Shown piece by piece: positions 1 to 64,000 of a DNA stretch of 64,000 nucleotides (the stretch's first letter is position 1; each line of letters begins with the position of its first letter). Under the pieces are notes generated by a model. That model worked only from the letters and a program-made list of their open reading frames with translations. It was not told where the DNA came from and did no database searches. The stretch spans positions 1 to 64,000 of the forward strand of contig VFZG01000017.1 of the NCBI GenBank assembly GCA_016871275.1. The letters are read 5' to 3'. Made by a program: the position numbers and the translations under genes. This DNA comes from Acidimicrobiia bacterium (lineage in GTDB: Bacteria > Acidobacteriota > Vicinamibacteria > Vicinamibacterales > UBA2999).

Positions 1-206
1 CGGGGTTCCAACCGGCGCGCGTAGCGTCCGGCCGCGCCGGCACCGGCGGCGAGTCCGACCATGAATGCCGCCAGGACGGTGCTGGCCGCGGCCAGGCCGT
101 GGCCCATCTGCAGGGTCAGCAGGCGGGTCCAGACGACTTCGTACACGAGGGCCGCGGCGCCAGACACCGCGAACAGCAACAGGAACGGACCCCGCCGAAT
201 CACCAC
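1..206 (-). CDS. Fused MFS/spermidine synthase-like membrane protein (N-terminal fragment)
   Basis: The first 68 codons of a gene that runs off the left edge. Translation from the GTG at 206 (or the adjacent GTG at 203) gives a hydrophobic N-terminus with SGAAALVYEVVWTRLL at about residues 15-30. That motif is typical of the membrane half of fused MFS/spermidine-synthase-like proteins, in which a polytopic region precedes a class I methyltransferase fold. A second hydrophobic stretch, AASTVLAAFMVGLAAGAGAAG, follows. The C-terminal domain is outside the window, so polyamine synthase activity cannot be judged. The gene lies 34 bp downstream of the next minus-strand gene and may be co-transcribed with it. 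Confidence 0.7.
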   Translation of the reverse strand, partial: MVIRRGPFLLLFAVSGAAALVYEVVWTRLLTLQMGHGLAAASTVLAAFMVGLAAGAGAAGRYARRLEP

Positions 207-240
207 GTGATTATATTGGCCCCGCCTCCACGGCCGACAG

Positions 241-2229
241 CTACCGCGCGGCGAGGGTGGCTTCGGGGACGAACAGCGTGAGGTGACGATCCCGCTCGAG
301 TTCGCGTAGCTTGAAGGCGTCGATCACCAGTTTCGCGCGGTCGGCGGGGATGAATCGCGCGTCAATCACCACGTAGCCGAGGTGGCTCTGGCGCACCAGC
401 CGATCGCCGCGCTCCTGTAATGTTTGGACAACGCCGGGGTCGAGCGGCTTTTGCTCGCTCAACTCGATCAGCGCCGACAGCGTGGGGAACTGTTCCCGCA
501 TGCGCTTGACACGGCGCGGCGAGATGCGCGACAGGTAGCCGCCGATCAGCGCCTTGCCATGGATGGTCTGGTTGAAGAGCGACCGCGGCCGGAAATTTCC
601 GGTCTCCCACGTGCCGTCGCGCACGCCAAACGGCAGCGTGAGCACGCGCACCGGTCGGGGATCGCTGGCAATGCGCGCATAGATGGGGGAGACCTCCGCC
701 GAGTACAGCGTGCGCGGCGCCGGCCACAGCTCGCACACCAGCACCAGCGCCGCCACCGACACGATGAGCCGGCGGCGGTGCGGCCACCGCGCACTCAGCG
801 CGGCCAGCGCGCCGGCAAACAGCACGGCCACGCCCAGCGAGGCGATCAGCGCGAACCGAGTCGGCATGCGGGCGAGTCCGAGACCCGGCAGGTAGCGCAG
901 CAGCGCCCATGGGCCGGGCACGAAGGTGTTGACGCCGGCCACGTAGACGAACGGCCCGAGCGCCAGCAGCGCGAAGCCGATGGTCAGCACCATCCACCCG
1001 GCCGCCGGCCGGTAGTTGGCGCGCCACATCGCGAACCCGATCGCGCCGATGGCCACCAGGCTCATCGACGCGGTGTACTCCACGAAGTGCGTGGGCCGCA
1101 CCGCCAGCGCATCCTCGGTCAGCCAGCGCACGATCGGATGCTGCGGGTTTGGCATGAAGTACGACAGCACGTCGACGCCACGTGGACTGCTGCGCCAGAA
1201 GATCGCCGGTGAATTGAAGCGGCCCTCGAGAAGGCGATTACCCAGGCCGTACAGCACCGGCGAGAGTGGCCCGGCGCACGCCAGCGCTGCGATCAGCAGC
1301 GGCTTCCACACCGGCCTGCCCTGGGCGAAGGCCGCGCCCGATCGGCCAGGGCCCAGGCGGCGCTCGACGCGCGGCCGCCACCACAACACCAAGCGCGCCA
1401 TCACGAGCAGCGTCAGGATGAGCACCGGGTTGTAGAGGCTGCGCATGTGGACGGGGATGCCCCACACCGTGAACTCACCGCCGCGGCCGAGCACCAGGCC
1501 GACGATCAACCCGCCGAGGCAGACAATCGTGACGTCGAGCGGCCACGTCCAGGCGCGCGGGGTCGCGGCGTCGCGGCGCGTGATCCGTATCACCGCGGTG
1601 CCGAGGTAGAGCACCGCGATCACCACGCAGTAGATGCCGAAGTAGGCATCCGACAGCGCCGCCCACGCCATGCACAGACCCACCAGCGCGGCGTCGCGAG
1701 CGGATCGCGAGCGTTCGGCGTTGACCAGGCACCACAGGAACGCGGGCAGGGCGGCCGCCGCCACCAGGCTGAAGTGGCCGGTAGTGCGCGCCACCATGAC
1801 CGGCGCCCAGGCGAATACCAGTCCCGCCAGCCAGGCTTCCGCCCGTGTCGCCGGCGTCACGTGGCGCGCCAGGCCGTAGGTCATCAGCGCGTTCAGCATG
1901 CAGATGGCCAGCAACACCATGTTGAACGACGCGATGACGCCGAAGGTGGGAATCAACGGCAGCGCCAGCAGGTTGAGAAACGGCGTGTAGTTATGCTGGC
2001 TGAGATCGACCGGGGGCGTCAGCGACAGGATTCTCGCGGTCGTGAGCGGGTTATGGCCCGCGACCAGCTCCTGATGGAACACCCACTGGTTCCAGACATA
2101 CACCCCCGTATCGCCGCCGGGATCACCGGTCAGGTGGGTGGAGATGTGTGCGGCGAGTGGCCACGTGAAGGCGATCGTGGCCAACGCGTAGCCGAGCACC
2201 ACGGCGAGCCGGGGGGGGGACAGTCGCAT
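241..2229 (-). CDS. Polytopic membrane protein, GT-C-like, function unknown
   Basis: A 662-residue protein with about ten or more hydrophobic segments and a soluble C-terminal part of about 150 residues. The ATG at 2229 was chosen over an upstream start because MRLSPPRLAVVLGYALATIAF begins the first membrane segment directly. An early periplasmic loop carries GDPGGDTGVYVWNQW, an acidic loop like those of membrane-embedded GT-C glycosyltransferases. The C-terminal region (LPFGVRDGTWETG) resembles uncharacterised membrane proteins of Acidobacteria. GT-C activity is an inference from topology, and no catalytic residue can be named. It could act on a lipid-linked sugar in surface glycan synthesis. 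Confidence 0.6.
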   Translation of the reverse strand: MRLSPPRLAVVLGYALATIAFTWPLAAHISTHLTGDPGGDTGVYVWNQWVFHQELVAGHNPLTTARILSLTPPVDLSQHNYTPFLNLLALPLIPTFGVIASFNMVLLAICMLNALMTYGLARHVTPATRAEAWLAGLVFAWAPVMVARTTGHFSLVAAAALPAFLWCLVNAERSRSARDAALVGLCMAWAALSDAYFGIYCVVIAVLYLGTAVIRITRRDAATPRAWTWPLDVTIVCLGGLIVGLVLGRGGEFTVWGIPVHMRSLYNPVLILTLLVMARLVLWWRPRVERRLGPGRSGAAFAQGRPVWKPLLIAALACAGPLSPVLYGLGNRLLEGRFNSPAIFWRSSPRGVDVLSYFMPNPQHPIVRWLTEDALAVRPTHFVEYTASMSLVAIGAIGFAMWRANYRPAAGWMVLTIGFALLALGPFVYVAGVNTFVPGPWALLRYLPGLGLARMPTRFALIASLGVAVLFAGALAALSARWPHRRRLIVSVAALVLVCELWPAPRTLYSAEVSPIYARIASDPRPVRVLTLPFGVRDGTWETGNFRPRSLFNQTIHGKALIGGYLSRISPRRVKRMREQFPTLSALIELSEQKPLDPGVVQTLQERGDRLVRQSHLGYVVIDARFIPADRAKLVIDAFKLRELERDRHLTLFVPEATLAAR

Positions 2230-2451
2230 GGTGGGCGCCCGCCGGTTGTTGTACCACTGTTTCGGATCCGATGCGACGGGAATCCACTGAGCTGGCGCCC
2301 GACACCTGCGCAACAAACGGTGCGCGACGTACTCGACGCCAAGTAGAACGGCCCGCCCTGTTTCCAGGACGAGCCGTTGACGTGTAGCGGCGAGCGAAGT
2401 CGCCGCGCCGGAGGCGCGGCAAGCTACGCTGGCGAAGCGAAATTAGAAGTT

Positions 2452-2479
2452 GCTCGGTCACTCATTCGAGTGACCGAGC
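2452..2479 (-). terminator. Rho-independent-type terminator of the Oar-type receptor gene
   Basis: A perfect 12-bp stem (2452-2463 with 2468-2479) and a 4-nt loop lie 25 nt past the receptor stop codon. On the minus strand they are followed by the T-rich run TTCTAATTT. A smaller 6-bp hairpin (2490-2503) sits between the stop codon and this stem. A further inverted repeat (CCGCGCC/GGCGCGG, about 2402-2419) follows. Confidence 0.7.
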
Positions 2480-2504
2480 CTCATCTGCCGGCCGCGAGCG
2501 GCCG

Positions 2505-5435
2505 TCAGAAGTTGAAACGCAATCCGAAGCGGATGACGCGCGGGTTGAGAATCGCGGTCACGTCGTTGAACGGCGCCGTCGCGGTGTTGGTCGTCCGCAC
2601 CGTCGTCGGCACGCCTGAGTTCATCGTGTTGAAGACGTCGAGCATCGGCTGAATCTTGCCGAACTTGCCCATGTCGAACGACTTGTCCAGGCGCAGGTCG
2701 AGGATGGCCACCGACGGGTAGCGGTTCGTGTTCACGGGCTGCACGCGGATGGTCTGCGCGCCCTCGACCGGCAGGGTGACGGAGATGGTGCGGGCGTAGT
2801 TGAAGCCGCTTTGCACCTTCCACGAGCCGGAGAAACCCACGTCGAACGGCAGCACGTAGCGGCCGACGAGCTTGTAGTTCCAGAGGGTCGAGGTTTCCTT
2901 GCCGTTGTCGCCGAACAGCATGTCGAACGGGCGATACACGAAGTTGCGGCCGCCGCCTGAGCCATGGATCATCGTCGACCAGGTCATGCCGAACGACGAG
3001 AGCAGCATCCATCTGCCAGAGAAGCGGCGGTTGATCGCGAACTCCATGGTGTGGAAGTCGGCGTCGTTCGCTTCGCTGTTGGTGTAGACGCGTTCCGTAC
3101 CAGTGCCGGCAGCGAGTACCCGCGTCTGGAACGCCTGGTCGTCGCCGGTGCCGGCCACCCGGTCCGGTCCGGGATCGTTGATCGTGAACGGCACGGTGTA
3201 GGCGGCGTTGCGAACGACGTCAATGGTGCCCCACACGTTGCGCATGTTCTTGTAAACCCAGGACGCACGCCCCGACAGGCCGGTCGAGAGCTCTCGCTCG
3301 AGGTTGACTGAGACTTCGTTGCTCGTCGGGCGGACGATGCTGCGGTCGACGCGGACGCCGCCGCCGCCACCGCCGGCTGACTGGAACGCGCCGAGTTCCG
3401 CGGGCGAGCTGACGAGCCGGTCACCGTTCAGGTCGCAGTTGGTGGTCACGGTCGCCGAGCACGACACGAAGGCGTAGCGCCGCGTCGCTCGGCCCACCGG
3501 GTTCTCGCCGTCGGCCAGCGTGTCGGCGGAGTTCCAGCGCGACTGGCCGATGAAGCCCTTGATGACCGTGCGGTTGTCGCCGGTCAGGTCGTACGCGAAG
3601 CCGACCTTCGGCGCCAGCGTCGTGGTGTTGGCCACCGTCGTCGCTGCCACCTCGCGCGGCGCGACGAACGCGCGATAGGCGGCATCCGTCCAACTCGAGA
3701 GCGCCGGGATGCCGTTCGGGGTATGCGACTGATCCGGCCAGCCGTCCTTGTAATTCTCGATGCGCACACCGAGGTTCAGCGTCAGGCGGCTGCTGACCTT
3801 GAAGGTGTCGTTGATCCAGCCCGCCGTGTAGACGACGTCGTTGATGCCGGTGACCGACGTGTTGTGCAGCTCCACCGCGCTCAGCGCGCCGCTGTTGTCG
3901 CGATAGTCGATGTCGAACGGCTGATCATTGAACAAGCTGCGGCGATCGCGCTTCCAGTCGAAGCCGACGCGCAGGTCGTGCGAACCGCCCCAGCCATCCT
4001 TGAAGTAGGAGAGGGTAGTGTAGAACTGCGGCTTGAAGCGCTTCTGGTCCTGGTAGCCGCTGTTGCCGCCCGTGGCCGAGCGCACGTTGGTGGCGGTATC
4101 AATGCGCGGCGGCGTCCAGGGGCCGTCGTACAACCCGAAGTCGCGGACCGGGCGGAGCGGGAAGAAGTTGTACCACTGCCCGGCCAGCACGTCCAGGAAC
4201 GCGCGGCTGCCGAGCACGCTGGTCCATTCGACTTTCATCGGGTAGTTGCGCGAGCTCTGGTAGTAGGCCGCCGAGAGCGGTGTCGTCAGCGAGATGCCGC
4301 GCTTGTCCTGCAGCTTCTCGCGCTTGTTCAAATAGCCGATGATCTGGTTGCTCTTGCCAAGCTGGAAGGTGCCCTTGAAGGTGTACTTGTTCGAGAGCTT
4401 CGACTGTTCCGTGGTCTCGCCGAGGCCGGCAATGTACTGATACTTGTCGTTGAGGCGCCAGCTGGTGAAGAACCAGGCCTTGCCCTTGTAAATCGGCCCG
4501 CCGACGTCGCCGTTGAGGTCGTACTGCTTCTTGACGGAGTTGCCGCGGCAGATGGTTTCGCCGGAGCGCTGGAAGCAGAGACCGAGGCGCGAGAACATGC
4601 CGTTCTGATCGGGCGAGTTCGTCAGGCGCAGATTGTCGGGCACGTTGTCGGCGACGGTATCCTGATTGAGGAAGTCGCTGTACCAGGTGCCGGTGAAGCG
4701 ATCGCCGCCCGACTTGACGCTGATGCTGAGCACCGCACCGCCGGCAAACGCGCCGGCGTCAGCGCCCGCGCCGCCGACCTGGAACTCTTCGAAGCTGCCG
4801 AAGTCGAAGTACCCCGCGTTGGCCGAGGTGCCTTCGGTGGTGTCGATACCCTCCACGCGCGTCTGGTTCTGCGTGTCGAAACCATACGAGCGGAAGCCGG
4901 TCTGGTTGCCGGTGTTGGAGCCGCCGACGTCGTAGCCGGTCATCTGGATGCCGGGCGCCTGCGCCATGGCCGCCCACACGTCGCGCGCGTTGGGAATTTC
5001 CGTCAGCAGTTCCTTGGTGAAGTTGGTGCCCATCGCGGTCGTCGACGTATCGACGATCGGCGAGGCGCCGGTCACCGTGACGGTTTCCTGCAGCGTGGCG
5101 ACCTGCATCTGCATGTCGACGCTCAGGGTCTGGTTGATGATGACGCGGACATCCGCGCGCTTCACCGTGTTGAACCCGGTGAGCTCGAAGTCAATGGCGT
5201 AGACGCCCGGAGGCAGCGCCAGGAAGCGGTAGCTGCCATCGCCACCGGTCACCTGCACCTGCGGTTGAATCAACGCAGGGCTGGTCGCCGTGACGGTCAC
5301 GCCCGGCAACACGGCGCCGGTGTTGTCAGTCACGGTGCCGTTGATTCGGCCGCGGAATTCCTGTGCGAACGTGGGTGCTGCCATCGCTAGCAGCGTCAAG
5401 CACAGGCAAAGCACGGTCAGCCTGTTCAGCCTCAT
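2505..5435 (-). CDS. Oar-type TonB-dependent receptor with carboxypeptidase-regulatory domain
   Basis: A 976-residue outer-membrane protein. Residues 1-24 are a signal peptide ending at TFAQ. Residues about 27-110 form a carboxypeptidase-regulatory-like beta-sandwich (GTVTDNTGAVLPGVTVTATS). A plug domain follows (ETVTVTGASPIVDTS onward, with NVxR-like repeats), then a long beta-barrel ending in aromatic RFGLRFNF, the usual C-terminal signature for barrel insertion. These receptors are expanded in Acidobacteria and are thought to import glycans or peptides; the substrate is unknown. The ATG at 5435 is preceded by a strong SD (GGAGGAG). The gene stands alone, with its own promoter and terminator. 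No TonB/ExbBD gene is nearby. Confidence 0.9.
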   Translation of the reverse strand: MRLNRLTVLCLCLTLLAMAAPTFAQEFRGRINGTVTDNTGAVLPGVTVTATSPALIQPQVQVTGGDGSYRFLALPPGVYAIDFELTGFNTVKRADVRVIINQTLSVDMQMQVATLQETVTVTGASPIVDTSTTAMGTNFTKELLTEIPNARDVWAAMAQAPGIQMTGYDVGGSNTGNQTGFRSYGFDTQNQTRVEGIDTTEGTSANAGYFDFGSFEEFQVGGAGADAGAFAGGAVLSISVKSGGDRFTGTWYSDFLNQDTVADNVPDNLRLTNSPDQNGMFSRLGLCFQRSGETICRGNSVKKQYDLNGDVGGPIYKGKAWFFTSWRLNDKYQYIAGLGETTEQSKLSNKYTFKGTFQLGKSNQIIGYLNKREKLQDKRGISLTTPLSAAYYQSSRNYPMKVEWTSVLGSRAFLDVLAGQWYNFFPLRPVRDFGLYDGPWTPPRIDTATNVRSATGGNSGYQDQKRFKPQFYTTLSYFKDGWGGSHDLRVGFDWKRDRRSLFNDQPFDIDYRDNSGALSAVELHNTSVTGINDVVYTAGWINDTFKVSSRLTLNLGVRIENYKDGWPDQSHTPNGIPALSSWTDAAYRAFVAPREVAATTVANTTTLAPKVGFAYDLTGDNRTVIKGFIGQSRWNSADTLADGENPVGRATRRYAFVSCSATVTTNCDLNGDRLVSSPAELGAFQSAGGGGGGVRVDRSIVRPTSNEVSVNLERELSTGLSGRASWVYKNMRNVWGTIDVVRNAAYTVPFTINDPGPDRVAGTGDDQAFQTRVLAAGTGTERVYTNSEANDADFHTMEFAINRRFSGRWMLLSSFGMTWSTMIHGSGGGRNFVYRPFDMLFGDNGKETSTLWNYKLVGRYVLPFDVGFSGSWKVQSGFNYARTISVTLPVEGAQTIRVQPVNTNRYPSVAILDLRLDKSFDMGKFGKIQPMLDVFNTMNSGVPTTVRTTNTATAPFNDVTAILNPRVIRFGLRFNF

Positions 5436-5752
5436 GAGATCTCCTCCAACCAACACAACGTGATTTGACGCAAACGAACGGGCCTGCCCACACACCCATC
5501 CTGGATGACGGGAGCACAAGTAGACCGCTCGGATCGTAGTTCTGCAGAAATGGGAATGCAAGCGACGTGCTGGATGGAAGGGACCAGTGAATAGCGTCGA
5601 ATCAGGCCTGATTCCTGGCTATTTCGGGTCGGAGGCGGCGAAAAAGGCAGCCGGTCCCTTGACCGGCCCCAAACGAATGGATCGCACGAACGGAAACACG
5701 TTCCAAGCCCACGGGTGTGCGGCTCCATCCGCCGTGGGGAGGAGGGTGTCCA
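5436..5752. other. 317-bp intergenic region with a 16-bp perfect palindrome at 5599-5614
   Basis: No coding signal was seen. The region holds the receptor gene's SD and promoter. It also carries the perfect palindrome GAATCAGGCCTGATTC (5599-5614), about 38 bp upstream of the proposed -35 box, which is a plausible operator position for a dimeric regulator. The rest is the 3' side of the convergently read small membrane protein gene. Confidence 0.5.
5533..5561 (-). promoter_or_regulatory. Putative sigma70-type promoter of the Oar-type receptor gene
   Basis: On the minus strand TTGCAT (5561-5556) and TACGAT (5538-5533) are separated by 17 bp. This gives a 5' UTR of about 90 nt ahead of the SD-preceded start at 5435. 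Confidence 0.4.
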
Positions 5753-6304
5753 TCATCGCGGCGCGTTCTTCAGTTCGCGCATCCGCACCAGTTCAATCGC
5801 CCGCTGGTTACGCATGGCGCGATCGCTTGTCACCAGCCAGCCGATGAAGGCGAGGTGTGGAATGGCCATCACGCCCAGTTCGATCGCGACGGGCGCCGGC
5901 AGGAGCACCGCAAGGTAGTTGATGGCGGTGGCGAACAGAAACATAGGGACAAACAGCGGGTGCCCTCCAACCCCCGGCACGGCGCCGAAACTCATCGCCA
6001 CACGCTCCCACGAGGGGGTCTCACTCAGCGGACGGTTGGGCTCGCCCGCTTCCTCGTGAAACACCTGGATGTAACGGCCAATTCGCTCGGCGCCGAAGTG
6101 CAAAGGTCTGATGACCTCGAACGAAACGACGAGGAGCATGAGCGGTATGGATGCGGCGGCGGGGTAGGGAAGAAGCACGAGCACGGCCGTGAGTACAGCG
6201 GCCCAGATCCCGAAACCACACAGGGCCAGGATGGGCCTGGCGGTCCCGCGAGCCGCGACCGTTTGCCTGAGCACGAAATACTCGGACTTGGGATCCCGTT
6301 CCAT
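5753..6304 (-). CDS. Small four-TM membrane protein, function unknown
   Basis: A protein of about 183 residues from the ATG at 6304; a GTG at 6331 would add nine residues. Two hydrophobic pairs are visible: residues about 25-65 (ILALCGFGIWAAVLTAVLVLL and following) and about 115-155. A polar middle carries ERIGRYIQVFHEEAGEPNRPLSETPSWE, and the C-terminus is basic. The family is not recognised. The polar loop with conserved-looking Glu, Arg and Trp is what a search should target. No SD is apparent before either start. The gene is divergent from the D,D-carboxypeptidase gene, and the two share a short upstream region. Confidence 0.55.
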   Translation of the reverse strand: MERDPKSEYFVLRQTVAARGTARPILALCGFGIWAAVLTAVLVLLPYPAAASIPLMLLVVSFEVIRPLHFGAERIGRYIQVFHEEAGEPNRPLSETPSWERVAMSFGAVPGVGGHPLFVPMFLFATAINYLAVLLPAPVAIELGVMAIPHLAFIGWLVTSDRAMRNQRAIELVRMRELKNAPR

Positions 6305-6340
6305 TAGGGGTGCAGTGTAAACCAATGGCACTAAACCCTA

Positions 6341-6369
6341 TTGCGTATTGAGGATAGTCTCGTTACAAT
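6341..6369 (+). promoter_or_regulatory. Putative promoter of the D,D-carboxypeptidase gene, near-leaderless
   Basis: TTGCGT (6341-6346), a 17-bp spacer and TACAAT (6364-6369). The expected transcription start is near 6376, only about 8 nt before the ATG at 6384. No SD is present, so the transcript would be near-leaderless. Confidence 0.45.
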
Positions 6370-6383
6370 CCGATAACTTTTTC

Positions 6384-7511
6384 ATGGGGACGAGCATCGG
6401 CCTCCCGAAAATAGCGGTGTCTCTGGCGATGGTCGCGACGATGGTCGCGTACTTGCCGGTGTCGGACACCACGCTGCTGGCGCAGACGAAGGCGTCTGGC
6501 CAGCGGTCGACCGCGCAGAAAACACCTGCGCCTGCGACCCACAAGAAGCCGGTAGCGGCAGCCGCTTCGAAGGCGGCCCCGAAGAAGCAGGCCTATTCCT
6601 CCGCCACGGCTCGCGCGCGCCGCGCGGAGTTGGCGCGTGCTCGCGCCGCGGCCCGTGCCCGTGAACTGAAAGAACTGCAGACCCCGCGCTTCACTGTGGA
6701 CGAGTTCGGCCGCGAAGTGCCGGACGTGCGCGCCGAAGCCGCCATCATTTATAACCCCGAGACCGGCGAGGTGCTCTGGGAGAATCACTCGAATGACCAG
6801 CGCTCGATTGCCAGCATCACCAAAGTGATGACGGCCCTGGTGTTCCTCGAGAGTGCCACGCCGCTGTCGACGCTGGTGACCGTGCAGCGCAGCGATGTGG
6901 CTCGCGCGTCGACGACCTACCTGCGCAACGGTTTCAAGCTGACCGCCGAGGACCTGCTGAACCTGCTGCTGGTCGGCTCCGACAATGCGGCGGCCCGCGC
7001 CCTGGCGCGCGTGTCGGTGATGGGCTACACGGCGTTCATGCAGCGGATGAACGACAAGGCCAAGGAACTCGGTCTCGATAGCACCACCTACGCCGACCCG
7101 TCGGGACTGCTCGCCGACAATGTGTCGTCGGCATACGATCAGGCGCGGCTGATTGCCTTCGCCGCCGCAGATGAGCGCCTTGGCGCCATCATGCGTAAGT
7201 CGTCGTACAGCACGACTGTCGGCAGGCGCGCCATCACCGCCAACAACACCAACCACATGATCCGCTCCGGCGACATTGACGTGGTAGGCGGCAAGACCGG
7301 ATTCATCAGCCGCTCGGGCTACTGCCTGGCCACGCTGTTGCGCCTGCCGCAATCGGGGCAGCAGGTCGTCTTCGTCGTGCTGGGCGCCAAGTCAAACGCC
7401 AGCCGCTTCTGGGAAACGCGCCATTTGTTCAACTGGATGGCGACGCGCACCCGGGCGCTGCTCGACGGCGAATTCCATCAGCCGCAGCAACAGCAGGACG
7501 AAGACCAGTAG
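6384..7511 (+). CDS. D-alanyl-D-alanine carboxypeptidase (PBP5/6-like, peptidase S11)
   Basis: A 375-residue serine peptidase that trims the terminal D-Ala from peptidoglycan stem peptides in the periplasm. All three penicillin-binding motifs are present: SITK (Ser144, Lys147), SDN (199-201) and KTG (304-306). The ATG at 6384 was preferred over the TTG at 6348 because it opens a clean signal peptide (MGTSIGLPKIAV through LLAQ). A Lys/Ala/Arg-rich stretch (about 35-100) separates export signal and catalytic domain and may contact the wall or DNA-like polyanions. The usual C-terminal membrane-anchoring domain of PBP5 is missing; the protein ends in a Gln-rich tail. This layout is closer to DacF/PBP7 forms. 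Confidence 0.88.
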   Translation: MGTSIGLPKIAVSLAMVATMVAYLPVSDTTLLAQTKASGQRSTAQKTPAPATHKKPVAAAASKAAPKKQAYSSATARARRAELARARAAARARELKELQTPRFTVDEFGREVPDVRAEAAIIYNPETGEVLWENHSNDQRSIASITKVMTALVFLESATPLSTLVTVQRSDVARASTTYLRNGFKLTAEDLLNLLLVGSDNAAARALARVSVMGYTAFMQRMNDKAKELGLDSTTYADPSGLLADNVSSAYDQARLIAFAAADERLGAIMRKSSYSTTVGRRAITANNTNHMIRSGDIDVVGGKTGFISRSGYCLATLLRLPQSGQQVVFVVLGAKSNASRFWETRHLFNWMATRTRALLDGEFHQPQQQQDEDQ

Positions 7512-7517
7512 AAAGCG

Positions 7518-7560
7518 AGAAGTGAGTCTTCTCACTTCTGACTTGCTCACTTCTCACTTC
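7518..7560. terminator. Bidirectional hairpin and heptamer repeat array between convergent genes
   Basis: A 9-bp perfect stem (7518-7526 with 7531-7539, loop TCTT) lies between the convergent D,D-carboxypeptidase and fdhE genes. It grades into a short tandem array of CTTCTCA-type units (7528-7560, one unit 8 nt). The array contains the fdhE stop codon (7547-7549). The structure could end transcription from both sides, although no long T run follows. Confidence 0.5.
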
Positions 7561-8380
7561 CCATGACCGCCGCGTCCAGCGGCAGCGTGGCAATCACGTC
7601 AGCATAGGGTAGCAGTGGCCGGTTCGACTTCCGTCCGTCGAGCGCCTTGATGTACCGGCCGCACGGCGCGCAAATCATCACCCGATACCAGCCGTCCGGA
7701 GTGGCCATGGACTTGATCGTGCGGCGATCGTCGTTGCCGCAGTACGGGCAGGCAATCGGGTTGAACGGCCATCGCACGTGGCAGCGGCCGCAGACCAGCT
7801 GACGCTCGCCCGACAGGGTGATCACCGAGAACTCCGGCTCCGCGGCGCAGACCGGGCAGGTGCGCTGCGCCCAGTCGTCGAGGCTGACACGCTGCTGCAG
7901 CACCTCGGCGATCCGCTGGAGATACGGCCGGGCAGACCAGGCGAGCACGTCTCCGAGCATCTCGACCTCCGGCAGCGGCCGCTGGTCGAACCAGTCGCGC
8001 ATCACGTCCGGCAGCGCTGGACTGCGGCCAATCGTGTGGAGGGCCGACGAGGTCGGTGCGTCGATGACTTCGTGCCGCCGCAGCACATCGGTGACCTGGC
8101 GGATCAGCAGGCGGACGTCGTTCCAGTCGAACGCAATCTGGTTGAAGTCGAGCAGCGGCTGGCCGCTGATCACACGGCCGCGAAGGGCGTCGGGGGTGGT
8201 CTCGATCCCGGGCGTCGTGAGGCGTCCCTGCACCCGGCGAATGACCTCGATGAGATCGACCTGCAGCGTGGCGGCCGGCGCCAGCGCCGGCTGCCGCTCG
8301 GCAAGCGCCTTGAGTTCGGCGACATCGCGCGGCAGGACGCGCGAGCCACTGGATCGAGGCCCGGACACGCCAGCCATCAT
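7547..8380 (-). CDS. fdhE: FdhE-like formate dehydrogenase accessory protein
   Basis: A 277-residue cytoplasmic protein with the paired zinc/iron-binding Cys motifs of FdhE. They read CPVC, CGRC, CPYCG and CAPC followed by YIK in the C-terminal half. FdhE binds the catalytic subunit of respiratory formate dehydrogenase during maturation of this Mo/W enzyme. No formate dehydrogenase gene is in the window, so the client is elsewhere; a molybdenum hydroxylase operon and moaA occur at 52-64 kb. The start codon at 8380 lies only 12 bp from the glgA start on the other strand. The last codons and stop lie in a short repeat array. Confidence 0.85.
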   Translation of the reverse strand: MMAGVSGPRSSGSRVLPRDVAELKALAERQPALAPAATLQVDLIEVIRRVQGRLTTPGIETTPDALRGRVISGQPLLDFNQIAFDWNDVRLLIRQVTDVLRRHEVIDAPTSSALHTIGRSPALPDVMRDWFDQRPLPEVEMLGDVLAWSARPYLQRIAEVLQQRVSLDDWAQRTCPVCAAEPEFSVITLSGERQLVCGRCHVRWPFNPIACPYCGNDDRRTIKSMATPDGWYRVMICAPCGRYIKALDGRKSNRPLLPYADVIATLPLDAAVMGSEK

Positions 8381-8392
8381 AAGCTAGAGGGA

Positions 8393-9949
<1,557 letters not shown>

Positions 9950-9977
9950 GAATCATCCGGCGGAGGAAAGCGCACTC

Positions 9978-10301
9978 ATGGCATCAGAGAAAGTCAAAGT
10001 GTTTACGGACGCGAATTTCGGTGAGGAAGTGAAGAACGGCATCGTCCTCGTGGACTTCTGGGCCACCTGGTGCGCGCCGTGCCGGCGCATTGCGCCGATT
10101 GTCGATCAGCTCGCCGAGGAGTACACCGGCAAGCTGACGGTGGCGAAGGTCGACATCGACGAGAACCCGATGACGCCGAGCAAGTTCATGGTTCGCGGCA
10201 TTCCGACGCTGTTGCTCTTCAAGAACGGCGACCTCAAGGAAACGGTCGTCGGTCTCGAGACGAAGGATCGTCTCGCACAGTTGATCGACAAGCACCTGTG
10301 A
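9978..10301 (+). CDS. trxA: Thioredoxin
   Basis: A 107-residue cytoplasmic dithiol reductase. The active site is WCAPC (Cys32, Cys35), an Ala-for-Gly variant of the classical WCGPC that also occurs in other bacteria. The conserved cis-Pro loop (GIPTLLLFKNG) and VDFWATW strand are present. The start at 9978 has a strong SD (GGAGGA at 9962-9967). Its stop codon overlaps the GTG start of trxB (GTGA), so reductase and substrate are translationally coupled. Confidence 0.95.
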   Translation: MASEKVKVFTDANFGEEVKNGIVLVDFWATWCAPCRRIAPIVDQLAEEYTGKLTVAKVDIDENPMTPSKFMVRGIPTLLLFKNGDLKETVVGLETKDRLAQLIDKHL

Positions 10302-11293
10302 GCACGGCGTCTCCAAGTCATCGCCAGCAGGTGGTCATCATCGGGTCCGGCCCCGCCGGACTCACCGCCGCGCTCTATACCTCGCGCGCCAACCTCGAGC
10401 CGCTGCTGATCGAAGGCATCGAGGCGGGCGGGCAGTTGATGCTGACCACGCTGGTCGAGAACTATCCGGGTTTCCGCGCCGGCGTGATGGGCCCGGATTT
10501 GATGGGCGAGATGCGCGCGCAGGCGCAGCACTTCGGCGCGGCGATCCTGCAGGGCGACGTGACCTCAGTCGACCTGTCGAAGCGCCCGTTCACCATCAAC
10601 GTCGGCCAGACCGTCTACACCGCCGATACGCTGATCATTGCGACCGGCGCCTCCGCCAAGTGGCTGGACCTGGGCGTCGACAGGAAGCTGTCTGGCCGGG
10701 GCGTGTCGACCTGCGCCACCTGCGATGGTTTCTTCTTCAAGGGCTTGCCGGTGGCCGTGGTCGGCGGTGGCGACACCGCCATGGAAGAAGCGATCTATCT
10801 GTCGAAGCTGGCGACCAGCGTGACGGTGGTGCATCGCCGCAATTCGCTGCGCGCGTCGAAGGTGATGCAGGACAAGGCGATGTCGACGCCGAACATCTCG
10901 TTCCTGTGGAACAAGGAAGTCATCGACATCAAGGATCTCGACCAGGGCAAGGTCACCTCGCTCGTGCTGCGCGACACGCAGACCGGCGCGCAGAGCGACC
11001 TGGCCGTCGACGGCGTGTTTATTGGCATTGGCCATACGCCGAACACCGCGCTCTTCAAGGGGCAGTTGGCCATGCACGACAACGGCTACCTGAAGACCCA
11101 CGACGGCTCGCGCACCAGCGTGCCGGGCGTATTCGCCGCTGGAGACGTGCAGGATCACGTGTATCGCCAGGCGGTGACGGCCGCAGGATCGGGTTGTATG
11201 GCGGCCATCGACGCCGAGCGATTCCTGTCAGGTACGCTGCACGACACTAGTCATTCGATCCATCCCCCGCCAAGCACTTCGTCGCCTTCGTAA
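10298..11293 (+). CDS. trxB: Thioredoxin reductase
   Basis: A 331-residue low-molecular-weight flavoenzyme that reduces thioredoxin with NADPH. The FAD motif GSGPAG is at residues 16-21 and the redox dithiol is CATCDG (Cys139, Cys142). The NADP-binding GGGDTAMEEA and C-terminal FAD motif GVFAAGDVQD follow. The GTG at 10298 overlaps the trxA stop by 4 nt. The last 43 nt overlap the 3' end of convergent mnmA, so the tails of the two genes are encoded by the same DNA on opposite strands. Length is usual for TrxB. Confidence 0.95.
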   Translation: MSTASPSHRQQVVIIGSGPAGLTAALYTSRANLEPLLIEGIEAGGQLMLTTLVENYPGFRAGVMGPDLMGEMRAQAQHFGAAILQGDVTSVDLSKRPFTINVGQTVYTADTLIIATGASAKWLDLGVDRKLSGRGVSTCATCDGFFFKGLPVAVVGGGDTAMEEAIYLSKLATSVTVVHRRNSLRASKVMQDKAMSTPNISFLWNKEVIDIKDLDQGKVTSLVLRDTQTGAQSDLAVDGVFIGIGHTPNTALFKGQLAMHDNGYLKTHDGSRTSVPGVFAAGDVQDHVYRQAVTAAGSGCMAAIDAERFLSGTLHDTSHSIHPPPSTSSPS

Positions 11294-12324
11294 AAGACGA
11301 CGGCCTGGCCGGGCGTCATGGCGGTTTGGGGTGCGTCGAACTCGAGTTCGACGCGCTCCTCGTCCGTACGCCGTACTCTCGCCGGCGCGGCCGAGTGGCG
11401 ATGGCGAATCTGTGCGGCCACCCGCATCCAGTCGGTAGGAGCGACGCCGCTGATCCAGTTCACGCCCGAGGCGGTCAGCCGCGTTCTGCCGAGTGCGTCG
11501 CGAGATCCCACCACCACCTGCGCGGCGTCCGGCTTGATCTCCAGCACGTACAGCGGCTCGGTGGACGACAGGCCGAGGCCCTTGCGCTGGCCAATCGTGA
11601 AGCGATGCACGCCGCCGTGCGTGCCGAGCACCCGTCCGTTATGGTCGACTACAGTCCCCGGCCGGATCGCGCCGGGAGCCTGCTTCTCCACGAACGTCGG
11701 GTAGTCACCGTCGGGAACGAAGCAGATCTCCTGGCTGTCGGGTTTTTGCGTGACGTGCAGGTGCAGCCGGCGTGCATGCTCGCGCACCGTGTCCTTGTCG
11801 AGATGTCCCACCGGGAACGACGCGCATGACAGCTGTTGCTGGGTCAGCGAGAACAGGAAGTAGGTCTGGTCCTTCGAGTTGTCGGCCCCGCGATGGAGGT
11901 GATACCTCCCGGCGGCATCGCGCTCGATGCGCGCGTAATGCCCGGTGGCCAGGCGCTCGGCATCGTAGGCTCGGGCGCGGTCGAGCAGCTCGGCGAACTT
12001 GAGATCGCTGTTGCAGTGCGAACACGGAATCGGCGTCCGTCCCGCGACGTATTCGCGCACGAAGTTCGAGATCACGTGCTCGCCGAACTGCGATTCGAAG
12101 TTGACGATGTAGTGGGGAATGCCGATGGTCGCGGCCACTCGCCGCGCATCGTAGAGATCGTCAATGGTGCAGCAGGTGCCGAACGCGCGCTGGCCGCTCT
12201 CGGTCACCTGGCTGTTGTCATACAGCTGCATCGACACACCGATGACGTCGTGACCCTGCTCGGCGAGCAGGGCCGCGGCCACGGACGAATCCACGCCGCC
12301 CGACATGGCTACGACGATTCGCAT
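11251..12324 (-). CDS. mnmA: tRNA-specific 2-thiouridylase
   Basis: A 357-residue cytoplasmic enzyme that inserts sulfur at position 2 of the wobble uridine in tRNA-Lys, -Glu and -Gln. It has the PP-loop SGGVDSS (8-14) and the two catalytic cysteines in PIPCSHCN (Cys101) and SQEICFVPDGDY (Cys201). It lies 27 bp downstream of a cysteine desulfurase on the same strand, which fits a sulfur donor/acceptor operon. Confidence 0.95.
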   Translation of the reverse strand: MRIVVAMSGGVDSSVAAALLAEQGHDVIGVSMQLYDNSQVTESGQRAFGTCCTIDDLYDARRVAATIGIPHYIVNFESQFGEHVISNFVREYVAGRTPIPCSHCNSDLKFAELLDRARAYDAERLATGHYARIERDAAGRYHLHRGADNSKDQTYFLFSLTQQQLSCASFPVGHLDKDTVREHARRLHLHVTQKPDSQEICFVPDGDYPTFVEKQAPGAIRPGTVVDHNGRVLGTHGGVHRFTIGQRKGLGLSSTEPLYVLEIKPDAAQVVVGSRDALGRTRLTASGVNWISGVAPTDWMRVAAQIRHRHSAAPARVRRTDEERVELEFDAPQTAMTPGQAVVFYEGDEVLGGGWIE

Positions 12325-12351
12325 GCGATCAGGAATGCGCTGGCCGGCTTG

Positions 12352-13515
12352 TCATTTGCGTCCTCCGGCGGTCGTCAGGCTGCGCAACTTATCGACGATC
12401 GGCGGCAGGGCGTCGAGCACGCGATCGATGTCGGCGTCGGTGTTGGCGGTGCCGAGGCTGAAGCGGATCGAGCCGAGGGTGCGGGCGTGGGGCAGGCCCA
12501 TCGCCTTGAGCACGTGCGACGGTTCCAGCGAGCCCGAAGAACAGGCCGAGCCCGATGACACCGCGATCCCCGCCAGGTCGAGGCCGATCAGCAGCGATTC
12601 CGCCTCGACACCATCGATGCTGATGTTGGCGGTGTTCGGCACGCGCGGCGTGGCCGCGCCATTGCGCTCCGTTCCCGTAATCGACGAGAGAATGCCTGCC
12701 TCGAGGCGATCGCGCAGCGCCGACAGCCGCGCGCCGTCGGTTGCGGTCTTGCGGACCGCCACCTCGGCGGCGACACCCAGCCCCACCAGCGCCGGAACGT
12801 TCTCGGTGCCGGCCCGGCGGCTGCGTTCCTGCCTGCCTCCGGTGATGGTGGACACCAGCCGCACGCCGCGTTTGATCCACAGCGCGCCGGAACCCTTCGG
12901 GCCGTAGAACTTGTGGCCGGCGACGCTCAGCATGTCCACACCGAGCGCGCACACGTCGATGGCAATCTTGCCGGCGCTTTGCACCGCGTCGGTATGAAAC
13001 AGCGCGCCGTGCTCGTGCGCCACGGCGGCGAGCTCAGCGATGGGCTGAATGGTGCCGATCTCATTGTTCGCGTGCATCACCGACACCAGGGCGGTGTCAT
13101 CCGTCATGGCGTCGCGCAGGCGGTCGACGGAGACGACCCCGGTCGCACCGACGGGGAGCGTCGTGACGCGCCAACCTCGTTTGCCGAGCGCCTTCATGGT
13201 GGTCAGCACCGCCTCGTGCTCGATGGCGCTGGTGATCAAGTGTTTGCGGCCGGCAGGTTCGAGCGATTCGGCGGCTCCCCGGATCGCGAGGTTGTCGCTT
13301 TCGGTGCCGCCGGCCGTAAAGATAATGTCGGAGGCCTCTGCGCCGATAAGAGTAGCGAGGGAGCCACGGGCCCGATCCAGTGCGGCTTTGGCCTGTTGAC
13401 CGAAATGATGCACGCTGGACGCGTTCCCCCATGCCTCGCGCATCGCCTGGGCCATCCGGTCGGCGACCAGCGGGTCCATTGGGGTCGTTGCGTTATGGTC
13501 CAAATAAACGCGCAT
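12352..13515 (-). CDS. iscS: Cysteine desulfurase (IscS/NifS family)
   Basis: A 387-residue PLP enzyme that removes sulfur from cysteine as a persulfide and passes it to acceptors. MRVYLDHNATTP marks the start at 13515. The PLP Lys is in SVAGHKFYG (Lys202). The catalytic Cys is in SSGSACSSGS (Cys325), on a long mobile loop as in the IscS/NifS class. The downstream neighbour mnmA is the expected sulfur acceptor; no iscU or iscR is adjacent. There is no SD, and a promoter sits about 10 nt from the start. Confidence 0.92.
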   Translation of the reverse strand: MRVYLDHNATTPMDPLVADRMAQAMREAWGNASSVHHFGQQAKAALDRARGSLATLIGAEASDIIFTAGGTESDNLAIRGAAESLEPAGRKHLITSAIEHEAVLTTMKALGKRGWRVTTLPVGATGVVSVDRLRDAMTDDTALVSVMHANNEIGTIQPIAELAAVAHEHGALFHTDAVQSAGKIAIDVCALGVDMLSVAGHKFYGPKGSGALWIKRGVRLVSTITGGRQERSRRAGTENVPALVGLGVAAEVAVRKTATDGARLSALRDRLEAGILSSITGTERNGAATPRVPNTANISIDGVEAESLLIGLDLAGIAVSSGSACSSGSLEPSHVLKAMGLPHARTLGSIRFSLGTANTDADIDRVLDALPPIVDKLRSLTTAGGRK

Positions 13516-13531
13516 GGGATGCGAAAAATCG

Positions 13532-13560
13532 ATCGTAACATTCCTGCTAACTCTCAGCAA
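13532..13560 (-). promoter_or_regulatory. Putative promoter of iscS-mnmA, near-leaderless
   Basis: On the minus strand TTGCTG (13560-13555), a 17-bp spacer and TACGAT (13537-13532). Initiation near 13525 would leave about 10 nt before the ATG at 13515, and no SD is present. Confidence 0.4.
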
Positions 13561-13724
13561 CCAAAGGACTAGACAACGGTTTCCGGCGGCACCGATTCTG
13601 GCGGAAATTCAAGGGAAACCCACTCCCCTGGTTCCAAATGGGTCAGTCAAACAGGTAAGTGAAAAGGGTAAGTTTCAGTAGGACCCTCGACAACGGATTT
13701 CCAGTAGGGGGGGAGGCTTCAGCA

Positions 13725-14231
13725 ATGTGGAAGCGAGACGACTCGGTTAAACCGGCTGCGCCTGCCGCGCCAACTCCGGCAGCGGCGCCGGCGGGTGAGC
13801 AGCGTGCCCAGCTGGGGAGGGACATGGTGAGCATCGGGAAGTCAGTGGTGATCAAGGGTGAGTTGAGCGGCAGTGAAGACCTCACGATCGAGGGACACGT
13901 CGAAGGCCGCATCGACTTGAAGGACAATGTCCTGACGATCGGGCCGAACGGCAAGATCAAGGCCGAAGTGTTTGCCAAGTCTGTCATCGTGCTCGGCGAA
14001 GTGACCGGCAACCTCACCGCGTCGGAGAAGGTGGACATCCGCGACAACGGCTCGGTGGACGGCGACATTGGGTCCCCGCGCGTGGCAATTGCCGAGGGCG
14101 CGCACTTCCGCGGCAGCGTCGACATGCAGCGCGGCTCGAAGCCGCAGCCAAAGCCGAACCCGCCGCAGCAGGGTCAGCCCCAGCAGCCGCACCAACAGCA
14201 GCAGCCACAGGGGCAGAAGGTCGGCGCGTAG
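13725..14231 (+). CDS. Bactofilin-family cytoskeletal protein
   Basis: A 168-residue protein with the polymerising right-handed beta-helix of bactofilins at about residues 35-135. Repeats such as IKGELSGSEDLTIEGHVEGRIDL and VIVLGEVTGNLTASEKVDI are visible. Flanking tails are disordered: an Ala/Pro N-terminus and a Pro/Gln C-terminus ending in QQQQPQGQKVGA. Bactofilins form membrane-associated filaments that shape cells or position proteins. The ATG at 13725 follows GGGGGGAGG with good spacing. The partner M23 peptidase gene often found nearby is absent; a methyltransferase-like gene follows 19 bp later. Confidence 0.9.
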   Translation: MWKRDDSVKPAAPAAPTPAAAPAGEQRAQLGRDMVSIGKSVVIKGELSGSEDLTIEGHVEGRIDLKDNVLTIGPNGKIKAEVFAKSVIVLGEVTGNLTASEKVDIRDNGSVDGDIGSPRVAIAEGAHFRGSVDMQRGSKPQPKPNPPQQGQPQQPHQQQQPQGQKVGA

Positions 14232-14250
14232 CGCTGCACGGTAAGGCACG

Positions 14251-14931
14251 ATGGCCGAGTCCACGCGTTTGTTGACCGATCTGTTCGGCATACTCGGACC
14301 GCGTCGGGTTCCCGACGCGAGTCCGGCCGACTCGTCTGTCACAAACGTGGTCGAGGCCTCGTATCCCACCAAAGCCCTGCAGAAGTTTCTCGCCGGCCTG
14401 CAGGCCAGCGACGGTCCGCTGCTGCTCGACCTTGGTCCCGTGGTCGGCGGCAACGTCACGTTTTTTGCCGAGCAGCTCGGCTGCCGGCTCCGCGTCGAGG
14501 ACATCGCCAAGGACATCGATGGTCACGTCAAAGACGGCATCGTCGACCAGCTTCCCGAGTTCTTTTCGAATCGGTTCCCACAGGACCCAGGCACCGTTGA
14601 CGGCATCCTGTGCTGGGACGTGCTCGACTATCTCGACCGTCCTGCGGCACAGGCACTGGCGACGTCGCTGTCGTCGCTGCTGAGACCCGATGGGTGCCTG
14701 CTCGGATTCTTCAGCACCGCGGATTCACGTGAGGCCGTCTACACGAAATACGTGATTGTCGACGACTCCACCCTGAAGTACCGTACCTATCCGGCCGTCC
14801 GTGCGCGGCAGCGCAGCCTGCTGAACGGCGACATCATCCGGTTATTCAAGGATCTTCGCGTCACCGACTCGTTCCTGATGAAGAGCAAGGTGCGCGAAAC
14901 ATTATTCCGCAAGCCGGCGCCGCGACGATAG
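14251..14931 (+). CDS. SAM-dependent methyltransferase-like protein
   Basis: A 226-residue soluble protein with a class I methyltransferase-like fold. Motif I is LLLDLGPVVGGN (about 56-67), a following acidic strand is VEDI, and motif IV is GILCWDVLDYL. SLLRPDGCLLGFF resembles the post-IV strand. Motif I is degenerate compared with the usual GxGxG, so activity is uncertain. The substrate cannot be named. It directly follows bactofilin and may be part of the same transcript. Confidence 0.65.
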   Translation: MAESTRLLTDLFGILGPRRVPDASPADSSVTNVVEASYPTKALQKFLAGLQASDGPLLLDLGPVVGGNVTFFAEQLGCRLRVEDIAKDIDGHVKDGIVDQLPEFFSNRFPQDPGTVDGILCWDVLDYLDRPAAQALATSLSSLLRPDGCLLGFFSTADSREAVYTKYVIVDDSTLKYRTYPAVRARQRSLLNGDIIRLFKDLRVTDSFLMKSKVRETLFRKPAPRR

Positions 14932-14972
14932 GCACCAGCGGCCCGGGGCACCTGTCAGCCAGGCACCCAAGT

Positions 14973-15767
14973 ATGACGCGTCCGATCGTCGCATTGCTCA
15001 CCGATTTCGGCACCCGCGATCATTACGCCGGCACGCTCAAAGGCGTGGTGCTGAGCGTGTGCCCCGAGGCGACGGTCGTCGACATCGCGCACGACCTCCC
15101 CGCGCACGACGTGCTGAGCGGCGCGCTTGAACTGGCCGCGTGCTATCGCTACTTCCCGCACGGCACAATCTTCCTGGTCGTGGTCGACCCCGGCGTGGGC
15201 TCGTCGCGGCGGGGCCTGGCCGCCGACGTGGGTGACTATCGATTCGTGGCGCCGGACAACGGCGTATTGAGCGCCGTCTTCCACGAGTCGCCGCCGAAAA
15301 AGGTCGTCGAGCTCACCGAGCGCAAGTACGCCCGCCCGACCGTGAGCCGCACGTTTGAGGGCCGCGACCGATTCGCGCCGGCCGCGGGTTTCCTGGCCAA
15401 GGGCGTCGCGCTGGTGTCGATGGGGAAGAGCCTCGCGAACTACCAGATACTTGATCTGCCGCTGGCGATCGTTGACGGCGGTGAGCTGTGCGGCCAGATC
15501 GTGCGCGTCGATCGTTTCGGGAACCTGATCAGCAACATCGACCGCCGGACCTTCGAGCAGTTTTCAGGCGGCGCGGCGTTGGCGGTTGAGGCTGGCGGCA
15601 AGGAGATCCCCCGGATCGTCGCCACCTATGCCGAGGCACCGATCAACGAACTGTGCGCACTCTTCGGCAGTACCGATCATCTGGAAATTGCCATCAATGC
15701 GGGTGATGCGGCCGCGGCGTTACAGCTTGGCAGGGGCGCCGTGGTCAAGGTCGCTCTCGTGCGATAA
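14973..15767 (+). CDS. SAM hydroxide adenosyltransferase (SAM hydrolase, DUF62 family)
   Basis: A 264-residue protein of the chlorinase/fluorinase superfamily, whose common members hydrolyse S-adenosylmethionine to adenosine and methionine. It has [13 protein letters not shown] at the N-terminus, Asp72 and Arg79 in [10 protein letters not shown], and FGNLISNID in the C-terminal barrel. Asp/Arg/His is the known triad of SAM hydrolases. The usual His seems to be Glu129 here ([12 protein letters not shown] where FHGRD is typical), a possible functional change. It lies between the methyltransferase gene and glpX. Confidence 0.85.
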
Positions 15768-15814
15768 TCAGCCGCCGACCGCCATCGCTCAATCAAGCAA
15801 TCGACACTCACCCC

Positions 15815-16804
15815 ATGGAATCTGATCTCTCCCTCGAGTTCCTGCGCGTCACCGAACAAGCGGCGATTGCCTGCGCCCACACGATGGGCCAGGGCGACCG
15901 TCACGGCTCCGACCGGGTCGCGGTCGAAGCCATGCGCCGGGAAATGGACACTGTGCCCATCGACGGCACTATCGTCATCGGCGAGGGTGAGCGTGACGAA
16001 GCGCCGATGCTGTACATCGGTGAAAGAGTTGGTCTGGCGCAGCGGGACGCCAGCCACCGGCGCAAGTGGGACGAGGTCGACATCGCCGTCGATCCGCTCG
16101 AAGGCACCAATTTGTGCGCGACCGGCGCGCCCAACGCGATTGCCGTGCTGGCGGCCGCCGAGAAGGGCGGCCTGCTGCACGCGCCCGACATGTACATGGA
16201 GAAGCTGGTGGTCGGGCCGACGTCGAAGCACCTGGTCGACCTCGATGCCCCGGTGCGGGAAAACCTGAGTGCGATCGCACGCAGCCTGGGACGCCAGGTC
16301 GATGAGCTGACGGTCGTCGTGCTCGATCGCCCGCGTCACGAGCGGCTGATTGCCGACATCCGGGCCACCGGCGCCCGCATCCGCTTGATTGGCGACGGCG
16401 ACTTGTCCGCCGGCATCGCTGCGGCGGTGTCGGGCACCGGCGTGCACGCCTTGATGGGCACCGGCGGCGCACCGGAAGGGGTGCTGACCGCGGCGGCGAT
16501 GCGTTGCCTCAATGGTGAGATTTTCGCCCGCCTGGTGGTGGCCAAGCCTGACGACGAGGAGCGTGCCCAGGCCATGGGCATCAAGGACATCAAGAAGATC
16601 TACAAGGCGGAAGACCTGGCGTGCGGCAAGGACATCGTGTTTGCCGCCACGGGCGTGACGGACGGCTCGCTGATGAAGGGCATTCAGTTCTTCGGCGCCG
16701 GCATCCGCACCAGCTCGATTGTCATGCAGACCAACCCGCATCGCGTGCGCTTTATCGACAGCATCCAGGTGTACCCGGGGCCGTCGGTGAAGATCCGGTT
16801 CTGA
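15815..16804 (+). CDS. glpX: Class II fructose-1,6-bisphosphatase
   Basis: A 329-residue cytoplasmic phosphatase of gluconeogenesis that makes fructose-6-phosphate. Li+-sensitive phosphatase motifs are [11 protein letters not shown] (55-65) and DPLEGTNL (93-100). The catalytic [13 protein letters not shown] and C-terminal [11 protein letters not shown] motifs are intact. Length is typical for GlpX. It follows the SAM hydrolase gene by 47 bp. Confidence 0.93.
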
Positions 16805-16815
16805 GGGCCTCCGCT

Positions 16816-16836
16816 CCCTAATCCCTGATCCCTGAT
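16816..16836. repeat. CCCTGAT heptamer array (3 units)
   Basis: Three tandem 7-mers (CCCTAAT, CCCTGAT, CCCTGAT) fill the gap after glpX. The presumed TTG start of the MFS gene begins at the next base. The same unit, on either strand, occurs in der (48378-48405) and dpaL (59106-59140). Confidence 0.75.
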
Positions 16837-18066
16837 TTGGATCCCCGGCAGTCTCGTCGAAACATTTTTGCCGTTGCCTCCGCCGGCGGCATTGGCTTCG
16901 CCGGCTTCACGCTGGTGATGCCCTTCCTGCCGCTTTACATCGCTGAACTGGGCACCACCGACGTTGGTGAGATTGCCATGTGGACCGGCCTGATTCTCGG
17001 CGCCACGCCCACCGTCACCGCGATCAGCGCGCCGCTCTGGGGCCGCGTCGGCGACAAATATGGCAGCAAGCTCCTGATCGTCAGATCCCTGACCGCGTTC
17101 ATCCTGACCAAGGCGGGCATGGCGTTCGTCACCGCGCCGTGGCAACTGTTCGCGCTCCGCGCCTTGCTGGGCGTGTTTGCCGGCTACGGTGCGCTGACCA
17201 TGTCGATGGCGGCGCAGTCGGCGCCGCGGGACAGAATCGCGCACGCCATCGGCATGGTGCAGACGGGGCACCGGCTCGGTCCGGCGATCGGTCCGGTGAT
17301 TGGCGGGGTGTTGGCGTCGCTCGTCGGGCTACGCAGCTCGTTTCTGGTGGCGGCGTTGTTCTATGCGGCCGCCCTGCTGCTAGTCGTGGTCGTGTACAAG
17401 GAGCCGGCGAAGCGCGAGACCGCCGCCACGGCGCGCGGCGGGTGGGAGGTGGTCACGCAGTTGATGCGCCTGCCCGGTTTCGTGCTGGCGCTGGTCGTCA
17501 TCTTCCTCCTGCAGACCGTCGATCGGAGCTTTGGTCCGGTGCTGCCGCTGTTCGTCCAGCAGGTTGGCGTGGCCGCACCGCGCATTGCCTTCGTCGCCGG
17601 CGTGCTGTTCTCGCTCGGCGCGATCTCGGCCGCGATTGGCTCGCAGTTGGGCCCACGGCTCCTGAAACACTACTCGGCGAAAACCGTGCTGGTGGCCGGC
17701 ACGCTGACGGCCTCGAGCGCGCTGGCCGCCATCGTGGTGGCGCCAAGCGTCTGGGTACTGGGTATGGCGATTGTCATCGCCGGCACGGCGATGGGCGCCG
17801 GCACGACGACGATCTACTCGGTGGCGGGCGCGCTGCTGCCCGCTGATGCGCACGCCACCGGGTTCGGCATCATGACCACCGCATCGCTGATGGGCCTGGC
17901 GGTGAGTCCGGTCGTGGCCGGCTTCATCGGATCCGCGGGCTTAAGGATCGTATTCGTCGCGGATGTGTTCCTGCTGCTGCTGCTCGCGGTGTGCATCGGC
18001 ACTCGTTTGCGCTCACCGTCGCGCACCGCCAGCGGATCAGAAGACGCCGTCCTGACCGATCCGTAG
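16837..18066 (+). CDS. MFS drug-efflux-type transporter
   Basis: A protein of about 409 residues with twelve predicted membrane segments. Motif A is in the first half (GRVGDKYGSKLLI), and a motif C-like stretch is LGPAIGPVIGG in the fifth segment, typical of drug:H+ antiporters of the MdtG/TetA type. The substrate is unknown. The proposed TTG start (16837) abuts a heptamer array, has no SD and is uncertain; no better in-frame start precedes the first segment. It converges with the antiporter gene. Confidence 0.75.
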   Translation: MDPRQSRRNIFAVASAGGIGFAGFTLVMPFLPLYIAELGTTDVGEIAMWTGLILGATPTVTAISAPLWGRVGDKYGSKLLIVRSLTAFILTKAGMAFVTAPWQLFALRALLGVFAGYGALTMSMAAQSAPRDRIAHAIGMVQTGHRLGPAIGPVIGGVLASLVGLRSSFLVAALFYAAALLLVVVVYKEPAKRETAATARGGWEVVTQLMRLPGFVLALVVIFLLQTVDRSFGPVLPLFVQQVGVAAPRIAFVAGVLFSLGAISAAIGSQLGPRLLKHYSAKTVLVAGTLTASSALAAIVVAPSVWVLGMAIVIAGTAMGAGTTTIYSVAGALLPADAHATGFGIMTTASLMGLAVSPVVAGFIGSAGLRIVFVADVFLLLLLAVCIGTRLRSPSRTASGSEDAVLTDP

Positions 18067-18092
18067 CCCGCACCCCGCAGCGAGCGCCACGA

Positions 18093-19529
18093 TCAGATCA
18101 ACCTGAAGGCGGCGGCTGCAATCAGCGTCGGTACCAGTGCCGAGATGAACAGGCGCAAGGGACTGACCGAGTAGTCGAAGAACCTGGCGAGCAGCGCCTG
18201 GCCGGCGGGGTTCGGGGCATTCGCAATGACCGTCAGGCCGCCGCCGGTGACGGCCCCTTCGACCACCGCCGCCTTGAAGCCCTCGCCGAGGTCAGGCACC
18301 AGCGTTGCCAGCAACGTAATCAACGCGTTGTCGTTGAACGCCGTCAGGAGCGCGGCGCCCCAGAAGAGTCCGTTCTCCGACAGGCTCGACAGCACCGGCG
18401 CGATCCACCAGCCCTGTAGTCCGCCGTGAATCACCAGGCCGGCGAGAAAGAACCCCACCAGCATCGGCGTCCTGACGTCGAGCCGCGACTGGTAGGCGGC
18501 CGTTGCGCGAGAGAAGCCAATGAAGAACAGGAAGCCGCCGACAAACAGCGCCGGGTAGTGGGCATTGGCCACCGTCCACGCCATGAATGCCACGTGCGCC
18601 AGCGTCACCCACGCGGGCGCAGGCAGCAACTGCTGATCGCCGCTGGCCTCCTCGTCGGCGACTTCCGGATCCGGGACCGGCCGCGATGCCGCCAGCCCGG
18701 CGAATTCACGTCGGAAGTACAGGTAGTAGGCGAGTGTCGACACGCCGATGGCCAACACGGCGCGCCAGCCAAAGTGCGCCAGCATGAACGGCGTGTCCCA
18801 CTCCCAGACGCGCGCTACCATCAACACCGGTGGCGCCGCGAAATGCGTCAACGTTCCGCCAATGGAGACGTTCACGAACAGCAGGCCCAATGTTCCATAC
18901 GCCAGCGCGGGAGAAGGTCTCAGATCGTAGAACTGCCGCGCCAGCAGCAACGCGGCGATGGTCATCGCGCCGGGCTCGGTGATGAGCGAGCCGAGCAGCG
19001 GGGCGACGGTCAGGATGACGAGCCACCAGGCCGCCGGCGCGCCGCCGCCGGTGGCGGCCAGCGCGCGCACGCACGATTCGGCCAGGCTGACGATCGGCCG
19101 CGTCGACGCCAGCGCCATGATGACGACCACGAACATCGGCTCGGTGAAGACCACCGTGTCGTTCATGTAGTGCGTCGCGGTGGTCCAGTCGTGGGTGGTG
19201 ATGATCGCGATCAGCAACGGCACGGTCCACAATCCGAACACCACCTCGATTTCGCCGAGGAAGTGCAGCAGCTCAGCGGCAACGCTGGGGCGGGGCGGCC
19301 GGTGTTGGGCCGCCAGCCGTGCCTCGTGGCGTACCTGCACGCGATGCGACCAGGCCGTGAAGCGGCCGGCCATGAAGGTGTGGACGACCGCGAGCAGAAA
19401 GATCAGCGTCGCGACGGCGTTGATCGGGTCGGCGTCGATGCGCGACCGCAGCACCTCCACGAGCGTCGCGCCAGGCAACGTCGGATAGCTGGACAAGCGC
19501 CTCGGGAACTCGGCGATCGCATCGTGCAT
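18093..19529 (-). CDS. Putative Na+/H+ antiporter
   Basis: A 478-residue inner-membrane protein with about ten to twelve hydrophobic segments. It resembles the 'putative Na+/H+ antiporter' family related to ion transporters such as NhaD/ArsB. LITEPGAMTIAALLLARQF and TAFNDNALITLLATLVPDLG look like re-entrant substrate-binding segments, and ANAPNPAG carries the polar break near the C-terminus. Ion specificity is not shown by sequence. It lies alone, divergent from hflX with 51 bp between the starts. Confidence 0.75.
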   Translation of the reverse strand: MHDAIAEFPRRLSSYPTLPGATLVEVLRSRIDADPINAVATLIFLLAVVHTFMAGRFTAWSHRVQVRHEARLAAQHRPPRPSVAAELLHFLGEIEVVFGLWTVPLLIAIITTHDWTTATHYMNDTVVFTEPMFVVVIMALASTRPIVSLAESCVRALAATGGGAPAAWWLVILTVAPLLGSLITEPGAMTIAALLLARQFYDLRPSPALAYGTLGLLFVNVSIGGTLTHFAAPPVLMVARVWEWDTPFMLAHFGWRAVLAIGVSTLAYYLYFRREFAGLAASRPVPDPEVADEEASGDQQLLPAPAWVTLAHVAFMAWTVANAHYPALFVGGFLFFIGFSRATAAYQSRLDVRTPMLVGFFLAGLVIHGGLQGWWIAPVLSSLSENGLFWGAALLTAFNDNALITLLATLVPDLGEGFKAAVVEGAVTGGGLTVIANAPNPAGQALLARFFDYSVSPLRLFISALVPTLIAAAAFRLI

Positions 19530-19580
19530 CGGCGTGGTTGAATTATAGGCGCGAATGACGGTGCTAGAATCGGAGTGTCC

Positions 19581-20912
19581 ATGAGTGCAGCGCGTCCCAC
19601 CTCCGCTTCAGCTACGGTGGGCGGGCCCACGCTGGTCGAGCGCGCGGCGTTGGTCGGTCTCGTCACCGGCGGCGCGCGCCGCGTGGACGCGGAACATTCG
19701 CTGGAAGAACTCGGCGGCCTGGCCGACGCCGCGGGTGCGCGAGTGGTGTTGCGCGTGCTGCAGGATCGGCCCAAGCCGGATCCCGCGACCTTCCTGGGCA
19801 GCGGCAAGGTGGAGGTGCTGGCGCACGCCGCCGCCGAGGCCGACGCCGACCTGGTGATTTTCGACAATGAACTGTCGCCCGCCCAGCTGCGCGAGCTGAG
19901 CAAGCGATTGGATCGCACGGTCGTCGATCGCACCCAGCTGATTCTCGACATCTTTGCGAAACGCGCCCGGACGCGTGAAGGCAAGCTGCAGGTGGAGCTG
20001 GCGCAGTTGCGATACCTGCTGCCGCGGCTGGTCGGATCGCGCGAAGCCCTGTCGCGGCTCGGCGGCGGCATTGGCACGAGGGGCCCCGGCGAAACGAAGC
20101 TCGAAGCCGATCGCCGGCGCATTCGCGTGCGCATGAAGACGCTCCAGGATGAAATCGATATCGTCCGTCGCCGGCGCGCGCAGCTGCGTGAGCGGCGCCA
20201 CAAGGTCGATGTCCCCACCGTGGCGCTGGTGGGCTACACCAACGCCGGCAAGACGACCTTCTTCAACCGGCTGACCAGGGCGGACGCGGCAGCATCCAAC
20301 GCGCTGTTCGTGACGCTCGATCCCCTGGTCCGCCGCGTCGATCTGCCCGATCGACGTGAGCTGCTGTTGAGCGACACCGTTGGATTCATCGACCGGTTGC
20401 CGCACACGCTGGTGGCGGCGTTCCGGGCCACCCTTGAAGAGACCGCCGATGCGGACCTGGTGCTGCACGTGATCGACGCATCGAATCCGGAACGCGAGCG
20501 CCACGTGGCCGCGGTCACCCGGGTGCTCGAAGAGGTCGGCGCAATCCAAGTGCCGCGGGTCGAGGTCTACAACAAGATCGACCGGCTGTCGCCCGACGAA
20601 CGGCGCCGCGTGCAGGAAGCGGATCCGTCGGCGCTGCTGATCTCCGCGCACACCGGCGCCGGGATCGACGATCTGCTGGACAGCGTCGCCGCCCGGCTGG
20701 CGCTCGACCAGGAGCGGGTGACCGTCGAGCTCGATCTGGCGAATGCCGTCCATGCCGATCGCCTGGCGTGGTTGTACCGCCACGCCACCGTCCACTCGCA
20801 CGCCACCATGGGCGATCGCGCCACGCTCGAGGCCGACGTGCCTCGCCGGCTGTTGCCACTGATCGGCCTGGCCACGCCGGTCGCGAAAAAGACAGGTAGT
20901 CGCCGTGCGTGA
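19581..20912 (+). CDS. hflX: Ribosome-associated GTPase HflX
   Basis: A 443-residue GTPase that splits stalled 70S ribosomes, for example after heat shock. The HflX N-terminal domain includes GSGKVEVL and FDNELSPAQLREL. The linker helix region has GTRGPGETKLEADRRRI. The G domain has G1 GYTNAGKTT, G3 DTVGFIDRLP and G4 NKID. ATG 19581 is preferred over GTG 19575 because of the SD GGAG. The gene overlaps, or abuts through an octamer repeat, the lipoprotein gene that follows. Confidence 0.93.
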   Translation: MSAARPTSASATVGGPTLVERAALVGLVTGGARRVDAEHSLEELGGLADAAGARVVLRVLQDRPKPDPATFLGSGKVEVLAHAAAEADADLVIFDNELSPAQLRELSKRLDRTVVDRTQLILDIFAKRARTREGKLQVELAQLRYLLPRLVGSREALSRLGGGIGTRGPGETKLEADRRRIRVRMKTLQDEIDIVRRRRAQLRERRHKVDVPTVALVGYTNAGKTTFFNRLTRADAAASNALFVTLDPLVRRVDLPDRRELLLSDTVGFIDRLPHTLVAAFRATLEETADADLVLHVIDASNPERERHVAAVTRVLEEVGAIQVPRVEVYNKIDRLSPDERRRVQEADPSALLISAHTGAGIDDLLDSVAARLALDQERVTVELDLANAVHADRLAWLYRHATVHSHATMGDRATLEADVPRRLLPLIGLATPVAKKTGSRRA

Positions 20913-20931
20913 TGTGACGTGCGCCACAGGG

Positions 20932-20987
20932 TCACGAAGACACGAAGGCCTTTGGAGTGATGGCTCCGTGTCTCTGTGTCTCCGTGG
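20932..20987. repeat. Octamer repeat array at the hflX/lipoprotein junction
   Basis: Seven 8-nt blocks: TCACGAAG, ACACGAAG, two degenerate blocks, CTCCGTGT, CTCTGTGT and CTCCGTGG. They begin 20 nt after the hflX stop and run into the signal-peptide region of the next gene. The second half supplies its likely GTG start (20968) and first codons. Confidence 0.65.
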
Positions 20988-22314
20988 CGTTACTGCCGCA
21001 GCCGCAATTCTTATGCTTGCTGCGGCCTGTGCGCCGAAAAGCCCACCCGCCATTGCTGGCGCTCCTAAGCATCCGGATTTCGTGATGCCGGTCTCCCCAG
21101 CCGGGGCGCCCGCCGACTTGATCGCGCGCGTGGAGCGCGGCTGGCAGTGGCTGCAGCTCGACGACTTTCGCAATGCCGAGCGTGAGTTTGCGGCGGCGCT
21201 GAAACGGCAGCCGTCGTTTCATCCTGCCGACACCGCCATGGCCTACCTGGCGATGGCGCGGGGCAACGAGAAGGACGCAGCGATGCGGTTCGAGCGCGCC
21301 CTGCAGGCGGACGCCGGCTATGTGCCTGCCCTGGTCGGCCGCGGCCAGGCGCTGCTGGAACTGGAGCGTGACGCCGACGCGCTCGTGAGCTTCGAGGCAG
21401 CGCTGGCGAAAGATCCGTCGCTGACCGATCTGCAGAGCCGCATCGACGTACTGCGCTTCCGCGCGACGCAGAAGATGCTTGGCCGTGCCAAGGGCGCGGC
21501 CGATGCGCAGCGCTGGGACGAGGCGGCGGCGCTCTATCGACAGGCCATCGCGGCCTCGCCGGACTCCGCGTTCCTGTATCGCGACCTGGCCTCGGTCGAA
21601 CAGCGGGCCGGCCTGACCGCCAACGCGCTGGAGCACTATCGGAAGGCCGTTGAGCTCGATCCGAGCGACGCGCGTTCGTTGGCCGGCATCGGGGCGATCC
21701 TCGACGCCCAGGGCGATGTCGCGGGCGCCATCAGCGCCTACGAGCGGGCCGAGGCGATCGACGCAAGCGAAGTGCCGGACGGCGTGATGGCCAGGCTTCG
21801 CGCCGCGGCGGCGCTGGCCAAGCTGCCGGCGCAGTACCGCGCGATTCCCGGACGCGACCAGGTGACGCGGGCCGACGTCGCCGCCTTGATCGGCGTGCGG
21901 CTGGAGGCGCTGTTGTCGCGGGCCAAGCCACGCCAGGTCATCATCACCGACGTGCGCAACCACTGGGCGCAGAGCTGGGTTTCGCCCGTCGTGCGATCCG
22001 GCGTCATGGACACGCTGCCAAACTACGAGTTCGAGCCCTCCCGGCTGGTGCGGCGGAACGAGCTGGCGGCCACGGTCTCACGGCTCTTGACGCTGATTGC
22101 GGCGATCAAGCCCGACCTGGCCGGCAAGTGGCAGGGGACGCGCGTGCAGATCAACGACGTGGCCGCCACGCACCTCAGTTACCCGGCGGCCTCCGCCGCG
22201 GTGGCGTCGGGCGTGATGCGGTTGTCGGGCGGAAACTTCGAGCTGCTGCGCGGCGTCTCAGGAGCGGAAGCGGTGGACATCATCGGCCGGATCGAGGCGC
22301 TCGCCCGTCCATGA
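20968..22314 (+). CDS. TPR lipoprotein with SLH-like C-terminal domain
   Basis: About 448 residues from GTG 20968; a GTG at 20905 would add 21 residues and overlap hflX by 8 nt. The N-terminus VSLCLRGVTAAAAILMLAAAC has a lipobox-like end, so a lipid-anchored envelope protein is likely. Four or more TPR units follow (for example ALEHYRKAVELDPSDARSLAGIGAILDAQG). The C-terminal part reads ITDVRNHWAQSWVSPVVRSG and FEPSRLVRRNELAATVSRLL, the pattern of an S-layer-homology domain, which usually binds cell-wall or outer-membrane polymers. Its stop overlaps the next start (ATGA). Confidence 0.7.
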   Translation: MSLCLRGVTAAAAILMLAAACAPKSPPAIAGAPKHPDFVMPVSPAGAPADLIARVERGWQWLQLDDFRNAEREFAAALKRQPSFHPADTAMAYLAMARGNEKDAAMRFERALQADAGYVPALVGRGQALLELERDADALVSFEAALAKDPSLTDLQSRIDVLRFRATQKMLGRAKGAADAQRWDEAAALYRQAIAASPDSAFLYRDLASVEQRAGLTANALEHYRKAVELDPSDARSLAGIGAILDAQGDVAGAISAYERAEAIDASEVPDGVMARLRAAAALAKLPAQYRAIPGRDQVTRADVAALIGVRLEALLSRAKPRQVIITDVRNHWAQSWVSPVVRSGVMDTLPNYEFEPSRLVRRNELAATVSRLLTLIAAIKPDLAGKWQGTRVQINDVAATHLSYPAASAAVASGVMRLSGGNFELLRGVSGAEAVDIIGRIEALARP

Positions 22315-22868
22315 ACGCGCACGTCTTCACCATTGCGAACCAGCTGACGCTGCTGCGCATGCTGCTGATTCCGGCGTTCGTCATTCTCACCTTGTACGGC
22401 GAGTTTGGGTGGGCGCTGGCGGTGTTTGTCATGGCCGGCGTCACCGACCTGCTGGATGGTGTGGCCGCACGGGCCGCCGGTCAGCAGAGCCAGCTCGGGG
22501 CCTGGCTGGATCCGGCGGCCGACAAGCTCCTGCTGGTCACCACGTTCATCGTGCTGACGCTGCCGAACATCGGTCTCGTCAACCGCATTCCGCTATGGCT
22601 CACCATCCTGATCATCAGCCGCGACGTGGGCATCGTCCTGACGGCGGCGATCGTCACGCTCGCGATTGGGCCGCGCAGCTTCAAGCCGTCCCCGCTTGGC
22701 AAAGCCGCCACGGCGATCTTCATCGTCGCCTGCGTGGTCGTGATGTTGTTCAACTACCTCGGCTATCAGTCGCGGTGGGTCGATGCCGCGATCTGGACGA
22801 CGGCGGCGATCACCGTGGCGTCGGGTGTGGACTACGTCTGGCGCATCGCCAAGATCATCAACCGGTAG
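22311..22868 (+). CDS. pgsA: CDP-alcohol phosphatidyltransferase (PgsA-like)
   Basis: A 185-residue membrane enzyme with about five to six hydrophobic segments and the complete CDP-OH-P signature. DLLDG and AAR are followed by GAWLDPAADK, so all four conserved Asp are present. The likely reaction is transfer of a phosphatidyl group to glycerol-3-phosphate; another alcohol acceptor cannot be excluded. Start ATG 22311 overlaps the upstream stop by 4 nt, coupling it to the TPR-SLH lipoprotein gene. Confidence 0.8.
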   Translation: MNAHVFTIANQLTLLRMLLIPAFVILTLYGEFGWALAVFVMAGVTDLLDGVAARAAGQQSQLGAWLDPAADKLLLVTTFIVLTLPNIGLVNRIPLWLTILIISRDVGIVLTAAIVTLAIGPRSFKPSPLGKAATAIFIVACVVVMLFNYLGYQSRWVDAAIWTTAAITVASGVDYVWRIAKIINR

Positions 22869-22894
22869 GCCGGGCTGGATTTTGAAACGCGCCG

Positions 22895-24169
22895 CTATTC
22901 GTAGCGAAGCGCCTCGACTGGATCGAGCGAGGCCGCGCGACGGGCGGGCAAATAGCCTGCCGCCACTCCCACCAACAGCGACATCGCCAGTCCCGACGTG
23001 ACCGCCCAGAGCGGTGGGGCGACCGGGAAGCCCGGCGCCGCCAGTGATGCGGCCACGCCAATCACCACCGCGATGGCGACGCCGATCCCCCCGCCCACTG
23101 AACTGAGCATCGCGGCCTCCACCAGGAACTGCCGGCGCACTTCCGAGCGGCGGGCTCCGACGGCGAGGCGGACGCCGATTTCCCGGGTGCGCTCGGTGAC
23201 GCTGATGATCATCACGTTGGCGATGCCAATGGCGCCGATCGCCAGGCTCACCATCGCCAGTCCGAGCGTGGCGAGGAAGATCTGGTACCCGAGTCGGTCG
23301 AACTGCGCGATGATCTGGTCCGCCGAATTCATCGCGAAGTTGTCGTCTGCGCCGGTCGGGACCTGCCGGATCAACCGCAGGATCGCGCGCGCTTCCTCGC
23401 GCGCCACCTCGCGCTGCCCGGGATGGGCGCGGATGTAGAGGACGAGATTGCGTGCCTCGGGAAACTTCCGCCGGGCCGTCGAAATCGGAACCGCTATCAC
23501 GCTGTCGTTGCGATTTTCGCCAAAGAACGTGCCTCTGCGCGGCTCGAGCTCGCCGACCACGTCGTAGCGATCGCCGCCGAGCAGCAGCGTCCGCCCAATC
23601 GAGGATTCGGTGCCGAAGAGGGCCCGGGCCACGCTGGCGCCCAGGATGGCCACCTGCGCGTAGGCGCGCGACTCGATCTCGGTGAACGGCCGCCCGGCGC
23701 GATATTCCGCTCCGACGACGTCGTGGAAATTCTCCGAGATGCCCTCGACCAGCACCGAGTCGGATTCGGTGCCGCCGGCCCGAGCCGTGATGACGCGGGT
23801 GCCGCTGACGGTCGGCACGATCAGTTCCAGACCGACGTCACGAATCGCCGAGCCCAGTTCGGTGAGCGGCGCCGCGTACTCGGGCCGCATCTGCGGCCTT
23901 GCGACATCGAGCTCGGTTGGCGCGGAGTAGGGCTCACCGTTGAGGTGATAGGCAAAGATGTTGTCGGTGCCAAGCTCGCGGAACAGCGTGGCCACGCTGT
24001 TGCGAAGCCCGACCAGAGTGGACGCGACGACGACCACCGTCACGATGCCGATGACCACGCCGCCGATCGCCAGCGACGATCGGAGTGGCTGCGCGCGCAG
24101 CGACGCGATTGCCAGCGCCGCCGCTTCCCGATCCGATGAGGAGACGAGGCGGCTCAACAACCTATTCAC
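22895..24169 (-). CDS. MacB-like ABC transporter permease (second)
   Basis: About 424 residues from GTG 24169; a TTG at 24184 is also possible. The layout is that of MacB permeases: one N-terminal membrane segment (SLAIGGVVIGIVTVVVVAS), a periplasmic domain of about 220 residues, and three C-terminal segments. TERTREIGVRLAVGARRSEVRRQFLVEA is the coupling helix. The end is PARRAASLDPVEALRYE, as usual for this family. It overlaps the preceding permease gene by 8 nt. No nucleotide-binding domain is fused or adjacent, so it must borrow an ATPase. Confidence 0.85.
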   Translation of the reverse strand: MNRLLSRLVSSSDREAAALAIASLRAQPLRSSLAIGGVVIGIVTVVVVASTLVGLRNSVATLFRELGTDNIFAYHLNGEPYSAPTELDVARPQMRPEYAAPLTELGSAIRDVGLELIVPTVSGTRVITARAGGTESDSVLVEGISENFHDVVGAEYRAGRPFTEIESRAYAQVAILGASVARALFGTESSIGRTLLLGGDRYDVVGELEPRRGTFFGENRNDSVIAVPISTARRKFPEARNLVLYIRAHPGQREVAREEARAILRLIRQVPTGADDNFAMNSADQIIAQFDRLGYQIFLATLGLAMVSLAIGAIGIANVMIISVTERTREIGVRLAVGARRSEVRRQFLVEAAMLSSVGGGIGVAIAVVIGVAASLAAPGFPVAPPLWAVTSGLAMSLLVGVAAGYLPARRAASLDPVEALRYE

Positions 24170-25382
24170 TCCGGATCGCGGCAATGACGTCGAGCCGGGT
24201 GGCGCGGACCGCCGGCAACCAGCCGGCGAGTATGCCGCTGGCCGCCGCGGCCGCCAGCGCGATCACCACCGACGGCCGGTCGATGCCCAGGGGAATCGGC
24301 AGCGCCGGCGATGCCGCCGCCAGCGCCAGGGCCACCATCATCGCGCCGCAGGCGCCGCCGATGAGCGCCAGCAGGACCGACTCTGCCAGGACCTCCCGGA
24401 TGATGTCGCCGCGCCGTGCCCCCAACGCCCGCCGCAGCCCAATCTCGCGGGTCCGCTGTGTCACCGACACGAGCACGGTGTTGGCCACCACGATGACCGC
24501 CGCCAGCATGGCCATGAGCGAAATCGGAACGGCGGCGGCGCCAATGCGGCTCGAGAGGTTGGCCACGAAGCCCCGTGCGGCTTCGGGTGCCAGCACATCA
24601 AAGGTGTCGGCGACCGCGGGATCGAGCGACCGGACGGCGCGCATCGAGGTGCGGGCGCGATCTTCTGCAAGGGTCGCGCCCTCTTGGCGTGGCGCGGCAG
24701 CAAACAGCTGCAGGCTGCGAGGGGCGCCGAGCGCTCGCTCAAAGGCCCGGATCGGAATCCAGACGTACTGATCGAACGAGCCTGTCCCGATGCGGCCTTG
24801 TACGCCGATGACGTCGAACCGCCGCCCCGCCAGCCGGATCGCTCCGCCGATCGGGTCGCCGTCCGGAAAGAGCGTCTCGGCGATGTCGGCGCCGATCACC
24901 GCGACCGGCGAGCCGGCCCGATCGTCGTCTTCGGTAAAGAACGTGCCGTTGACAAGGTTCAGGTCCCGAATCGCCGCGAGTGTCGATGTCGTTCCCGTGA
25001 TCGGCACCCGCTCGCTGCGGCGATGACCACGGACGACGTCGGCGCGGGCTTGCGCGTTGGGCGCATAGCGGACGATGCCGTCGGCGTGCCGGTACAGAAA
25101 TGCGGCTTCCCCTCGTGTGATGGGGGGATTTCGTTCGAGCTGATCCCGAAGTGCGGAGCGCGAAATGCTGCCGGGCGAGGCCACCTGGGCGATCAGGAAG
25201 GTGTCGGCCCCGAAGGTCCGGGCGGTCGTCACGGCGGCGTACTGCTGGATGCCGTCGAGCGCGACGTTGACGATCAGCAATGTCGAGACCGCGGCGGCAA
25301 TGGCCAGCGCGCCGAGGCCGGATCGCAGCCGATTGGCCAGAATCGCGGCAGCCGCCTGTGCGCACGCGCTTGCGAGCCGCAT
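24162..25382 (-). CDS. MacB-like ABC transporter permease (first)
   Basis: A 406-residue permease with the same one-plus-three membrane segment plan. The coupling region is TQRTREIGLRRALGARRGDIIREVLAES and the C-terminus is RATRLDVIAAIRSE. The start ATG (25382) follows the adaptor stop by 2 nt, so translation is coupled. With its overlapping neighbour it could form a heterodimeric mechanotransmission permease. Sequence similarity between the two is visible but modest. No ATPase gene is in the cluster. Confidence 0.85.
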   Translation of the reverse strand: MRLASACAQAAAAILANRLRSGLGALAIAAAVSTLLIVNVALDGIQQYAAVTTARTFGADTFLIAQVASPGSISRSALRDQLERNPPITRGEAAFLYRHADGIVRYAPNAQARADVVRGHRRSERVPITGTTSTLAAIRDLNLVNGTFFTEDDDRAGSPVAVIGADIAETLFPDGDPIGGAIRLAGRRFDVIGVQGRIGTGSFDQYVWIPIRAFERALGAPRSLQLFAAAPRQEGATLAEDRARTSMRAVRSLDPAVADTFDVLAPEAARGFVANLSSRIGAAAVPISLMAMLAAVIVVANTVLVSVTQRTREIGLRRALGARRGDIIREVLAESVLLALIGGACGAMMVALALAAASPALPIPLGIDRPSVVIALAAAAASGILAGWLPAVRATRLDVIAAIRSE

Positions 25383-25384
25383 GG

Positions 25385-26626
25385 CTAGCGGACCGGCCCG
25401 GCGCGCTGGATGAGTGCGCCGTCGGTCAGGGTGCGCAGCGTCTGGATGGGACCGGCCGCAATCGCGGTGCCTTCCGGAACGCCGTCGACCTCAATGGTCA
25501 GGCCGCCGATGATGCCGGTAGTCACCGGTGTGAACCGCGCGCTGTCGCCGTCGAGCACGAAGACGCCGCGCTGCCCGCTGCGTTCGACGACGGACTGCAA
25601 GGGCACCACCAGGGCCCCGGTCTTCTCGGCCGCCACGATCTCTACATCGCTGGTGAGCCCGGGCCGCAGCGAGGCATCGGCGGCGTCGAGCCGCACCTTG
25701 ACCCTGAACTCGCGCGCCGCCGCCTGCGCGCCGAGTTGAGGCAGCGCACTGGCGCCGATCTCGGCGACGCGGCCGGCAAACCGCCGGCCGGGCACGGCTT
25801 CGAGCGTGATCGCCGCCGTCAGGCCGACCGACAGGCGCATGACGTCGGCCTCGGCCACCTTGACCTCAGCGTTGATGCTGCTCAGATCGGAGATGGTCAT
25901 CAGGATGGTGCCTGGTTGATTCTGGACGCCGATCACGACCATTTCGCCGACTTCCACATCGAGTCGCGTCACGATGCCGTCAATCGGCGCGGTGACTTCC
26001 GTTTTCTGGAGCTGATCGCGTGCCCGCGCTCGCTCCGCACGCGCCTGCGACACGCGTTGCCCGGCAGCCACGGCGGCCTGGCGGGAGCGATCGAGCGCCG
26101 CGATGGCGGACGTGGCCTGCGCGTCGGCCGCTTCCGCGGCGAGTGCCGCGCGATCGAAGTCGGCGGCCGGCAGCAATCCGGCGTCGCGCAACTGCATCGC
26201 ACGGGCCAGCGCCTTGGCGGCTTCCGATGCTCGTGAGCGGGCTTCGGCGAGCGCCGCCTGCGACGTCCGCTCGGTCGTGGCCGCTGCATTGGCGTCCGAC
26301 TCCAGTGCGGCCACCGACGCATCGGCCGCGGCAGCAGCGGCCGACGCCTGGATTGGATCGATCCGCGCCAGGATCTGCCCGGTCTTCACGGTATCGCCTT
26401 CCTTCACCATCAACGACACCAGCCGGCCCATCATGTTCGAACCGATGTCGGCGTAGCGGGCCGCGACGATTTCTCCGGAGGCCGTCACCAGCGACTGCAG
26501 GGAGGGGACCCGCGTCACTGTCGCCGGCACGATGGAGGCAGCCGGCGGCCCGGCCATGGCGCGCCAGCCGATGGCGACTGCCGCCAGGACGAGAAGGGTT
26601 GACGCAACGAGCAGCGTTCGTGTCAC
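25385..26626 (-). CDS. Periplasmic adaptor (membrane fusion protein, HlyD/MacA family)
   Basis: About 413 residues from GTG 26626; a GTG at 26671 would overlap the upstream small gene. An N-terminal membrane anchor (TRTLLVASTLLVLAAVAIGW) is followed by a split lipoyl domain (VKEGDTVKTGQILARIDP and TEVTAPIDGIVTRLDVEVGEMV). These flank a long Ala-rich coiled-coil hairpin of about 110 residues. Beta-barrel and membrane-proximal domains complete the fold. It would link the two permeases to an outer-membrane channel; no TolC-like gene is nearby. It is the first transporter gene after the B12-MerR regulator. Confidence 0.85.
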   Translation of the reverse strand: MTRTLLVASTLLVLAAVAIGWRAMAGPPAASIVPATVTRVPSLQSLVTASGEIVAARYADIGSNMMGRLVSLMVKEGDTVKTGQILARIDPIQASAAAAAADASVAALESDANAAATTERTSQAALAEARSRASEAAKALARAMQLRDAGLLPAADFDRAALAAEAADAQATSAIAALDRSRQAAVAAGQRVSQARAERARARDQLQKTEVTAPIDGIVTRLDVEVGEMVVIGVQNQPGTILMTISDLSSINAEVKVAEADVMRLSVGLTAAITLEAVPGRRFAGRVAEIGASALPQLGAQAAAREFRVKVRLDAADASLRPGLTSDVEIVAAEKTGALVVPLQSVVERSGQRGVFVLDGDSARFTPVTTGIIGGLTIEVDGVPEGTAIAAGPIQTLRTLTDGALIQRAGPVR

Positions 26627-26636
26627 GGCGTTCCTA

Positions 26637-26855
26637 TCATGTGAGCGCGACGCTGGCGGGTGCGGCGTCACGAAGATCGTCGGTCAGCAGCGCCCTCAGC
26701 GCCTGTTGGGCGGACATCCGCACCGGCATGGGCGTCTTGATACGGAAGTTCACCCACAGCGGCACGATGGTTTCCACCCGCCGGGTGCCTAGCCCCCGCG
26801 TGGGACGGTCCAAGGCCGCGTCGAGGCGCCGCTGGAGAGCGCGGTCAAGTCGCAT
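26637..26855 (-). CDS. Small protein of 72 residues between regulator and adaptor
   Basis: ATG 26855 overlaps the regulator's last codons by 11 nt, and the stop lies 10 nt before the preferred adaptor start. The protein is soluble, Arg-rich and Leu-rich at the N-terminus (MRLDRALQRRLDAALDRP). A middle segment TIVPLWVNFRIKTPMPVRMS is followed by an acidic helix. No known family is recognised. The tight coupling on both sides supports a real gene, but composition alone cannot exclude a chance frame. Confidence 0.4.
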   Translation of the reverse strand: MRLDRALQRRLDAALDRPTRGLGTRRVETIVPLWVNFRIKTPMPVRMSAQQALRALLTDDLRDAAPASVALT

Positions 26856-27729
26856 GACGCTCGAGCAGGTCGCGGAACGCGTCCAGGCTGTCGACCCGCA
26901 GCGCCCGGCGGCCGAGCTGCTGCTGAAGCGCAGCGGACTGCGCGCCGCCGACCCAGATGGAGAGGCGAGACGGCAGCCGCTTGAGTCGGTTGATCTCATC
27001 GCTTGAAGGGCAGCCGGCGGCGGCCGCCAGCACGAGCACGGAAGGTTTGAGTGTCTTCACGGCGTGCGCAATGTCCGCAGACGGCAGGTTGGGGCCGAGA
27101 TACACCACGTCGCATCCGGCGGTGGCGGCAAGCACGGCGGCGGACAGCAAACCGAGCTCGTGCAATTCACCGGCAGGGGATGCGAACATCAGTTTGGCGG
27201 CGCCGGCCCGTCGCGGCAGTACCCGCAACAGGCTGCCGAGCACGTTCCGCACGGCGCCGGACAGCAGATGCTCCTGCGCGACGCAGATGTGTCCGGCCTC
27301 CCACTGCGTGCCTGCGTCCCGTAGCGCCGGTGCGATGACCCGGCAGACCAACTCACCGGGCGGCAGCATGAGAGCGTGGCGGGCGACGAGGTGTTCCACG
27401 GCGGCCGAATCGTAGCGGGCCAGCGCCTGTCGCAACGCCGCCGCATCGGCCATGGTCGGCGCAATCCCCGTGCGGTCGACGGCCTCCGGGATCGGGCTCA
27501 ACTTCCGGAGGTCCGCATCCGGCAGGCCGGCAATCGAGCCAATCGCGTGGCCGGTCTCCACCAGCGCGCGCAGCAGCCGTAGCCGCTGGATATGGCGGGT
27601 GGTGTAGGCGCGGCCGCGCTGCGTGCGGATCGGCACGACGGCGCGATAGCGGCGCTCCCAGGCGCGCAGCGTGTCCACGCTCAGCCCGGTCAGCTGGGAG
27701 GCGGCACGAATAGGGTGCTCGACGGCCAC
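26845..27729 (-). CDS. MerR-family regulator with B12-binding domain (CarH/LitR-like)
   Basis: A 294-residue regulator. Residues 1-75 are a MerR winged helix (IRAASQLTGLSVDTLRAWERRY). Residues about 95-175 form the four-helix cap with the CarH W-x9-EH signature (Trp143, Glu153, His154). The Rossmann part follows, with GELHELG (His190), matching the lower cobalt ligand of cobalamin. In light-sensing CarH the residue after the signature Trp is the His that binds cobalt on the upper face after photolysis; here it is Glu144. The gene starts with GTG at 27729, about 20 bp from three operator-like repeats, so autoregulation is likely. The adjacent efflux genes are probable targets. Confidence 0.85.
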   Translation of the reverse strand: MAVEHPIRAASQLTGLSVDTLRAWERRYRAVVPIRTQRGRAYTTRHIQRLRLLRALVETGHAIGSIAGLPDADLRKLSPIPEAVDRTGIAPTMADAAALRQALARYDSAAVEHLVARHALMLPPGELVCRVIAPALRDAGTQWEAGHICVAQEHLLSGAVRNVLGSLLRVLPRRAGAAKLMFASPAGELHELGLLSAAVLAATAGCDVVYLGPNLPSADIAHAVKTLKPSVLVLAAAAGCPSSDEINRLKRLPSRLSIWVGGAQSAALQQQLGRRALRVDSLDAFRDLLERHAT

Positions 27730-27739
27730 AAAGGCGTCA

Positions 27740-27768
27740 AAGATATGTCATGGACAAGTAATTGACAA
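27740..27768 (-). promoter_or_regulatory. Putative promoter of the B12-MerR regulator operon
   Basis: On the minus strand TTGTCA (27768-27763), a 17-bp spacer and TATCTT (27745-27740). The -35 box falls inside the operator repeats. Initiation near 27733 would make the message practically leaderless at the GTG (27729). Confidence 0.45.
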
Positions 27769-27781
27769 GTAATTGACAAGA
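27749..27781. promoter_or_regulatory. Three tandem 11-bp repeats, CarH-type operator
   Basis: Three adjacent 11-mers at 27749-27759, 27760-27770 and 27771-27781 (CATGGACAAGT, AATTGACAAGT, AATTGACAAGA). All fit nnTnnACAnnn, the pattern described for CarH/LitR operators, which are also tandem 11-bp repeats overlapping a -35 box. They lie just upstream of a MerR gene with a CarH-type B12 domain. Confidence 0.7.
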
Positions 27782-27794
27782 TAGGGCCCCTGGA

Positions 27795-28732
<938 letters not shown>

Positions 28733-28733
<1 letters not shown>

Positions 28734-30175
28734 CAGGCGCGGACCCGGTTCGGATTGCGCACCCGGATCAGCGTCAGCCACATGATCTTGATGTCGAGCG
28801 TCACCGACCAGTTCTCGATGTAATAGAGGTCGTATTCGATGCGCTTCTCGAGCGACGTGTTGCCACGCCAGCCGTTGACCTGCGCCCAGCCGGTGATGCC
28901 GGCCTTCACCTTGTGACGCAGCATGTACTGTGGGATGCGGTGCTTGAACTGCTCGACGAAGAACGGCCGCTCCGGCCGTGGGCCGACGATCGACATGTCG
29001 CCGACCAGCACGTTCCAGAACTGCGGCCACTCGTCGAGATCGTGCCGGCGCAGGAACGCCCCCACTTTGGTGGCGCGGGTGTCGTTCTCCTCGGCCCAGA
29101 TCGGCCCGGTGTCGTGCTCGGCGTCGGTGGGCATGGTGCGGAATTTGTAGACGGTGAACTGCTTGCCGTCGAGGCCCATGCGATCCTGCGCGAAGAACAC
29201 CGGCCCGGGAGAGCTGCGTTTGATCAGCCAGCTGATCAGCAGGCCGGGCACGGCCATCGCCGCCAGCGCCGCGGCTGAGATCACGATGTCGAGCACGCGC
29301 TTGATGAAGGCGCTGACACCTTGCAGCGGCACGTCGTTGAGGTTGATGACGGGCACGCCGTCCAGATTCTCGAGCCGCGCCCGCAGCGCGATGAACTGCA
29401 GCAGGTCGGGCACCACTTTCACGTCCACGCCCTCGCGGCTGGTCGACTCGACGAGGTCCAGCAGTTTCATGTGCTCTTCGAGCGGCAGCGCCACGTAGAG
29501 CTCGTCGACCTTTTCGTTCATCACCACGTCGGCGGCATCCGCCAGCGAACCGAGCAGCGGCAAGCCGCGGTAGCCGAGATGATCGCCACCCGCCTTGTCG
29601 TCGACGAAGCCGACGATCTGGTAGCCCAGCTCGCGGTGCTCGAGGATGCGGTCCGCTACCACGCGGGCCAGATCGCCGGCGCCGGCGATCAGGATCCGGC
29701 GCAGACCGATGCCGGCCATCCAGCGGCGCTCGAGCGCCTCGCGAATGAACTTGCGCGACAGGTAGCCGAACGTGATGTTGATGACCAGGAACAGGCCCCA
29801 GACAATGCGCGAGACCTCGAAGGCGCCGACCTCGCGCTGTGCCTGCGTGGCGTAGTAGGCCTGGTAGAACAGCGTGGCGACGACGCCGAGCACGACGGCG
29901 AAGATGCTGCCGACCAGCACGTTGAAAAAGTCGTCGATGCGCGATCGGCCGCGTCGCAACCGGTACAGACCCTGGAAGTGGAAGCCAAGCGGCACGATCA
30001 ACGCGACGAACGGCAGCACGTTGAGGTACTGCTCGATCGGCGGCGTCCCTCTGGTGACCGAGATCAGCCCGGTCTCGAAACGGAGCAGGTAGGCGAGCAG
30101 GAACGCGATCAGCCCCAGCACGGCGTCGGCGCCGACGTGAAACGCCACCAGCAGCCGGTTGTGACGCCTTACCAT
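28733..30175 (-). CDS. Polyprenyl-phosphate hexose-1-phosphate transferase (WcaJ type)
   Basis: A 480-residue initiating enzyme that loads a sugar phosphate, likely glucose-1-P, onto undecaprenyl phosphate. The N-terminal half has four or five membrane segments and a CoA-binding-like domain ([20 protein letters not shown]). The C-terminal catalytic domain has the membrane hairpin, [27 protein letters not shown] and PRPERP, then [12 protein letters not shown]. It overlaps the upstream glycosyltransferase by 7 nt, fitting an exopolysaccharide operon. Confidence 0.9.
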
Positions 30176-31290
30176 CGCTCCCCGGCCGGCGCACTCAAGG
30201 TGTCGCCGACCACGTCCTGGATTTCGCGGACGAAGCGGGCCCGCGAAAATGTTTCGGCGTGGCGGCGAATGCGCGCCGGGTCCCAGGCAATGGACGCCGC
30301 GCGCCGCATGCCAGTGGCGAGCGAGTCGACTGTCGGTTCGTCGAACAGCACGCCGGTCTCCCCGTCGATGACCGTGTCGAGCGCGCCGCCGCGCCCAAGC
30401 GCAATCACCGGGCGGCCGCAGGCCTGAGCCTCGACGGGCACGATCCCGAAGTCTTCTTCACCGGGCAGAATCGTGGCGGTGGCCGTTCGATAGAGCTCGC
30501 GGATCTCGTCGTCGCTGCGCCAGCCGAGCAGTTCGATGCCGTCGCCGGCCAGTCTTTCAAGGTTGCCGCGTTCGGGCCCGTTGCCCACCACGGTGAGCGA
30601 GACGCCAGCCTGTCGCGCAGCCATCATCGCGAGGTCCACGCGCTTGTACGGCACGAGCGCTGACACGACCAGAAACGTGGGCTGACTGCCCGCCATGGCT
30701 TCAGTGAAGGCCGGCTGGTAGTACTCGGTATCGACCGGTGGATAGACAAGGGTCGACTGCCGATTATAGTACAGCGCGATCCTCCGCGCAACGTGTTGAG
30801 AGATAGCAAGATAGCGGTGTACGCGGCCTTCCGTGGCGCGGTCCCATCGCGCCAGCCCCGCCAGCATCGGCCGCAGGATCGTACTGCCGAGTGTGCCGAC
30901 GCGCTCGGGGCCGAAGTAGGCGTCGAACTGATCCCAGGCATAGCGCATCGGCGTCAGGCAGTAGCAGAGGTGCCGCGCCCGGCCGTTGGCCACCACCGAC
31001 TTTGCCGCGCAGTGGCTCGTGCTGATCACCAGGTCATAGCCGTCGAGGTCGAACTGCTCGACGGCGATCGGAAAGAGCGGCAGATACTGGCGATACAGCC
31101 GGCCGGCCATCGGCAGCCAGTGGATCATCGAGCGCGTCACCGCCCGCTGCTCGATCACCGGCGAGGTGGTGCCCGGCAGGTAGACCAGCGTGAAGAGGTC
31201 GGCGGACGGAAAGATCTCGCAGAACACCTCGAGGGCCTTCTCGCCGCCGCGCATGCCGGTCAGCCAGTCGTGAATCAGCGCGACGCGCAA
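30169..31290 (-). CDS. Glycosyltransferase family 4
   Basis: A 373-residue GT-B enzyme. [21 protein letters not shown] starts the acceptor domain. The donor-binding half has [22 protein letters not shown] and [20 protein letters not shown], the E-x7-E motif of retaining GT4 enzymes. The N-terminus resembles WbaZ-type mannosyltransferases, but donor identity is uncertain. It starts with TTG at 31290. The RAYT element separates it from the other glycosyltransferase genes. Confidence 0.85.
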
Positions 31291-31414
31291 CCGCTTGATT
31301 GTAGCGTGGGAACGCGGCGCTCACGCCGAACAGAATCACGGTGCCGACGTCTCGCCACGCATCGCTCGTCGCTCATTTTCTTCGCACCCCTCCGTCCCGG
31401 GATGAGACACGAAA

Positions 31415-32193
31415 GTGGAAGGGGCCGGGCATCATTACAGTCCAAACGAATGGCTCATTTGGATTTAGGTCTCCCGACCGGACGCGTCGTGAGCCCGAGC
31501 AAGGGCGCGACTGTCGCGGCCCATTCGGCGTCGCCGATGGGTAAGTCTCGTCGAATGCATCGTCGTAGTTCATCGAGCTCCGACACTGTTTGAGGGGTAT
31601 TGACAAGCGCGAGCCAATTGTCTGGTTGCGGAATTGGCCATGGCGATAGCGGAATCAAGTGGCAATTGTTGCACTGCGCGTACAGGCTCCCCCATGCCCA
31701 ATGCTCAGCCGACTTCACGAGATTTTTCCGGAGTGCGTTCCGGTCTATGTAGCGGCAGACTCGAATCATGGAGGTGGTCGTCTGCACGGGCACTGCTTTG
31801 AACCGTCCTTGATAGACGTAGCCGCGGCCGCGCGCGTTGTGCGCGCCAGCCCACCGATTGGCATGTGTGCCCTCCATCCAATGCATATATGTGGATAGAT
31901 CTGCGATTCGATCGCAAGAAATTGAGAAATGCCAGTGGTTGTCGAGCACCTGGAAGTTGTGGATGCGAATGCGCCCGTGAGCTCGTTCGAGGGCTTCGTT
32001 AACGACGGCGGCGAACGCTTCGAAGTCGCGGTGGGTCAAGAACAGCTTTGAACCGCGGACACTACGGTTCATCACGTGGAACGCGATACCGGTGAGGGTA
32101 TGCCGGGGGCGTCTTGGCATGACGGGGACCTCCTCTCTTTCGGCCCAATCCGTCGCAAAAGCAATGCCGAAAAAGATCCCCGGCCCCTTACAC
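31415..32193. mobile_element. RAYT element bounded by imperfect inverted repeats
   Basis: Ends at 31415-31436 and 32172-32193 are near-identical inverted copies sharing AAGGGGCCGGG and ATC (about 18 of 22 positions). They enclose the tyrosine transposase gene. The right end contains the TAA stop of the upstream glycosyltransferase, so insertion was just at its 3' end. The interior looks less GC-rich than its surroundings. RAYT genes are normally flanked by REP-like palindromes; these ends may be that type. Confidence 0.65.
31455..32120 (-). CDS. REP-associated tyrosine transposase (Y1/RAYT)
   Basis: A 221-residue single-strand DNA transposase of the IS200/REP family. The HUH metal motif is DNHWHFSI (His62, His64) and the catalytic Tyr is in CRYIDRNALRKNLV (Tyr124). 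MPRRPRHTLTGIAFHVMNRS is the standard N-terminus, and the tail RPVGRPKSK is also typical. It appears intact. It has no accessory gene. Its host operon continues on both sides in the same direction, so it may be transcribed with the polysaccharide genes. Confidence 0.9.
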   Translation of the reverse strand: MPRRPRHTLTGIAFHVMNRSVRGSKLFLTHRDFEAFAAVVNEALERAHGRIRIHNFQVLDNHWHFSISCDRIADLSTYMHWMEGTHANRWAGAHNARGRGYVYQGRFKAVPVQTTTSMIRVCRYIDRNALRKNLVKSAEHWAWGSLYAQCNNCHLIPLSPWPIPQPDNWLALVNTPQTVSELDELRRCIRRDLPIGDAEWAATVAPLLGLTTRPVGRPKSK

Positions 32194-33297
32194 CGCCACC
32201 TGCATGTAGATCTCGTGGATCTTGCGGACGCTCTGCGCCCACGAAAACGAGTGTGCCCGACGGATGCCCTTGTCGATCAGGTCCGCCCTCAGCGACTCGT
32301 CGCCGACCGCCTGCAGCATCGCCGCGGCAATGGCCTCTTCGTCGTAGGGGTCCACCAGCAACGCGGCGCCACCGGCGACTTCGGGTAACGAGGAAACGTT
32401 GGACGTCACCACGGGCGTCCCGCACGCCATCGCTTCGAGCGGCGGCAGTCCGAACCCCTCATACAGCGACGGAAATACGAACGCGCGGGCCAGCCGGTAA
32501 AACGCGGCGAGCGTCTCGGTTGGCTGGAAGCCGAGGAACCGGACGTGCTTGTCGAGTTGGTGCTTGTGCACCGACTGGCGCAACGGCGGGTACTTCGAGA
32601 TCTCGTCGCCGATGATAATCAGCTTCAGGTCGTCGCCGGCCCGGCTGCGGGCGCGCCCGAACGCGTCGATCAGCCGTTCGAGGTTCTTGTGCGGCTTGAT
32701 GTTGCCGACGTACAGCACGAACGGGTGATCGAGCTGGTAGCGCTGCCGCACCATGTCCATGCGCTGCGGATTCGGGGGTGCGAGGAAGCGCTCGTCGATG
32801 GCGTTGTAGATCACCGCGACCTTGTCCGGCGGCACGTCGACATACTGCAGGATGTCCCGCTTCGACGCTTCCGACACCGTCAGGATGCGATCGGCCTTGC
32901 GCGACGCGGCCCACATCGAGCCCTTCGCATACAGGTGCGCCAGCCGGTTGGGCAGGTACTCCGGAAACCGCAGGTGGATGCAGTCGTGAATGGTGACGAC
33001 CGAACGGCAGCGGACCAGCGGCGGCAGCACATAGTGCGGCTCGTGCACCATACGCACGCGCTCGCGCGCCAGCGAGACCGGAATCCTGAATTGCTCCGCC
33101 ACCGAGTACATCGGCGCCGTCTCTGGGACCATGCGGAAGTTCTGCCCCAGCACATCCCCCGACTCCACATCGTCGGGGCGGCACAGCACGATGTAGTCCG
33201 TCTCGCGATCCAGCCGCGAGAGTTCCATCAGGATGTTGCGGATGTACGTGCCAATGCCGAAATCGCGCAGTTTCCGGGCGTCGATGGCGATGCGCAT
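32188..33297 (-). CDS. Glycosyltransferase family 4
   Basis: A 369-residue GT-B enzyme starting at ATG 33297 ([21 protein letters not shown]). The donor site has [19 protein letters not shown] and [22 protein letters not shown] with the retaining E-x7-E motif. [10 protein letters not shown] in the acceptor half is common in exopolysaccharide GT4 enzymes. It lies 5 nt downstream of a GT2 gene. Its stop codon is inside the right end of the RAYT element. Confidence 0.88.
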
Positions 33298-33302
33298 CGG
33301 CG

Positions 33303-34121
33303 TTACAGCTTGCCCGTGAGCATCAAATACGCCTTGAGCAGCGGCGTCCAGTGGGGCAGATGCTTCTGGTAGTAGGCGAGATGACTGTCCTGGCGCATCC
33401 GCTCGAGCCGCGGGTTCTTCGGCGCCGATCGGCCGCGGTGGTGCAGCACCTCTGCGCTGGCGACGTAGAGCGTGTGACGATCGCGTTTCGCCATCTCCAC
33501 GCACAAGTCGACATCTTCGTAATACATGAAGTACCGCTCGTCCAGCAGCCCGACGGCCTCGAGGTCGGGCCGGCGGATTGCCATGCACGCGCCCGACACC
33601 CATGGCACCTCGCGCGCCTGGCGGCTCAGCTTGTCCATCTTGCGGACGACGCGCCTGATCTTCCCGTGATACAGGCGCGTGAACAACATCTGGGTGATTT
33701 CGTTCCACGGACCGATCGCGGGGCCCCACGACAATTCCGGGAAACCGCGCTGCGTCAGCAGCCGGGCGCCGGCGATGGCCGCCTCCGGGTGCGCGGCTAG
33801 TCCGCGGATCAGCGTCTGAATCGCTCCCGGCGGCGCCTCGGTGTCCGGATTGATCAGCAGCACGTAGTCACTCGTCGTCGCGCGGATGCCGAGGTTGTTC
33901 GCCTTGGCAAAACCGAGGTTGCCGCCGGTCTCGATGACCTGAACCGTCGGCCATTGCTGGCGCACGTGCGCGACAGTCTCGTCAGTCGATCCGTTGTCGA
34001 CCACGGTGATCGTCGTCGGGAACGGATCCGTAGACCCGACCAGGCCGCGGAGGCAGGGTTCGATCTCGTCCACCGAGTTGAACGTCACGATGATGATGGC
34101 GAGGGTGTCCCTACCGGCCAA
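33303..34121 (-). CDS. Glycosyltransferase family 2 (rhamnosyltransferase-like)
   Basis: A 272-residue GT-A enzyme. It has IIIVTFNSVDEIEPCL, VVDNGSTDETV, the DxD-type LLINPDTEAP, and the acceptor motif YFMYYEDVDLC (ED). These are typical of inverting GT2 enzymes such as rhamnosyltransferases. The TTG start (34121) follows GAGGAGG and overlaps the upstream stop by 11 nt. The sugar donor is not shown by the sequence. Confidence 0.85.
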   Translation of the reverse strand: MAGRDTLAIIIVTFNSVDEIEPCLRGLVGSTDPFPTTITVVDNGSTDETVAHVRQQWPTVQVIETGGNLGFAKANNLGIRATTSDYVLLINPDTEAPPGAIQTLIRGLAAHPEAAIAGARLLTQRGFPELSWGPAIGPWNEITQMLFTRLYHGKIRRVVRKMDKLSRQAREVPWVSGACMAIRRPDLEAVGLLDERYFMYYEDVDLCVEMAKRDRHTLYVASAEVLHHRGRSAPKNPRLERMRQDSHLAYYQKHLPHWTPLLKAYLMLTGKL

Positions 34122-35193
34122 GCGCCACCTCCTCGAGTACGGACAGCGTATCGTCGGCGGCGCGCGTCCAGTCGAAACGGCCCAGCACCGCCGGCGCGTG
34201 ATCCAGAAGGGATTGTCTGGCGTCCCGACTGGTCAGCAGCTCGACGAGCGCGGTGGCGACATCCTGATCGGATGCGGCCGGCGACACGAACCTGGCCGCC
34301 TCGCCGCACACCTCGCGCGCGATCGGCGTGTCGAGCAGCACTGGCGGCACGCCGCGTACCAGCGCCTCGATGGGCGTCAGTCCGAATCCCTCGTACTCAG
34401 ACAGGAACGCGAACACGCGGGCGTTTCGGTACAGGGCAGCCAGCGTCTCGTCGTCCACAAACGACTGGAGGTTGATGCGATCCGCGTACGGCGATTGCCG
34501 GCGAAGCGCGTCGAGATCGACCGCCGGGTCCCGATTCTCGCCCACGATGTCCAGATACGCGTCCGGCACGCGCGCGGCGGCAAGATTGAACGCGGCGATC
34601 AGACGGTCCACTCGTCGTCTCGCGAGAATGGAGCCGACGTACAGCACGTTCGCCCGTTCGTTCGGACGACTGTGCGAACGTTCGCCGAAGCCAACGCCGG
34701 GCGTAATCACCCGAATGCGGCCGGCGTTGATGCCGATGTAGCGCTGAATCTCCGCCCGCGAGAACTGGCTGATCGTGATCACGGCGCGTGCGCGCCGGGC
34801 CGACCAGGCGCTGAGCAGCCGCCGGCGCGTGCCCTCGTGGAACGAGAACCATTCCGGGTGGGCAAAGAACGACACGTCGTGAATCGTCAGGACCATGGGA
34901 GCGGCCACCGTGGCTGGAGCAGTGTAGCCCGGCGCGAAGAACACATCCGGACGATGTGCACGGATGGCGCGCGGCAAGACGAACTGCTCCCAGGCGGTGC
35001 CGCCGGCGCCGTTGGCAAGATGGACGTCTGCCGGCCAGCGCGATGCGCCCTCGATCGGCGCGTGGGCCACCAGGTGCCACTCGTGCCGCCGCGCCCGGTC
35101 GCTGGCCGCCCAGGCGTCGAGCAGCCGCGACACATACCGGCCCACGCCCGTGGGCCGGCCGCACAGTTCGCGCGCGTCAATGACGACGCGCAT
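34111..35193 (-). CDS. Glycosyltransferase family 4
   Basis: A 360-residue GT-B enzyme from ATG 35193 (MRVVIDARELCGRPTGVGRYV). It has TIHDVSFFAHPEWF, LYVGSILARRRVDRLIAAF and LSEYEGFGLTPIEALVRGVPPV. The second Glu of the E-x7-E motif is present. It overlaps the previous gene by 17 nt and the following GT2 by 11 nt, indicating tight coupling within the operon. Confidence 0.87.
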   Translation of the reverse strand: MRVVIDARELCGRPTGVGRYVSRLLDAWAASDRARRHEWHLVAHAPIEGASRWPADVHLANGAGGTAWEQFVLPRAIRAHRPDVFFAPGYTAPATVAAPMVLTIHDVSFFAHPEWFSFHEGTRRRLLSAWSARRARAVITISQFSRAEIQRYIGINAGRIRVITPGVGFGERSHSRPNERANVLYVGSILARRRVDRLIAAFNLAAARVPDAYLDIVGENRDPAVDLDALRRQSPYADRINLQSFVDDETLAALYRNARVFAFLSEYEGFGLTPIEALVRGVPPVLLDTPIAREVCGEAARFVSPAASDQDVATALVELLTSRDARQSLLDHAPAVLGRFDWTRAADDTLSVLEEVALGR

Positions 35194-36298
35194 GGACCTC
35201 GAGGGCAGATTGATAGGCGCGCCGTGCGGCGGTGGCGCAGGCATCCCAGCTGTACTTCGATGCCTGTTGCAGACCGCGCGCAATGCGGTCGCGGTTGTCT
35301 CCGGCGAGGATCGCTGCCATCTCGCGGGTGAACGCGTCGGCGTCATCCGGAGCGATCGGCGTGGCGGCGGATCCCGCGACTTCGGGCAGCGAGCCGCGCG
35401 ATGACACGATGACCGGTACGCCGCACGCCATGGCCTCGAGCACCGGCAAGCCAAAGCCTTCTTCGTAGGAGGGCAGCACCAGCATGACGGCGCCGGCGTA
35501 GAGCTCGATGCGCCTGGCGGTGTCCACGTAGCCCGTGATCGTGACGTGACCCTTGAGCGGTGCCTGTTTGCAACGTTCTTCCCATCGGGCCGATGCCGGC
35601 GTGCGGTGCCCGGCCAGCACCAGCGGCGGGGCATCGCCCAGCCGGGCGCGCAAACGGCCATAGGCCTCGAGCAGGGTGCCCACGTTCTTGCGCACGCTCA
35701 AGGTTCCCATGAACAGGATGTGACGGGGCATTCTGCGTTGCCGCACGTCGCCCGCCCATGTGGGCTGCCCGGCGGAACAGACGTGCACGCGCGCGGGATC
35801 GAGCCGCAACTGGCGCGTGACCTCGCCGGCCGCGTAGTTGGACGAGACGATCACGGCATCCGCCCTCGCGGCGTGCGCCCGCGCCAACGCCGGATAGTCG
35901 CGACGGATTTCCGCCGAGAGCTGATCGGCATGACGCAGGAAGTCGAGATCGTGGATCGTCACCACCTGGGCGCCACCCGTCGTGGGGATCAGCAGGGGAC
36001 TCTGGCTGTGCACGACGTCTATCGGGCCTGCGAACCACTCGACCGGCGGCCACTCGAGCCGATTCCACGACCAGACCAAGGCCCGCACCGGGGTCCTGAC
36101 GTCCACAATGCGGACACCTGGCACCTCCGATGCCAGAGCAGGCGCCGGCCGATCCTTCCAGGAGTTCGTGAACAGCGCGAGCTGGTCCAGTCGGCGGGGG
36201 CCGGACTGCACGGCCAGCGCTCTGGCCAACTCGTGGACGTATTCGCCGACGCCGGTCCGCTCGCGCAGCGCCGGCCGGTAGTCGACGAGAATCCGCAC
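35177..36298 (-). CDS. Glycosyltransferase family 4, first gene of the minus-strand glycan operon
   Basis: A 373-residue GT-B enzyme with MRILVDYRPALRERTGVGEYV, TIHDLDFLRHADQ, LFMGTLSVRKNVGTLLEAY and PSYEEGFGLPVLEAMACGVPVI. It starts with GTG at 36298. It heads the minus-strand run of glycosyltransferases, divergent from ugd with 95 bp between the starts, so its promoter must lie in that gap. Confidence 0.87.
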   Translation of the reverse strand: MRILVDYRPALRERTGVGEYVHELARALAVQSGPRRLDQLALFTNSWKDRPAPALASEVPGVRIVDVRTPVRALVWSWNRLEWPPVEWFAGPIDVVHSQSPLLIPTTGGAQVVTIHDLDFLRHADQLSAEIRRDYPALARAHAARADAVIVSSNYAAGEVTRQLRLDPARVHVCSAGQPTWAGDVRQRRMPRHILFMGTLSVRKNVGTLLEAYGRLRARLGDAPPLVLAGHRTPASARWEERCKQAPLKGHVTITGYVDTARRIELYAGAVMLVLPSYEEGFGLPVLEAMACGVPVIVSSRGSLPEVAGSAATPIAPDDADAFTREMAAILAGDNRDRIARGLQQASKYSWDACATAARRAYQSALEVHARRH

Positions 36299-36345
36299 GC
36301 CGATGAGAGTACCACAAACGCGGCAAGTCCTTGTGGTTCAGTATG

Positions 36346-36374
36346 TTGACTGGTCTGAACCCGAATGATACGCT
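36346..36374 (+). promoter_or_regulatory. Putative promoter of ugd-galE
   Basis: TTGACT (36346-36351), a 17-bp spacer and TACGCT (36369-36374), with initiation near 36381. A GGGGG run precedes the ATG at 36394. The short region also has to drive the opposite glycosyltransferase operon. Confidence 0.4.
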
Positions 36375-36393
36375 GAAATCTTTTGGGGGCTGA

Positions 36394-37692
36394 ATGAAGA
36401 TCGCGGTGGTAGGCACCGGGTATGTCGGGCTGGTGGCTGGAGCCGGCTTTGCTGAATCGGGTAACGACGTCGTCTGTGTTGACAACGACACCGCCAAGGT
36501 CGCCAAGCTCCGGCGCGGCAGGGTCCCAATCTACGAACCGGGCCTGGAAGAGCTGGTCACGCGCAACAAGTCCGAGGGCCGGCTGGTGTTCACGACCGAT
36601 CTGGCCAAGGCGGTGCGCGCCGCGGACGTCTGCTTCATTGCCGTCGGCACGCCGCAGGGCGAGGACGGCTCTGCCGACCTGCGCCACGTGATGACGGTCG
36701 CGCGCGACATTGCCCGCGTGATGAACGGCTACAAGGTGATCGTCAACAAGAGCACCGTTCCGGTCGGCACCGCCGAGAACGTGCGCGAAGTGGTGCGCCG
36801 CGAAACCACCCATCCCTTCAGCGTGGTCAGCAATCCCGAGTTCCTGAAACAGGGCGCCGCGGTTGACGACTTCATGAAGCCCGATCGCGTGGTGATTGGC
36901 GCCGAGGATCCTCGCGCGGCCGAGATCATGGTGAAGCTCCACAAGCCGTTCACCCGTACTGGCGCGCCGATCATGGTGATGGACTGCGCCAGCGCCGAGC
37001 TGGCGAAGTACGCGGCGAACGCGCTGCTCGCCACCAAGATCTCGTTCATGAACGAAGTCGCCAACGTCTGCGACGCCTTCGGCGCCGACGTCGATCGCGT
37101 CCGCCAGGCGGTCGGCTCGGATCGTCGCATCGGCAACTCGTTCCTGTTCCCCGGTGTCGGTTACGGCGGCAGCTGCTTCCCGAAGGATGTGAAGGCGCTG
37201 GTCCGGTTCTCCTCGGACCGGAAGTACGACTTCAAGATCCTCAAGGCGGTCGATACCGTCAACGATCTGCAGAAGCGTGTGCTGGTGAAGAAGATCGAGG
37301 CCCACTTCGGCAGCGCGCTCAAAGGCAAGACCATCGCCGTGTGGGGCCTGGCGTTCAAGCCGAAGACCGACGACATGCGCGAGGCGCCTGCCGTGCCGAT
37401 TATCGAGGCGCTGCTGGCGAAGGGCGCCAAGGTGCAGGCCTACGATCCCGAGGCGATGAAAGCGGCCAAGGCCGTTTTCGGAACCAGGATCGGTTATGCG
37501 GCGCGCAACTACGATGCCCTCACAGGCGCCGATGCGCTGGCAGTGGTCACCGAGTGGCAGGAGTTCCGCGAGCCAGATTTCGCGCGGATGAAGAAACTGA
37601 TGCGCACGCCGGTGATCTTCGACGGCCGTAACATCTATCAGAAAGACCAGATGCAGCAGCTCGGCTTCACATACTTCTCAATCGGCCGCTGA
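36394..37692 (+). CDS. ugd: UDP-glucose 6-dehydrogenase
   Basis: A 432-residue cytoplasmic enzyme oxidising UDP-glucose to UDP-glucuronate with two NAD+. It has the N-terminal GTGYVGLVAG NAD site, the STVPVGTAENV and NPEFLKQGAAVDDF substrate motifs, catalytic Cys261 in GYGGSCFPKD, and the C-terminal WGLAFKPKTDDMREAP. It is overlapped by 1 nt by galE. Its product feeds the decarboxylase at 27.8 kb. Confidence 0.95.
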   Translation: MKIAVVGTGYVGLVAGAGFAESGNDVVCVDNDTAKVAKLRRGRVPIYEPGLEELVTRNKSEGRLVFTTDLAKAVRAADVCFIAVGTPQGEDGSADLRHVMTVARDIARVMNGYKVIVNKSTVPVGTAENVREVVRRETTHPFSVVSNPEFLKQGAAVDDFMKPDRVVIGAEDPRAAEIMVKLHKPFTRTGAPIMVMDCASAELAKYAANALLATKISFMNEVANVCDAFGADVDRVRQAVGSDRRIGNSFLFPGVGYGGSCFPKDVKALVRFSSDRKYDFKILKAVDTVNDLQKRVLVKKIEAHFGSALKGKTIAVWGLAFKPKTDDMREAPAVPIIEALLAKGAKVQAYDPEAMKAAKAVFGTRIGYAARNYDALTGADALAVVTEWQEFREPDFARMKKLMRTPVIFDGRNIYQKDQMQQLGFTYFSIGR

Positions 37693-38693
37693 TGGCGCGA
37701 GTGGTAGTTACCGGCGGTGCCGGCTACATCGGCAGCCACGCCGTGCGCGCGCTGGCCGAACACGGGCACGCCGTCGCGGTGCTCGACGACCTGTCGGCCG
37801 GTCACGCGCAGGCGGTTCCGAAGGGTGTGCCGCTGGTGCGTGCCGCGATTCACGATCGGGACGCCGTGCATCGCCTGCTGATCGAGCATCGGGCCGATGC
37901 GGTGATGCACTTTGCCGCCTGGCTCGCGGTGGGTGAGTCGGTCCGCACGCCGGTCGACTACTACCGCAACAACGTCACCGGCACATTGAGCGTCCTCGAC
38001 GCCATGCGGGACGCCGGCGTGACTCGATTCATCTTCTCGTCCACCTGTGCGGTCTACGGCGAGCCGGAGCGCGTGCCGATCGTCGAGTCGCTGGCCACGC
38101 AGCCGATCAACGCGTACGGCGAAACCAAATTGACCATCGAACGTGCCCTGCCGCACATCGAGCGGGCGCATGGCATCAAGTGGATGGCCTTGAGGTACTT
38201 CAACGCCGCGGGCGCGCACCCGGATGGCACGATCGGCGAAGATCACGCAGATGAGGTGCACGTGATTCCGCTGGCGATTCGCGCGGCCACCGGCGGCGCG
38301 CCGCTGCAGGTGTTCGGCGAGGACTATCCCACGCCGGATGGCACCTGCCTGCGCGACTACATTCACGTCTGCGACCTCGCCGACGGCCACATGCGAGCCC
38401 TCGAGGCGCTGGAACGGGGCGCGCCGTCGGACGCCTACAACCTCGGCACCGGCCGGCCGCACTCGGTGAAGGCGGTCATCGCGGCGGTTGGGCGGGTGGT
38501 CGGCCGCCCGGTCGCGTGGGCCGCGGCGCCGCGCCGTCCCGGTGATCCTGCGGTACTCTATGCCTCCAGTGACCGCGCGCAGCGTGAACTGGGCTGGACT
38601 CCGAACTACCCCGACCTCGAGGTCATCGTCCGTCACGCGTGGCAGTGGCACTCGGGCCACCCGCGAGGGTATTCACCTGAGCGCAGTAACTGA
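37692..38693 (+). CDS. galE: UDP-glucose 4-epimerase
   Basis: A 333-residue extended short-chain dehydrogenase interconverting UDP-glucose and UDP-galactose. It has GGAGYIGSHAV, FAAWLAVGESV, SSTCAVYGEP, the catalytic Tyr-x3-Lys in AYGETK, and RYFNAAGA. The C-terminal LRDYIHVCDLADGH and YNLGTGRPHSV are canonical GalE. The start at 37692 shares a base with the ugd stop. It supplies UDP-galactose for the exopolysaccharide locus. Confidence 0.93.
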   Translation: MARVVVTGGAGYIGSHAVRALAEHGHAVAVLDDLSAGHAQAVPKGVPLVRAAIHDRDAVHRLLIEHRADAVMHFAAWLAVGESVRTPVDYYRNNVTGTLSVLDAMRDAGVTRFIFSSTCAVYGEPERVPIVESLATQPINAYGETKLTIERALPHIERAHGIKWMALRYFNAAGAHPDGTIGEDHADEVHVIPLAIRAATGGAPLQVFGEDYPTPDGTCLRDYIHVCDLADGHMRALEALERGAPSDAYNLGTGRPHSVKAVIAAVGRVVGRPVAWAAAPRRPGDPAVLYASSDRAQRELGWTPNYPDLEVIVRHAWQWHSGHPRGYSPERSN

Positions 38694-38730
38694 AGGATTC
38701 TCACTGCCGGCATGCTCCTCGCAGCCGGTG

Positions 38731-38753
38731 GGGCCGTTCCGTAGGAACGGCCC
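38731..38753. other. Strong 10-bp hairpin after galE
   Basis: A perfect 10-bp stem (38731-38740 with 38744-38753, loop GTA) lies between galE and the ABC exporter gene. There is no T run on either side, so it is either a weak terminator or an extragenic palindrome. Confidence 0.55.
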
Positions 38754-38794
38754 GGTCGTGCGATCGCGGGTCCGTACTGTTAGCTGACGCCCCT

Positions 38795-40609
38795 GTGGCA
38801 CTGATGGACCCCTTGCCTCGCCTGCTTCGCTACGCGACCCCGCACCGCGCCGTCATGGCCGGTGCGCTACTGGCCATGGTCGTGTACGGAGCAGCGAACG
38901 CATGGCTGGCGTACCTGATCCAGCCGATCATCGACGACGTGCTGATCGCGCAGAGCGATCTGACCTACATCGCCCTGGCGATTCTGGTGGCCTACTTCCT
39001 CAAGGGTCTCGGCGGGTATTTCTCCAGCTACCTGATGGAGGGGCTGGGCCATCGCGTCGTGATGGTGGTGCGCAACCAGTTGTTCCGGCACATGCTCGAT
39101 CAGTCCGCAGCGTTCTTCGCGCGCCGCGCGGTCGGCCCGCTGCTGTCGCGCATCAACAACGATGTCGGGCAGGTCCAGCGCGCGGTCTCCGAAACGATCG
39201 GCGACCTGGCACGCGAATCGCTGGTGCTGGTCGGCTCGGTGGCGCTGCTGTTTTATTACGACGTCAAGCTGGCGCTGCTGTGCATGACGGCGACGCCGCT
39301 GATCGTCTACCCGCTAATACGCTTCGGCCGCCGAGTGCGCAGTGTCACCCATCGCAGCCAGGAGGCGCAGGCGCAGATGTCGCATGTCGCTGCCGAGGCG
39401 TTCGCCGGCCATCGCATCGTCAAGGCGTTCGGCGCCGAGGGCCACGAGGCCGCAAAGTTCGAAACGGCGTCGTTCAGGCTGTTCCGCACCAACCTGAAGG
39501 TCACGCGCGTGCTGGCGCTGCTGCCGCCGCTGATGGAATTGCTCGGCGGCCTCGCGATTGCCGGCGCACTGTGGTACGGCAGCCGCGAGATTGCCAGCGG
39601 ACGGCTGACGGCCGGCGAGTTCACGTCGTTCCTGGCGGCGTTGCTGTTCATGTATGCGCCGATCAAGAAGCTGTCGCGGGTCAACGCCAACCTGCAGCAG
39701 GCCGCCGCGGCGTCGGAGCGGATTTTCGAAGTGCTCGACCTGCACACCGAAGTCCGCGAGCGCGACGGCGCCATCCAGCTGCCGCCCTTCACGCAGCAGA
39801 TCGAATTCAAGGACGTCACGTTCGGCTACGAGGACGCCCCCGGCCGCCACACGCTGCGCGGCGTGAATGTCACGGTCCGCGCCGGCCAGATGATCGCGAT
39901 CGTCGGCCGGAGCGGTGCCGGCAAGACCACCCTGGTGAACCTGCTGCCGCGCTTCTACGATGTCACCAGCGGCCAGATCCTGGTCGACGGCCGCGATATT
40001 CGCGACGTCACGCTGGCGTCGCTTCGCGCGCAGATCAGCGTGGTCACGCAGGAAGTGGTGCTGTTCGACGACACCATCGCCGGCAACATCGCCTTCGGCA
40101 CGCCGGGCGCGACCCCGCAGCAAATCGAGGCGGCGGCCCGCGCCGCCAACGCGCACGATTTCATCGCCGCGCAGCCACAGGGCTACCGGACGATGATTGG
40201 CGAGCGCGGCCAGCGAATTTCGGGCGGCCAGCGGCAACGGATTGCGATTGCCCGCGCGCTGCTCAAGAACTCGCCGTTGCTGATCCTGGACGAAGCCACC
40301 GCGGCACTCGACGCCGAGGCGGAGAAGGCGGTCCAGCAGGCCCTGACGACGCTGATGATGAACCGCACGTCGTTCGTGATCGCCCACCGGCTGCCGACCA
40401 TCTACCGCGCGGATGCCATCGTCGTCCTGGATCGCGGCCGCGTCGTCGAGATCGGCAAGCACCAGGAACTGCTGGCGATCCCCAACGGCGTGTACGCGCG
40501 GCTCCATCAGCTGCAGTTGCTCGAAACCAAGCCGGACAGCCGTGAGCTCAAGGCGGCCTACCTGGCGGCGGCGCAGGCGGCCGCGAAGGAGGCGGAGCGC
40601 TCGCGATGA
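38795..40609 (+). CDS. MsbA-like ABC exporter
   Basis: A 604-residue half-transporter. Six N-terminal membrane segments (about 15-310) precede an ATPase domain with Walker A GRSGAGKTT, Q-loop VVTQEVVLF, signature ISGGQRQRI, Walker B LLILDEATAALD and H-loop IAHRL. MsbA-type exporters flip lipid A-core or lipid-linked glycans. The location between a polysaccharide locus and house-keeping genes fits either. Start GTG 38795, or ATG 38804. Its stop overlaps the yicC start. Confidence 0.88.
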   Translation: MALMDPLPRLLRYATPHRAVMAGALLAMVVYGAANAWLAYLIQPIIDDVLIAQSDLTYIALAILVAYFLKGLGGYFSSYLMEGLGHRVVMVVRNQLFRHMLDQSAAFFARRAVGPLLSRINNDVGQVQRAVSETIGDLARESLVLVGSVALLFYYDVKLALLCMTATPLIVYPLIRFGRRVRSVTHRSQEAQAQMSHVAAEAFAGHRIVKAFGAEGHEAAKFETASFRLFRTNLKVTRVLALLPPLMELLGGLAIAGALWYGSREIASGRLTAGEFTSFLAALLFMYAPIKKLSRVNANLQQAAAASERIFEVLDLHTEVRERDGAIQLPPFTQQIEFKDVTFGYEDAPGRHTLRGVNVTVRAGQMIAIVGRSGAGKTTLVNLLPRFYDVTSGQILVDGRDIRDVTLASLRAQISVVTQEVVLFDDTIAGNIAFGTPGATPQQIEAAARAANAHDFIAAQPQGYRTMIGERGQRISGGQRQRIAIARALLKNSPLLILDEATAALDAEAEKAVQQALTTLMMNRTSFVIAHRLPTIYRADAIVVLDRGRVVEIGKHQELLAIPNGVYARLHQLQLLETKPDSRELKAAYLAAAQAAAKEAERSR

Positions 40610-41496
40610 TCAAGAGCATGACGGGGTTCGCGTCGCTGACGCGAGACGACGAGCGGGGCGTGATTGGCGTGACCATTCGATCGGTCAACCACCGGTTCCT
40701 CGATTTGCAACTGCGCGTGCCGCCGTCGATCGCGGACGTCGAGCCGCGTGTGCGCGCGGCGGTGCAGACCCACCTGGCGCGTGGCCGGGTGGAGATCAGC
40801 GTGTCACTGCAGATACGGCAGCAGACGGCGCCACAGGTGGAGTTGAACGAACCGTTCGCGCAGGCGCTGGCCGCCGCCATCGAGCAGGCGCGCGCCAGCG
40901 GCGTGGTTGACGGAGCGCTGACGCCCGGCGATCTGCTTCGCCTGCCGCAGGCGCTGAGCATCAAAGAGCGCCTCCCGGAACAGGGCGGCGTGTCGGCGTT
41001 GCTGGGAAGCGTGGTCGACCAGGCGGTCGAGAGCGCCCTGGTGCAGCTCGAGGAGATGCGCGTGCGCGAGGGCGTGCACCTGCGCACCGATCTCGACTCG
41101 CGGAAGAGCCTGCTCGCGGGCCTGATCGCGCGGATTGCCGCGGCTGCCGACACCGGCCGCGCGGAACACGAAACGCGCCTGTTGGAGCGGGCGCGGGAGA
41201 TCGCCGGCGCGTTGCCGGTCGATCAGGCGGCATTGTCGCAGGAAGTGGTGCGGGTGGCGCAGCGCTCCGACATCAGCGAGGAGGTGACACGGTTCAACGG
41301 CCACCTCGCGCACTGGGATGCGTTGTCGGACAGCCCGGAACCGTGCGGGCGTAAACTGGACTTCCTCCTCCAGGAAATGAACCGCGAAGTGAATACCATC
41401 GGGTCGAAAGCGGACGGCTTGCAGGTATCGGAGGTCGTCATCCAAGCGAAGGCCGAGCTCGAGCGGATGCGCGAACAAGTCCAGAACGTTGAATAA
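40606..41496 (+). CDS. yicC: YicC-family endoribonuclease
   Basis: A 296-residue protein beginning MIKSMTGFASLTRD, the family hallmark. The YicC N-terminal domain (VTIRSVNHRFLDLQLRVP) and the DUF1732 C-terminus (FLLQEMNREVNTIGSKA) are complete. Family members cleave or help degrade RNA in an oligomeric clamp. The 4-nt overlap with the exporter gene and the usual neighbour gmk 5 nt downstream support a single transcript. Confidence 0.92.
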   Translation: MIKSMTGFASLTRDDERGVIGVTIRSVNHRFLDLQLRVPPSIADVEPRVRAAVQTHLARGRVEISVSLQIRQQTAPQVELNEPFAQALAAAIEQARASGVVDGALTPGDLLRLPQALSIKERLPEQGGVSALLGSVVDQAVESALVQLEEMRVREGVHLRTDLDSRKSLLAGLIARIAAAADTGRAEHETRLLERAREIAGALPVDQAALSQEVVRVAQRSDISEEVTRFNGHLAHWDALSDSPEPCGRKLDFLLQEMNREVNTIGSKADGLQVSEVVIQAKAELERMREQVQNVE

Positions 41497-41501
41497 GGCC
41501 G

Positions 41502-42143
41502 ATGGCACAGATGACACAGAGAACCGATCCCGATCGCGGGCTGCTGTTCATCATCTCGGCGGCGTCCGGGACGGGGAAGACCACGCTTGCCGAGCGGCTG
41601 GTGCAGATCCTGCCGAACCTGCGCTTGTCGCGTTCCTACACCTCCCGGCCGGCGCGTGCCGGCGAGCGTGACGGGGTGGACTACAACTTCATCAGCCGCG
41701 AACAGTTCGACGCCATGATCAGCCGGGGCGAGCTCCTGGAATGGGCCGAGGTGTTCGGCAACTTCTACGGCACGTCGCACCACGACTGCGAGCGGCTGCA
41801 GGCGTCGGGACAGGACGTGGTGCTGGTGATCGACGTGCAGGGCGCGGCGCAGGTCAAACGCAGCGGCATCGATCACACGTCGATCTTCGTGCTGCCGCCG
41901 TCGTTCGAGATTCTCGAGTGGCGGTTGCGCGGGCGCAGCTCCGACAGCGAGGCGGCCATGCAGCGCCGGCTGGCCGCGGCGCGCGCCGAGGCGGGCTGCT
42001 ATGTCGACTACGACTACGTGGTGATCAACGACCGGCTCGAGCCGACTGTCGTGCGGCTGCAGGAAATCATCGCGGCGGAGCGGTCGAGGACGCACCGGAT
42101 GAAACCAATCGCCGTTGATATCATCGACACCTTCAGGGAATAA
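41502..42143 (+). CDS. gmk: Guanylate kinase
   Basis: A 213-residue nucleotide kinase (GMP plus ATP to GDP). The P-loop is SAASGTGKTT (19-28), and GMP-binding SRSYTSRPARAGERDGVDYNF and GELLEWAEVFGNFYGTS are intact. A start at ATG 41514 is also possible. The omega-subunit gene rpoZ, which often follows gmk, is absent from the 34-bp gap to coaBC. That gap instead holds an octamer repeat. Confidence 0.94.
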   Translation: MAQMTQRTDPDRGLLFIISAASGTGKTTLAERLVQILPNLRLSRSYTSRPARAGERDGVDYNFISREQFDAMISRGELLEWAEVFGNFYGTSHHDCERLQASGQDVVLVIDVQGAAQVKRSGIDHTSIFVLPPSFEILEWRLRGRSSDSEAAMQRRLAAARAEAGCYVDYDYVVINDRLEPTVVRLQEIIAAERSRTHRMKPIAVDIIDTFRE

Positions 42144-42167
42144 GGCGAACCGGCCAACGGCCGATAA
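42144..42167. repeat. GGCGAACC/GGCCAACG octamer repeat between gmk and coaBC
   Basis: Two full 8-mers (GGCGAACC, GGCCAACG) and a degenerate third follow the gmk stop directly. The same two units, in the same order, occur in frame inside der at 48845-48860. Confidence 0.65.
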
Positions 42168-42177
42168 CAAGGGCACC

Positions 42178-43407
42178 ATGGCATTGATTGCGTTGGGTGT
42201 AACGGGCGGCATCGGGGCCTACAAGGCCGTCGAGATCGCGCGCGGCCTGCAGAAAAACGGCCACGACGTCGTCGCCATCATGACGCGCTCGGCCGAGAAG
42301 TTCGTCGGTCCGCTCACCTTCGAAGCCATTACCCGCCGCCAGGTCATCACCGACCAGTTCCTGGCGGGCGCCAATTCCGATATCGAGCACATCGCGATTG
42401 CGTCGAGCATCGACCTGCTGCTGGTGGCGCCGGCCACGGCCAACACGCTGGGCAAGTTTGCCAACGGCCTGGCGGACGATTTTCTGTCCTCGCTCTACAC
42501 TGCCACCAGGGCGCCGGTGATGATCGCTCCGGCGATGAACACCAACATGTTCGACCATCCGGCGGTCGCCAGGAATCTCGATGTGCTGGTGGCGCGCGGC
42601 GTGCACGTCGTCGATCCCGGCTCCGGGTACCTGGCGTGCGGCTGGATTGGGAAAGGGCGGCTCGCCGAGCCGGAAGACGTCGTCGCCGCGGCCGAGCGGT
42701 TGCTGAGGGGACGTTCCACATCCTTGGCCGGCCGCCAGGTATTGATTACCGCCGGTCCGACGTTCGAAGACATCGACCCGGTTCGCTTTGTCGGCAACCG
42801 ATCGAGCGGGCGCATGGGATACGCGCTGGCGGCGGACGCATTGCGGCGCGGTGCCGCCGTCACGCTGGTGAGCGGTCCGACGCAGCTGACCGCACCGCAC
42901 GGCGCCACGGTGGTCAAGGTTCGCAGCGCCGCCGACATGCACCTTGCGGTGATGGAGCGCGCCGCGGGCCAGGACGCCATCATCATGTCGGCCGCAGTCG
43001 CCGATTACACGCCGGCCCAGCCGGCCGGCCAGAAGGTCAAGAAAGACGACGGTCCGGTCACGCTGACGCTGACCCGGACGAAAGACATCCTGGGCGAGCT
43101 TGGCCGGATGCCGTCTCGCGCGCAGAAGGTCCCGGTGTTGGTGGGCTTCGCCGCTGAAACGAACGACGTCGTGGACTACGCGAAGTCGAAACTCGTGCAG
43201 AAGGGCGCGGACATGATCGTCGCCAACGACGTGTCGCGCAGCGATGCCGGCTTCGACGTCGACGCCAATGCCGTCTGGCTCGTCACCGCCGGCGGCGTCG
43301 AAGCGATTCCGCTGCAGGCGAAGAGCGCGGTGGCCGCGAAGATTCTCGATCGTCTTGAACATTTCCTGATCGCCGCACCCGCCAAGGACGCTAAAGTGAG
43401 AGCGTAA
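42178..43407 (+). CDS. coaBC: Phosphopantothenoylcysteine decarboxylase/phosphopantothenate-cysteine ligase
   Basis: A 409-residue bifunctional coenzyme A biosynthesis enzyme. The CoaC half has GVTGGIGAYKA, IEHIAIAS (catalytic His), APAMNTNMF and the reactive Cys loop LACGWIGKGRLAEP. The CoaB half has ITAGPTFEDIDPVRFVGNRS, SAAVADYTP and VGFAAETND with a Lys-rich DGPVTLTLTRTKDIL segment. Start ATG 42178. Its stop shares a base with the next start (TAATG). Confidence 0.95.
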   Translation: MALIALGVTGGIGAYKAVEIARGLQKNGHDVVAIMTRSAEKFVGPLTFEAITRRQVITDQFLAGANSDIEHIAIASSIDLLLVAPATANTLGKFANGLADDFLSSLYTATRAPVMIAPAMNTNMFDHPAVARNLDVLVARGVHVVDPGSGYLACGWIGKGRLAEPEDVVAAAERLLRGRSTSLAGRQVLITAGPTFEDIDPVRFVGNRSSGRMGYALAADALRRGAAVTLVSGPTQLTAPHGATVVKVRSAADMHLAVMERAAGQDAIIMSAAVADYTPAQPAGQKVKKDDGPVTLTLTRTKDILGELGRMPSRAQKVPVLVGFAAETNDVVDYAKSKLVQKGADMIVANDVSRSDAGFDVDANAVWLVTAGGVEAIPLQAKSAVAAKILDRLEHFLIAAPAKDAKVRA

Positions 43408-44117
43408 TGTCGCGGCAGTTGGCGGATCACCTGCAATACTTCAGCGAACTGGGTGTCGACGGCGTGAGCCGCGATCCGAAGTGGCGGACCCGGCCGAACA
43501 GTCAGGCAACGGGTGGCGGCGATTGTCCGGCTGACGCCGGAGGCCCCCATGAAGACGCCGGCGAAACGCTGGAGGACATCAAGACTGAAATCGGTCCGGC
43601 GTGCACACGCTGCAAGCTCTGCACGCTCGGGCGGTCGCAAACCGTGTTCGGCGTCGGCAATCCCAGGGCGCGGCTGATGTTCGTGGGCGAAGCGCCCGGC
43701 GAAGACGAAGACCAGAAGGGCGAGCCGTTCGTAGGGCGCGCCGGTCAACTGCTCACCAAGATCATCGAGGCGATTGGCCTGACGCGCGATCGGGTCTACA
43801 TTGCCAACGTCATCAAGTGCCGCCCGCCGGGTAATCGGAACCCTGAGCCCGACGAGGTCGAGACGTGCGAGCCGTACCTGTTCCGCCAGATCGACGTCAT
43901 TCAACCGAAGGTGATCGTGCCGCTCGGCAAGTTCGCGGCGCAGTCGCTGCTCCGTACCGTGGACCCGATCACGCGTCTTCGCGGCCGCCAGTTCGACTAT
44001 CGCGGCGCGATCCTGATTCCAACCTTCCATCCGGCCTACCTGCTGCGAAATCCGTCGGCGAAGCGCGAAGTCTGGGATGACATGAAGAAGGTCCGCGCGA
44101 TCCTGCAAGCCGACTGA
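43407..44117 (+). CDS. Family 4 uracil-DNA glycosylase (iron-sulfur type)
   Basis: A 236-residue base-excision repair enzyme. Four cluster ligands are visible: Cys66, Cys69, Cys138 and Cys154 ([20 protein letters not shown]). Catalytic motifs are [20 protein letters not shown] and [11 protein letters not shown] (His208). The first 55 residues are an unusual Gly-rich, variable extension. Overlap with coaBC (1 nt) and priA just downstream suggest one operon of nucleotide, CoA and repair/replication genes. Confidence 0.92.
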
Positions 44118-44129
44118 TAATCAGCGCCA

Positions 44130-46376
44130 GTGCCTGATCGCCTCGTTTCCGTCGCGGTGCCCGTGCCCGCGCTCGGCCTGCTCACGTATCGTGTGCCAGC
44201 CGATCAGCCCATGCCGTCAGCCGGTGCGCGGGTGATGGTCCTGGTCGGCCCCCGGACGATGACGGGCGTGGTGCTTGGTGAGGCAGCCGCGGCTGACACG
44301 GCCTACACCATCAAACCCATCACGCAGGTCGTCGACGATCACGCCTTCGTCCCACCCGACATCGTGAAACTGACGGAGTGGGTGTCGGAGTACTACCTTG
44401 CGGGTCCCGGCGCCACGCTGGCGGCGGCGTTGCCGCCGCACGGCCTCACCGCGCGCACGGATCGCTTCAAGACGGTGCGCGTGGCGGCGCTCACGGCGGC
44501 GGGCCTCGACATGGCCGATCGACTGGCGGCGCACAGCGCCGTACCGGCGGAAGGGCCGCGGTTGGGCAGGCGCCAGGCCGAGGCGCTGCGGCTGCTGCAG
44601 GGATCGCCGGATGGGTTGACGGCGCCGGTGCTGGCCGACCGCGGCATCGCCAGCGCCGCCGTCAACGCGCTCACGGCGCTGGGCCTGGTGGCGATTCGCC
44701 ACGACCGGGTCGACCGCGATCCGTTCGAACACGCCGTGTCGGCGGCGGCGCCGCACGTCGATCGCGCCGCCACGGATGAACAGCAGGCCGCGCTCGATCG
44801 ACTGCTCCCGATGGCACACGCTCGATCCTTTGGCGTCGCGTTGATTCACGGCGTGACCGGCAGCGGCAAGACCGAGGTCTACCTCCGCCTGGCCGAGGCC
44901 GTCCGCACCAGCGGCCGGGGCGTGTTGATGCTCGTGCCTGAAATCGCGCTGACACCGCAGGTCGCGGCGCTGTTTCGCGCGCGGTTCGGCGAGGCGGTTG
45001 CGATTCAGCACAGCGGCCTGTCCGACGGCGAGCGACACGATCAGTGGCACCGCATCCGCCGCGGCGACGTCGACGTGGTGATCGGCACCCGCTCGGCGGT
45101 GTTCGCGCCGCTTGCCAGGCCCGGTCTGGTGATTGTCGACGAGGAACACGACACGTCGTACAAGCAGGACGAAACGCCCCGCTATCACGGCCGCGACGTC
45201 GCGATCATGCGCGGCAAGTTTGCCAGCGCGTTGGTGGTGCTCGGCTCCGCAACGCCGACCATGGAGTCGTATACCAATGCGCTGGAGGGCAAGTACACGC
45301 TGGTCTCGCTGAACCGCCGAGTGCTCGATCGCCCGCTGCCCGGCGTGTCGGTGATCAACATGCGCGAGGAGATGGCCGCCACTGGTGAAGATGCGGTCCT
45401 CAGCCGCAGGCTGATTGCCGGCATCGGCGCCAGGCTCGACCGCGGCGAGCAGTCGTTGATTCTTCTCAATCGGCGCGGCTTTGCGACCGCGGTGATTTGC
45501 CGGCAATGCAGCGCCACGATCGAGTGTCCGAACTGCAGCATCTCGCTGACGATTCACAAGCATGGCGCCCACTGGCACGGCCGCTGCCACTACTGCAATT
45601 TCCTCAAGCCGGTGCCGAAGACCTGCGAAAAATGCGCGGCGCCCTACATGGAGCGGGTTGGCTTTGGCACCGAGCGGGTCGAAGCCGAAGTGCGAAGACT
45701 GTTCCCGTCGGCGCGGGTGGCGCGGGTCGATCGCGACACCGTTCGCAGGAAGGGCAGCCTGGTTCAGACGCTGGCGCGGGTGGCGCGCCGGGAGGTGGAC
45801 ATCCTGATCGGCACGCAGATGATCGCCAAGGGGCACGACTTCCCTGAGGTCACGCTGGTCGGCGTGATTTCGGCGGACGTGGGGCTCGGTCTGGCGGATT
45901 TTCGATCGAACGAGCGCACCTTCCAGCTGTTGACGCAGGTGGCCGGACGCGCCGGACGGGGAACGCGGCGTGGCGAGGCGATCATCCAGTCGCTGTTGCC
46001 GAACCACTACGCCATCACGCTGGCGTGCACGCAGGACTATCGCCAGTTCTACGACACCGAGGTGAAATACCGGCGCGCGATGCGCTATCCGCCGCACGTC
46101 GCGATGGTGAACGTCGTCGTGCGCGGCCAGACCTTCGAAGACGCCATGCAGGGCGCGCGCAGCCTGGCTGGCGAAGCGAGAAACGCCAGGGGCTTCGCGC
46201 TGCTTGGCCCGGCGCCGGCTCCCCTGACCAGGCTGCGCGGCGAACACCGCGCGCAGTTCTTCCTGAAGGGCACGAACCGGCGAGTCATGCGGGAAGCGCT
46301 GCAGCTGGCGCTGTCGCGCAAGGCATCGCTCGGCAAGCGCGTCTCGGTGGACGTCGATCCGCTGTCGATGCTGTAG
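44130..46376 (+). CDS. priA: Primosomal helicase PriA
   Basis: A 748-residue replication-restart helicase acting at stalled forks. The 3' DNA-binding domain is at the N-terminus (VAVPVPALGLLTYRVP). The helicase domain has Walker A GVTGSGKTEVYL and DEEHDTSYKQDE. The zinc region has eight Cys as CRQCSATIECPNC through CEKC. Motifs V/VI are TQMIAKGHDFPEVTLVGV and QVAGRAGRG. It starts with GTG at 44130, 12 nt after the glycosylase gene. It converges with the site-2 protease gene through a heptamer array. Confidence 0.95.
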   Translation: MPDRLVSVAVPVPALGLLTYRVPADQPMPSAGARVMVLVGPRTMTGVVLGEAAAADTAYTIKPITQVVDDHAFVPPDIVKLTEWVSEYYLAGPGATLAAALPPHGLTARTDRFKTVRVAALTAAGLDMADRLAAHSAVPAEGPRLGRRQAEALRLLQGSPDGLTAPVLADRGIASAAVNALTALGLVAIRHDRVDRDPFEHAVSAAAPHVDRAATDEQQAALDRLLPMAHARSFGVALIHGVTGSGKTEVYLRLAEAVRTSGRGVLMLVPEIALTPQVAALFRARFGEAVAIQHSGLSDGERHDQWHRIRRGDVDVVIGTRSAVFAPLARPGLVIVDEEHDTSYKQDETPRYHGRDVAIMRGKFASALVVLGSATPTMESYTNALEGKYTLVSLNRRVLDRPLPGVSVINMREEMAATGEDAVLSRRLIAGIGARLDRGEQSLILLNRRGFATAVICRQCSATIECPNCSISLTIHKHGAHWHGRCHYCNFLKPVPKTCEKCAAPYMERVGFGTERVEAEVRRLFPSARVARVDRDTVRRKGSLVQTLARVARREVDILIGTQMIAKGHDFPEVTLVGVISADVGLGLADFRSNERTFQLLTQVAGRAGRGTRRGEAIIQSLLPNHYAITLACTQDYRQFYDTEVKYRRAMRYPPHVAMVNVVVRGQTFEDAMQGARSLAGEARNARGFALLGPAPAPLTRLRGEHRAQFFLKGTNRRVMREALQLALSRKASLGKRVSVDVDPLSML

Positions 46377-46377
46377 C

Positions 46378-46405
46378 GGGCTACGGGCTGCCGGCTACCG
46401 GCTAC
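46378..46405. repeat. GGGCTAC heptamer array (4 units)
   Basis: GGGCTAC, GGGCTGC, CGGCTAC and CGGCTAC lie between the convergent priA and site-2 protease genes, and the array supplies the protease's stop codon (46402-46404). The unit is the reverse complement of the GTAGCCC array at 51290. Confidence 0.75.
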
Positions 46406-47445
46406 GGACCGGGGGCGATGAACTCGCCGATCGGCGCCGGCGTGAAGCACAGCACCAGGATCACCATCGCGACCGCCGCCAGGATCAGCCGTGGCCGGTC
46501 GATCGGGTCATCGTCATCGAGCGTCGGCGGATGCTTCGGGCCGAGCGTGACGATCATGACCAGCAGCAGAATCGTCCAGGCAATCCAGCTCGATGAGACG
46601 GTGGCCAGCAAGATCGCGACGCCGACCATCACCAGCGTGACGATGGTCGAGCGGGCGCCGAGCACGGCGTAGGAGATGTGTCCGCCGTCGAGTTGCGCGA
46701 TCGGGAACAGGTTGAGGGCGGTTGCGAGCAGGCCGAACCAGGCCGCAAACGCCATTGGATGCATGTTGATCGAGTAGCCGTCCGCCACGTCGCCCCAGAT
46801 GATCCAGGCGGCAAATCTGAAGAGCAGCGGCTCGCCCAGCTCGATCAATCCGGATGACTCCGCCGGCAGTCGATCGACGCGCGACAGCATCAGCCCAAGG
46901 AACAATGCCGGCAGGGCAACGACGAAACCCGCAATCGGGCCGGCGATGCCGATGTCGAACAGTGCGGTGTTGTTGGGAATTCGCGACTTGATGCGAATGA
47001 AGGCTCCCAGCGTGCCGGTCAGAAAAATCGGCGCCGGCAGGAAATAGGGGCGCGTGGCGAGCACGCCGTATCGAAGGCACGCAACGTAATGGCCCATCTC
47101 GTGGCAGCCAAGAATCGCCAGGATGGTCAGGCTGTACCAGAGCCCGCGCAGGTAGAAGAACACATCGCCGAAGTCGGGCGGCGGCGGTTCCATGGCCGCG
47201 GTTGCCAGATCGATCGTGAAAAAGTGGTAGTGGCATCCGCCGACGAATGTCGTCGTGGCCAGCGTCAGCCCGAGCAGCCCCAGCTGGACCCACAGCCTGC
47301 CATGGGGCGGCGGCAGCGGCTTTTGCGGCAGCTGTTCGTCGCGGTCGTCCTGTGCGGACGCCGCCGGGTAGACGTCATCGGGGTCTGGGGGTCGTAGTTC
47401 CGGCAGAACTGGCGAAGGACCCTCGGGCCCAGACGAGGGGTGCAC
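46402..47445 (-). CDS. Site-2 protease (M50 family membrane metalloprotease)
   Basis: A 347-residue intramembrane zinc protease with about seven membrane segments. The catalytic motif is HEMGHY (His115, Glu116, His119), and NLFPIAQLDGGH (Asp253) is the second zinc-ligand region. The first 50 residues are Pro/Asp-rich and cytosolic or disordered. No PDZ domain is seen, so it belongs to the simpler, archaeal- or Acidobacteria-type S2P. Substrate unknown. GTG start at 47445, 12 nt after the HU gene. Confidence 0.9.
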   Translation of the reverse strand: MHPSSGPEGPSPVLPELRPPDPDDVYPAASAQDDRDEQLPQKPLPPPHGRLWVQLGLLGLTLATTTFVGGCHYHFFTIDLATAAMEPPPPDFGDVFFYLRGLWYSLTILAILGCHEMGHYVACLRYGVLATRPYFLPAPIFLTGTLGAFIRIKSRIPNNTALFDIGIAGPIAGFVVALPALFLGLMLSRVDRLPAESSGLIELGEPLLFRFAAWIIWGDVADGYSINMHPMAFAAWFGLLATALNLFPIAQLDGGHISYAVLGARSTIVTLVMVGVAILLATVSSSWIAWTILLLVMIVTLGPKHPPTLDDDDPIDRPRLILAAVAMVILVLCFTPAPIGEFIAPGP

Positions 47446-47457
47446 GGTGGATCGAGC

Positions 47458-47727
47458 TTACCCGATGTTTTGCAGTTCTTTGCCGGGCTTGAAGCGAATG
47501 GTGCGGCCGGGCGGAATGCGGACTTCCTTGCCGGTGCGCGGGTTGCGGCCGATGCCGCGCTTGCGGGGCTTGACCTGGAACACCCCAAAGCCGCGCAGCT
47601 CAATGCGTTCGCCGCGCTGCATCGAGTGACGCATCGCCTCGAACACCGCATCGACCGCCAGCTCGGCCTTCACTTTGGTGACGTCGGCCACCCGTGAGAC
47701 CTCGTTCACGATGTCGACCTTGATCAT
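47458..47727 (-). CDS. HU/IHF-family nucleoid protein
   Basis: An 89-residue DNA-bending protein. It has an N-terminal dimerisation helix pair (VDIVNEVSRVADVTKVKAELAVDAVFEAM) and a GFGVFQVKPRKRGIGRNPRTGKE arm including RNPxTG. Basic arms insert in the minor groove. It is the first gene of a two-gene unit with the site-2 protease. The start lacks an SD and sits about 9 nt from the predicted transcription start. Confidence 0.92.
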   Translation of the reverse strand: MIKVDIVNEVSRVADVTKVKAELAVDAVFEAMRHSMQRGERIELRGFGVFQVKPRKRGIGRNPRTGKEVRIPPGRTIRFKPGKELQNIG

Positions 47728-47729
47728 TG

Positions 47730-47772
47730 GTTGACTGTAAGTAGTTTAAGCCGTTGGACTTACACTGTCAAC
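47730..47772. promoter_or_regulatory. HU promoter and overlapping inverted repeat
   Basis: On the minus strand TTGACA (47771-47766), a 17-bp spacer and TAAACT (47748-47743) form the best promoter in the window. An imperfect inverted repeat (GTTGAC...GTCAAC, with TGTAAGT...ACTTACA inside; 47730-47742 and 47758-47772) covers both boxes and could bind a regulator or HU itself. A weaker rightward promoter for der (TTGGAC, 47754-47759, GATAAG) overlaps it. Confidence 0.5.
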
Positions 47773-47872
47773 GCGATAAGTGCTTTAGATTGCTGTATTT
47801 ATCGGAAGCGCCGTGCAGTTTCGTGCGTTCGAATCGGTGCAAACCCTTTTGGACCAGTAATATAGGCAGACC

Positions 47873-49453
47873 GTGACGCGCCGCGGATTACGCCAGGTTG
47901 TGTTGGTCGGACGACCGAACGTCGGTAAGTCGACGCTCTTCAATCGTTTGACCGCTACCAGGCGCTCGATCGTGACTGCAATTGCCGGAACCACCCGCGA
48001 CGTCATTACCCATCCGGTGACATGGGGTTCCCACACGTTCGAACTGACCGATACCGGCGGCCTATTCGGTGCGAGCGAAGACCCTCTCCATGAGCTGGTG
48101 AAGACCCAGGGCGCACGCGCGCTGAAATCCGGCGACGTGATCGTGATGGTGGTCGATGGCCGGGAGGGGCTGATCCCCGGGGATGAAGACATCGCCCAAG
48201 CCGCGCGCGACACCGGCGCACCGGTGATTCTTGCCATCAACAAGACCGACGATCGCCGCGCCCGCGCGGGCGCGCTCGAGCTGTCGCGTCTCGGCTTCGA
48301 CACCGTTGTTGAAATCAGCGCGGAGCACGGCGAGGGGGTCGGCGACCTGCTCGAGGAGATTGTCGAACGTCTCGGGGATCAGGGAGCAGGGATCGGGGAC
48401 CAGGGAGCCGTTGACGAGCCCGTCGAAAAGGAAACCGCGATTGCCATTGTCGGCCGGCCAAACGCGGGCAAGTCGTCGCTGGTGAATCGGTTGCTGCGCG
48501 AAGAGCGGATGATCGTGTCCGAGGTTCCAGGAACGACGCGCGATTCGGTGGACTCCCTGCTGAAGTGGCACGGCAAGACCTTCCGCATCGTCGATACCGC
48601 GGGCATTCGGCGTCCGGGCAGGGTGGGCAGGTCACAGGTGGAGTCGGTCAGCGTGCTGCTCGCGAAGCGTGCGATCGAACGCGCCGACGTGGTCGTGTTG
48701 GTGCTTGATGCCACCGTGGGGCCAACCGACCAGGACGGTGCGATTGCGGGAGCGGCCAAGGAGGCTGGCAAGGGCATCATCATCGCCGCCAACAAGTGGG
48801 ACGTGATGAAGGGGCCCACAGGCGAACGGGCGAACGGGCGAACCGGCGAACCGGCCAACGGGCCGACAGGGGAGAACACCGAGGACGTTGCCAAGAGTTT
48901 CGACGAGAAGCTGCGCTACCGCCTGAAATTTCTCGACTACGCGCCGATCCTGCATATCTCGGCGGCGACCGGCGAGCGAACGTCCAAGCTGCTGGAAATG
49001 GTTGAGCGCGTCGCGGCGGCGGGCCGTACGCGTGTGCCCACCGGCGAGCTGAACCGGTTCATCGGGAAGGTCACCACGGCATCGCCACCGGTCACGTCGA
49101 GCAAGCGCAACGTGCGCATCAAGTACGCCTCCCAGGTGAGTGTCGCGCCGCCGACCATCGTGCTGTTCGCGAACACGTCGACGCAGTTTCATTTCTCCTA
49201 CGAGCGCTTCCTCGAAAACCGGCTGCGCGAGTCCTATGATTTCTTCGGCAACCCGATACGGATTCAGGTCCGGGGCCGCAAGGACGACCGCAGAGACGAT
49301 CGGCAAACGCGTCCCGACGGTCCGGCCCAAGCCGGACGTCATCGCATGCAGCGCAAGACCGTCAAAAAGGGGCCGGGCTCGAAGCCAACCCGGGCCGACC
49401 GCGCGCGTGCCGCGCGCCCGGCCAAGCGCACGACGAAGAAGCGGCATCGCTAG
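47873..49453 (+). CDS. der: Ribosome-assembly GTPase Der (EngA)
   Basis: A 526-residue double GTPase for 50S maturation, longer than the usual 440-490. G1 domain: GRPNVGKST, DTGGLF, NKTD. G2 domain: GRPNAGKSS, DTAGIRRPGRV, NKWD. The KH-like domain has SATGERTSKLLEMVERV and VAPPTIVLFANTSTQFHFSYERF. Two repeat-derived insertions are present: GDQGAGIGDQGAV in the inter-domain linker (about 168-180) and GERANGRTGEPANGPTG after NKWD (about 316-333). The C-terminus is a basic tail of about 55 residues. GTG start at 47873. Confidence 0.93.
   Translation: MTRRGLRQVVLVGRPNVGKSTLFNRLTATRRSIVTAIAGTTRDVITHPVTWGSHTFELTDTGGLFGASEDPLHELVKTQGARALKSGDVIVMVVDGREGLIPGDEDIAQAARDTGAPVILAINKTDDRRARAGALELSRLGFDTVVEISAEHGEGVGDLLEEIVERLGDQGAGIGDQGAVDEPVEKETAIAIVGRPNAGKSSLVNRLLREERMIVSEVPGTTRDSVDSLLKWHGKTFRIVDTAGIRRPGRVGRSQVESVSVLLAKRAIERADVVVLVLDATVGPTDQDGAIAGAAKEAGKGIIIAANKWDVMKGPTGERANGRTGEPANGPTGENTEDVAKSFDEKLRYRLKFLDYAPILHISAATGERTSKLLEMVERVAAAGRTRVPTGELNRFIGKVTTASPPVTSSKRNVRIKYASQVSVAPPTIVLFANTSTQFHFSYERFLENRLRESYDFFGNPIRIQVRGRKDDRRDDRQTRPDGPAQAGRHRMQRKTVKKGPGSKPTRADRARAARPAKRTTKKRHR
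48378..48405. repeat. ATCAGGG heptamer array inside der (linker)
   Basis: Four 7-mers (ATCAGGG, AGCAGGG, ATCGGGG, ACCAGGG) are translated in frame as a Gly/Gln/Asp/Ala linker. Three 7-mers equal 21 nt, or seven codons, which keeps the reading frame periodic. Confidence 0.75.
48821..48868. repeat. GGCGAACG octamer array inside der (G2 domain loop)
   Basis: Six 8-mers (GGCGAACG twice, GGCGAACC twice, GGCCAACG, GGCCGACA) are translated in frame after the NKWD motif. Units match the gmk-coaBC spacer repeat. Confidence 0.75.
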
Positions 49454-49488
49454 CCCCCCAGCCTGCTGGCCTGTTACACTCCATGCCG

Positions 49489-50001
49489 ATGGCCGCACCG
49501 AAGCGGGAGCTCTTCAAGGCCGCCGACGTCTGCGAAGTCGTGCAGGTGCAGCCGTACGTCCTGCGATCGTGGGAGGCCGAGTTTCCCAGCATCGGGCAGG
49601 TCCCACGCGGCGGCGGCCCTCGCGTCTATCGGCGTTCCGACATCGAGCTCGTGCTGCGCATCAAGCAGCTGATCCTGGACGAAGGCCTGACGCTGTCCGG
49701 CGCCAGGCGCCGCCTCGAACAGGAGGACGGCCCGGCACCTGCGGCCAGCGTGCTGGTTGAGGAAGTGGTCGGCGATCGCGTCCGCGACAGCCTGAGGAGC
49801 GTGCGCTCGGGACTCCAATCGATCCTCGAACTGCTGGGCAACGACGGTGAACATCAGCCGGAATTGCGGCTGGTGGCGCCGGCTGCACCGAAAAAGCAAG
49901 TTGCACCGAAAAAGCAAGCTGCACCGAAAAAGCAAGCTGCACCGAAAAAGCAAGCTGCACCGAAAAAGAAAGCTGCACCGAAGCCGAAGAGTAGGAAGTA
50001 G
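49489..50001 (+). CDS. MerR-like DNA-binding protein with AAPKKQ-repeat tail
   Basis: About 170 residues from ATG 49489 (ATG 49483 is two codons upstream). A MerR-type helix-turn-helix is at about residues 8-70 (LFKAADVCEVVQVQPYVLRSWE, GGPRVYRRSDIELVLRIKQLI). A short helical segment follows. The last 45 residues are a Lys/Ala/Pro tail made of five near-perfect 18-bp repeats. Such tails resemble histone H1-like or non-specific DNA-binding extensions. MerR-like genes of this kind often sit beside ihf and tRNA-Pro genes; here tRNA-Pro follows. Target genes unknown. Confidence 0.85.
   Translation: MAAPKRELFKAADVCEVVQVQPYVLRSWEAEFPSIGQVPRGGGPRVYRRSDIELVLRIKQLILDEGLTLSGARRRLEQEDGPAPAASVLVEEVVGDRVRDSLRSVRSGLQSILELLGNDGEHQPELRLVAPAAPKKQVAPKKQAAPKKQAAPKKQAAPKKKAAPKPKSRK
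49885..49974. repeat. Five 18-bp tandem repeats encoding AAPKKQ
   Basis: Consecutive 18-mers with core GCACCGAAAAAGCAAGCT at 49885, 49903, 49921, 49939 and 49957, plus a partial sixth. Differences are one or two bases per copy, so copy number has probably changed recently by slippage. Confidence 0.85.
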
Positions 50002-50035
50002 ACTGTTAGCCGTCGACTGTTGACTGTCGACTGTC
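50001..50035. repeat. GACTGTC heptamer array (5 units) before tRNA-Pro
   Basis: GACTGTT, AGCCGTC, GACTGTT, GACTGTC and GACTGTC lie between the MerR-like gene and the tRNA, 5 bp from its 5' end. The unit, in reverse complement, also forms the arrays at 58123 and 63555. Confidence 0.75.
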
Positions 50036-50039
50036 TGTA

Positions 50040-50117
50040 CGGGATGTAGCGCAGCCTGGCTAGCGCGCCTGCTTGGGGTGCAGGAGGTCCCGGGTTCGAA
50101 TCCCGGCATCCCGACCA
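50040..50117 (+). tRNA. tRNA-Pro(GGG)
   Basis: A complete cloverleaf: acceptor CGGGATG/CATCCCG, D-stem GCGC, anticodon stem CCTGC/GCAGG with loop TTGGGGT giving anticodon GGG, and T-arm CCGGG-TTCGAAT-CCCGG. Discriminator A73 and pair C1-G72 are the bacterial tRNA-Pro identity elements. CCA is encoded at 50115-50117. Confidence 0.96.
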
Positions 50118-50146
50118 CCCTTCGCTCGTGACCTTCTCATGAGCTC

Positions 50147-50164
50147 AGGGTGGCAAGCCACCCT
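50147..50164 (+). terminator. Hairpin after tRNA-Pro
   Basis: A perfect 7-bp stem (AGGGTGG/CCACCCT, loop CAAG) lies 29 nt past the tRNA. The following bases are CCCCGCAATTCTTC, only weakly T-rich. It probably separates the tRNA from the next gene. Confidence 0.45.
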
Positions 50165-50219
50165 CCCCGCAATTCTTCGACTACTGGTTGACCGTCGATG
50201 GTGGTCGCATAATGGAGAC

Positions 50220-51293
50220 GTGCAGTTCTCTGCGATGGCCGCAGCGCAGCTGACTCTGCTGTTCATCGCCTCGCTGGTGGCGATCTTTCCACCCGGTGCG
50301 GCGAGCGTGGAGCGGCTCTACGCGGACTGGCTCTATCCCATCATCCAGGCGAACCTCACGTCGCTCTCGAATCGCGTTCCGATCGCGCTGTTCGACATCG
50401 CGGCGGTGGCGTGGCTGCTGATCCTGATCGGCATCTGGACGAAGTCGATCAAGCAGGCGCGAAAGCAGCAACGGCTGCGGGCCTTGTGGCGCGGGTTGGC
50501 CGCAACCCTGACGCTCCTCGCAGTCGTGTATTTGTGGTTCATCGCGGTGTGGGGACTGAATTACTCGCGGCCGCGTCTGGAATCCCAGCTCACGTTCGAT
50601 GCGTCAAAGGTCACGCCGCAGGCTGTTCGCGCGCTGGCGGAACATGCGGTGGCGCAGGCAAATCGCACCTATGCCGCCGCGCACGCGGCCGGGTTTCCCG
50701 GCACCTGGGATGCGCCGCAATCACTGATCGATGGACTGCACGGCGTGGAGAAGGAGCTCGGGCGGCCTCGACCGACGGTGGTCGCCAGGCCGAAGGTCAC
50801 GCTGTTCTCGCCCTACTACCGCGCCGCGGGGGTCAGCGGCCAACTTGCGCCGTTGTTTCTCGAGACGCTGCTGAATCCCGACATCACCGGGCCGGAGCGC
50901 CCGGCGGTCCTTGGGCACGAGTGGGCCCACCTGGCCGGCTATGCGCCAGAGTCGGATGCCAGCTTCGTGGGACTGCTCGCGGCGATGCGGGCGGGACCGG
51001 CCGGCGAGTATAGCGCGTGGCTCGATCTCGTCTCGGAAGCCGCCAGGGAGTTGCAGCCGGTGACGCAGCGCCTGGTGCTCGAGCAGCTTGGGCCCGGACC
51101 GCGCCAGGATCAGAACGCGATCCGCGAGCGGCTGAAGACGCGCGTGCCGACGATCGATCGAGCCGCGTGGGCCACGTATGATCAGATGCTGCGATCGCAG
51201 GGTGTTGAAGAAGGTGTGCAGAGCTACTCGCGCGTGATTGAATTGCTCATAGGCACCGACGTCCTGAAACTTCCACCAATCATCAATCCGTAG
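50220..51293 (+). CDS. DUF3810-like membrane protein with HEWAH motif
   Basis: About 357 residues from GTG 50220; ATG 50139 would add 27 residues but lies before a terminator-like hairpin. Three membrane segments occupy about the first 120 residues (for example VPIALFDIAAVAWLLILIGIW). A soluble part then contains VLGHEWAHLAGYAPESDASFVG with a zinc-protease-like HExxH (HEWAH, about 233-237) and a downstream Glu/Asp. It fits the DUF3810 family. A membrane metallopeptidase is an inference. A CATAAT -10 box (50208-50213) would put the transcript start at the GTG itself. Confidence 0.7.
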   Translation: MQFSAMAAAQLTLLFIASLVAIFPPGAASVERLYADWLYPIIQANLTSLSNRVPIALFDIAAVAWLLILIGIWTKSIKQARKQQRLRALWRGLAATLTLLAVVYLWFIAVWGLNYSRPRLESQLTFDASKVTPQAVRALAEHAVAQANRTYAAAHAAGFPGTWDAPQSLIDGLHGVEKELGRPRPTVVARPKVTLFSPYYRAAGVSGQLAPLFLETLLNPDITGPERPAVLGHEWAHLAGYAPESDASFVGLLAAMRAGPAGEYSAWLDLVSEAARELQPVTQRLVLEQLGPGPRQDQNAIRERLKTRVPTIDRAAWATYDQMLRSQGVEEGVQSYSRVIELLIGTDVLKLPPIINP

Positions 51294-51324
51294 CCCGTAG
51301 CCCGTAGCCCGTAGCCCGTAGCCC
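51290..51324. repeat. GTAGCCC heptamer array (5 perfect units)
   Basis: Five identical 7-mers fill the gap between the DUF3810-like gene and sua5, supply the first gene's TAG stop (51291-51293) and end one base before the sua5 ATG. The perfect identity suggests recent expansion. The reverse-complement unit is at 46378. Confidence 0.85.
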
Positions 51325-51325
51325 T

Positions 51326-52402
51326 ATGACCACCCGCGTCCTGCACGTCGATCGCGACCGTCCCGATCCCGCCGTCATCGAAGCAGCCGCGCAGGCTTTG
51401 CGGGCCGGGCAGCTGGTGGTGTTCCCGACCGAGACCGTCTACGGCCTTGGCGCGCACGCACTCGACCCAGCCGCGGTGCAGAAGATCTTCGAGGCGAAAG
51501 AGCGGCCGGCCAACGACCCGCTGATCGTGCATATCGCGCACATCGGCCAGGTGAATCAGTGCGCGGCCGGCATGCCGCCCCGCGCCCGCAAGCTGGGCCT
51601 GTCGTTTTGGGCTGGACCGCTGACGATGATCCTGCCGAAGAGGCCCGAGGTGCCGGACCTGGTCACCGCGGGATTGCCGAGCGTGGCGGTGCGTGTGCCG
51701 TCGCATCGGGTGGCCCGCGCGCTGATGGAAATGGCGGGCGTGCCGGTGGCCGCTCCGAGCGCGAATCGTTTCTCACGACCGAGCCCCACGACCGCGCAAC
51801 ACGTGCTGGAGGATCTGGACGGGCGCGTCGACCTGATTCTCGATGGCGGGCCCACCGACATTGGCCTCGAGTCCACCATTGTCGACTTCACCGTTGATCC
51901 GCCGGTGATTCGGCGGCCGGGCGGCATCACCATCGAGCAGGTGCGCGCGCTGGTTCCCGACGTCACGCTCGCGGAAGGCCTGGCGACCGGGGACCAGCCA
52001 CAGGTTGCGCCGGGCCAGCTGCTGCGCCACTACGCCCCGGTGGCGGAGATGACGCTCTACGAAGGGGAGCCGTCGGCCGTCGTTCCACGGCTTGCGGCAG
52101 ACGCCAGGACCGCCGTAGCCCGGGGAAACGTCATCGGCATCCTGGCACCAGAAGAGGATCTGATCGCGCTCGCGCCGCTCATAGCCCCGTCGGCGGCCGC
52201 GGGCAAGATAGTCGTGCAGCCGTTCGGCTCGAGAGCGGACCTGGAGCGCGCCGGCCGTGAACTGTTCGCGTCAATTCGGACGCTGGACGCGACCGGCGTC
52301 TCCGCGATCCTTGCCAGCTCTCCGGGCACCGAGGGGCTCGGGCGTGCGATTCGTGACCGACTGATGCGTGCCGCGAATGGACGGTTTAGGACGATCGTTT
52401 AA
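51326..52402 (+). CDS. L-threonylcarbamoyladenylate synthase (Sua5 type)
   Basis: A 358-residue enzyme that makes threonylcarbamoyl-AMP for the t6A modification at tRNA position 37. The YrdC domain has VFPTETVYGLGAHA, the KERPANDPL motif and APSANRFSRPSPT. A linker with PGQLLRHYAPVAEM leads to the C-terminal Sua5 domain, so this is the long Sua5 form and not TsaC. The ATG is immediately preceded by the heptamer array and has no SD. Confidence 0.92.
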   Translation: MTTRVLHVDRDRPDPAVIEAAAQALRAGQLVVFPTETVYGLGAHALDPAAVQKIFEAKERPANDPLIVHIAHIGQVNQCAAGMPPRARKLGLSFWAGPLTMILPKRPEVPDLVTAGLPSVAVRVPSHRVARALMEMAGVPVAAPSANRFSRPSPTTAQHVLEDLDGRVDLILDGGPTDIGLESTIVDFTVDPPVIRRPGGITIEQVRALVPDVTLAEGLATGDQPQVAPGQLLRHYAPVAEMTLYEGEPSAVVPRLAADARTAVARGNVIGILAPEEDLIALAPLIAPSAAAGKIVVQPFGSRADLERAGRELFASIRTLDATGVSAILASSPGTEGLGRAIRDRLMRAANGRFRTIV

Positions 52403-52546
52403 GGCCGTATATCCGACTAAAAAAACCTGATTTTTCGCGTGATAATTGCTGCTATCATGCGCAAATAAACAGGGCCGTACCAGGCAGAGATCAGGTCCGC
52501 AGAAGGCGCAGAAAGCTCAGAAAAGAAGCTGTGGGGGATGGGCCGT
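52403..52546. other. AT-rich intergenic region before the molybdenum hydroxylase operon
   Basis: Contains A7 and T5 runs and TATCAT (52453-52458), a candidate -10 box for the operon with a poor -35. No strong stem is seen. A GGGGG run (52533-52537) precedes the preferred start codon. Confidence 0.4.
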
Positions 52547-53182
52547 ATGAGTCACGAAAGCATGTCTGAGACTCCGGGCATACAGCCGGGGCACTCACGA
52601 CGCAATTTCATCAAGGGCGTGATCGCCGCCGGCGCGACCGTCTCGGCGTCCGCGTATCTGTTCCGAACCAACGTGCTCGGGCAGAACGACGGCATGTCCG
52701 GCGCGGTGGATCGCCTCATCACGCTGGACATCAACGGCCAGCAGCGCCGCGTCGACGTGATGAAGAACGAGACGCTGGCGATGACGCTGCGCTACAAGCT
52801 CGGTCTCACCGGCACCAAGCTCGGATGCGACCGCGCGGAATGCGGCGCGTGCACCGTGCTGGTGGACGATGTACCGCGGTATGCATGCTCGACGCTGACC
52901 CATTCCGTGCGCGGCAAGAAGATTGTCAGCATTGAGGGTCTCGCCAAGCCCGATGGCACGCTGCACCCGGTGCAGCAGGCCGTGGTGAATGGCCAGGGCT
53001 TCCAGTGCGCGTTCTGCATGCCCGGCTTCGTGATGGCGACGGTGGGCTTCTTGAAGACCAACCCCAATCCCACGCGCGAGCAGATGGCGCATGGCATTTC
53101 TGGCAACCTGTGCCGCTGCGCCGACTACAACAAGATTCTCGACTGCATGATGCATGCGGCCGACCTGTCGAGGGGAGCGTAA
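52547..53182 (+). CDS. Molybdenum hydroxylase [2Fe-2S] subunit with Tat signal (PaoA-like)
   Basis: About 211 residues from ATG 52547 (others at 52538 and 52562). A twin-arginine signal HSRRNFIKGVIAAGATVSA (Arg18-Arg19) directs folded export. Eight cluster Cys follow: 95, 100, 103, 115 (plant ferredoxin type, CDRAECGAC) and 155, 158, 190, 192 (CAFC, CRC). The order small-large-FAD subunit and the Tat signal on this subunit match E. coli PaoABC, in which the other subunits are co-exported. Its stop is 3 nt before the large-subunit start. Confidence 0.92.
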   Translation: MSHESMSETPGIQPGHSRRNFIKGVIAAGATVSASAYLFRTNVLGQNDGMSGAVDRLITLDINGQQRRVDVMKNETLAMTLRYKLGLTGTKLGCDRAECGACTVLVDDVPRYACSTLTHSVRGKKIVSIEGLAKPDGTLHPVQQAVVNGQGFQCAFCMPGFVMATVGFLKTNPNPTREQMAHGISGNLCRCADYNKILDCMMHAADLSRGA

Positions 53183-53185
53183 GTC

Positions 53186-55852
53186 ATGGCTGAACAGCAG
53201 AAGCCAGTCGCCCCGGCTGCCCCCGTCGCCCCGCCCAAGAAGATGGAATTCAAGGTCCTGGGCAAGAACTACGTCACCCCCGATCTCGTCGCCAAGGTGA
53301 CGGGCCGGGCGCGCTACGCCGAAGACTGGAAAGCCGAAGGCATGGTGTTCGTCAAGTTGATGCCGAGCCCGCGTCCCCATGCGCGGATTCGGAGCATCGA
53401 CGCCTCGGCCGCGCTGGCCATGCCCGGCGTGCACGGCATTCTCACCGCCGACGATCTGCCTGCGCCGCCGCCACCTCCGGGAGGGGCGCCGCCCGCCAAG
53501 GGGCCGGCCCAGGGCGCTGCGCCCGCCGGCGCACCCGCCGCCGCGCCCCCAGCTGGTGGTGCTCCGGCTGCCGCGCCTGCGGCTGGCGCTGCTGGTGGTG
53601 GAGCTGCCGCAGGTGGTGCCGCTGCGGCGCCGCCGCCTCCGCCCATGCCGCCCGAGTTTGCGCTGACGAAGGAGCCGGTGTACGAAGGCGAACCCATTCT
53701 CGCGATCGCCGCCGACAGCGAAGAAATCGCGTCGGACGCGATCGAGAAGATCGTCGTCGACTTCGAGCCGCTGCCGTTTGTGATCGATCCCATGGAGAGC
53801 CTGCGGCCGGGTTCGTCGAACGGCCGCGAGCAGGGCAACGTGTTCGTGGGTCCGAGCATGCGGACGCTCAAGTGGACGAGGGAACAGATGGCGTCCTACG
53901 ACGCCGGCAAGTTCCCGCAGGACGGCGAGGCCACCGAGACGGCGGTGTTCGGCGACATCGAGGCCGGCTTCAAGCAAGCCGACCTGATCGTCGAGCGCGA
54001 CATGCATCAGCAGACCACGTCGCACCAGCCGCTTGAGTCGCGCTCGGCGATGGCCTACTGGCAGAACGGCAAGTGCTACATGCACGTGTCGACGCAGTCG
54101 CTGGCCCGCACCGTGGCCTCGGTTGCCGGCTGGGTCGGCATCAAGCCCGAAGAGCTCGTGCTGATCAGCGAGTACACCGGCGGCGGATTCGGCAGCAAGA
54201 TTCCGGGCGCGCAGTCCATGGCGATTCCGGCGCTGATGTCGAAGAAGCTCAACGGCCGTCCGGTGATGATGCGCATCTCGCGCGCGGAAGAGACCTACAT
54301 CGGCCGCGTGCGTCCTGGCTACCAGGGCTACATCAAGATGGGCTTCAGGAAGGACGGCCGCGTCACCGCCATCGACACCTTCATCGTGGAAGCGAGCGGC
54401 CCGTATCGCCGTCAGGGCGACCACGCCACCACCGCCAATCTCGGCTCGCTGTTGTTCCAGGCGCCGAACATGCGATTCCGCGGTCTCTCGGTCGCGACCA
54501 ACACGCCTCCGGGCGTGTCGCAGCGCGCGCCGGGCGGTCTGCAGGCGTCGGTCTGGTTCGAGCCGCTGGTGCACGAAGCGGCGAAGAAGCTCGGCATCGA
54601 CCAGGTCGCGATTCGCAAGCTGAATGCGCCGGAAGGCCAGGCGCAGTTCGGCCTCGTGCCGCCCAACACGCCGCCGGGACGCCCGCGCAACAAGCTGACC
54701 AGCTGCTTCGTCAAGGAGTGCCTCGACAAGGGCGCCGAGATGTTCGAGTGGGAAAGGAAGAAGGCCAACAGCGGCTTGCGCCTCGGCACGAAGATCCGCG
54801 GTATCGGCGTCGGCACCGGTGCCTACACGGCCGGTTCGATCGGCGTCGATGGCCTGTGCATCCTGCGGCCCGACGGCAAGCTCGAAATCCACCAGGGCGT
54901 CGGCAACCTCGGCACGCTCTCGACGTTCGATACGGCGCGCACCATCGCCGAGGTCTCCGGTGTGCCGTGGGAGAACTGCGAAGTGGTGTGGGGCAACACG
55001 TCAAAGGGCCTGCCTTGGTCATCGATCCAGGCCGGCAGCCAGACGACGTATGCGCACACGCGCGCCAACTACGCCACCGGCCAGGACCTGAAGAAGAAGC
55101 TGCAGGAAGTCGCCGCCAAGACGCGTGGCGGCTCGCCCGACAGCTACGACACCGGTCCAAACGGCGTCATTCGCCGCGGTGGCGGCGTGGTGCTCACCTG
55201 GGCGCAGGCCGCGGAGGCGGCCATCAAGCTCGGTGGCATTTACGATGGCACCGAGGTCCCGAAGGAAATCAACGCCATGACCAAGGCTGCGGCAGCCGCG
55301 CACAAGGGCCGCGGGTTGATGGGCGTGGCGCGCGACAACCTGCCGCGTGACGGTCAGACCTACGGCTTCATGGCGGCGTTTGCCGAAGTCGAAGTCGATA
55401 CCGAAACGGGTGTGTGGACGATCGTCGACTTCACGGGCGTGGCCGACGTCGGCACCGTGATTCACCCGAACTCGCTCGGCGGCCAGATCAACGGCGGCAG
55501 CATCCAGGGCATCGGCCACGTGCGCAGCCAGAAGCTGGTCTACGACCCGCACTACGGCAACGCGCTCGCGAACCGCATGTACAACAACAAGCCGCCGACG
55601 ATTCTCGACGCGCCGTTCAATGCGAAGTGGGCGGCGGTCGAACTGCCGGATCCGACCAACCCGGTCGGCGCCAAGGGCATCGGCGAGCCGTCAACCGTGG
55701 CCGCGGCCGGCGCGGTACTGGCCGCGTTGTGCGACGCGGTTGGAGACGATGTGATTCGGCGCACACCGGTGCAGCCGGAGCAGATCATGTCGGCGCTGGC
55801 GAGCGCGGAACGCAAGCCGGATATGCCGCACGTGTTGCAGGCGTTCATCTAA
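53186..55852 (+). CDS. Molybdenum hydroxylase large (Mo-cofactor) subunit (xanthine dehydrogenase family)
   Basis: An 888-residue catalytic subunit. The family core is complete: VTGRARYAEDWKAEGM, the Mo-binding EYTGGGFGSK, RAPGGLQASVWFEPLV, GAYTAGSIGVDG, and the catalytic Glu in GAKGIGEPSTVAAAG. Substrate is not deducible; related enzymes oxidise aldehydes, purines or N-heterocycles. A striking Pro/Ala/Gly-rich insertion of about 65 residues (92-158) splits the N-terminal a/b-hammerhead domain. No signal peptide is present, as expected if carried by the Tat-bearing partner. Confidence 0.92.
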   Translation: MAEQQKPVAPAAPVAPPKKMEFKVLGKNYVTPDLVAKVTGRARYAEDWKAEGMVFVKLMPSPRPHARIRSIDASAALAMPGVHGILTADDLPAPPPPPGGAPPAKGPAQGAAPAGAPAAAPPAGGAPAAAPAAGAAGGGAAAGGAAAAPPPPPMPPEFALTKEPVYEGEPILAIAADSEEIASDAIEKIVVDFEPLPFVIDPMESLRPGSSNGREQGNVFVGPSMRTLKWTREQMASYDAGKFPQDGEATETAVFGDIEAGFKQADLIVERDMHQQTTSHQPLESRSAMAYWQNGKCYMHVSTQSLARTVASVAGWVGIKPEELVLISEYTGGGFGSKIPGAQSMAIPALMSKKLNGRPVMMRISRAEETYIGRVRPGYQGYIKMGFRKDGRVTAIDTFIVEASGPYRRQGDHATTANLGSLLFQAPNMRFRGLSVATNTPPGVSQRAPGGLQASVWFEPLVHEAAKKLGIDQVAIRKLNAPEGQAQFGLVPPNTPPGRPRNKLTSCFVKECLDKGAEMFEWERKKANSGLRLGTKIRGIGVGTGAYTAGSIGVDGLCILRPDGKLEIHQGVGNLGTLSTFDTARTIAEVSGVPWENCEVVWGNTSKGLPWSSIQAGSQTTYAHTRANYATGQDLKKKLQEVAAKTRGGSPDSYDTGPNGVIRRGGGVVLTWAQAAEAAIKLGGIYDGTEVPKEINAMTKAAAAAHKGRGLMGVARDNLPRDGQTYGFMAAFAEVEVDTETGVWTIVDFTGVADVGTVIHPNSLGGQINGGSIQGIGHVRSQKLVYDPHYGNALANRMYNNKPPTILDAPFNAKWAAVELPDPTNPVGAKGIGEPSTVAAAGAVLAALCDAVGDDVIRRTPVQPEQIMSALASAERKPDMPHVLQAFI

Positions 55853-55864
55853 GGGGACAAAACG

Positions 55865-56875
55865 ATGCCACCGATTCGCGATGTAATGCCGGCATTCGAG
55901 CTCTTCCAGCCCACCAGCGTCACCGACGCGCTGGGCGTGCTGAGTCGCCATGGCGCCGATGCGTGGCCCATGGCGGGCGGCAACGACACCTTCGACTGGT
56001 TGAAGGATCGCATCAAGAAGCCCCGCGTGGTCGTCGACCTCAGCATGGTCAACGAGCTGCAGGGCGTGAAGGACGCCGGCGGCGGTCTCGAGATTGGCTC
56101 GACGACCACGCTGACCACCATCGCCAACCACCCGATGGTGAAGGAACGCTTCCCGATGCTGGCGCAGGCGGCCCTGCTGGTGGCATCGCCGCAGATTCGC
56201 AACGTCAGCACGCTCGGCGGCAACGTGTCGCAGGACGCGCGCTGCTGGTACTACCGCGCCGGCTGGCCGTGCTATCGCGCCGGCGGCAACATCTGCTATG
56301 CCGACACGCCCCAGGCGATCAACCGCGAGCACGCGCTGTTCGACGCCGATCGCTGCGTGGCGGTCAGCCCGTCCGACACGGCGCCGGCGCTGGTGGCGCT
56401 CGACGCGCAGTTCGTGATCAGGAACGGCGACGCCGAACGCGTGGTGTCGGCCGAGGAGTTCTTCGTCGGCCCTGGCATCGACATCACCAAGCTGACGTCG
56501 CTGCAGCCGGGCGACCTGCTCACCGCGATCCGCATTCCGAACACGTTCGCGAACAAGGCGAATTACTTCGAGAAGGTGCGCGACCGCATGGTGTGGGACT
56601 TCGCGCTGGTCAACATCGCGGCGTCGTTCGACATGTCGGGCACCTCGATCAACGACGCCCGCATGGTCGTGAACGGCGTTTCGGCGACGCCCTACCGGCT
56701 GAACTCGGTTGAAGCGTTCCTGCGCGGCAAGGCGCGCGACAAGGCGACGGCCGACACCGCGGCCGGCATGGCGGTCGAGGGCGCCGTGCCGCTGGCGCAC
56801 AACGCCTACAAGATTCCATTGATGAAGGCGCTGGTGAAGCGCGCCATTCGTGGAGACGCTGCATGGACCTCCTAA
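55865..56875 (+). CDS. Molybdenum hydroxylase FAD subunit with extra Fe-S loop (PaoB-like)
   Basis: A 336-residue FAD-binding subunit. It has AGGNDTFDWLKDR and TLGGNVSQDARCWYYR for FAD. An inserted loop holds four Cys (127, 136, 144, 164). In the homologues 4-hydroxybenzoyl-CoA reductase and E. coli PaoB, a similar loop binds a [4Fe-4S] cluster, so one is predicted here. The C-terminal CO-dehydrogenase flavoprotein domain is complete. Its end overlaps the cytochrome b gene by 13 nt. Confidence 0.9.
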   Translation: MPPIRDVMPAFELFQPTSVTDALGVLSRHGADAWPMAGGNDTFDWLKDRIKKPRVVVDLSMVNELQGVKDAGGGLEIGSTTTLTTIANHPMVKERFPMLAQAALLVASPQIRNVSTLGGNVSQDARCWYYRAGWPCYRAGGNICYADTPQAINREHALFDADRCVAVSPSDTAPALVALDAQFVIRNGDAERVVSAEEFFVGPGIDITKLTSLQPGDLLTAIRIPNTFANKANYFEKVRDRMVWDFALVNIAASFDMSGTSINDARMVVNGVSATPYRLNSVEAFLRGKARDKATADTAAGMAVEGAVPLAHNAYKIPLMKALVKRAIRGDAAWTS

Positions 56876-57684
56876 CAACCGCCCGCAGTCCGTGGGGTGA
56901 GTCGATTTTCACTCACATCTCATGGAGCCTGTTCTGGGCGTCGCTGGTCGGCGGGTTGCTGTTCCTGCTGGCGCACGGCGGCTACATGCTGTTCTCGCAG
57001 CACCGCAAGCGCCCGTCCGAGGAGGTCGATCAGCTCGAGCGTGAGCGGACCGGCCTGCCCGCGCACATCACCCGTCACGGCTTCGTCGCCCGCGCGTTCC
57101 ACTGGGTGATGGCGGTGTCCATGCTGGTGCTGCTGTTCACGGCGTTCCTGCCAATCGTCGGCGTGAGGTTCGCCTGGGTGCAGTGGCACTGGATGGCGGG
57201 GCTGTTGCTGACGGCGTCGGTGCTCTTCCACATCTTCCACGCGACGTTCGTGCTCGATTTCTGGTCGATCTGGGTCGGTCCGAAGGACATCCCGGAGATC
57301 AAGGCCGAGGTGATGCGCGAGATGGGCCGGGAAGACTACCCGGGTCCACGCCCCGGCAAGTATCCGCTGGGCAACCGCCTGTATCACCTGGCGGTGATGG
57401 TGGCGGGGCTGACCGTGATCGGCACCGGCATCATGATGATGTGGCGCGTTCGCACGGGTCTGGTCGAACGCAACCCGTACATCTTCAGCGACATCACGTG
57501 GGGCCTGACCTATGTCGGCCACGGCCTGATGGGCGTCGGCTTCGTCGGCCTGGTGATCGCGCACATCTACTTCGCGCTGCGGCCCGAGAAGCTGTGGATT
57601 ACGAAGGCGATGATTTTCGGCACGATTACGCGCCGCGAGTACCTCGAGAACCACGACCCGGATCGCTGGAAGAACGTCGCCTAA
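56863..57684 (+). CDS. Cytochrome b subunit (FdnI/cytochrome b561-like)
   Basis: A 273-residue membrane protein with about four or five segments. Candidate heme-ligand histidines are in FHWVMAVSM, WHWMAGLL, LFHIFHATF, LYHLAVMV and IAHIYFAL. A cytosolic stretch RPSEEVDQLERERTGLPAH precedes the cytochrome core. Such subunits take electrons from periplasmic dehydrogenases to the quinone pool. Its overlap with the FAD-subunit gene implies a membrane-anchored molybdoenzyme, differing from soluble PaoABC. Confidence 0.87.
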   Translation: MDLLTTARSPWGESIFTHISWSLFWASLVGGLLFLLAHGGYMLFSQHRKRPSEEVDQLERERTGLPAHITRHGFVARAFHWVMAVSMLVLLFTAFLPIVGVRFAWVQWHWMAGLLLTASVLFHIFHATFVLDFWSIWVGPKDIPEIKAEVMREMGREDYPGPRPGKYPLGNRLYHLAVMVAGLTVIGTGIMMMWRVRTGLVERNPYIFSDITWGLTYVGHGLMGVGFVGLVIAHIYFALRPEKLWITKAMIFGTITRREYLENHDPDRWKNVA

Positions 57685-57721
57685 GGGCGACGTTCCGTCG
57701 CCGGAGGCGACCAAAGAAAAA

Positions 57722-58150
57722 ATGTCGCCTGAGGCAGCTAGAGAAGAACTCTCGAATCGCGCCGACGCCATCGAAGGCGGCTACGAACTGATGCTGGCCT
57801 ACGCGGCGCAGGGTCTGCCGACAGACCAGGGCGCTGCGAACTCCGGCCAGCTTCGCGATCACCTCACACGCTTTGAGACGGCGCTGACCGGCCTGGCGCA
57901 GACCTACCGCGCGTGCGCGGCGGCGCTCGGCGTCGGCCCGGCCGGCGCGCTCGATGCATTCCTGAAAACACTGGAAGTTGACGCCGCCACCACGCAGGCG
58001 GCGCTGCGGCTGGTGCTGGCGCAGCCGGGGATCAGCTCGCAGATGATCGACAACATCAACGCCTCAATCCACGTCCGCGCGCTCCTCACCGACGTCTTCA
58101 TCGTCGATGAAATAATTCGGGGCAGTCAGCAGTCGACAGTCGGCAGTTAA
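57722..58150 (+). CDS. Hypothetical protein, last gene of the molybdoenzyme operon
   Basis: A 142-residue, mostly helical soluble protein (EAAREELSNRADAIEGGYELMLAYAAQG and following). The family is not recognised. It follows the cytochrome b gene by 37 bp. The last residues and the stop codon are encoded by a heptamer array, so the C-terminus GSQQSTVGS is repeat-derived and possibly not ancestral. Segments GGCGAC/GTCGCC alternate upstream (57686-57729) and can form mutually exclusive hairpins around its start. It could be a chaperone-like or structural accessory, but nothing in the sequence shows this. Confidence 0.55.
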   Translation: MSPEAAREELSNRADAIEGGYELMLAYAAQGLPTDQGAANSGQLRDHLTRFETALTGLAQTYRACAAALGVGPAGALDAFLKTLEVDAATTQAALRLVLAQPGISSQMIDNINASIHVRALLTDVFIVDEIIRGSQQSTVGS

Positions 58151-58187
58151 GGGTTTTCAGTCAACAGTCTGCAATCCAGTCTGCAGG
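58123..58187. repeat. CAGTCGA heptamer array with degenerate tail
   Basis: CAGTCAG, CAGTCGA, CAGTCGG and CAGTTAA, then further imperfect CAGTCAA/CAGTCTG units to about 58187. It supplies the stop codon of the 142-residue protein and borders the adaptor pseudogene. Degenerate units continue toward 58250. Confidence 0.7.
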
Positions 58188-58261
58188 AAGGCGTCTGGCA
58201 GTCAAACAGCGCGGACTGCCCGCAAGATTGAAGCCTGCCGACTGCGGACCGACGTGCGGCG

Positions 58262-58535
58262 AACTATCGAACAGTTCGGCCCTGCGTGGACGCGGGCACC
58301 CACCGCCGGGCCTCATCGACCGGCACCAAAATGCCCAGGCCCCGGACCTGCCGCACCATCGGGCCGCGCTTGACGACATCGACTCGCACCGGTGCGGGCT
58401 CGACGGCCGGCTCGGCCGGGCGCAGCCGCGAGAGCGCAATCGACACACCTGCGATGACGAGAACGCGAGCACACCGTAAATAATCTGTTGGCGCCTCGTG
58501 GCCTGTGCGACCGATGTGGGACGTTGACTGTCCAT
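58262..58535 (-). pseudogene. Remnant of an HlyD-family periplasmic adaptor gene
   Basis: From ATG 58535 the frame reads MDSQRPTSVAQATRRQQIIYGVLAF, then homology moves to another frame near 58455: VLVIAGVSIALSRLRPAEP, VRVDVVKRGPMVRQVRGLGI, VPASTQGRTVR. This is the N-terminal pattern of acidobacterial HlyD/RND adaptors (anchor plus start of the lipoyl domain). A stop follows at 58262-58264, and the rest of the gene is absent, replaced by degenerate heptamer repeats. So the gene is both frameshifted and truncated. Confidence 0.65.
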
Positions 58536-58615
58536 TGTTTCGAGTTGCCCTGGTTGGACGATGATTGCCACGATTCGGGTTGTGGGGTTGCCCCGGGCCG
58601 TCGATGGGACGCACC

Positions 58616-59638
58616 TCAGGTCTCCTCGACGACCTGAGACCAGAGTGCCGGGTCCGTGACGCCCTCGCTGGCAATAGAGACGACGCGGGCGCCTGCGCCG
58701 AGGCCGAGCCATTCCCGCGCCTCGCGCAGCGACTGTTCACGACAGAGCGCCAGCAGGCCGCCCAGCGCGGCGCCACCGGACGCCCCCGACCTGATGCCGG
58801 CCCGATTCAGCTCGCGCATCGCCTCGAACGTCCAGGTGTCATCGATCGCCATGAAGGCATCCACGTTGGGCAGCAGCGACTCGAACGCCATCGGTGAGAC
58901 CTCGCGGTTTCGAAGCCCACCCATGGTGGTCTGCAGCGGACCCTCGACCGCAGTCGCCTTCCCGGCCCGAGCCGAAGCCTGCAGGCACGCCGCCGTGGTG
59001 GGCTCCACACCGATCACCTTGATCGACGGATCATGAAACGCGCACCAGCTCGCCATCGCCCCCAGCAATCCGCCAACACCACCCTGAACGAAGAGATGAG
59101 TAAATCCCTGCTCCCCGCTCCCTGCTCCCTGATCCCTGATCTCGTCCAGCATCCGCGTGTAGCCGAGCATGATCAGGAACGGCACGCGCTCGTAGCCCGG
59201 CCACGACGTGTCGGAGATGATCGTCCAGCCGTTGGTTGCCGCATCCCGCTGCAGCACACGAACCGCATCGTCGTACGAACCATCGACCCGAACGACATCC
59301 GCGCCTTCGCCGGCGATCGCATGCACCCGCGCGAGCGCGACGTCATGCGCCAGGTAGACGCGCGCTGCACACCCCGCGTCGCGCGCGGCACGGGCGACGG
59401 CGCGACCGTGGTTGCCTTCGCTGGCGCACACCAGCGTGTCGCCGGTCTTCACGGCGCCGTCGGCGATCAGCGTTTCGATTGCGAACCTGGCGCCGAGCAG
59501 CTTGAAGGCGTTGAGACCGAATCTGGCGGTTTCATCTTTCGCGGCAATCGACACGACGTCGCTGCGCCGCGCCAGTTCGGGGAGACTCGTGAGCGGGCTC
59601 TTTGACAGATGCGGGCGGGCGGCAAAGAATGCCCGCAT
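58616..59638 (-). CDS. Diaminopropionate ammonia-lyase-like PLP enzyme
   Basis: At least 340 residues from ATG 59638. The reading frame stays open upstream, and about 29 further residues (to 59725) look homologous (HPAARTRGLFTAADYG), but no ATG/GTG/TTG lies there. The fold-type II PLP site KDETARFGLNAFKLLG closely fits diaminopropionate ammonia-lyase, which degrades 2,3-diaminopropionate to pyruvate and ammonia. CASEGNHGRAVA and VQGGVGGLLGA (phosphate loop) are intact. The insertion RDQGAGSGEQG is encoded by a heptamer array. It is divergent from the D-aminoacylase-like gene. Confidence 0.8.
   Translation of the reverse strand: MRAFFAARPHLSKSPLTSLPELARRSDVVSIAAKDETARFGLNAFKLLGARFAIETLIADGAVKTGDTLVCASEGNHGRAVARAARDAGCAARVYLAHDVALARVHAIAGEGADVVRVDGSYDDAVRVLQRDAATNGWTIISDTSWPGYERVPFLIMLGYTRMLDEIRDQGAGSGEQGFTHLFVQGGVGGLLGAMASWCAFHDPSIKVIGVEPTTAACLQASARAGKATAVEGPLQTTMGGLRNREVSPMAFESLLPNVDAFMAIDDTWTFEAMRELNRAGIRSGASGGAALGGLLALCREQSLREAREWLGLGAGARVVSIASEGVTDPALWSQVVEET
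59106..59140. repeat. CCCTGAT heptamer array inside the ammonia-lyase gene
   Basis: Five 7-mers (CCCTGCT, CCCCGCT, CCCTGCT, CCCTGAT, CCCTGAT) are translated in frame on the minus strand as a Gly/Gln-rich loop. The units are the reverse complement of those in the der linker. Confidence 0.75.
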
Positions 59639-59709
59639 TTGCCCATAGTCCGCGGCCGTGAACAGGCCGCGCGTCCTTGCGGCTGGGTGGAGGAAGACCG
59701 ATACGGTAT

Positions 59710-59739
59710 TTGAGCGGGAAATTATCCAGCGATTATAGT
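59710..59739. promoter_or_regulatory. Overlapping divergent promoters between ammonia-lyase and amidohydrolase genes
   Basis: Rightward: TTGAGC (59710-59715), an 18-bp spacer and TATAGT (59734-59739), giving initiation at about 59746, one base before the ATG at 59747. Leftward: a perfect TATAAT (59737-59732) in the same bases. The two -10 boxes overlap, so the promoters should exclude each other. Confidence 0.45.
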
Positions 59740-59746
59740 TGCCCCG

Positions 59747-61426
59747 ATGATGCCCTTTCGATGTGTTCCCCTGGCACTCGCCGCCGCCGGCCTCGTTGCC
59801 GCCGGCTGCACCACGGCACCGCACCGATACGACCTCATCATTCGCGGCGGCCAGGTGATCGACGGTTCGGGACAGCTCGCGCGACGCGCGGATGTCGGCG
59901 TGCAGGGCGACCGGATCGCGTTTGTCGGCGATCTCGCCGGCCAGAGTGCGGGGCGCGAGATCGACGCGAGCGGCCGCGTGGTCGCGCCCGGGTTCATCGA
60001 CGTGCAGGGGCAGTCGGGGACGACGCTGCTGGCCGACGGGAACGCCGAGAGCCATCTGCGGCAGGGCATCACCAGCGAGATCATCGGGGAGGCCGGCTCG
60101 CCGGCCTTCTGGGCCAAAGGCACCGAGGAGGGCGACTCGCTCACGCCGTTCGGATTGACCTTCGATTGGACCGGCTTCGACGGCTATTTCGGCAAGCTGC
60201 GCGCCGAGGGCACCACGGTGAACGTCGGGACCTTCGTGCCCGCCACCATGGTGCGGCGCGCCATTGTGGGGCTGGACAATCGCGCCCCGACCGCTGACGA
60301 GTTGTCGCGGATGGAAGCCATGGTCGAACAGGCGATGAGAAATGGCGCCTTCGGCCTGTCCAGCGCGTTGATCTACGTGCCCGGCACGTTCGCCAGGACG
60401 GACGAGCTCGTCGCGCTGGCCCGCGTCGCATCTCGCAACAACGGCATCTACATCTCGCACGTACGCGGCGAGAGCTTCAACCTGTTCAACGCGCTCGAGG
60501 AAGCGATCGCGATCGGCCGCGACGCGAAGCTGCCGGTGGTCATCTATCACCTGAAGGTGGCCGCCAAGGCCAATTGGGGCCGAATGGCGGAAGCCGTCGC
60601 CCTGATCGAGAGAGCGAACAGCGCGGGCATTCGCGTGTCAGCCACGATGTATCCCTACACGGCCGGCGGCACCGGCCTGGCGGCGACGCTGCCGCTGTGG
60701 ATGCAGGAGGGCGGTCGCGAGAAACTGCTCGAGCGGCTCAGGGATCCGGCCACGCGGTCGCGGGCCCGCCGGGAGATTGAAACCACGATCGACGGCTGGG
60801 AGAATCTGTTGATGGCCACCACCTTCAGCGGGATCCAGGTGGCGTCGGTGCCTCGGGAGTTCGACCAGTCGCTGGTTGGCAAGCGCATCACGCAGATCGC
60901 CGCCGAGCGCAAGGCGGACCCCTGGGACGTGTATTTCAACCTGCTGATCGACACCGGGGGCCGCGTCGGCGCGCTGTATCACATGATGAGTGAAGCCGAC
61001 GTCGTCACCGGACTCCGGGCGCCGTTCGTCACGATCGGCACCGACTCGGCGGCGTTGCGGAGCGAGGGGATCCTGGCGCAGGGCGCTCCGCATCCGCGCG
61101 CCTACGGCACCTTCCCGCGCGTGCTGGGCAAGTACGTGCGCGAGACGAAGACGCTGCCGCTGCATGAGGCGGTGCATCGCATGACCGGACTTGCGGCGGC
61201 GCAGATGGGCATTCCCGATCGCGGGCAGATCCGCGACAAGTCCCTGGCCGATCTGGTGGTCTTCACTCCGGACACGATTGCCGATACCGCCACCTACGAG
61301 CGCCCGCATCAATATGCGACGGGCATCGACTATGTCGTGGTCAACGGCGTCACGGTGCTCGATCCCAGGGGCCTGACGGGCGCCCGGCCCGGACGTCCGC
61401 TGTACGGACCGGCGCGCCGGCAATAG
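59747..61426 (+). CDS. D-aminoacylase-like amidohydrolase, exported
   Basis: A 559-residue amidohydrolase of the N-acyl-D-amino-acid deacylase group. A signal peptide with a weak lipobox ends at Cys21. The composite beta-domain and barrel are clear: DLIIRGGQVIDGSG, PGFIDVQGQSG, SHVRGESFNLF, IYHLKVAAK, GTDSAALR, DLVVFTPDTI. The first metal motif HxH is Gln87-x-Gln89, so the usual binuclear centre is probably reduced to one metal. It may hydrolyse D-amino-acid derivatives or dipeptides outside the cytoplasm. It converges with another amidohydrolase. Confidence 0.82.
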   Translation: MMPFRCVPLALAAAGLVAAGCTTAPHRYDLIIRGGQVIDGSGQLARRADVGVQGDRIAFVGDLAGQSAGREIDASGRVVAPGFIDVQGQSGTTLLADGNAESHLRQGITSEIIGEAGSPAFWAKGTEEGDSLTPFGLTFDWTGFDGYFGKLRAEGTTVNVGTFVPATMVRRAIVGLDNRAPTADELSRMEAMVEQAMRNGAFGLSSALIYVPGTFARTDELVALARVASRNNGIYISHVRGESFNLFNALEEAIAIGRDAKLPVVIYHLKVAAKANWGRMAEAVALIERANSAGIRVSATMYPYTAGGTGLAATLPLWMQEGGREKLLERLRDPATRSRARREIETTIDGWENLLMATTFSGIQVASVPREFDQSLVGKRITQIAAERKADPWDVYFNLLIDTGGRVGALYHMMSEADVVTGLRAPFVTIGTDSAALRSEGILAQGAPHPRAYGTFPRVLGKYVRETKTLPLHEAVHRMTGLAAAQMGIPDRGQIRDKSLADLVVFTPDTIADTATYERPHQYATGIDYVVVNGVTVLDPRGLTGARPGRPLYGPARRQ

Positions 61427-61435
61427 CGGCCGGTT

Positions 61436-62707
61436 CTAGTAGCCCTTCCTGCCGTTGATCCAGACGGCGTCGATGTTCCGGAGGTTGCGGATGTTGTCGA
61501 GCGGGTTGCCGTTCACGATCAGCAAATCGGCGGCGGCGCCCGACGTGAGAGCGCCAAGCTGACCGGCCTTGCCATGGCAGCGGGCCGCATCGCCGGTCGC
61601 AGAGACGATCACCTGCATTGGCGTCATGCCGGATTCGATCATCATGTCGAGCTCGACGTGCTCGAAGAATCCCTGGAAGCGTGCCGGCGGACCGGTGTCG
61701 GTCCCCATGGCGATCCGCACGCCGCGATCGACCAGCGTCTTCAGGTTTGCCTTGGCGACTTCCAGGCTCGCCTTGTACTGCTGGCCGGATTTCCACGCCG
61801 CGCTGTTGCGAATCTGTTCCTGGCGCTTCGGATCCTTCAGCTGTTCGGGGACGCCTGCCTCCACGCCCTTGAGGAAGAACGGATCATCGACCCAGGGCGG
61901 TGTTGAATCGTAGATGAACGTGGAGATCTCGCGCGTCAGCGTTGGCGAGTAGCAGACGTTGCGCGACTTGAGCTCGTCGATGAACTGATCGTCCACCGGC
62001 ACGTCGCGCACGCTGTGCGCGATCAGGTCGGCACCGGCCATCAGCGTCGCCTTGGCGTCGGCCAGGTAGTAGATGTGCACCGCGACCGGCAGCTTGCGCG
62101 CGTCGCCGTCGGCGATCACCGCGCGCCATGCGGGCTCCGGCATCTTGCGCGTCGATCCCAGGTTGTCGTCGACGCGAATCTTGAGCAGGTCCGGCTTCAT
62201 TTCCAGCACCTTGGCGGTGCCGGCGCGCGCCTCATCGGCCGTCGTGCCGCCGATCACCGCGCCGGCCACGAAGATCCGGGCGCGATCGGTGGCGGTGGCA
62301 TTCTCGTCACGGAGGGTGAACCCGGCGGCCTGATCGTCACCGAGGCTGAACACCGTGGTCACGCCGTACATCGCGTAGGTGCGGAGCTGCCGCAACAGGT
62401 TGTCGCGCGTATACGACGCGGGATCGGTCCGGAGCCCGGTGGTGGCCGGGACGTGGCCGTGGGCATTGATCAGGCCGGGCAGAATCGTCTTGCCCGTGAG
62501 ATCGACACGGGCCGCGCCGGCCGGCACCGGTGTCGATGCGGGACCGACGGCGGTAATCCTGGCGCCGGTGATCACCACGGTTCCGCGGTCGATCACCTTG
62601 CCCGTACCGTCGATGACCCGGCCACCCACGAAGGCGGTGGTTTGCGCCGAAACCGCCGCCGGGAGTGCCAGAGCGGCCAGCAACGCGAGCGTCATGCGGG
62701 TTCTCAT
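61436..62707 (-). CDS. Amidohydrolase (imidazolonepropionase/prolidase-like), exported
   Basis: About 423 residues from ATG 62707, which opens a signal peptide (MRTRMTLALLAALALPAAVSAQ). Metal ligands appear complete: HGH in LPGLINAHGHVPA, a Lys in LLKIRVDD, His in VAVHIYYLADA and LIAHSVRD, and Asp in MGTDTGPPA. The C-terminal beta-domain has GAAADLLIVNGNPL. Likely a periplasmic or secreted hydrolase of amide or peptide bonds; the substrate is unknown. It converges with the D-aminoacylase-like gene with 9 bp between. Confidence 0.87.
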   Translation of the reverse strand: MRTRMTLALLAALALPAAVSAQTTAFVGGRVIDGTGKVIDRGTVVITGARITAVGPASTPVPAGAARVDLTGKTILPGLINAHGHVPATTGLRTDPASYTRDNLLRQLRTYAMYGVTTVFSLGDDQAAGFTLRDENATATDRARIFVAGAVIGGTTADEARAGTAKVLEMKPDLLKIRVDDNLGSTRKMPEPAWRAVIADGDARKLPVAVHIYYLADAKATLMAGADLIAHSVRDVPVDDQFIDELKSRNVCYSPTLTREISTFIYDSTPPWVDDPFFLKGVEAGVPEQLKDPKRQEQIRNSAAWKSGQQYKASLEVAKANLKTLVDRGVRIAMGTDTGPPARFQGFFEHVELDMMIESGMTPMQVIVSATGDAARCHGKAGQLGALTSGAAADLLIVNGNPLDNIRNLRNIDAVWINGRKGY

Positions 62708-62780
62708 GGCGCCGTAGCTTATCAAGGATCCATCGCTCCCCAACGGGCGACGGCCGACAAGTGGGATAACATCTGGTCAG

Positions 62781-63110
62781 ATGGTGCCCCTGCAGGTCCT
62801 GGTCGCAGGCGACGAGCCGGTGTCACGAACCGTCGTCGGCGCGATGCCGAAAAAGGCGGGCTATGCGGTGATTTTTGCGCAGGATGGCGACGAGGCCTGG
62901 GCGTGTCTCAACAGCAACGATCCGCCGGCGTTGGCACTGCTCGATTGGGAGATGCCCGGCATTTCGGGGCCCAGGGTCGTGCAACGGCTGCGCACCCGCC
63001 CTGATGTGCCGACGCCCACCGATGTGATTCTGGCACCGCCGCTGGTGGACGCGCTCGGCGTCGAATATGGCAAGGTCGAAGCTGAGATTCACCGTCTGTT
63101 TGGCAAATAG
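62781..63110 (+). CDS. Degenerate response-regulator receiver domain
   Basis: A 109-residue stand-alone receiver-like protein. The beta1 acidic pair is reduced to GDEP (Asp11, Glu12). The phosphoacceptor is clear in LALLDWEMPGISG (Asp55). Helix 3 VVQRLRTRPDV fits a CheY fold. After TDVILAPP the usual Thr/Ser, beta5 and the conserved Lys are missing, and the end is shorter than normal. It might be a pseudo-receiver or a decayed gene. The bacilliredoxin gene follows by 19 bp. Confidence 0.65.
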   Translation: MVPLQVLVAGDEPVSRTVVGAMPKKAGYAVIFAQDGDEAWACLNSNDPPALALLDWEMPGISGPRVVQRLRTRPDVPTPTDVILAPPLVDALGVEYGKVEAEIHRLFGK

Positions 63111-63129
63111 CTGATAGGAGTTTGAAAAC

Positions 63130-63552
63130 ATGATCGTCCAGCGCTATCCCGAACCGTTCATTGCGCCGATGCGCGCCGAGTTGTCGCGGTTGGGGTTCGA
63201 AGACCTGAAGACGCCGGAAGCCGTTAACGCCGCCGTCAGGCAATCCGGCACCACGATGATCGTCGTGAACTCGGTGTGCGGCTGTGCCGCCGGCAAGGCC
63301 CGCCCCGGCATCGCCATCGCACTGGCGAAGGGCAAGCGCCCCGATCACCTCGGGACGGTGTTCGCCGGCGCCGACGTGGAAGCCACCCAGACCGCGCGCG
63401 ACCACTTCGCACCGTACCCGCCGTCATCACCGTCCATTGCGATCATGAAGGACGGCCAGCTGGTGTACATGATGGAGCGCCGCGAGATCGAGGGACGCTC
63501 GGCGGACATGATCGCCGCCGAACTGCAGGAAGCGTTCGAGAAACACTGCTGA
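63130..63552 (+). CDS. Bacilliredoxin (BrxA/BrxB family)
   Basis: A 140-residue thioredoxin-fold protein with the characteristic Cys-Gly-Cys active site in NSVCGCAAGKARPG (Cys50, Cys52), and PYPPSSPSIAIMKDGQLVYMMER. In Firmicutes the family removes bacillithiol from proteins; outside them the partner thiol may differ. A good SD (AGGAG) precedes ATG 63130. Confidence 0.9.
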   Translation: MIVQRYPEPFIAPMRAELSRLGFEDLKTPEAVNAAVRQSGTTMIVVNSVCGCAAGKARPGIAIALAKGKRPDHLGTVFAGADVEATQTARDHFAPYPPSSPSIAIMKDGQLVYMMERREIEGRSADMIAAELQEAFEKHC

Positions 63553-63554
63553 AA

Positions 63555-63589
63555 CAGTCAGCAGTCAGCCGTCGACAGTCGGCAATTAC
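63555..63589. repeat. CAGTCAG heptamer array (about 5 units) before moaA
   Basis: CAGTCAG twice, CCGTCGA, CAGTCGG and CAATTAC, in the gap between bacilliredoxin and moaA. It belongs to the same family as the arrays at 50001 and 58123. Confidence 0.75.
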
Positions 63590-63613
63590 GAGTTGTGAGT
63601 CAATCCCCTTCCT

Positions 63614-64000
63614 GTGTCCGTTATTGACGTTCACCAGAGGCCGTTGGCCAATTTGCGGTTGTCGGTGACCGACCGCTGCAACTTGCGCTGTCAGTACTGC
63701 ATGCCGGAGGAAGATTATCTCTGGCTGCCGCGGGAAGACATTCTGCAGTTCGAGGAGATGGATCGCCTGGTCGATCACTTCCTGGCCCTGGGCGTGGCGA
63801 AGGTGCGTCTGACCGGCGGCGAGCCGCTGCTGCGGCGAGACCTCCCGGCGCTGATCGAGCGGTTGTCCGGCAAGGCCGCCATCCGCGACCTGGCCATGAC
63901 CACCAACGCCGTGCTGCTCGGTCCCGCGGTCCACGACCTCAAACGCGCGGGTCTGCACCGGCTGACGATCAGCCTCGACACCCTGCAGCGCGAGCGATTC
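63614..64000 (+). CDS. moaA: GTP 3',8-cyclase MoaA (N-terminal part)
   Basis: The first 129 codons, cut by the window end. A GTG start (63614) gives VSVIDVHQRPLANLRLSVTD, then the radical-SAM motif CNLRCQYC (Cys22, Cys26, Cys29), VRLTGGEPLLRRDL and MTTNAVLL. MoaA carries out the first step of molybdenum cofactor synthesis. Its presence 6-11 kb from a molybdenum hydroxylase operon fits demand for the cofactor, though no direct operon link exists. Confidence 0.93.
   Translation, partial: MSVIDVHQRPLANLRLSVTDRCNLRCQYCMPEEDYLWLPREDILQFEEMDRLVDHFLALGVAKVRLTGGEPLLRRDLPALIERLSGKAAIRDLAMTTNAVLLGPAVHDLKRAGLHRLTISLDTLQRERF

Follow-up and report, generated by a model that had tools for sequence, protein, structure and literature searches.

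A CarH-type B12-binding regulator as the putative head of an efflux operon in an acidobacterial genome

CarH is known chiefly from genes of the carotenoid and photolyase type. The full-length protein of Thermus thermophilus (PDB 5c8e/5c8d) shows the domain order of CarH and class I LitR proteins, a MerR winged-helix domain followed by a four-helix and then a Rossmann B12-binding domain, and carries the motifs Wx9EH and ExHxxG. Its locus contains carotenoid genes, and its operator is built of three direct 11-bp repeats of the TnnACA type, one of which contains the -35 box. After illumination His132 of the Thermus protein takes the upper cobalt position (PMC10442372), and the four elements GxxW, EH, GxxH, and GxxxP have been reported as a light-response signature (PMC11796333). 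In Myxococcales paralogous copies of CarH/CarA occur in one genome, operators combine several true repeats with pseudo-repeats and in some suborders lie over divergent promoters, the Myxococcus operators serve carotenoid genes, and CarA is devoid of the Trp of Wx9EH (PMC9304148). Class I LitR genes are usually clustered with photolyase-related, DUF2177, amine oxidoreductase, DUF1365, cyclopropane synthase, desaturase, RudS, and SRPBCC genes.

The window analysed here is a stretch of 64,000 nucleotides, positions 1 to 64,000 of contig VFZG01000017.1 in a genome assembly (GCA_016871275.1) of 124 contigs and 4.0 Mb, which GTDB places in the class Vicinamibacteria of the Acidobacteriota. An earlier note on this DNA had proposed a B12-dependent MerR regulator with its own operator, linked to efflux genes. 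The regulator gene, which is termed carH in the following, occupies 26845–27729 on the reverse strand, starts with GTG, has an open frame with normal third-position G+C and encodes 294 amino acids. The HMM search suggested in that note matched MerR_1 (E=2e-14), the four-helix B12-binding_2 (E=3e-9), and the Rossmann B12-binding domain (E=6e-9) of Pfam in the order of CarH and class I LitR, and the W-x9-EH and E-x-H-x-x-G motifs claimed for the protein were both recovered by alignment. Thermus CarH is the best solved relative by sequence (E=1e-20), and an AlphaFold model with a mean pLDDT of 92 has 5c8e/5c8d as its best fold matches in the PDB (E about 1e-15). The Wx9EH motif is intact (W143, E153, and H154), all four light-response elements are kept, with G212 and P216 of GxxxP invariant in the CarH alignment, and the recognition helix retains the motif RxWERRY described for the family (PMC9304148). 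From the classic B12 motif D/ExHx2G-x41-SxT/V-x22-27-GG the parts ELHELG and GG are kept and SxT/V reads AAA. Against the NCBIfam equivalog TransRegCarH, a narrow model which assumes conserved function, the protein scores 104 bits (E=8e-30) at a cut-off of 400, which excludes it from this model but not from the wider CarH/LitR family. Judged by sequence and modelled fold, it is a CarH-type MerR/B12-binding regulator. Cobalamin binding is predicted, and the same genome encodes a PduO-type cobalamin adenosyltransferase.

While domain order, fold, and the two motifs are shared with Thermus CarH, the window protein differs in having Glu in place of His132, the position after the Trp, Leu and Asn in place of Arg176 and Asp201 (the equivalent of the dimer salt bridge), and AAA in place of SxT/V. 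As His132 and the Arg176–Asp201 pair are both changed, the textbook light response cannot be assumed, and the light response of a regulator without His132 is the main doubt on the mechanism. In a tree the protein falls into a four-member clade (support 100/95) together with that of genome G053, a relative from the same order, the second copy of G038, and that of G027, and all four are without His132, with Glu in the window and Glu, Glu, and Gln in the others, respectively. The window protein might be a CarH descendant which binds the same operator and regulates the same operon but is no light switch of the Thermus type, sensing instead the level of adenosylcobalamin (AdoCbl) or working independently of B12 like Myxococcus CarA. 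The replacement of His132 in the whole clade, the exchanges at the salt bridge and in SxT, and the observation that Thermus CarH H132A mostly stays tetrameric in the light (PMC10442372) all speak for such an explanation, but an earlier report, as far as it is cited in the same paper, describes full-length H132A as still falling apart in the light. In addition the Trp lost in CarA is retained along with the four light-response elements. Moreover 29 of the 60 further CarH relatives are without His132, for which reason it was not treated as CarH-defining, and other Acidobacteriota likewise have Leu/Asn at 176/201, so that both features vary among proteins which keep the rest of the signature. A window protein which is no Thermus-type light switch is regarded as possible but rather unlikely. 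The second CarH copy of G038 (L050:9868-10545) aligns only with residues 55–277 of the window protein and sits among recombinase-like genes without light-response genes.

The operator described in the earlier note consisted of three tandem 11-mers of the form nnTnnACAnnn. These are present at 27749–27781 (core 27751–27778), the only match in 64 kb with none in 100 dinucleotide shuffles, with the third being an exact tandem copy of 11 bp; they read, however, on the forward strand opposite to the gene, and two further half-sites to their left had been missed. The latter lie on the reverse strand at 27735–27749 (CGTCAA at 27735–27740 and TGTC at 27746–27749) and are pseudo-repeats by the TnnACA definition. 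A search for paired TKGACA half-sites 11 bp apart at the CarH loci of relatives yielded 29 distinct operators. Their consensus is TGTCAAnnaTtTGTCATGGACAAAnnnTTGACA, in which two reverse and two forward half-sites surround a centre. Lack of conservation of the repeats upstream of orthologues, which was to count against the proposal, was tested in this way, and the operator proved to be conserved near the majority of CarH genes in the class. Some CarH loci (e.g., L044, L050, L052, L053, and L161) fail the strict pattern, and at L103, an acidobacterial bin, an operator of tandem forward 11-bp repeats is found in its place (L103:7880-7950). A weight matrix built from the 29 operators with the window site left out gave 43.8 for the conserved core of the window site (27735–27766, forward strand, two reverse and two forward half-sites), and no unrelated site elsewhere in the 64 kb exceeded 0.7. 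In 18 efflux-only control loci the operator was absent, with 13.4 as the highest score.

Genome-wide counts of operators rest on pattern searches. With two mismatches allowed the forward half of the operator occurs in the whole genome only in the window and at position 84428 of contig C4, where a second carH copy resides. The scan for nnTnnACAnnn triplets proposed earlier found the window site, but its only other match, C30:5750, is a TCCACAC simple repeat; as it misses the other carH operator, the exact triple was abandoned as a definition of the regulon, and the pair/palindrome pattern finds CarH operators better. Unlike the C4 site, the window operator has an 11-bp unit duplicated exactly, which brings the forward half-sites to three beside the two reverse ones. 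Such a set of five in both orientations also distinguishes it from the three direct repeats of Thermus, and the mixture of true repeats and pseudo-repeats resembles that of Myxococcales. A single promoter-like site of the sigma-70 kind is found in the region, TTGTCA-17-TATCTT (27740–27768, reverse strand; mean number in shuffled sequences 0.0). It falls entirely within the operator and is directed at carH with a predicted leader of a few bases only. Its -35 box overlaps the repeats as had been claimed, and sits inside a TnnACA-type half-site as in Thermus. The window site accordingly shows the arrangement typical of the CarH family, tandem 11-bp TnnACA repeats which overlap the promoter-like site.

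On the same strand carH is followed by the genes of a putative efflux module. These encode a membrane-fusion or adaptor protein of the MacA/HlyD type (25385–26671; RND_mfp 150 bits, cut-off 94.9), the true start of which may be the GTG at 26626, and two permeases (permease 1, 24162–25382; permease 2, 22895–24184), each with a MacB periplasmic core and FtsX (Pfam MacB_PCD/FtsX) and without an ATPase domain. The adaptor and the two MacB-like permeases had been named correctly as the possible target in the earlier note, together with a protein of 72 residues, which is probably a gene remnant. This open reading frame (26637–26855, reverse strand) overlaps the end of carH, is the top six-frame match in the window (E=0.015) to an SRPBCC profile derived from CarH clusters, and aligns with the SRPBCC (START-like) gene directly after carH in G053 (E=1e-5 in a set of 13 proteins). 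No homologue was found among the relatives' loci, and with this and its resemblance to a piece of SRPBCC it was set aside as a new efflux component; that it is the remnant of an SRPBCC gene is held with moderate confidence from these comparisons.

It is the layout which argues for autoregulation and for the efflux genes as a target of carH. The gap between carH and the adaptor measures 173 bases, no promoter- or terminator-like site was detected between the two, and short gaps follow from the adaptor onward. The favoured reading, put at somewhat better than even, is that carH heads its own operon in the order carH, SRPBCC remnant, adaptor, permease 1, permease 2, and that this operon is autoregulated and derepressed by light or by lack of AdoCbl. 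In the dark AdoCbl-bound CarH multimers would occupy the five half-sites, cover the promoter from -35 to -10 and shut it. Light or lack of AdoCbl would make the multimers let go, carH and the efflux genes would then be expressed together, and carH would restore repression in the dark. On the other hand carH might be autoregulated with the efflux genes as mere rearranged neighbours under a promoter of their own, the broken SRPBCC gene being the scar of the rearrangement. The remnant at the junction and the 173-base gap would fit such a history, as would the fact that the module is usually unlinked to carH and has a different internal layout in close relatives. Against it stand the failure to find a promoter or terminator ahead of the adaptor, the common strand with its short gaps, and a co-directional second case in G014 as well as proximity in G008. 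A chance neighbourhood of this kind is considered unlikely.

Among 193 genomes of the class, 48 contain close relatives of permease 2 and 26 contain carH. Most copies of the efflux module have no carH nearby, and the closest relatives have the adaptor running divergently from the permeases; the module thus does not need CarH. Fourteen genomes have both modules, and in three of these (the window, G008, and G014) the two share an operon or are separated by no more than about 10 kb. A simple binomial calculation gives about 1e-4 for this linkage, a value to be read with the reservation that the genomes are related, the discovery genome is included, and G014 is inferred across a contig gap, and the linkage is taken as suggestive only. 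In G008, which is of the same genus, carH and the efflux module are about 10 kb apart and the adaptor is again divergent from the permeases. In G014 the genes are split between two contigs (C94/C84): one ends with carH, a TonB-receptor gene, and then the adaptor, while the other opens with permease 1, permease 2, a RudS-like gene, and a DUF2867 gene belonging to the CarH cluster. The efflux module thus probably lies inside the CarH operon there; the order is inferred, with some 0.9 kb missing between the contigs. An adaptor fragment stands behind the CarH cluster of G065, and genes for a permease, an ATPase, an adaptor, and an outer-membrane channel stand beside that of L103, the CarH of which shares the residues WE..EH..ELH..N with the window protein. 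A search of openly accessible papers for efflux linked to CarH/LitR, or for CarH in Acidobacteria, turned up no description of such a linkage, which proves little; nor did the papers searched contain an experiment on it.

With its MacA-like adaptor and its MacB periplasmic-core/FtsX permeases the module resembles MacAB-TolC and ADOP (TIGR03434), but its two permeases are separate, have no ATPase domain and score far below the cut-offs for MacB and ADOP. In MacAB-TolC the MacB ATPase is fused to or beside the permease, which is not the case here, and in place of the duplicated permease in one chain expected for ADOP (cut-off 622 bits) two separate chains score 107 and 133.5 bits. A scan for Walker A and signature motifs detected no ABC ATPase gene next to the module, neither in the window nor in the relatives' efflux loci of the same module, and a dedicated ATPase was rejected on this basis; the sole match in the window is an exporter-like reading frame about 13 kb away (39905–40294). 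An ATPase may be supplied in trans, or there may be none. Adaptors with two MacB/FtsX permeases and no nearby ATPase gene are widespread in the class (L077-L095). Elsewhere in the window, a reading frame resembling a REP-associated transposase by eye (31455–32120), with a lower third-position G+C of 0.66, lies between polysaccharide genes.

The second carH copy of the genome (C4:83048-83935) is found in the usual light-response cluster. The operator at C4:84428 lies between a divergent DUF2177–carH pair and a run of amine oxidoreductase, DUF1365, cyclopropane synthase, and desaturase genes, and a photolyase-related gene is located at a distance of about 9 kb. Such genes are typical of class I LitR clusters; none is intact at the window locus, where only the SRPBCC remnant recalls them and the efflux module takes their place. 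As the genome has this ordinary cluster with the same operator, the efflux operon would be an added target and not a replacement. The C4 protein falls outside the four-member clade, among cluster-type copies. By eye, a fasciclin-domain-like protein and an XRE-cupin-like regulator were noticed beside CarH clusters in three genomes (L042:2211-3662, L043:2000-3274, and L049:681-2016).

The two CarH copies of the genome have nearly identical DNA-recognition helices, and as their loci share the operator core they probably cross-regulate. The same likeness could mean that the window site is mainly a target of the C4 protein and that the local regulator is redundant or decaying. However, it is the C4 copy (L036 / L041:9010-10014) which lost the Glu of EH (Glu141 to Gly, giving AHGH, a change common to G021, L053), while the window copy keeps all four elements in an open frame of normal composition, and such a reading appears improbable. 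As the C4 copy lacks this Glu, the window CarH may be the only complete sensor of the genome, acting at both operators.

A CarH-controlled operon is of a known kind; unusual here are the proposed target, efflux, in place of the carotenoid genes served in Thermus and Myxococcus, and the clade of the sensor. It is conceivable, though the suggestion is tentative, that the clade comprises B12 photoreceptor-repressors without His132 which release DNA by another photochemical route, and that one was recruited in this lineage to light-switch an ATPase-less MacB-like efflux module. The contribution of His132 to light-driven release is disputed, and the four members lend themselves to a natural test of it. 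The consensus derived from 29 sites allows CarH regulons to be recognised in Acidobacteriota genomes. A role of the module in defence against photo-oxidative stress, for example by export of a photosensitiser or by reshaping of the envelope, is plausible because MacAB-TolC of E. coli exports protoporphyrin IX and its loss renders the cells light-sensitive (PMC4263509); efflux under CarH would fit this removal of a light-activated porphyrin. If the proposed operon is real, the second CarH copy would put export under green-light control.
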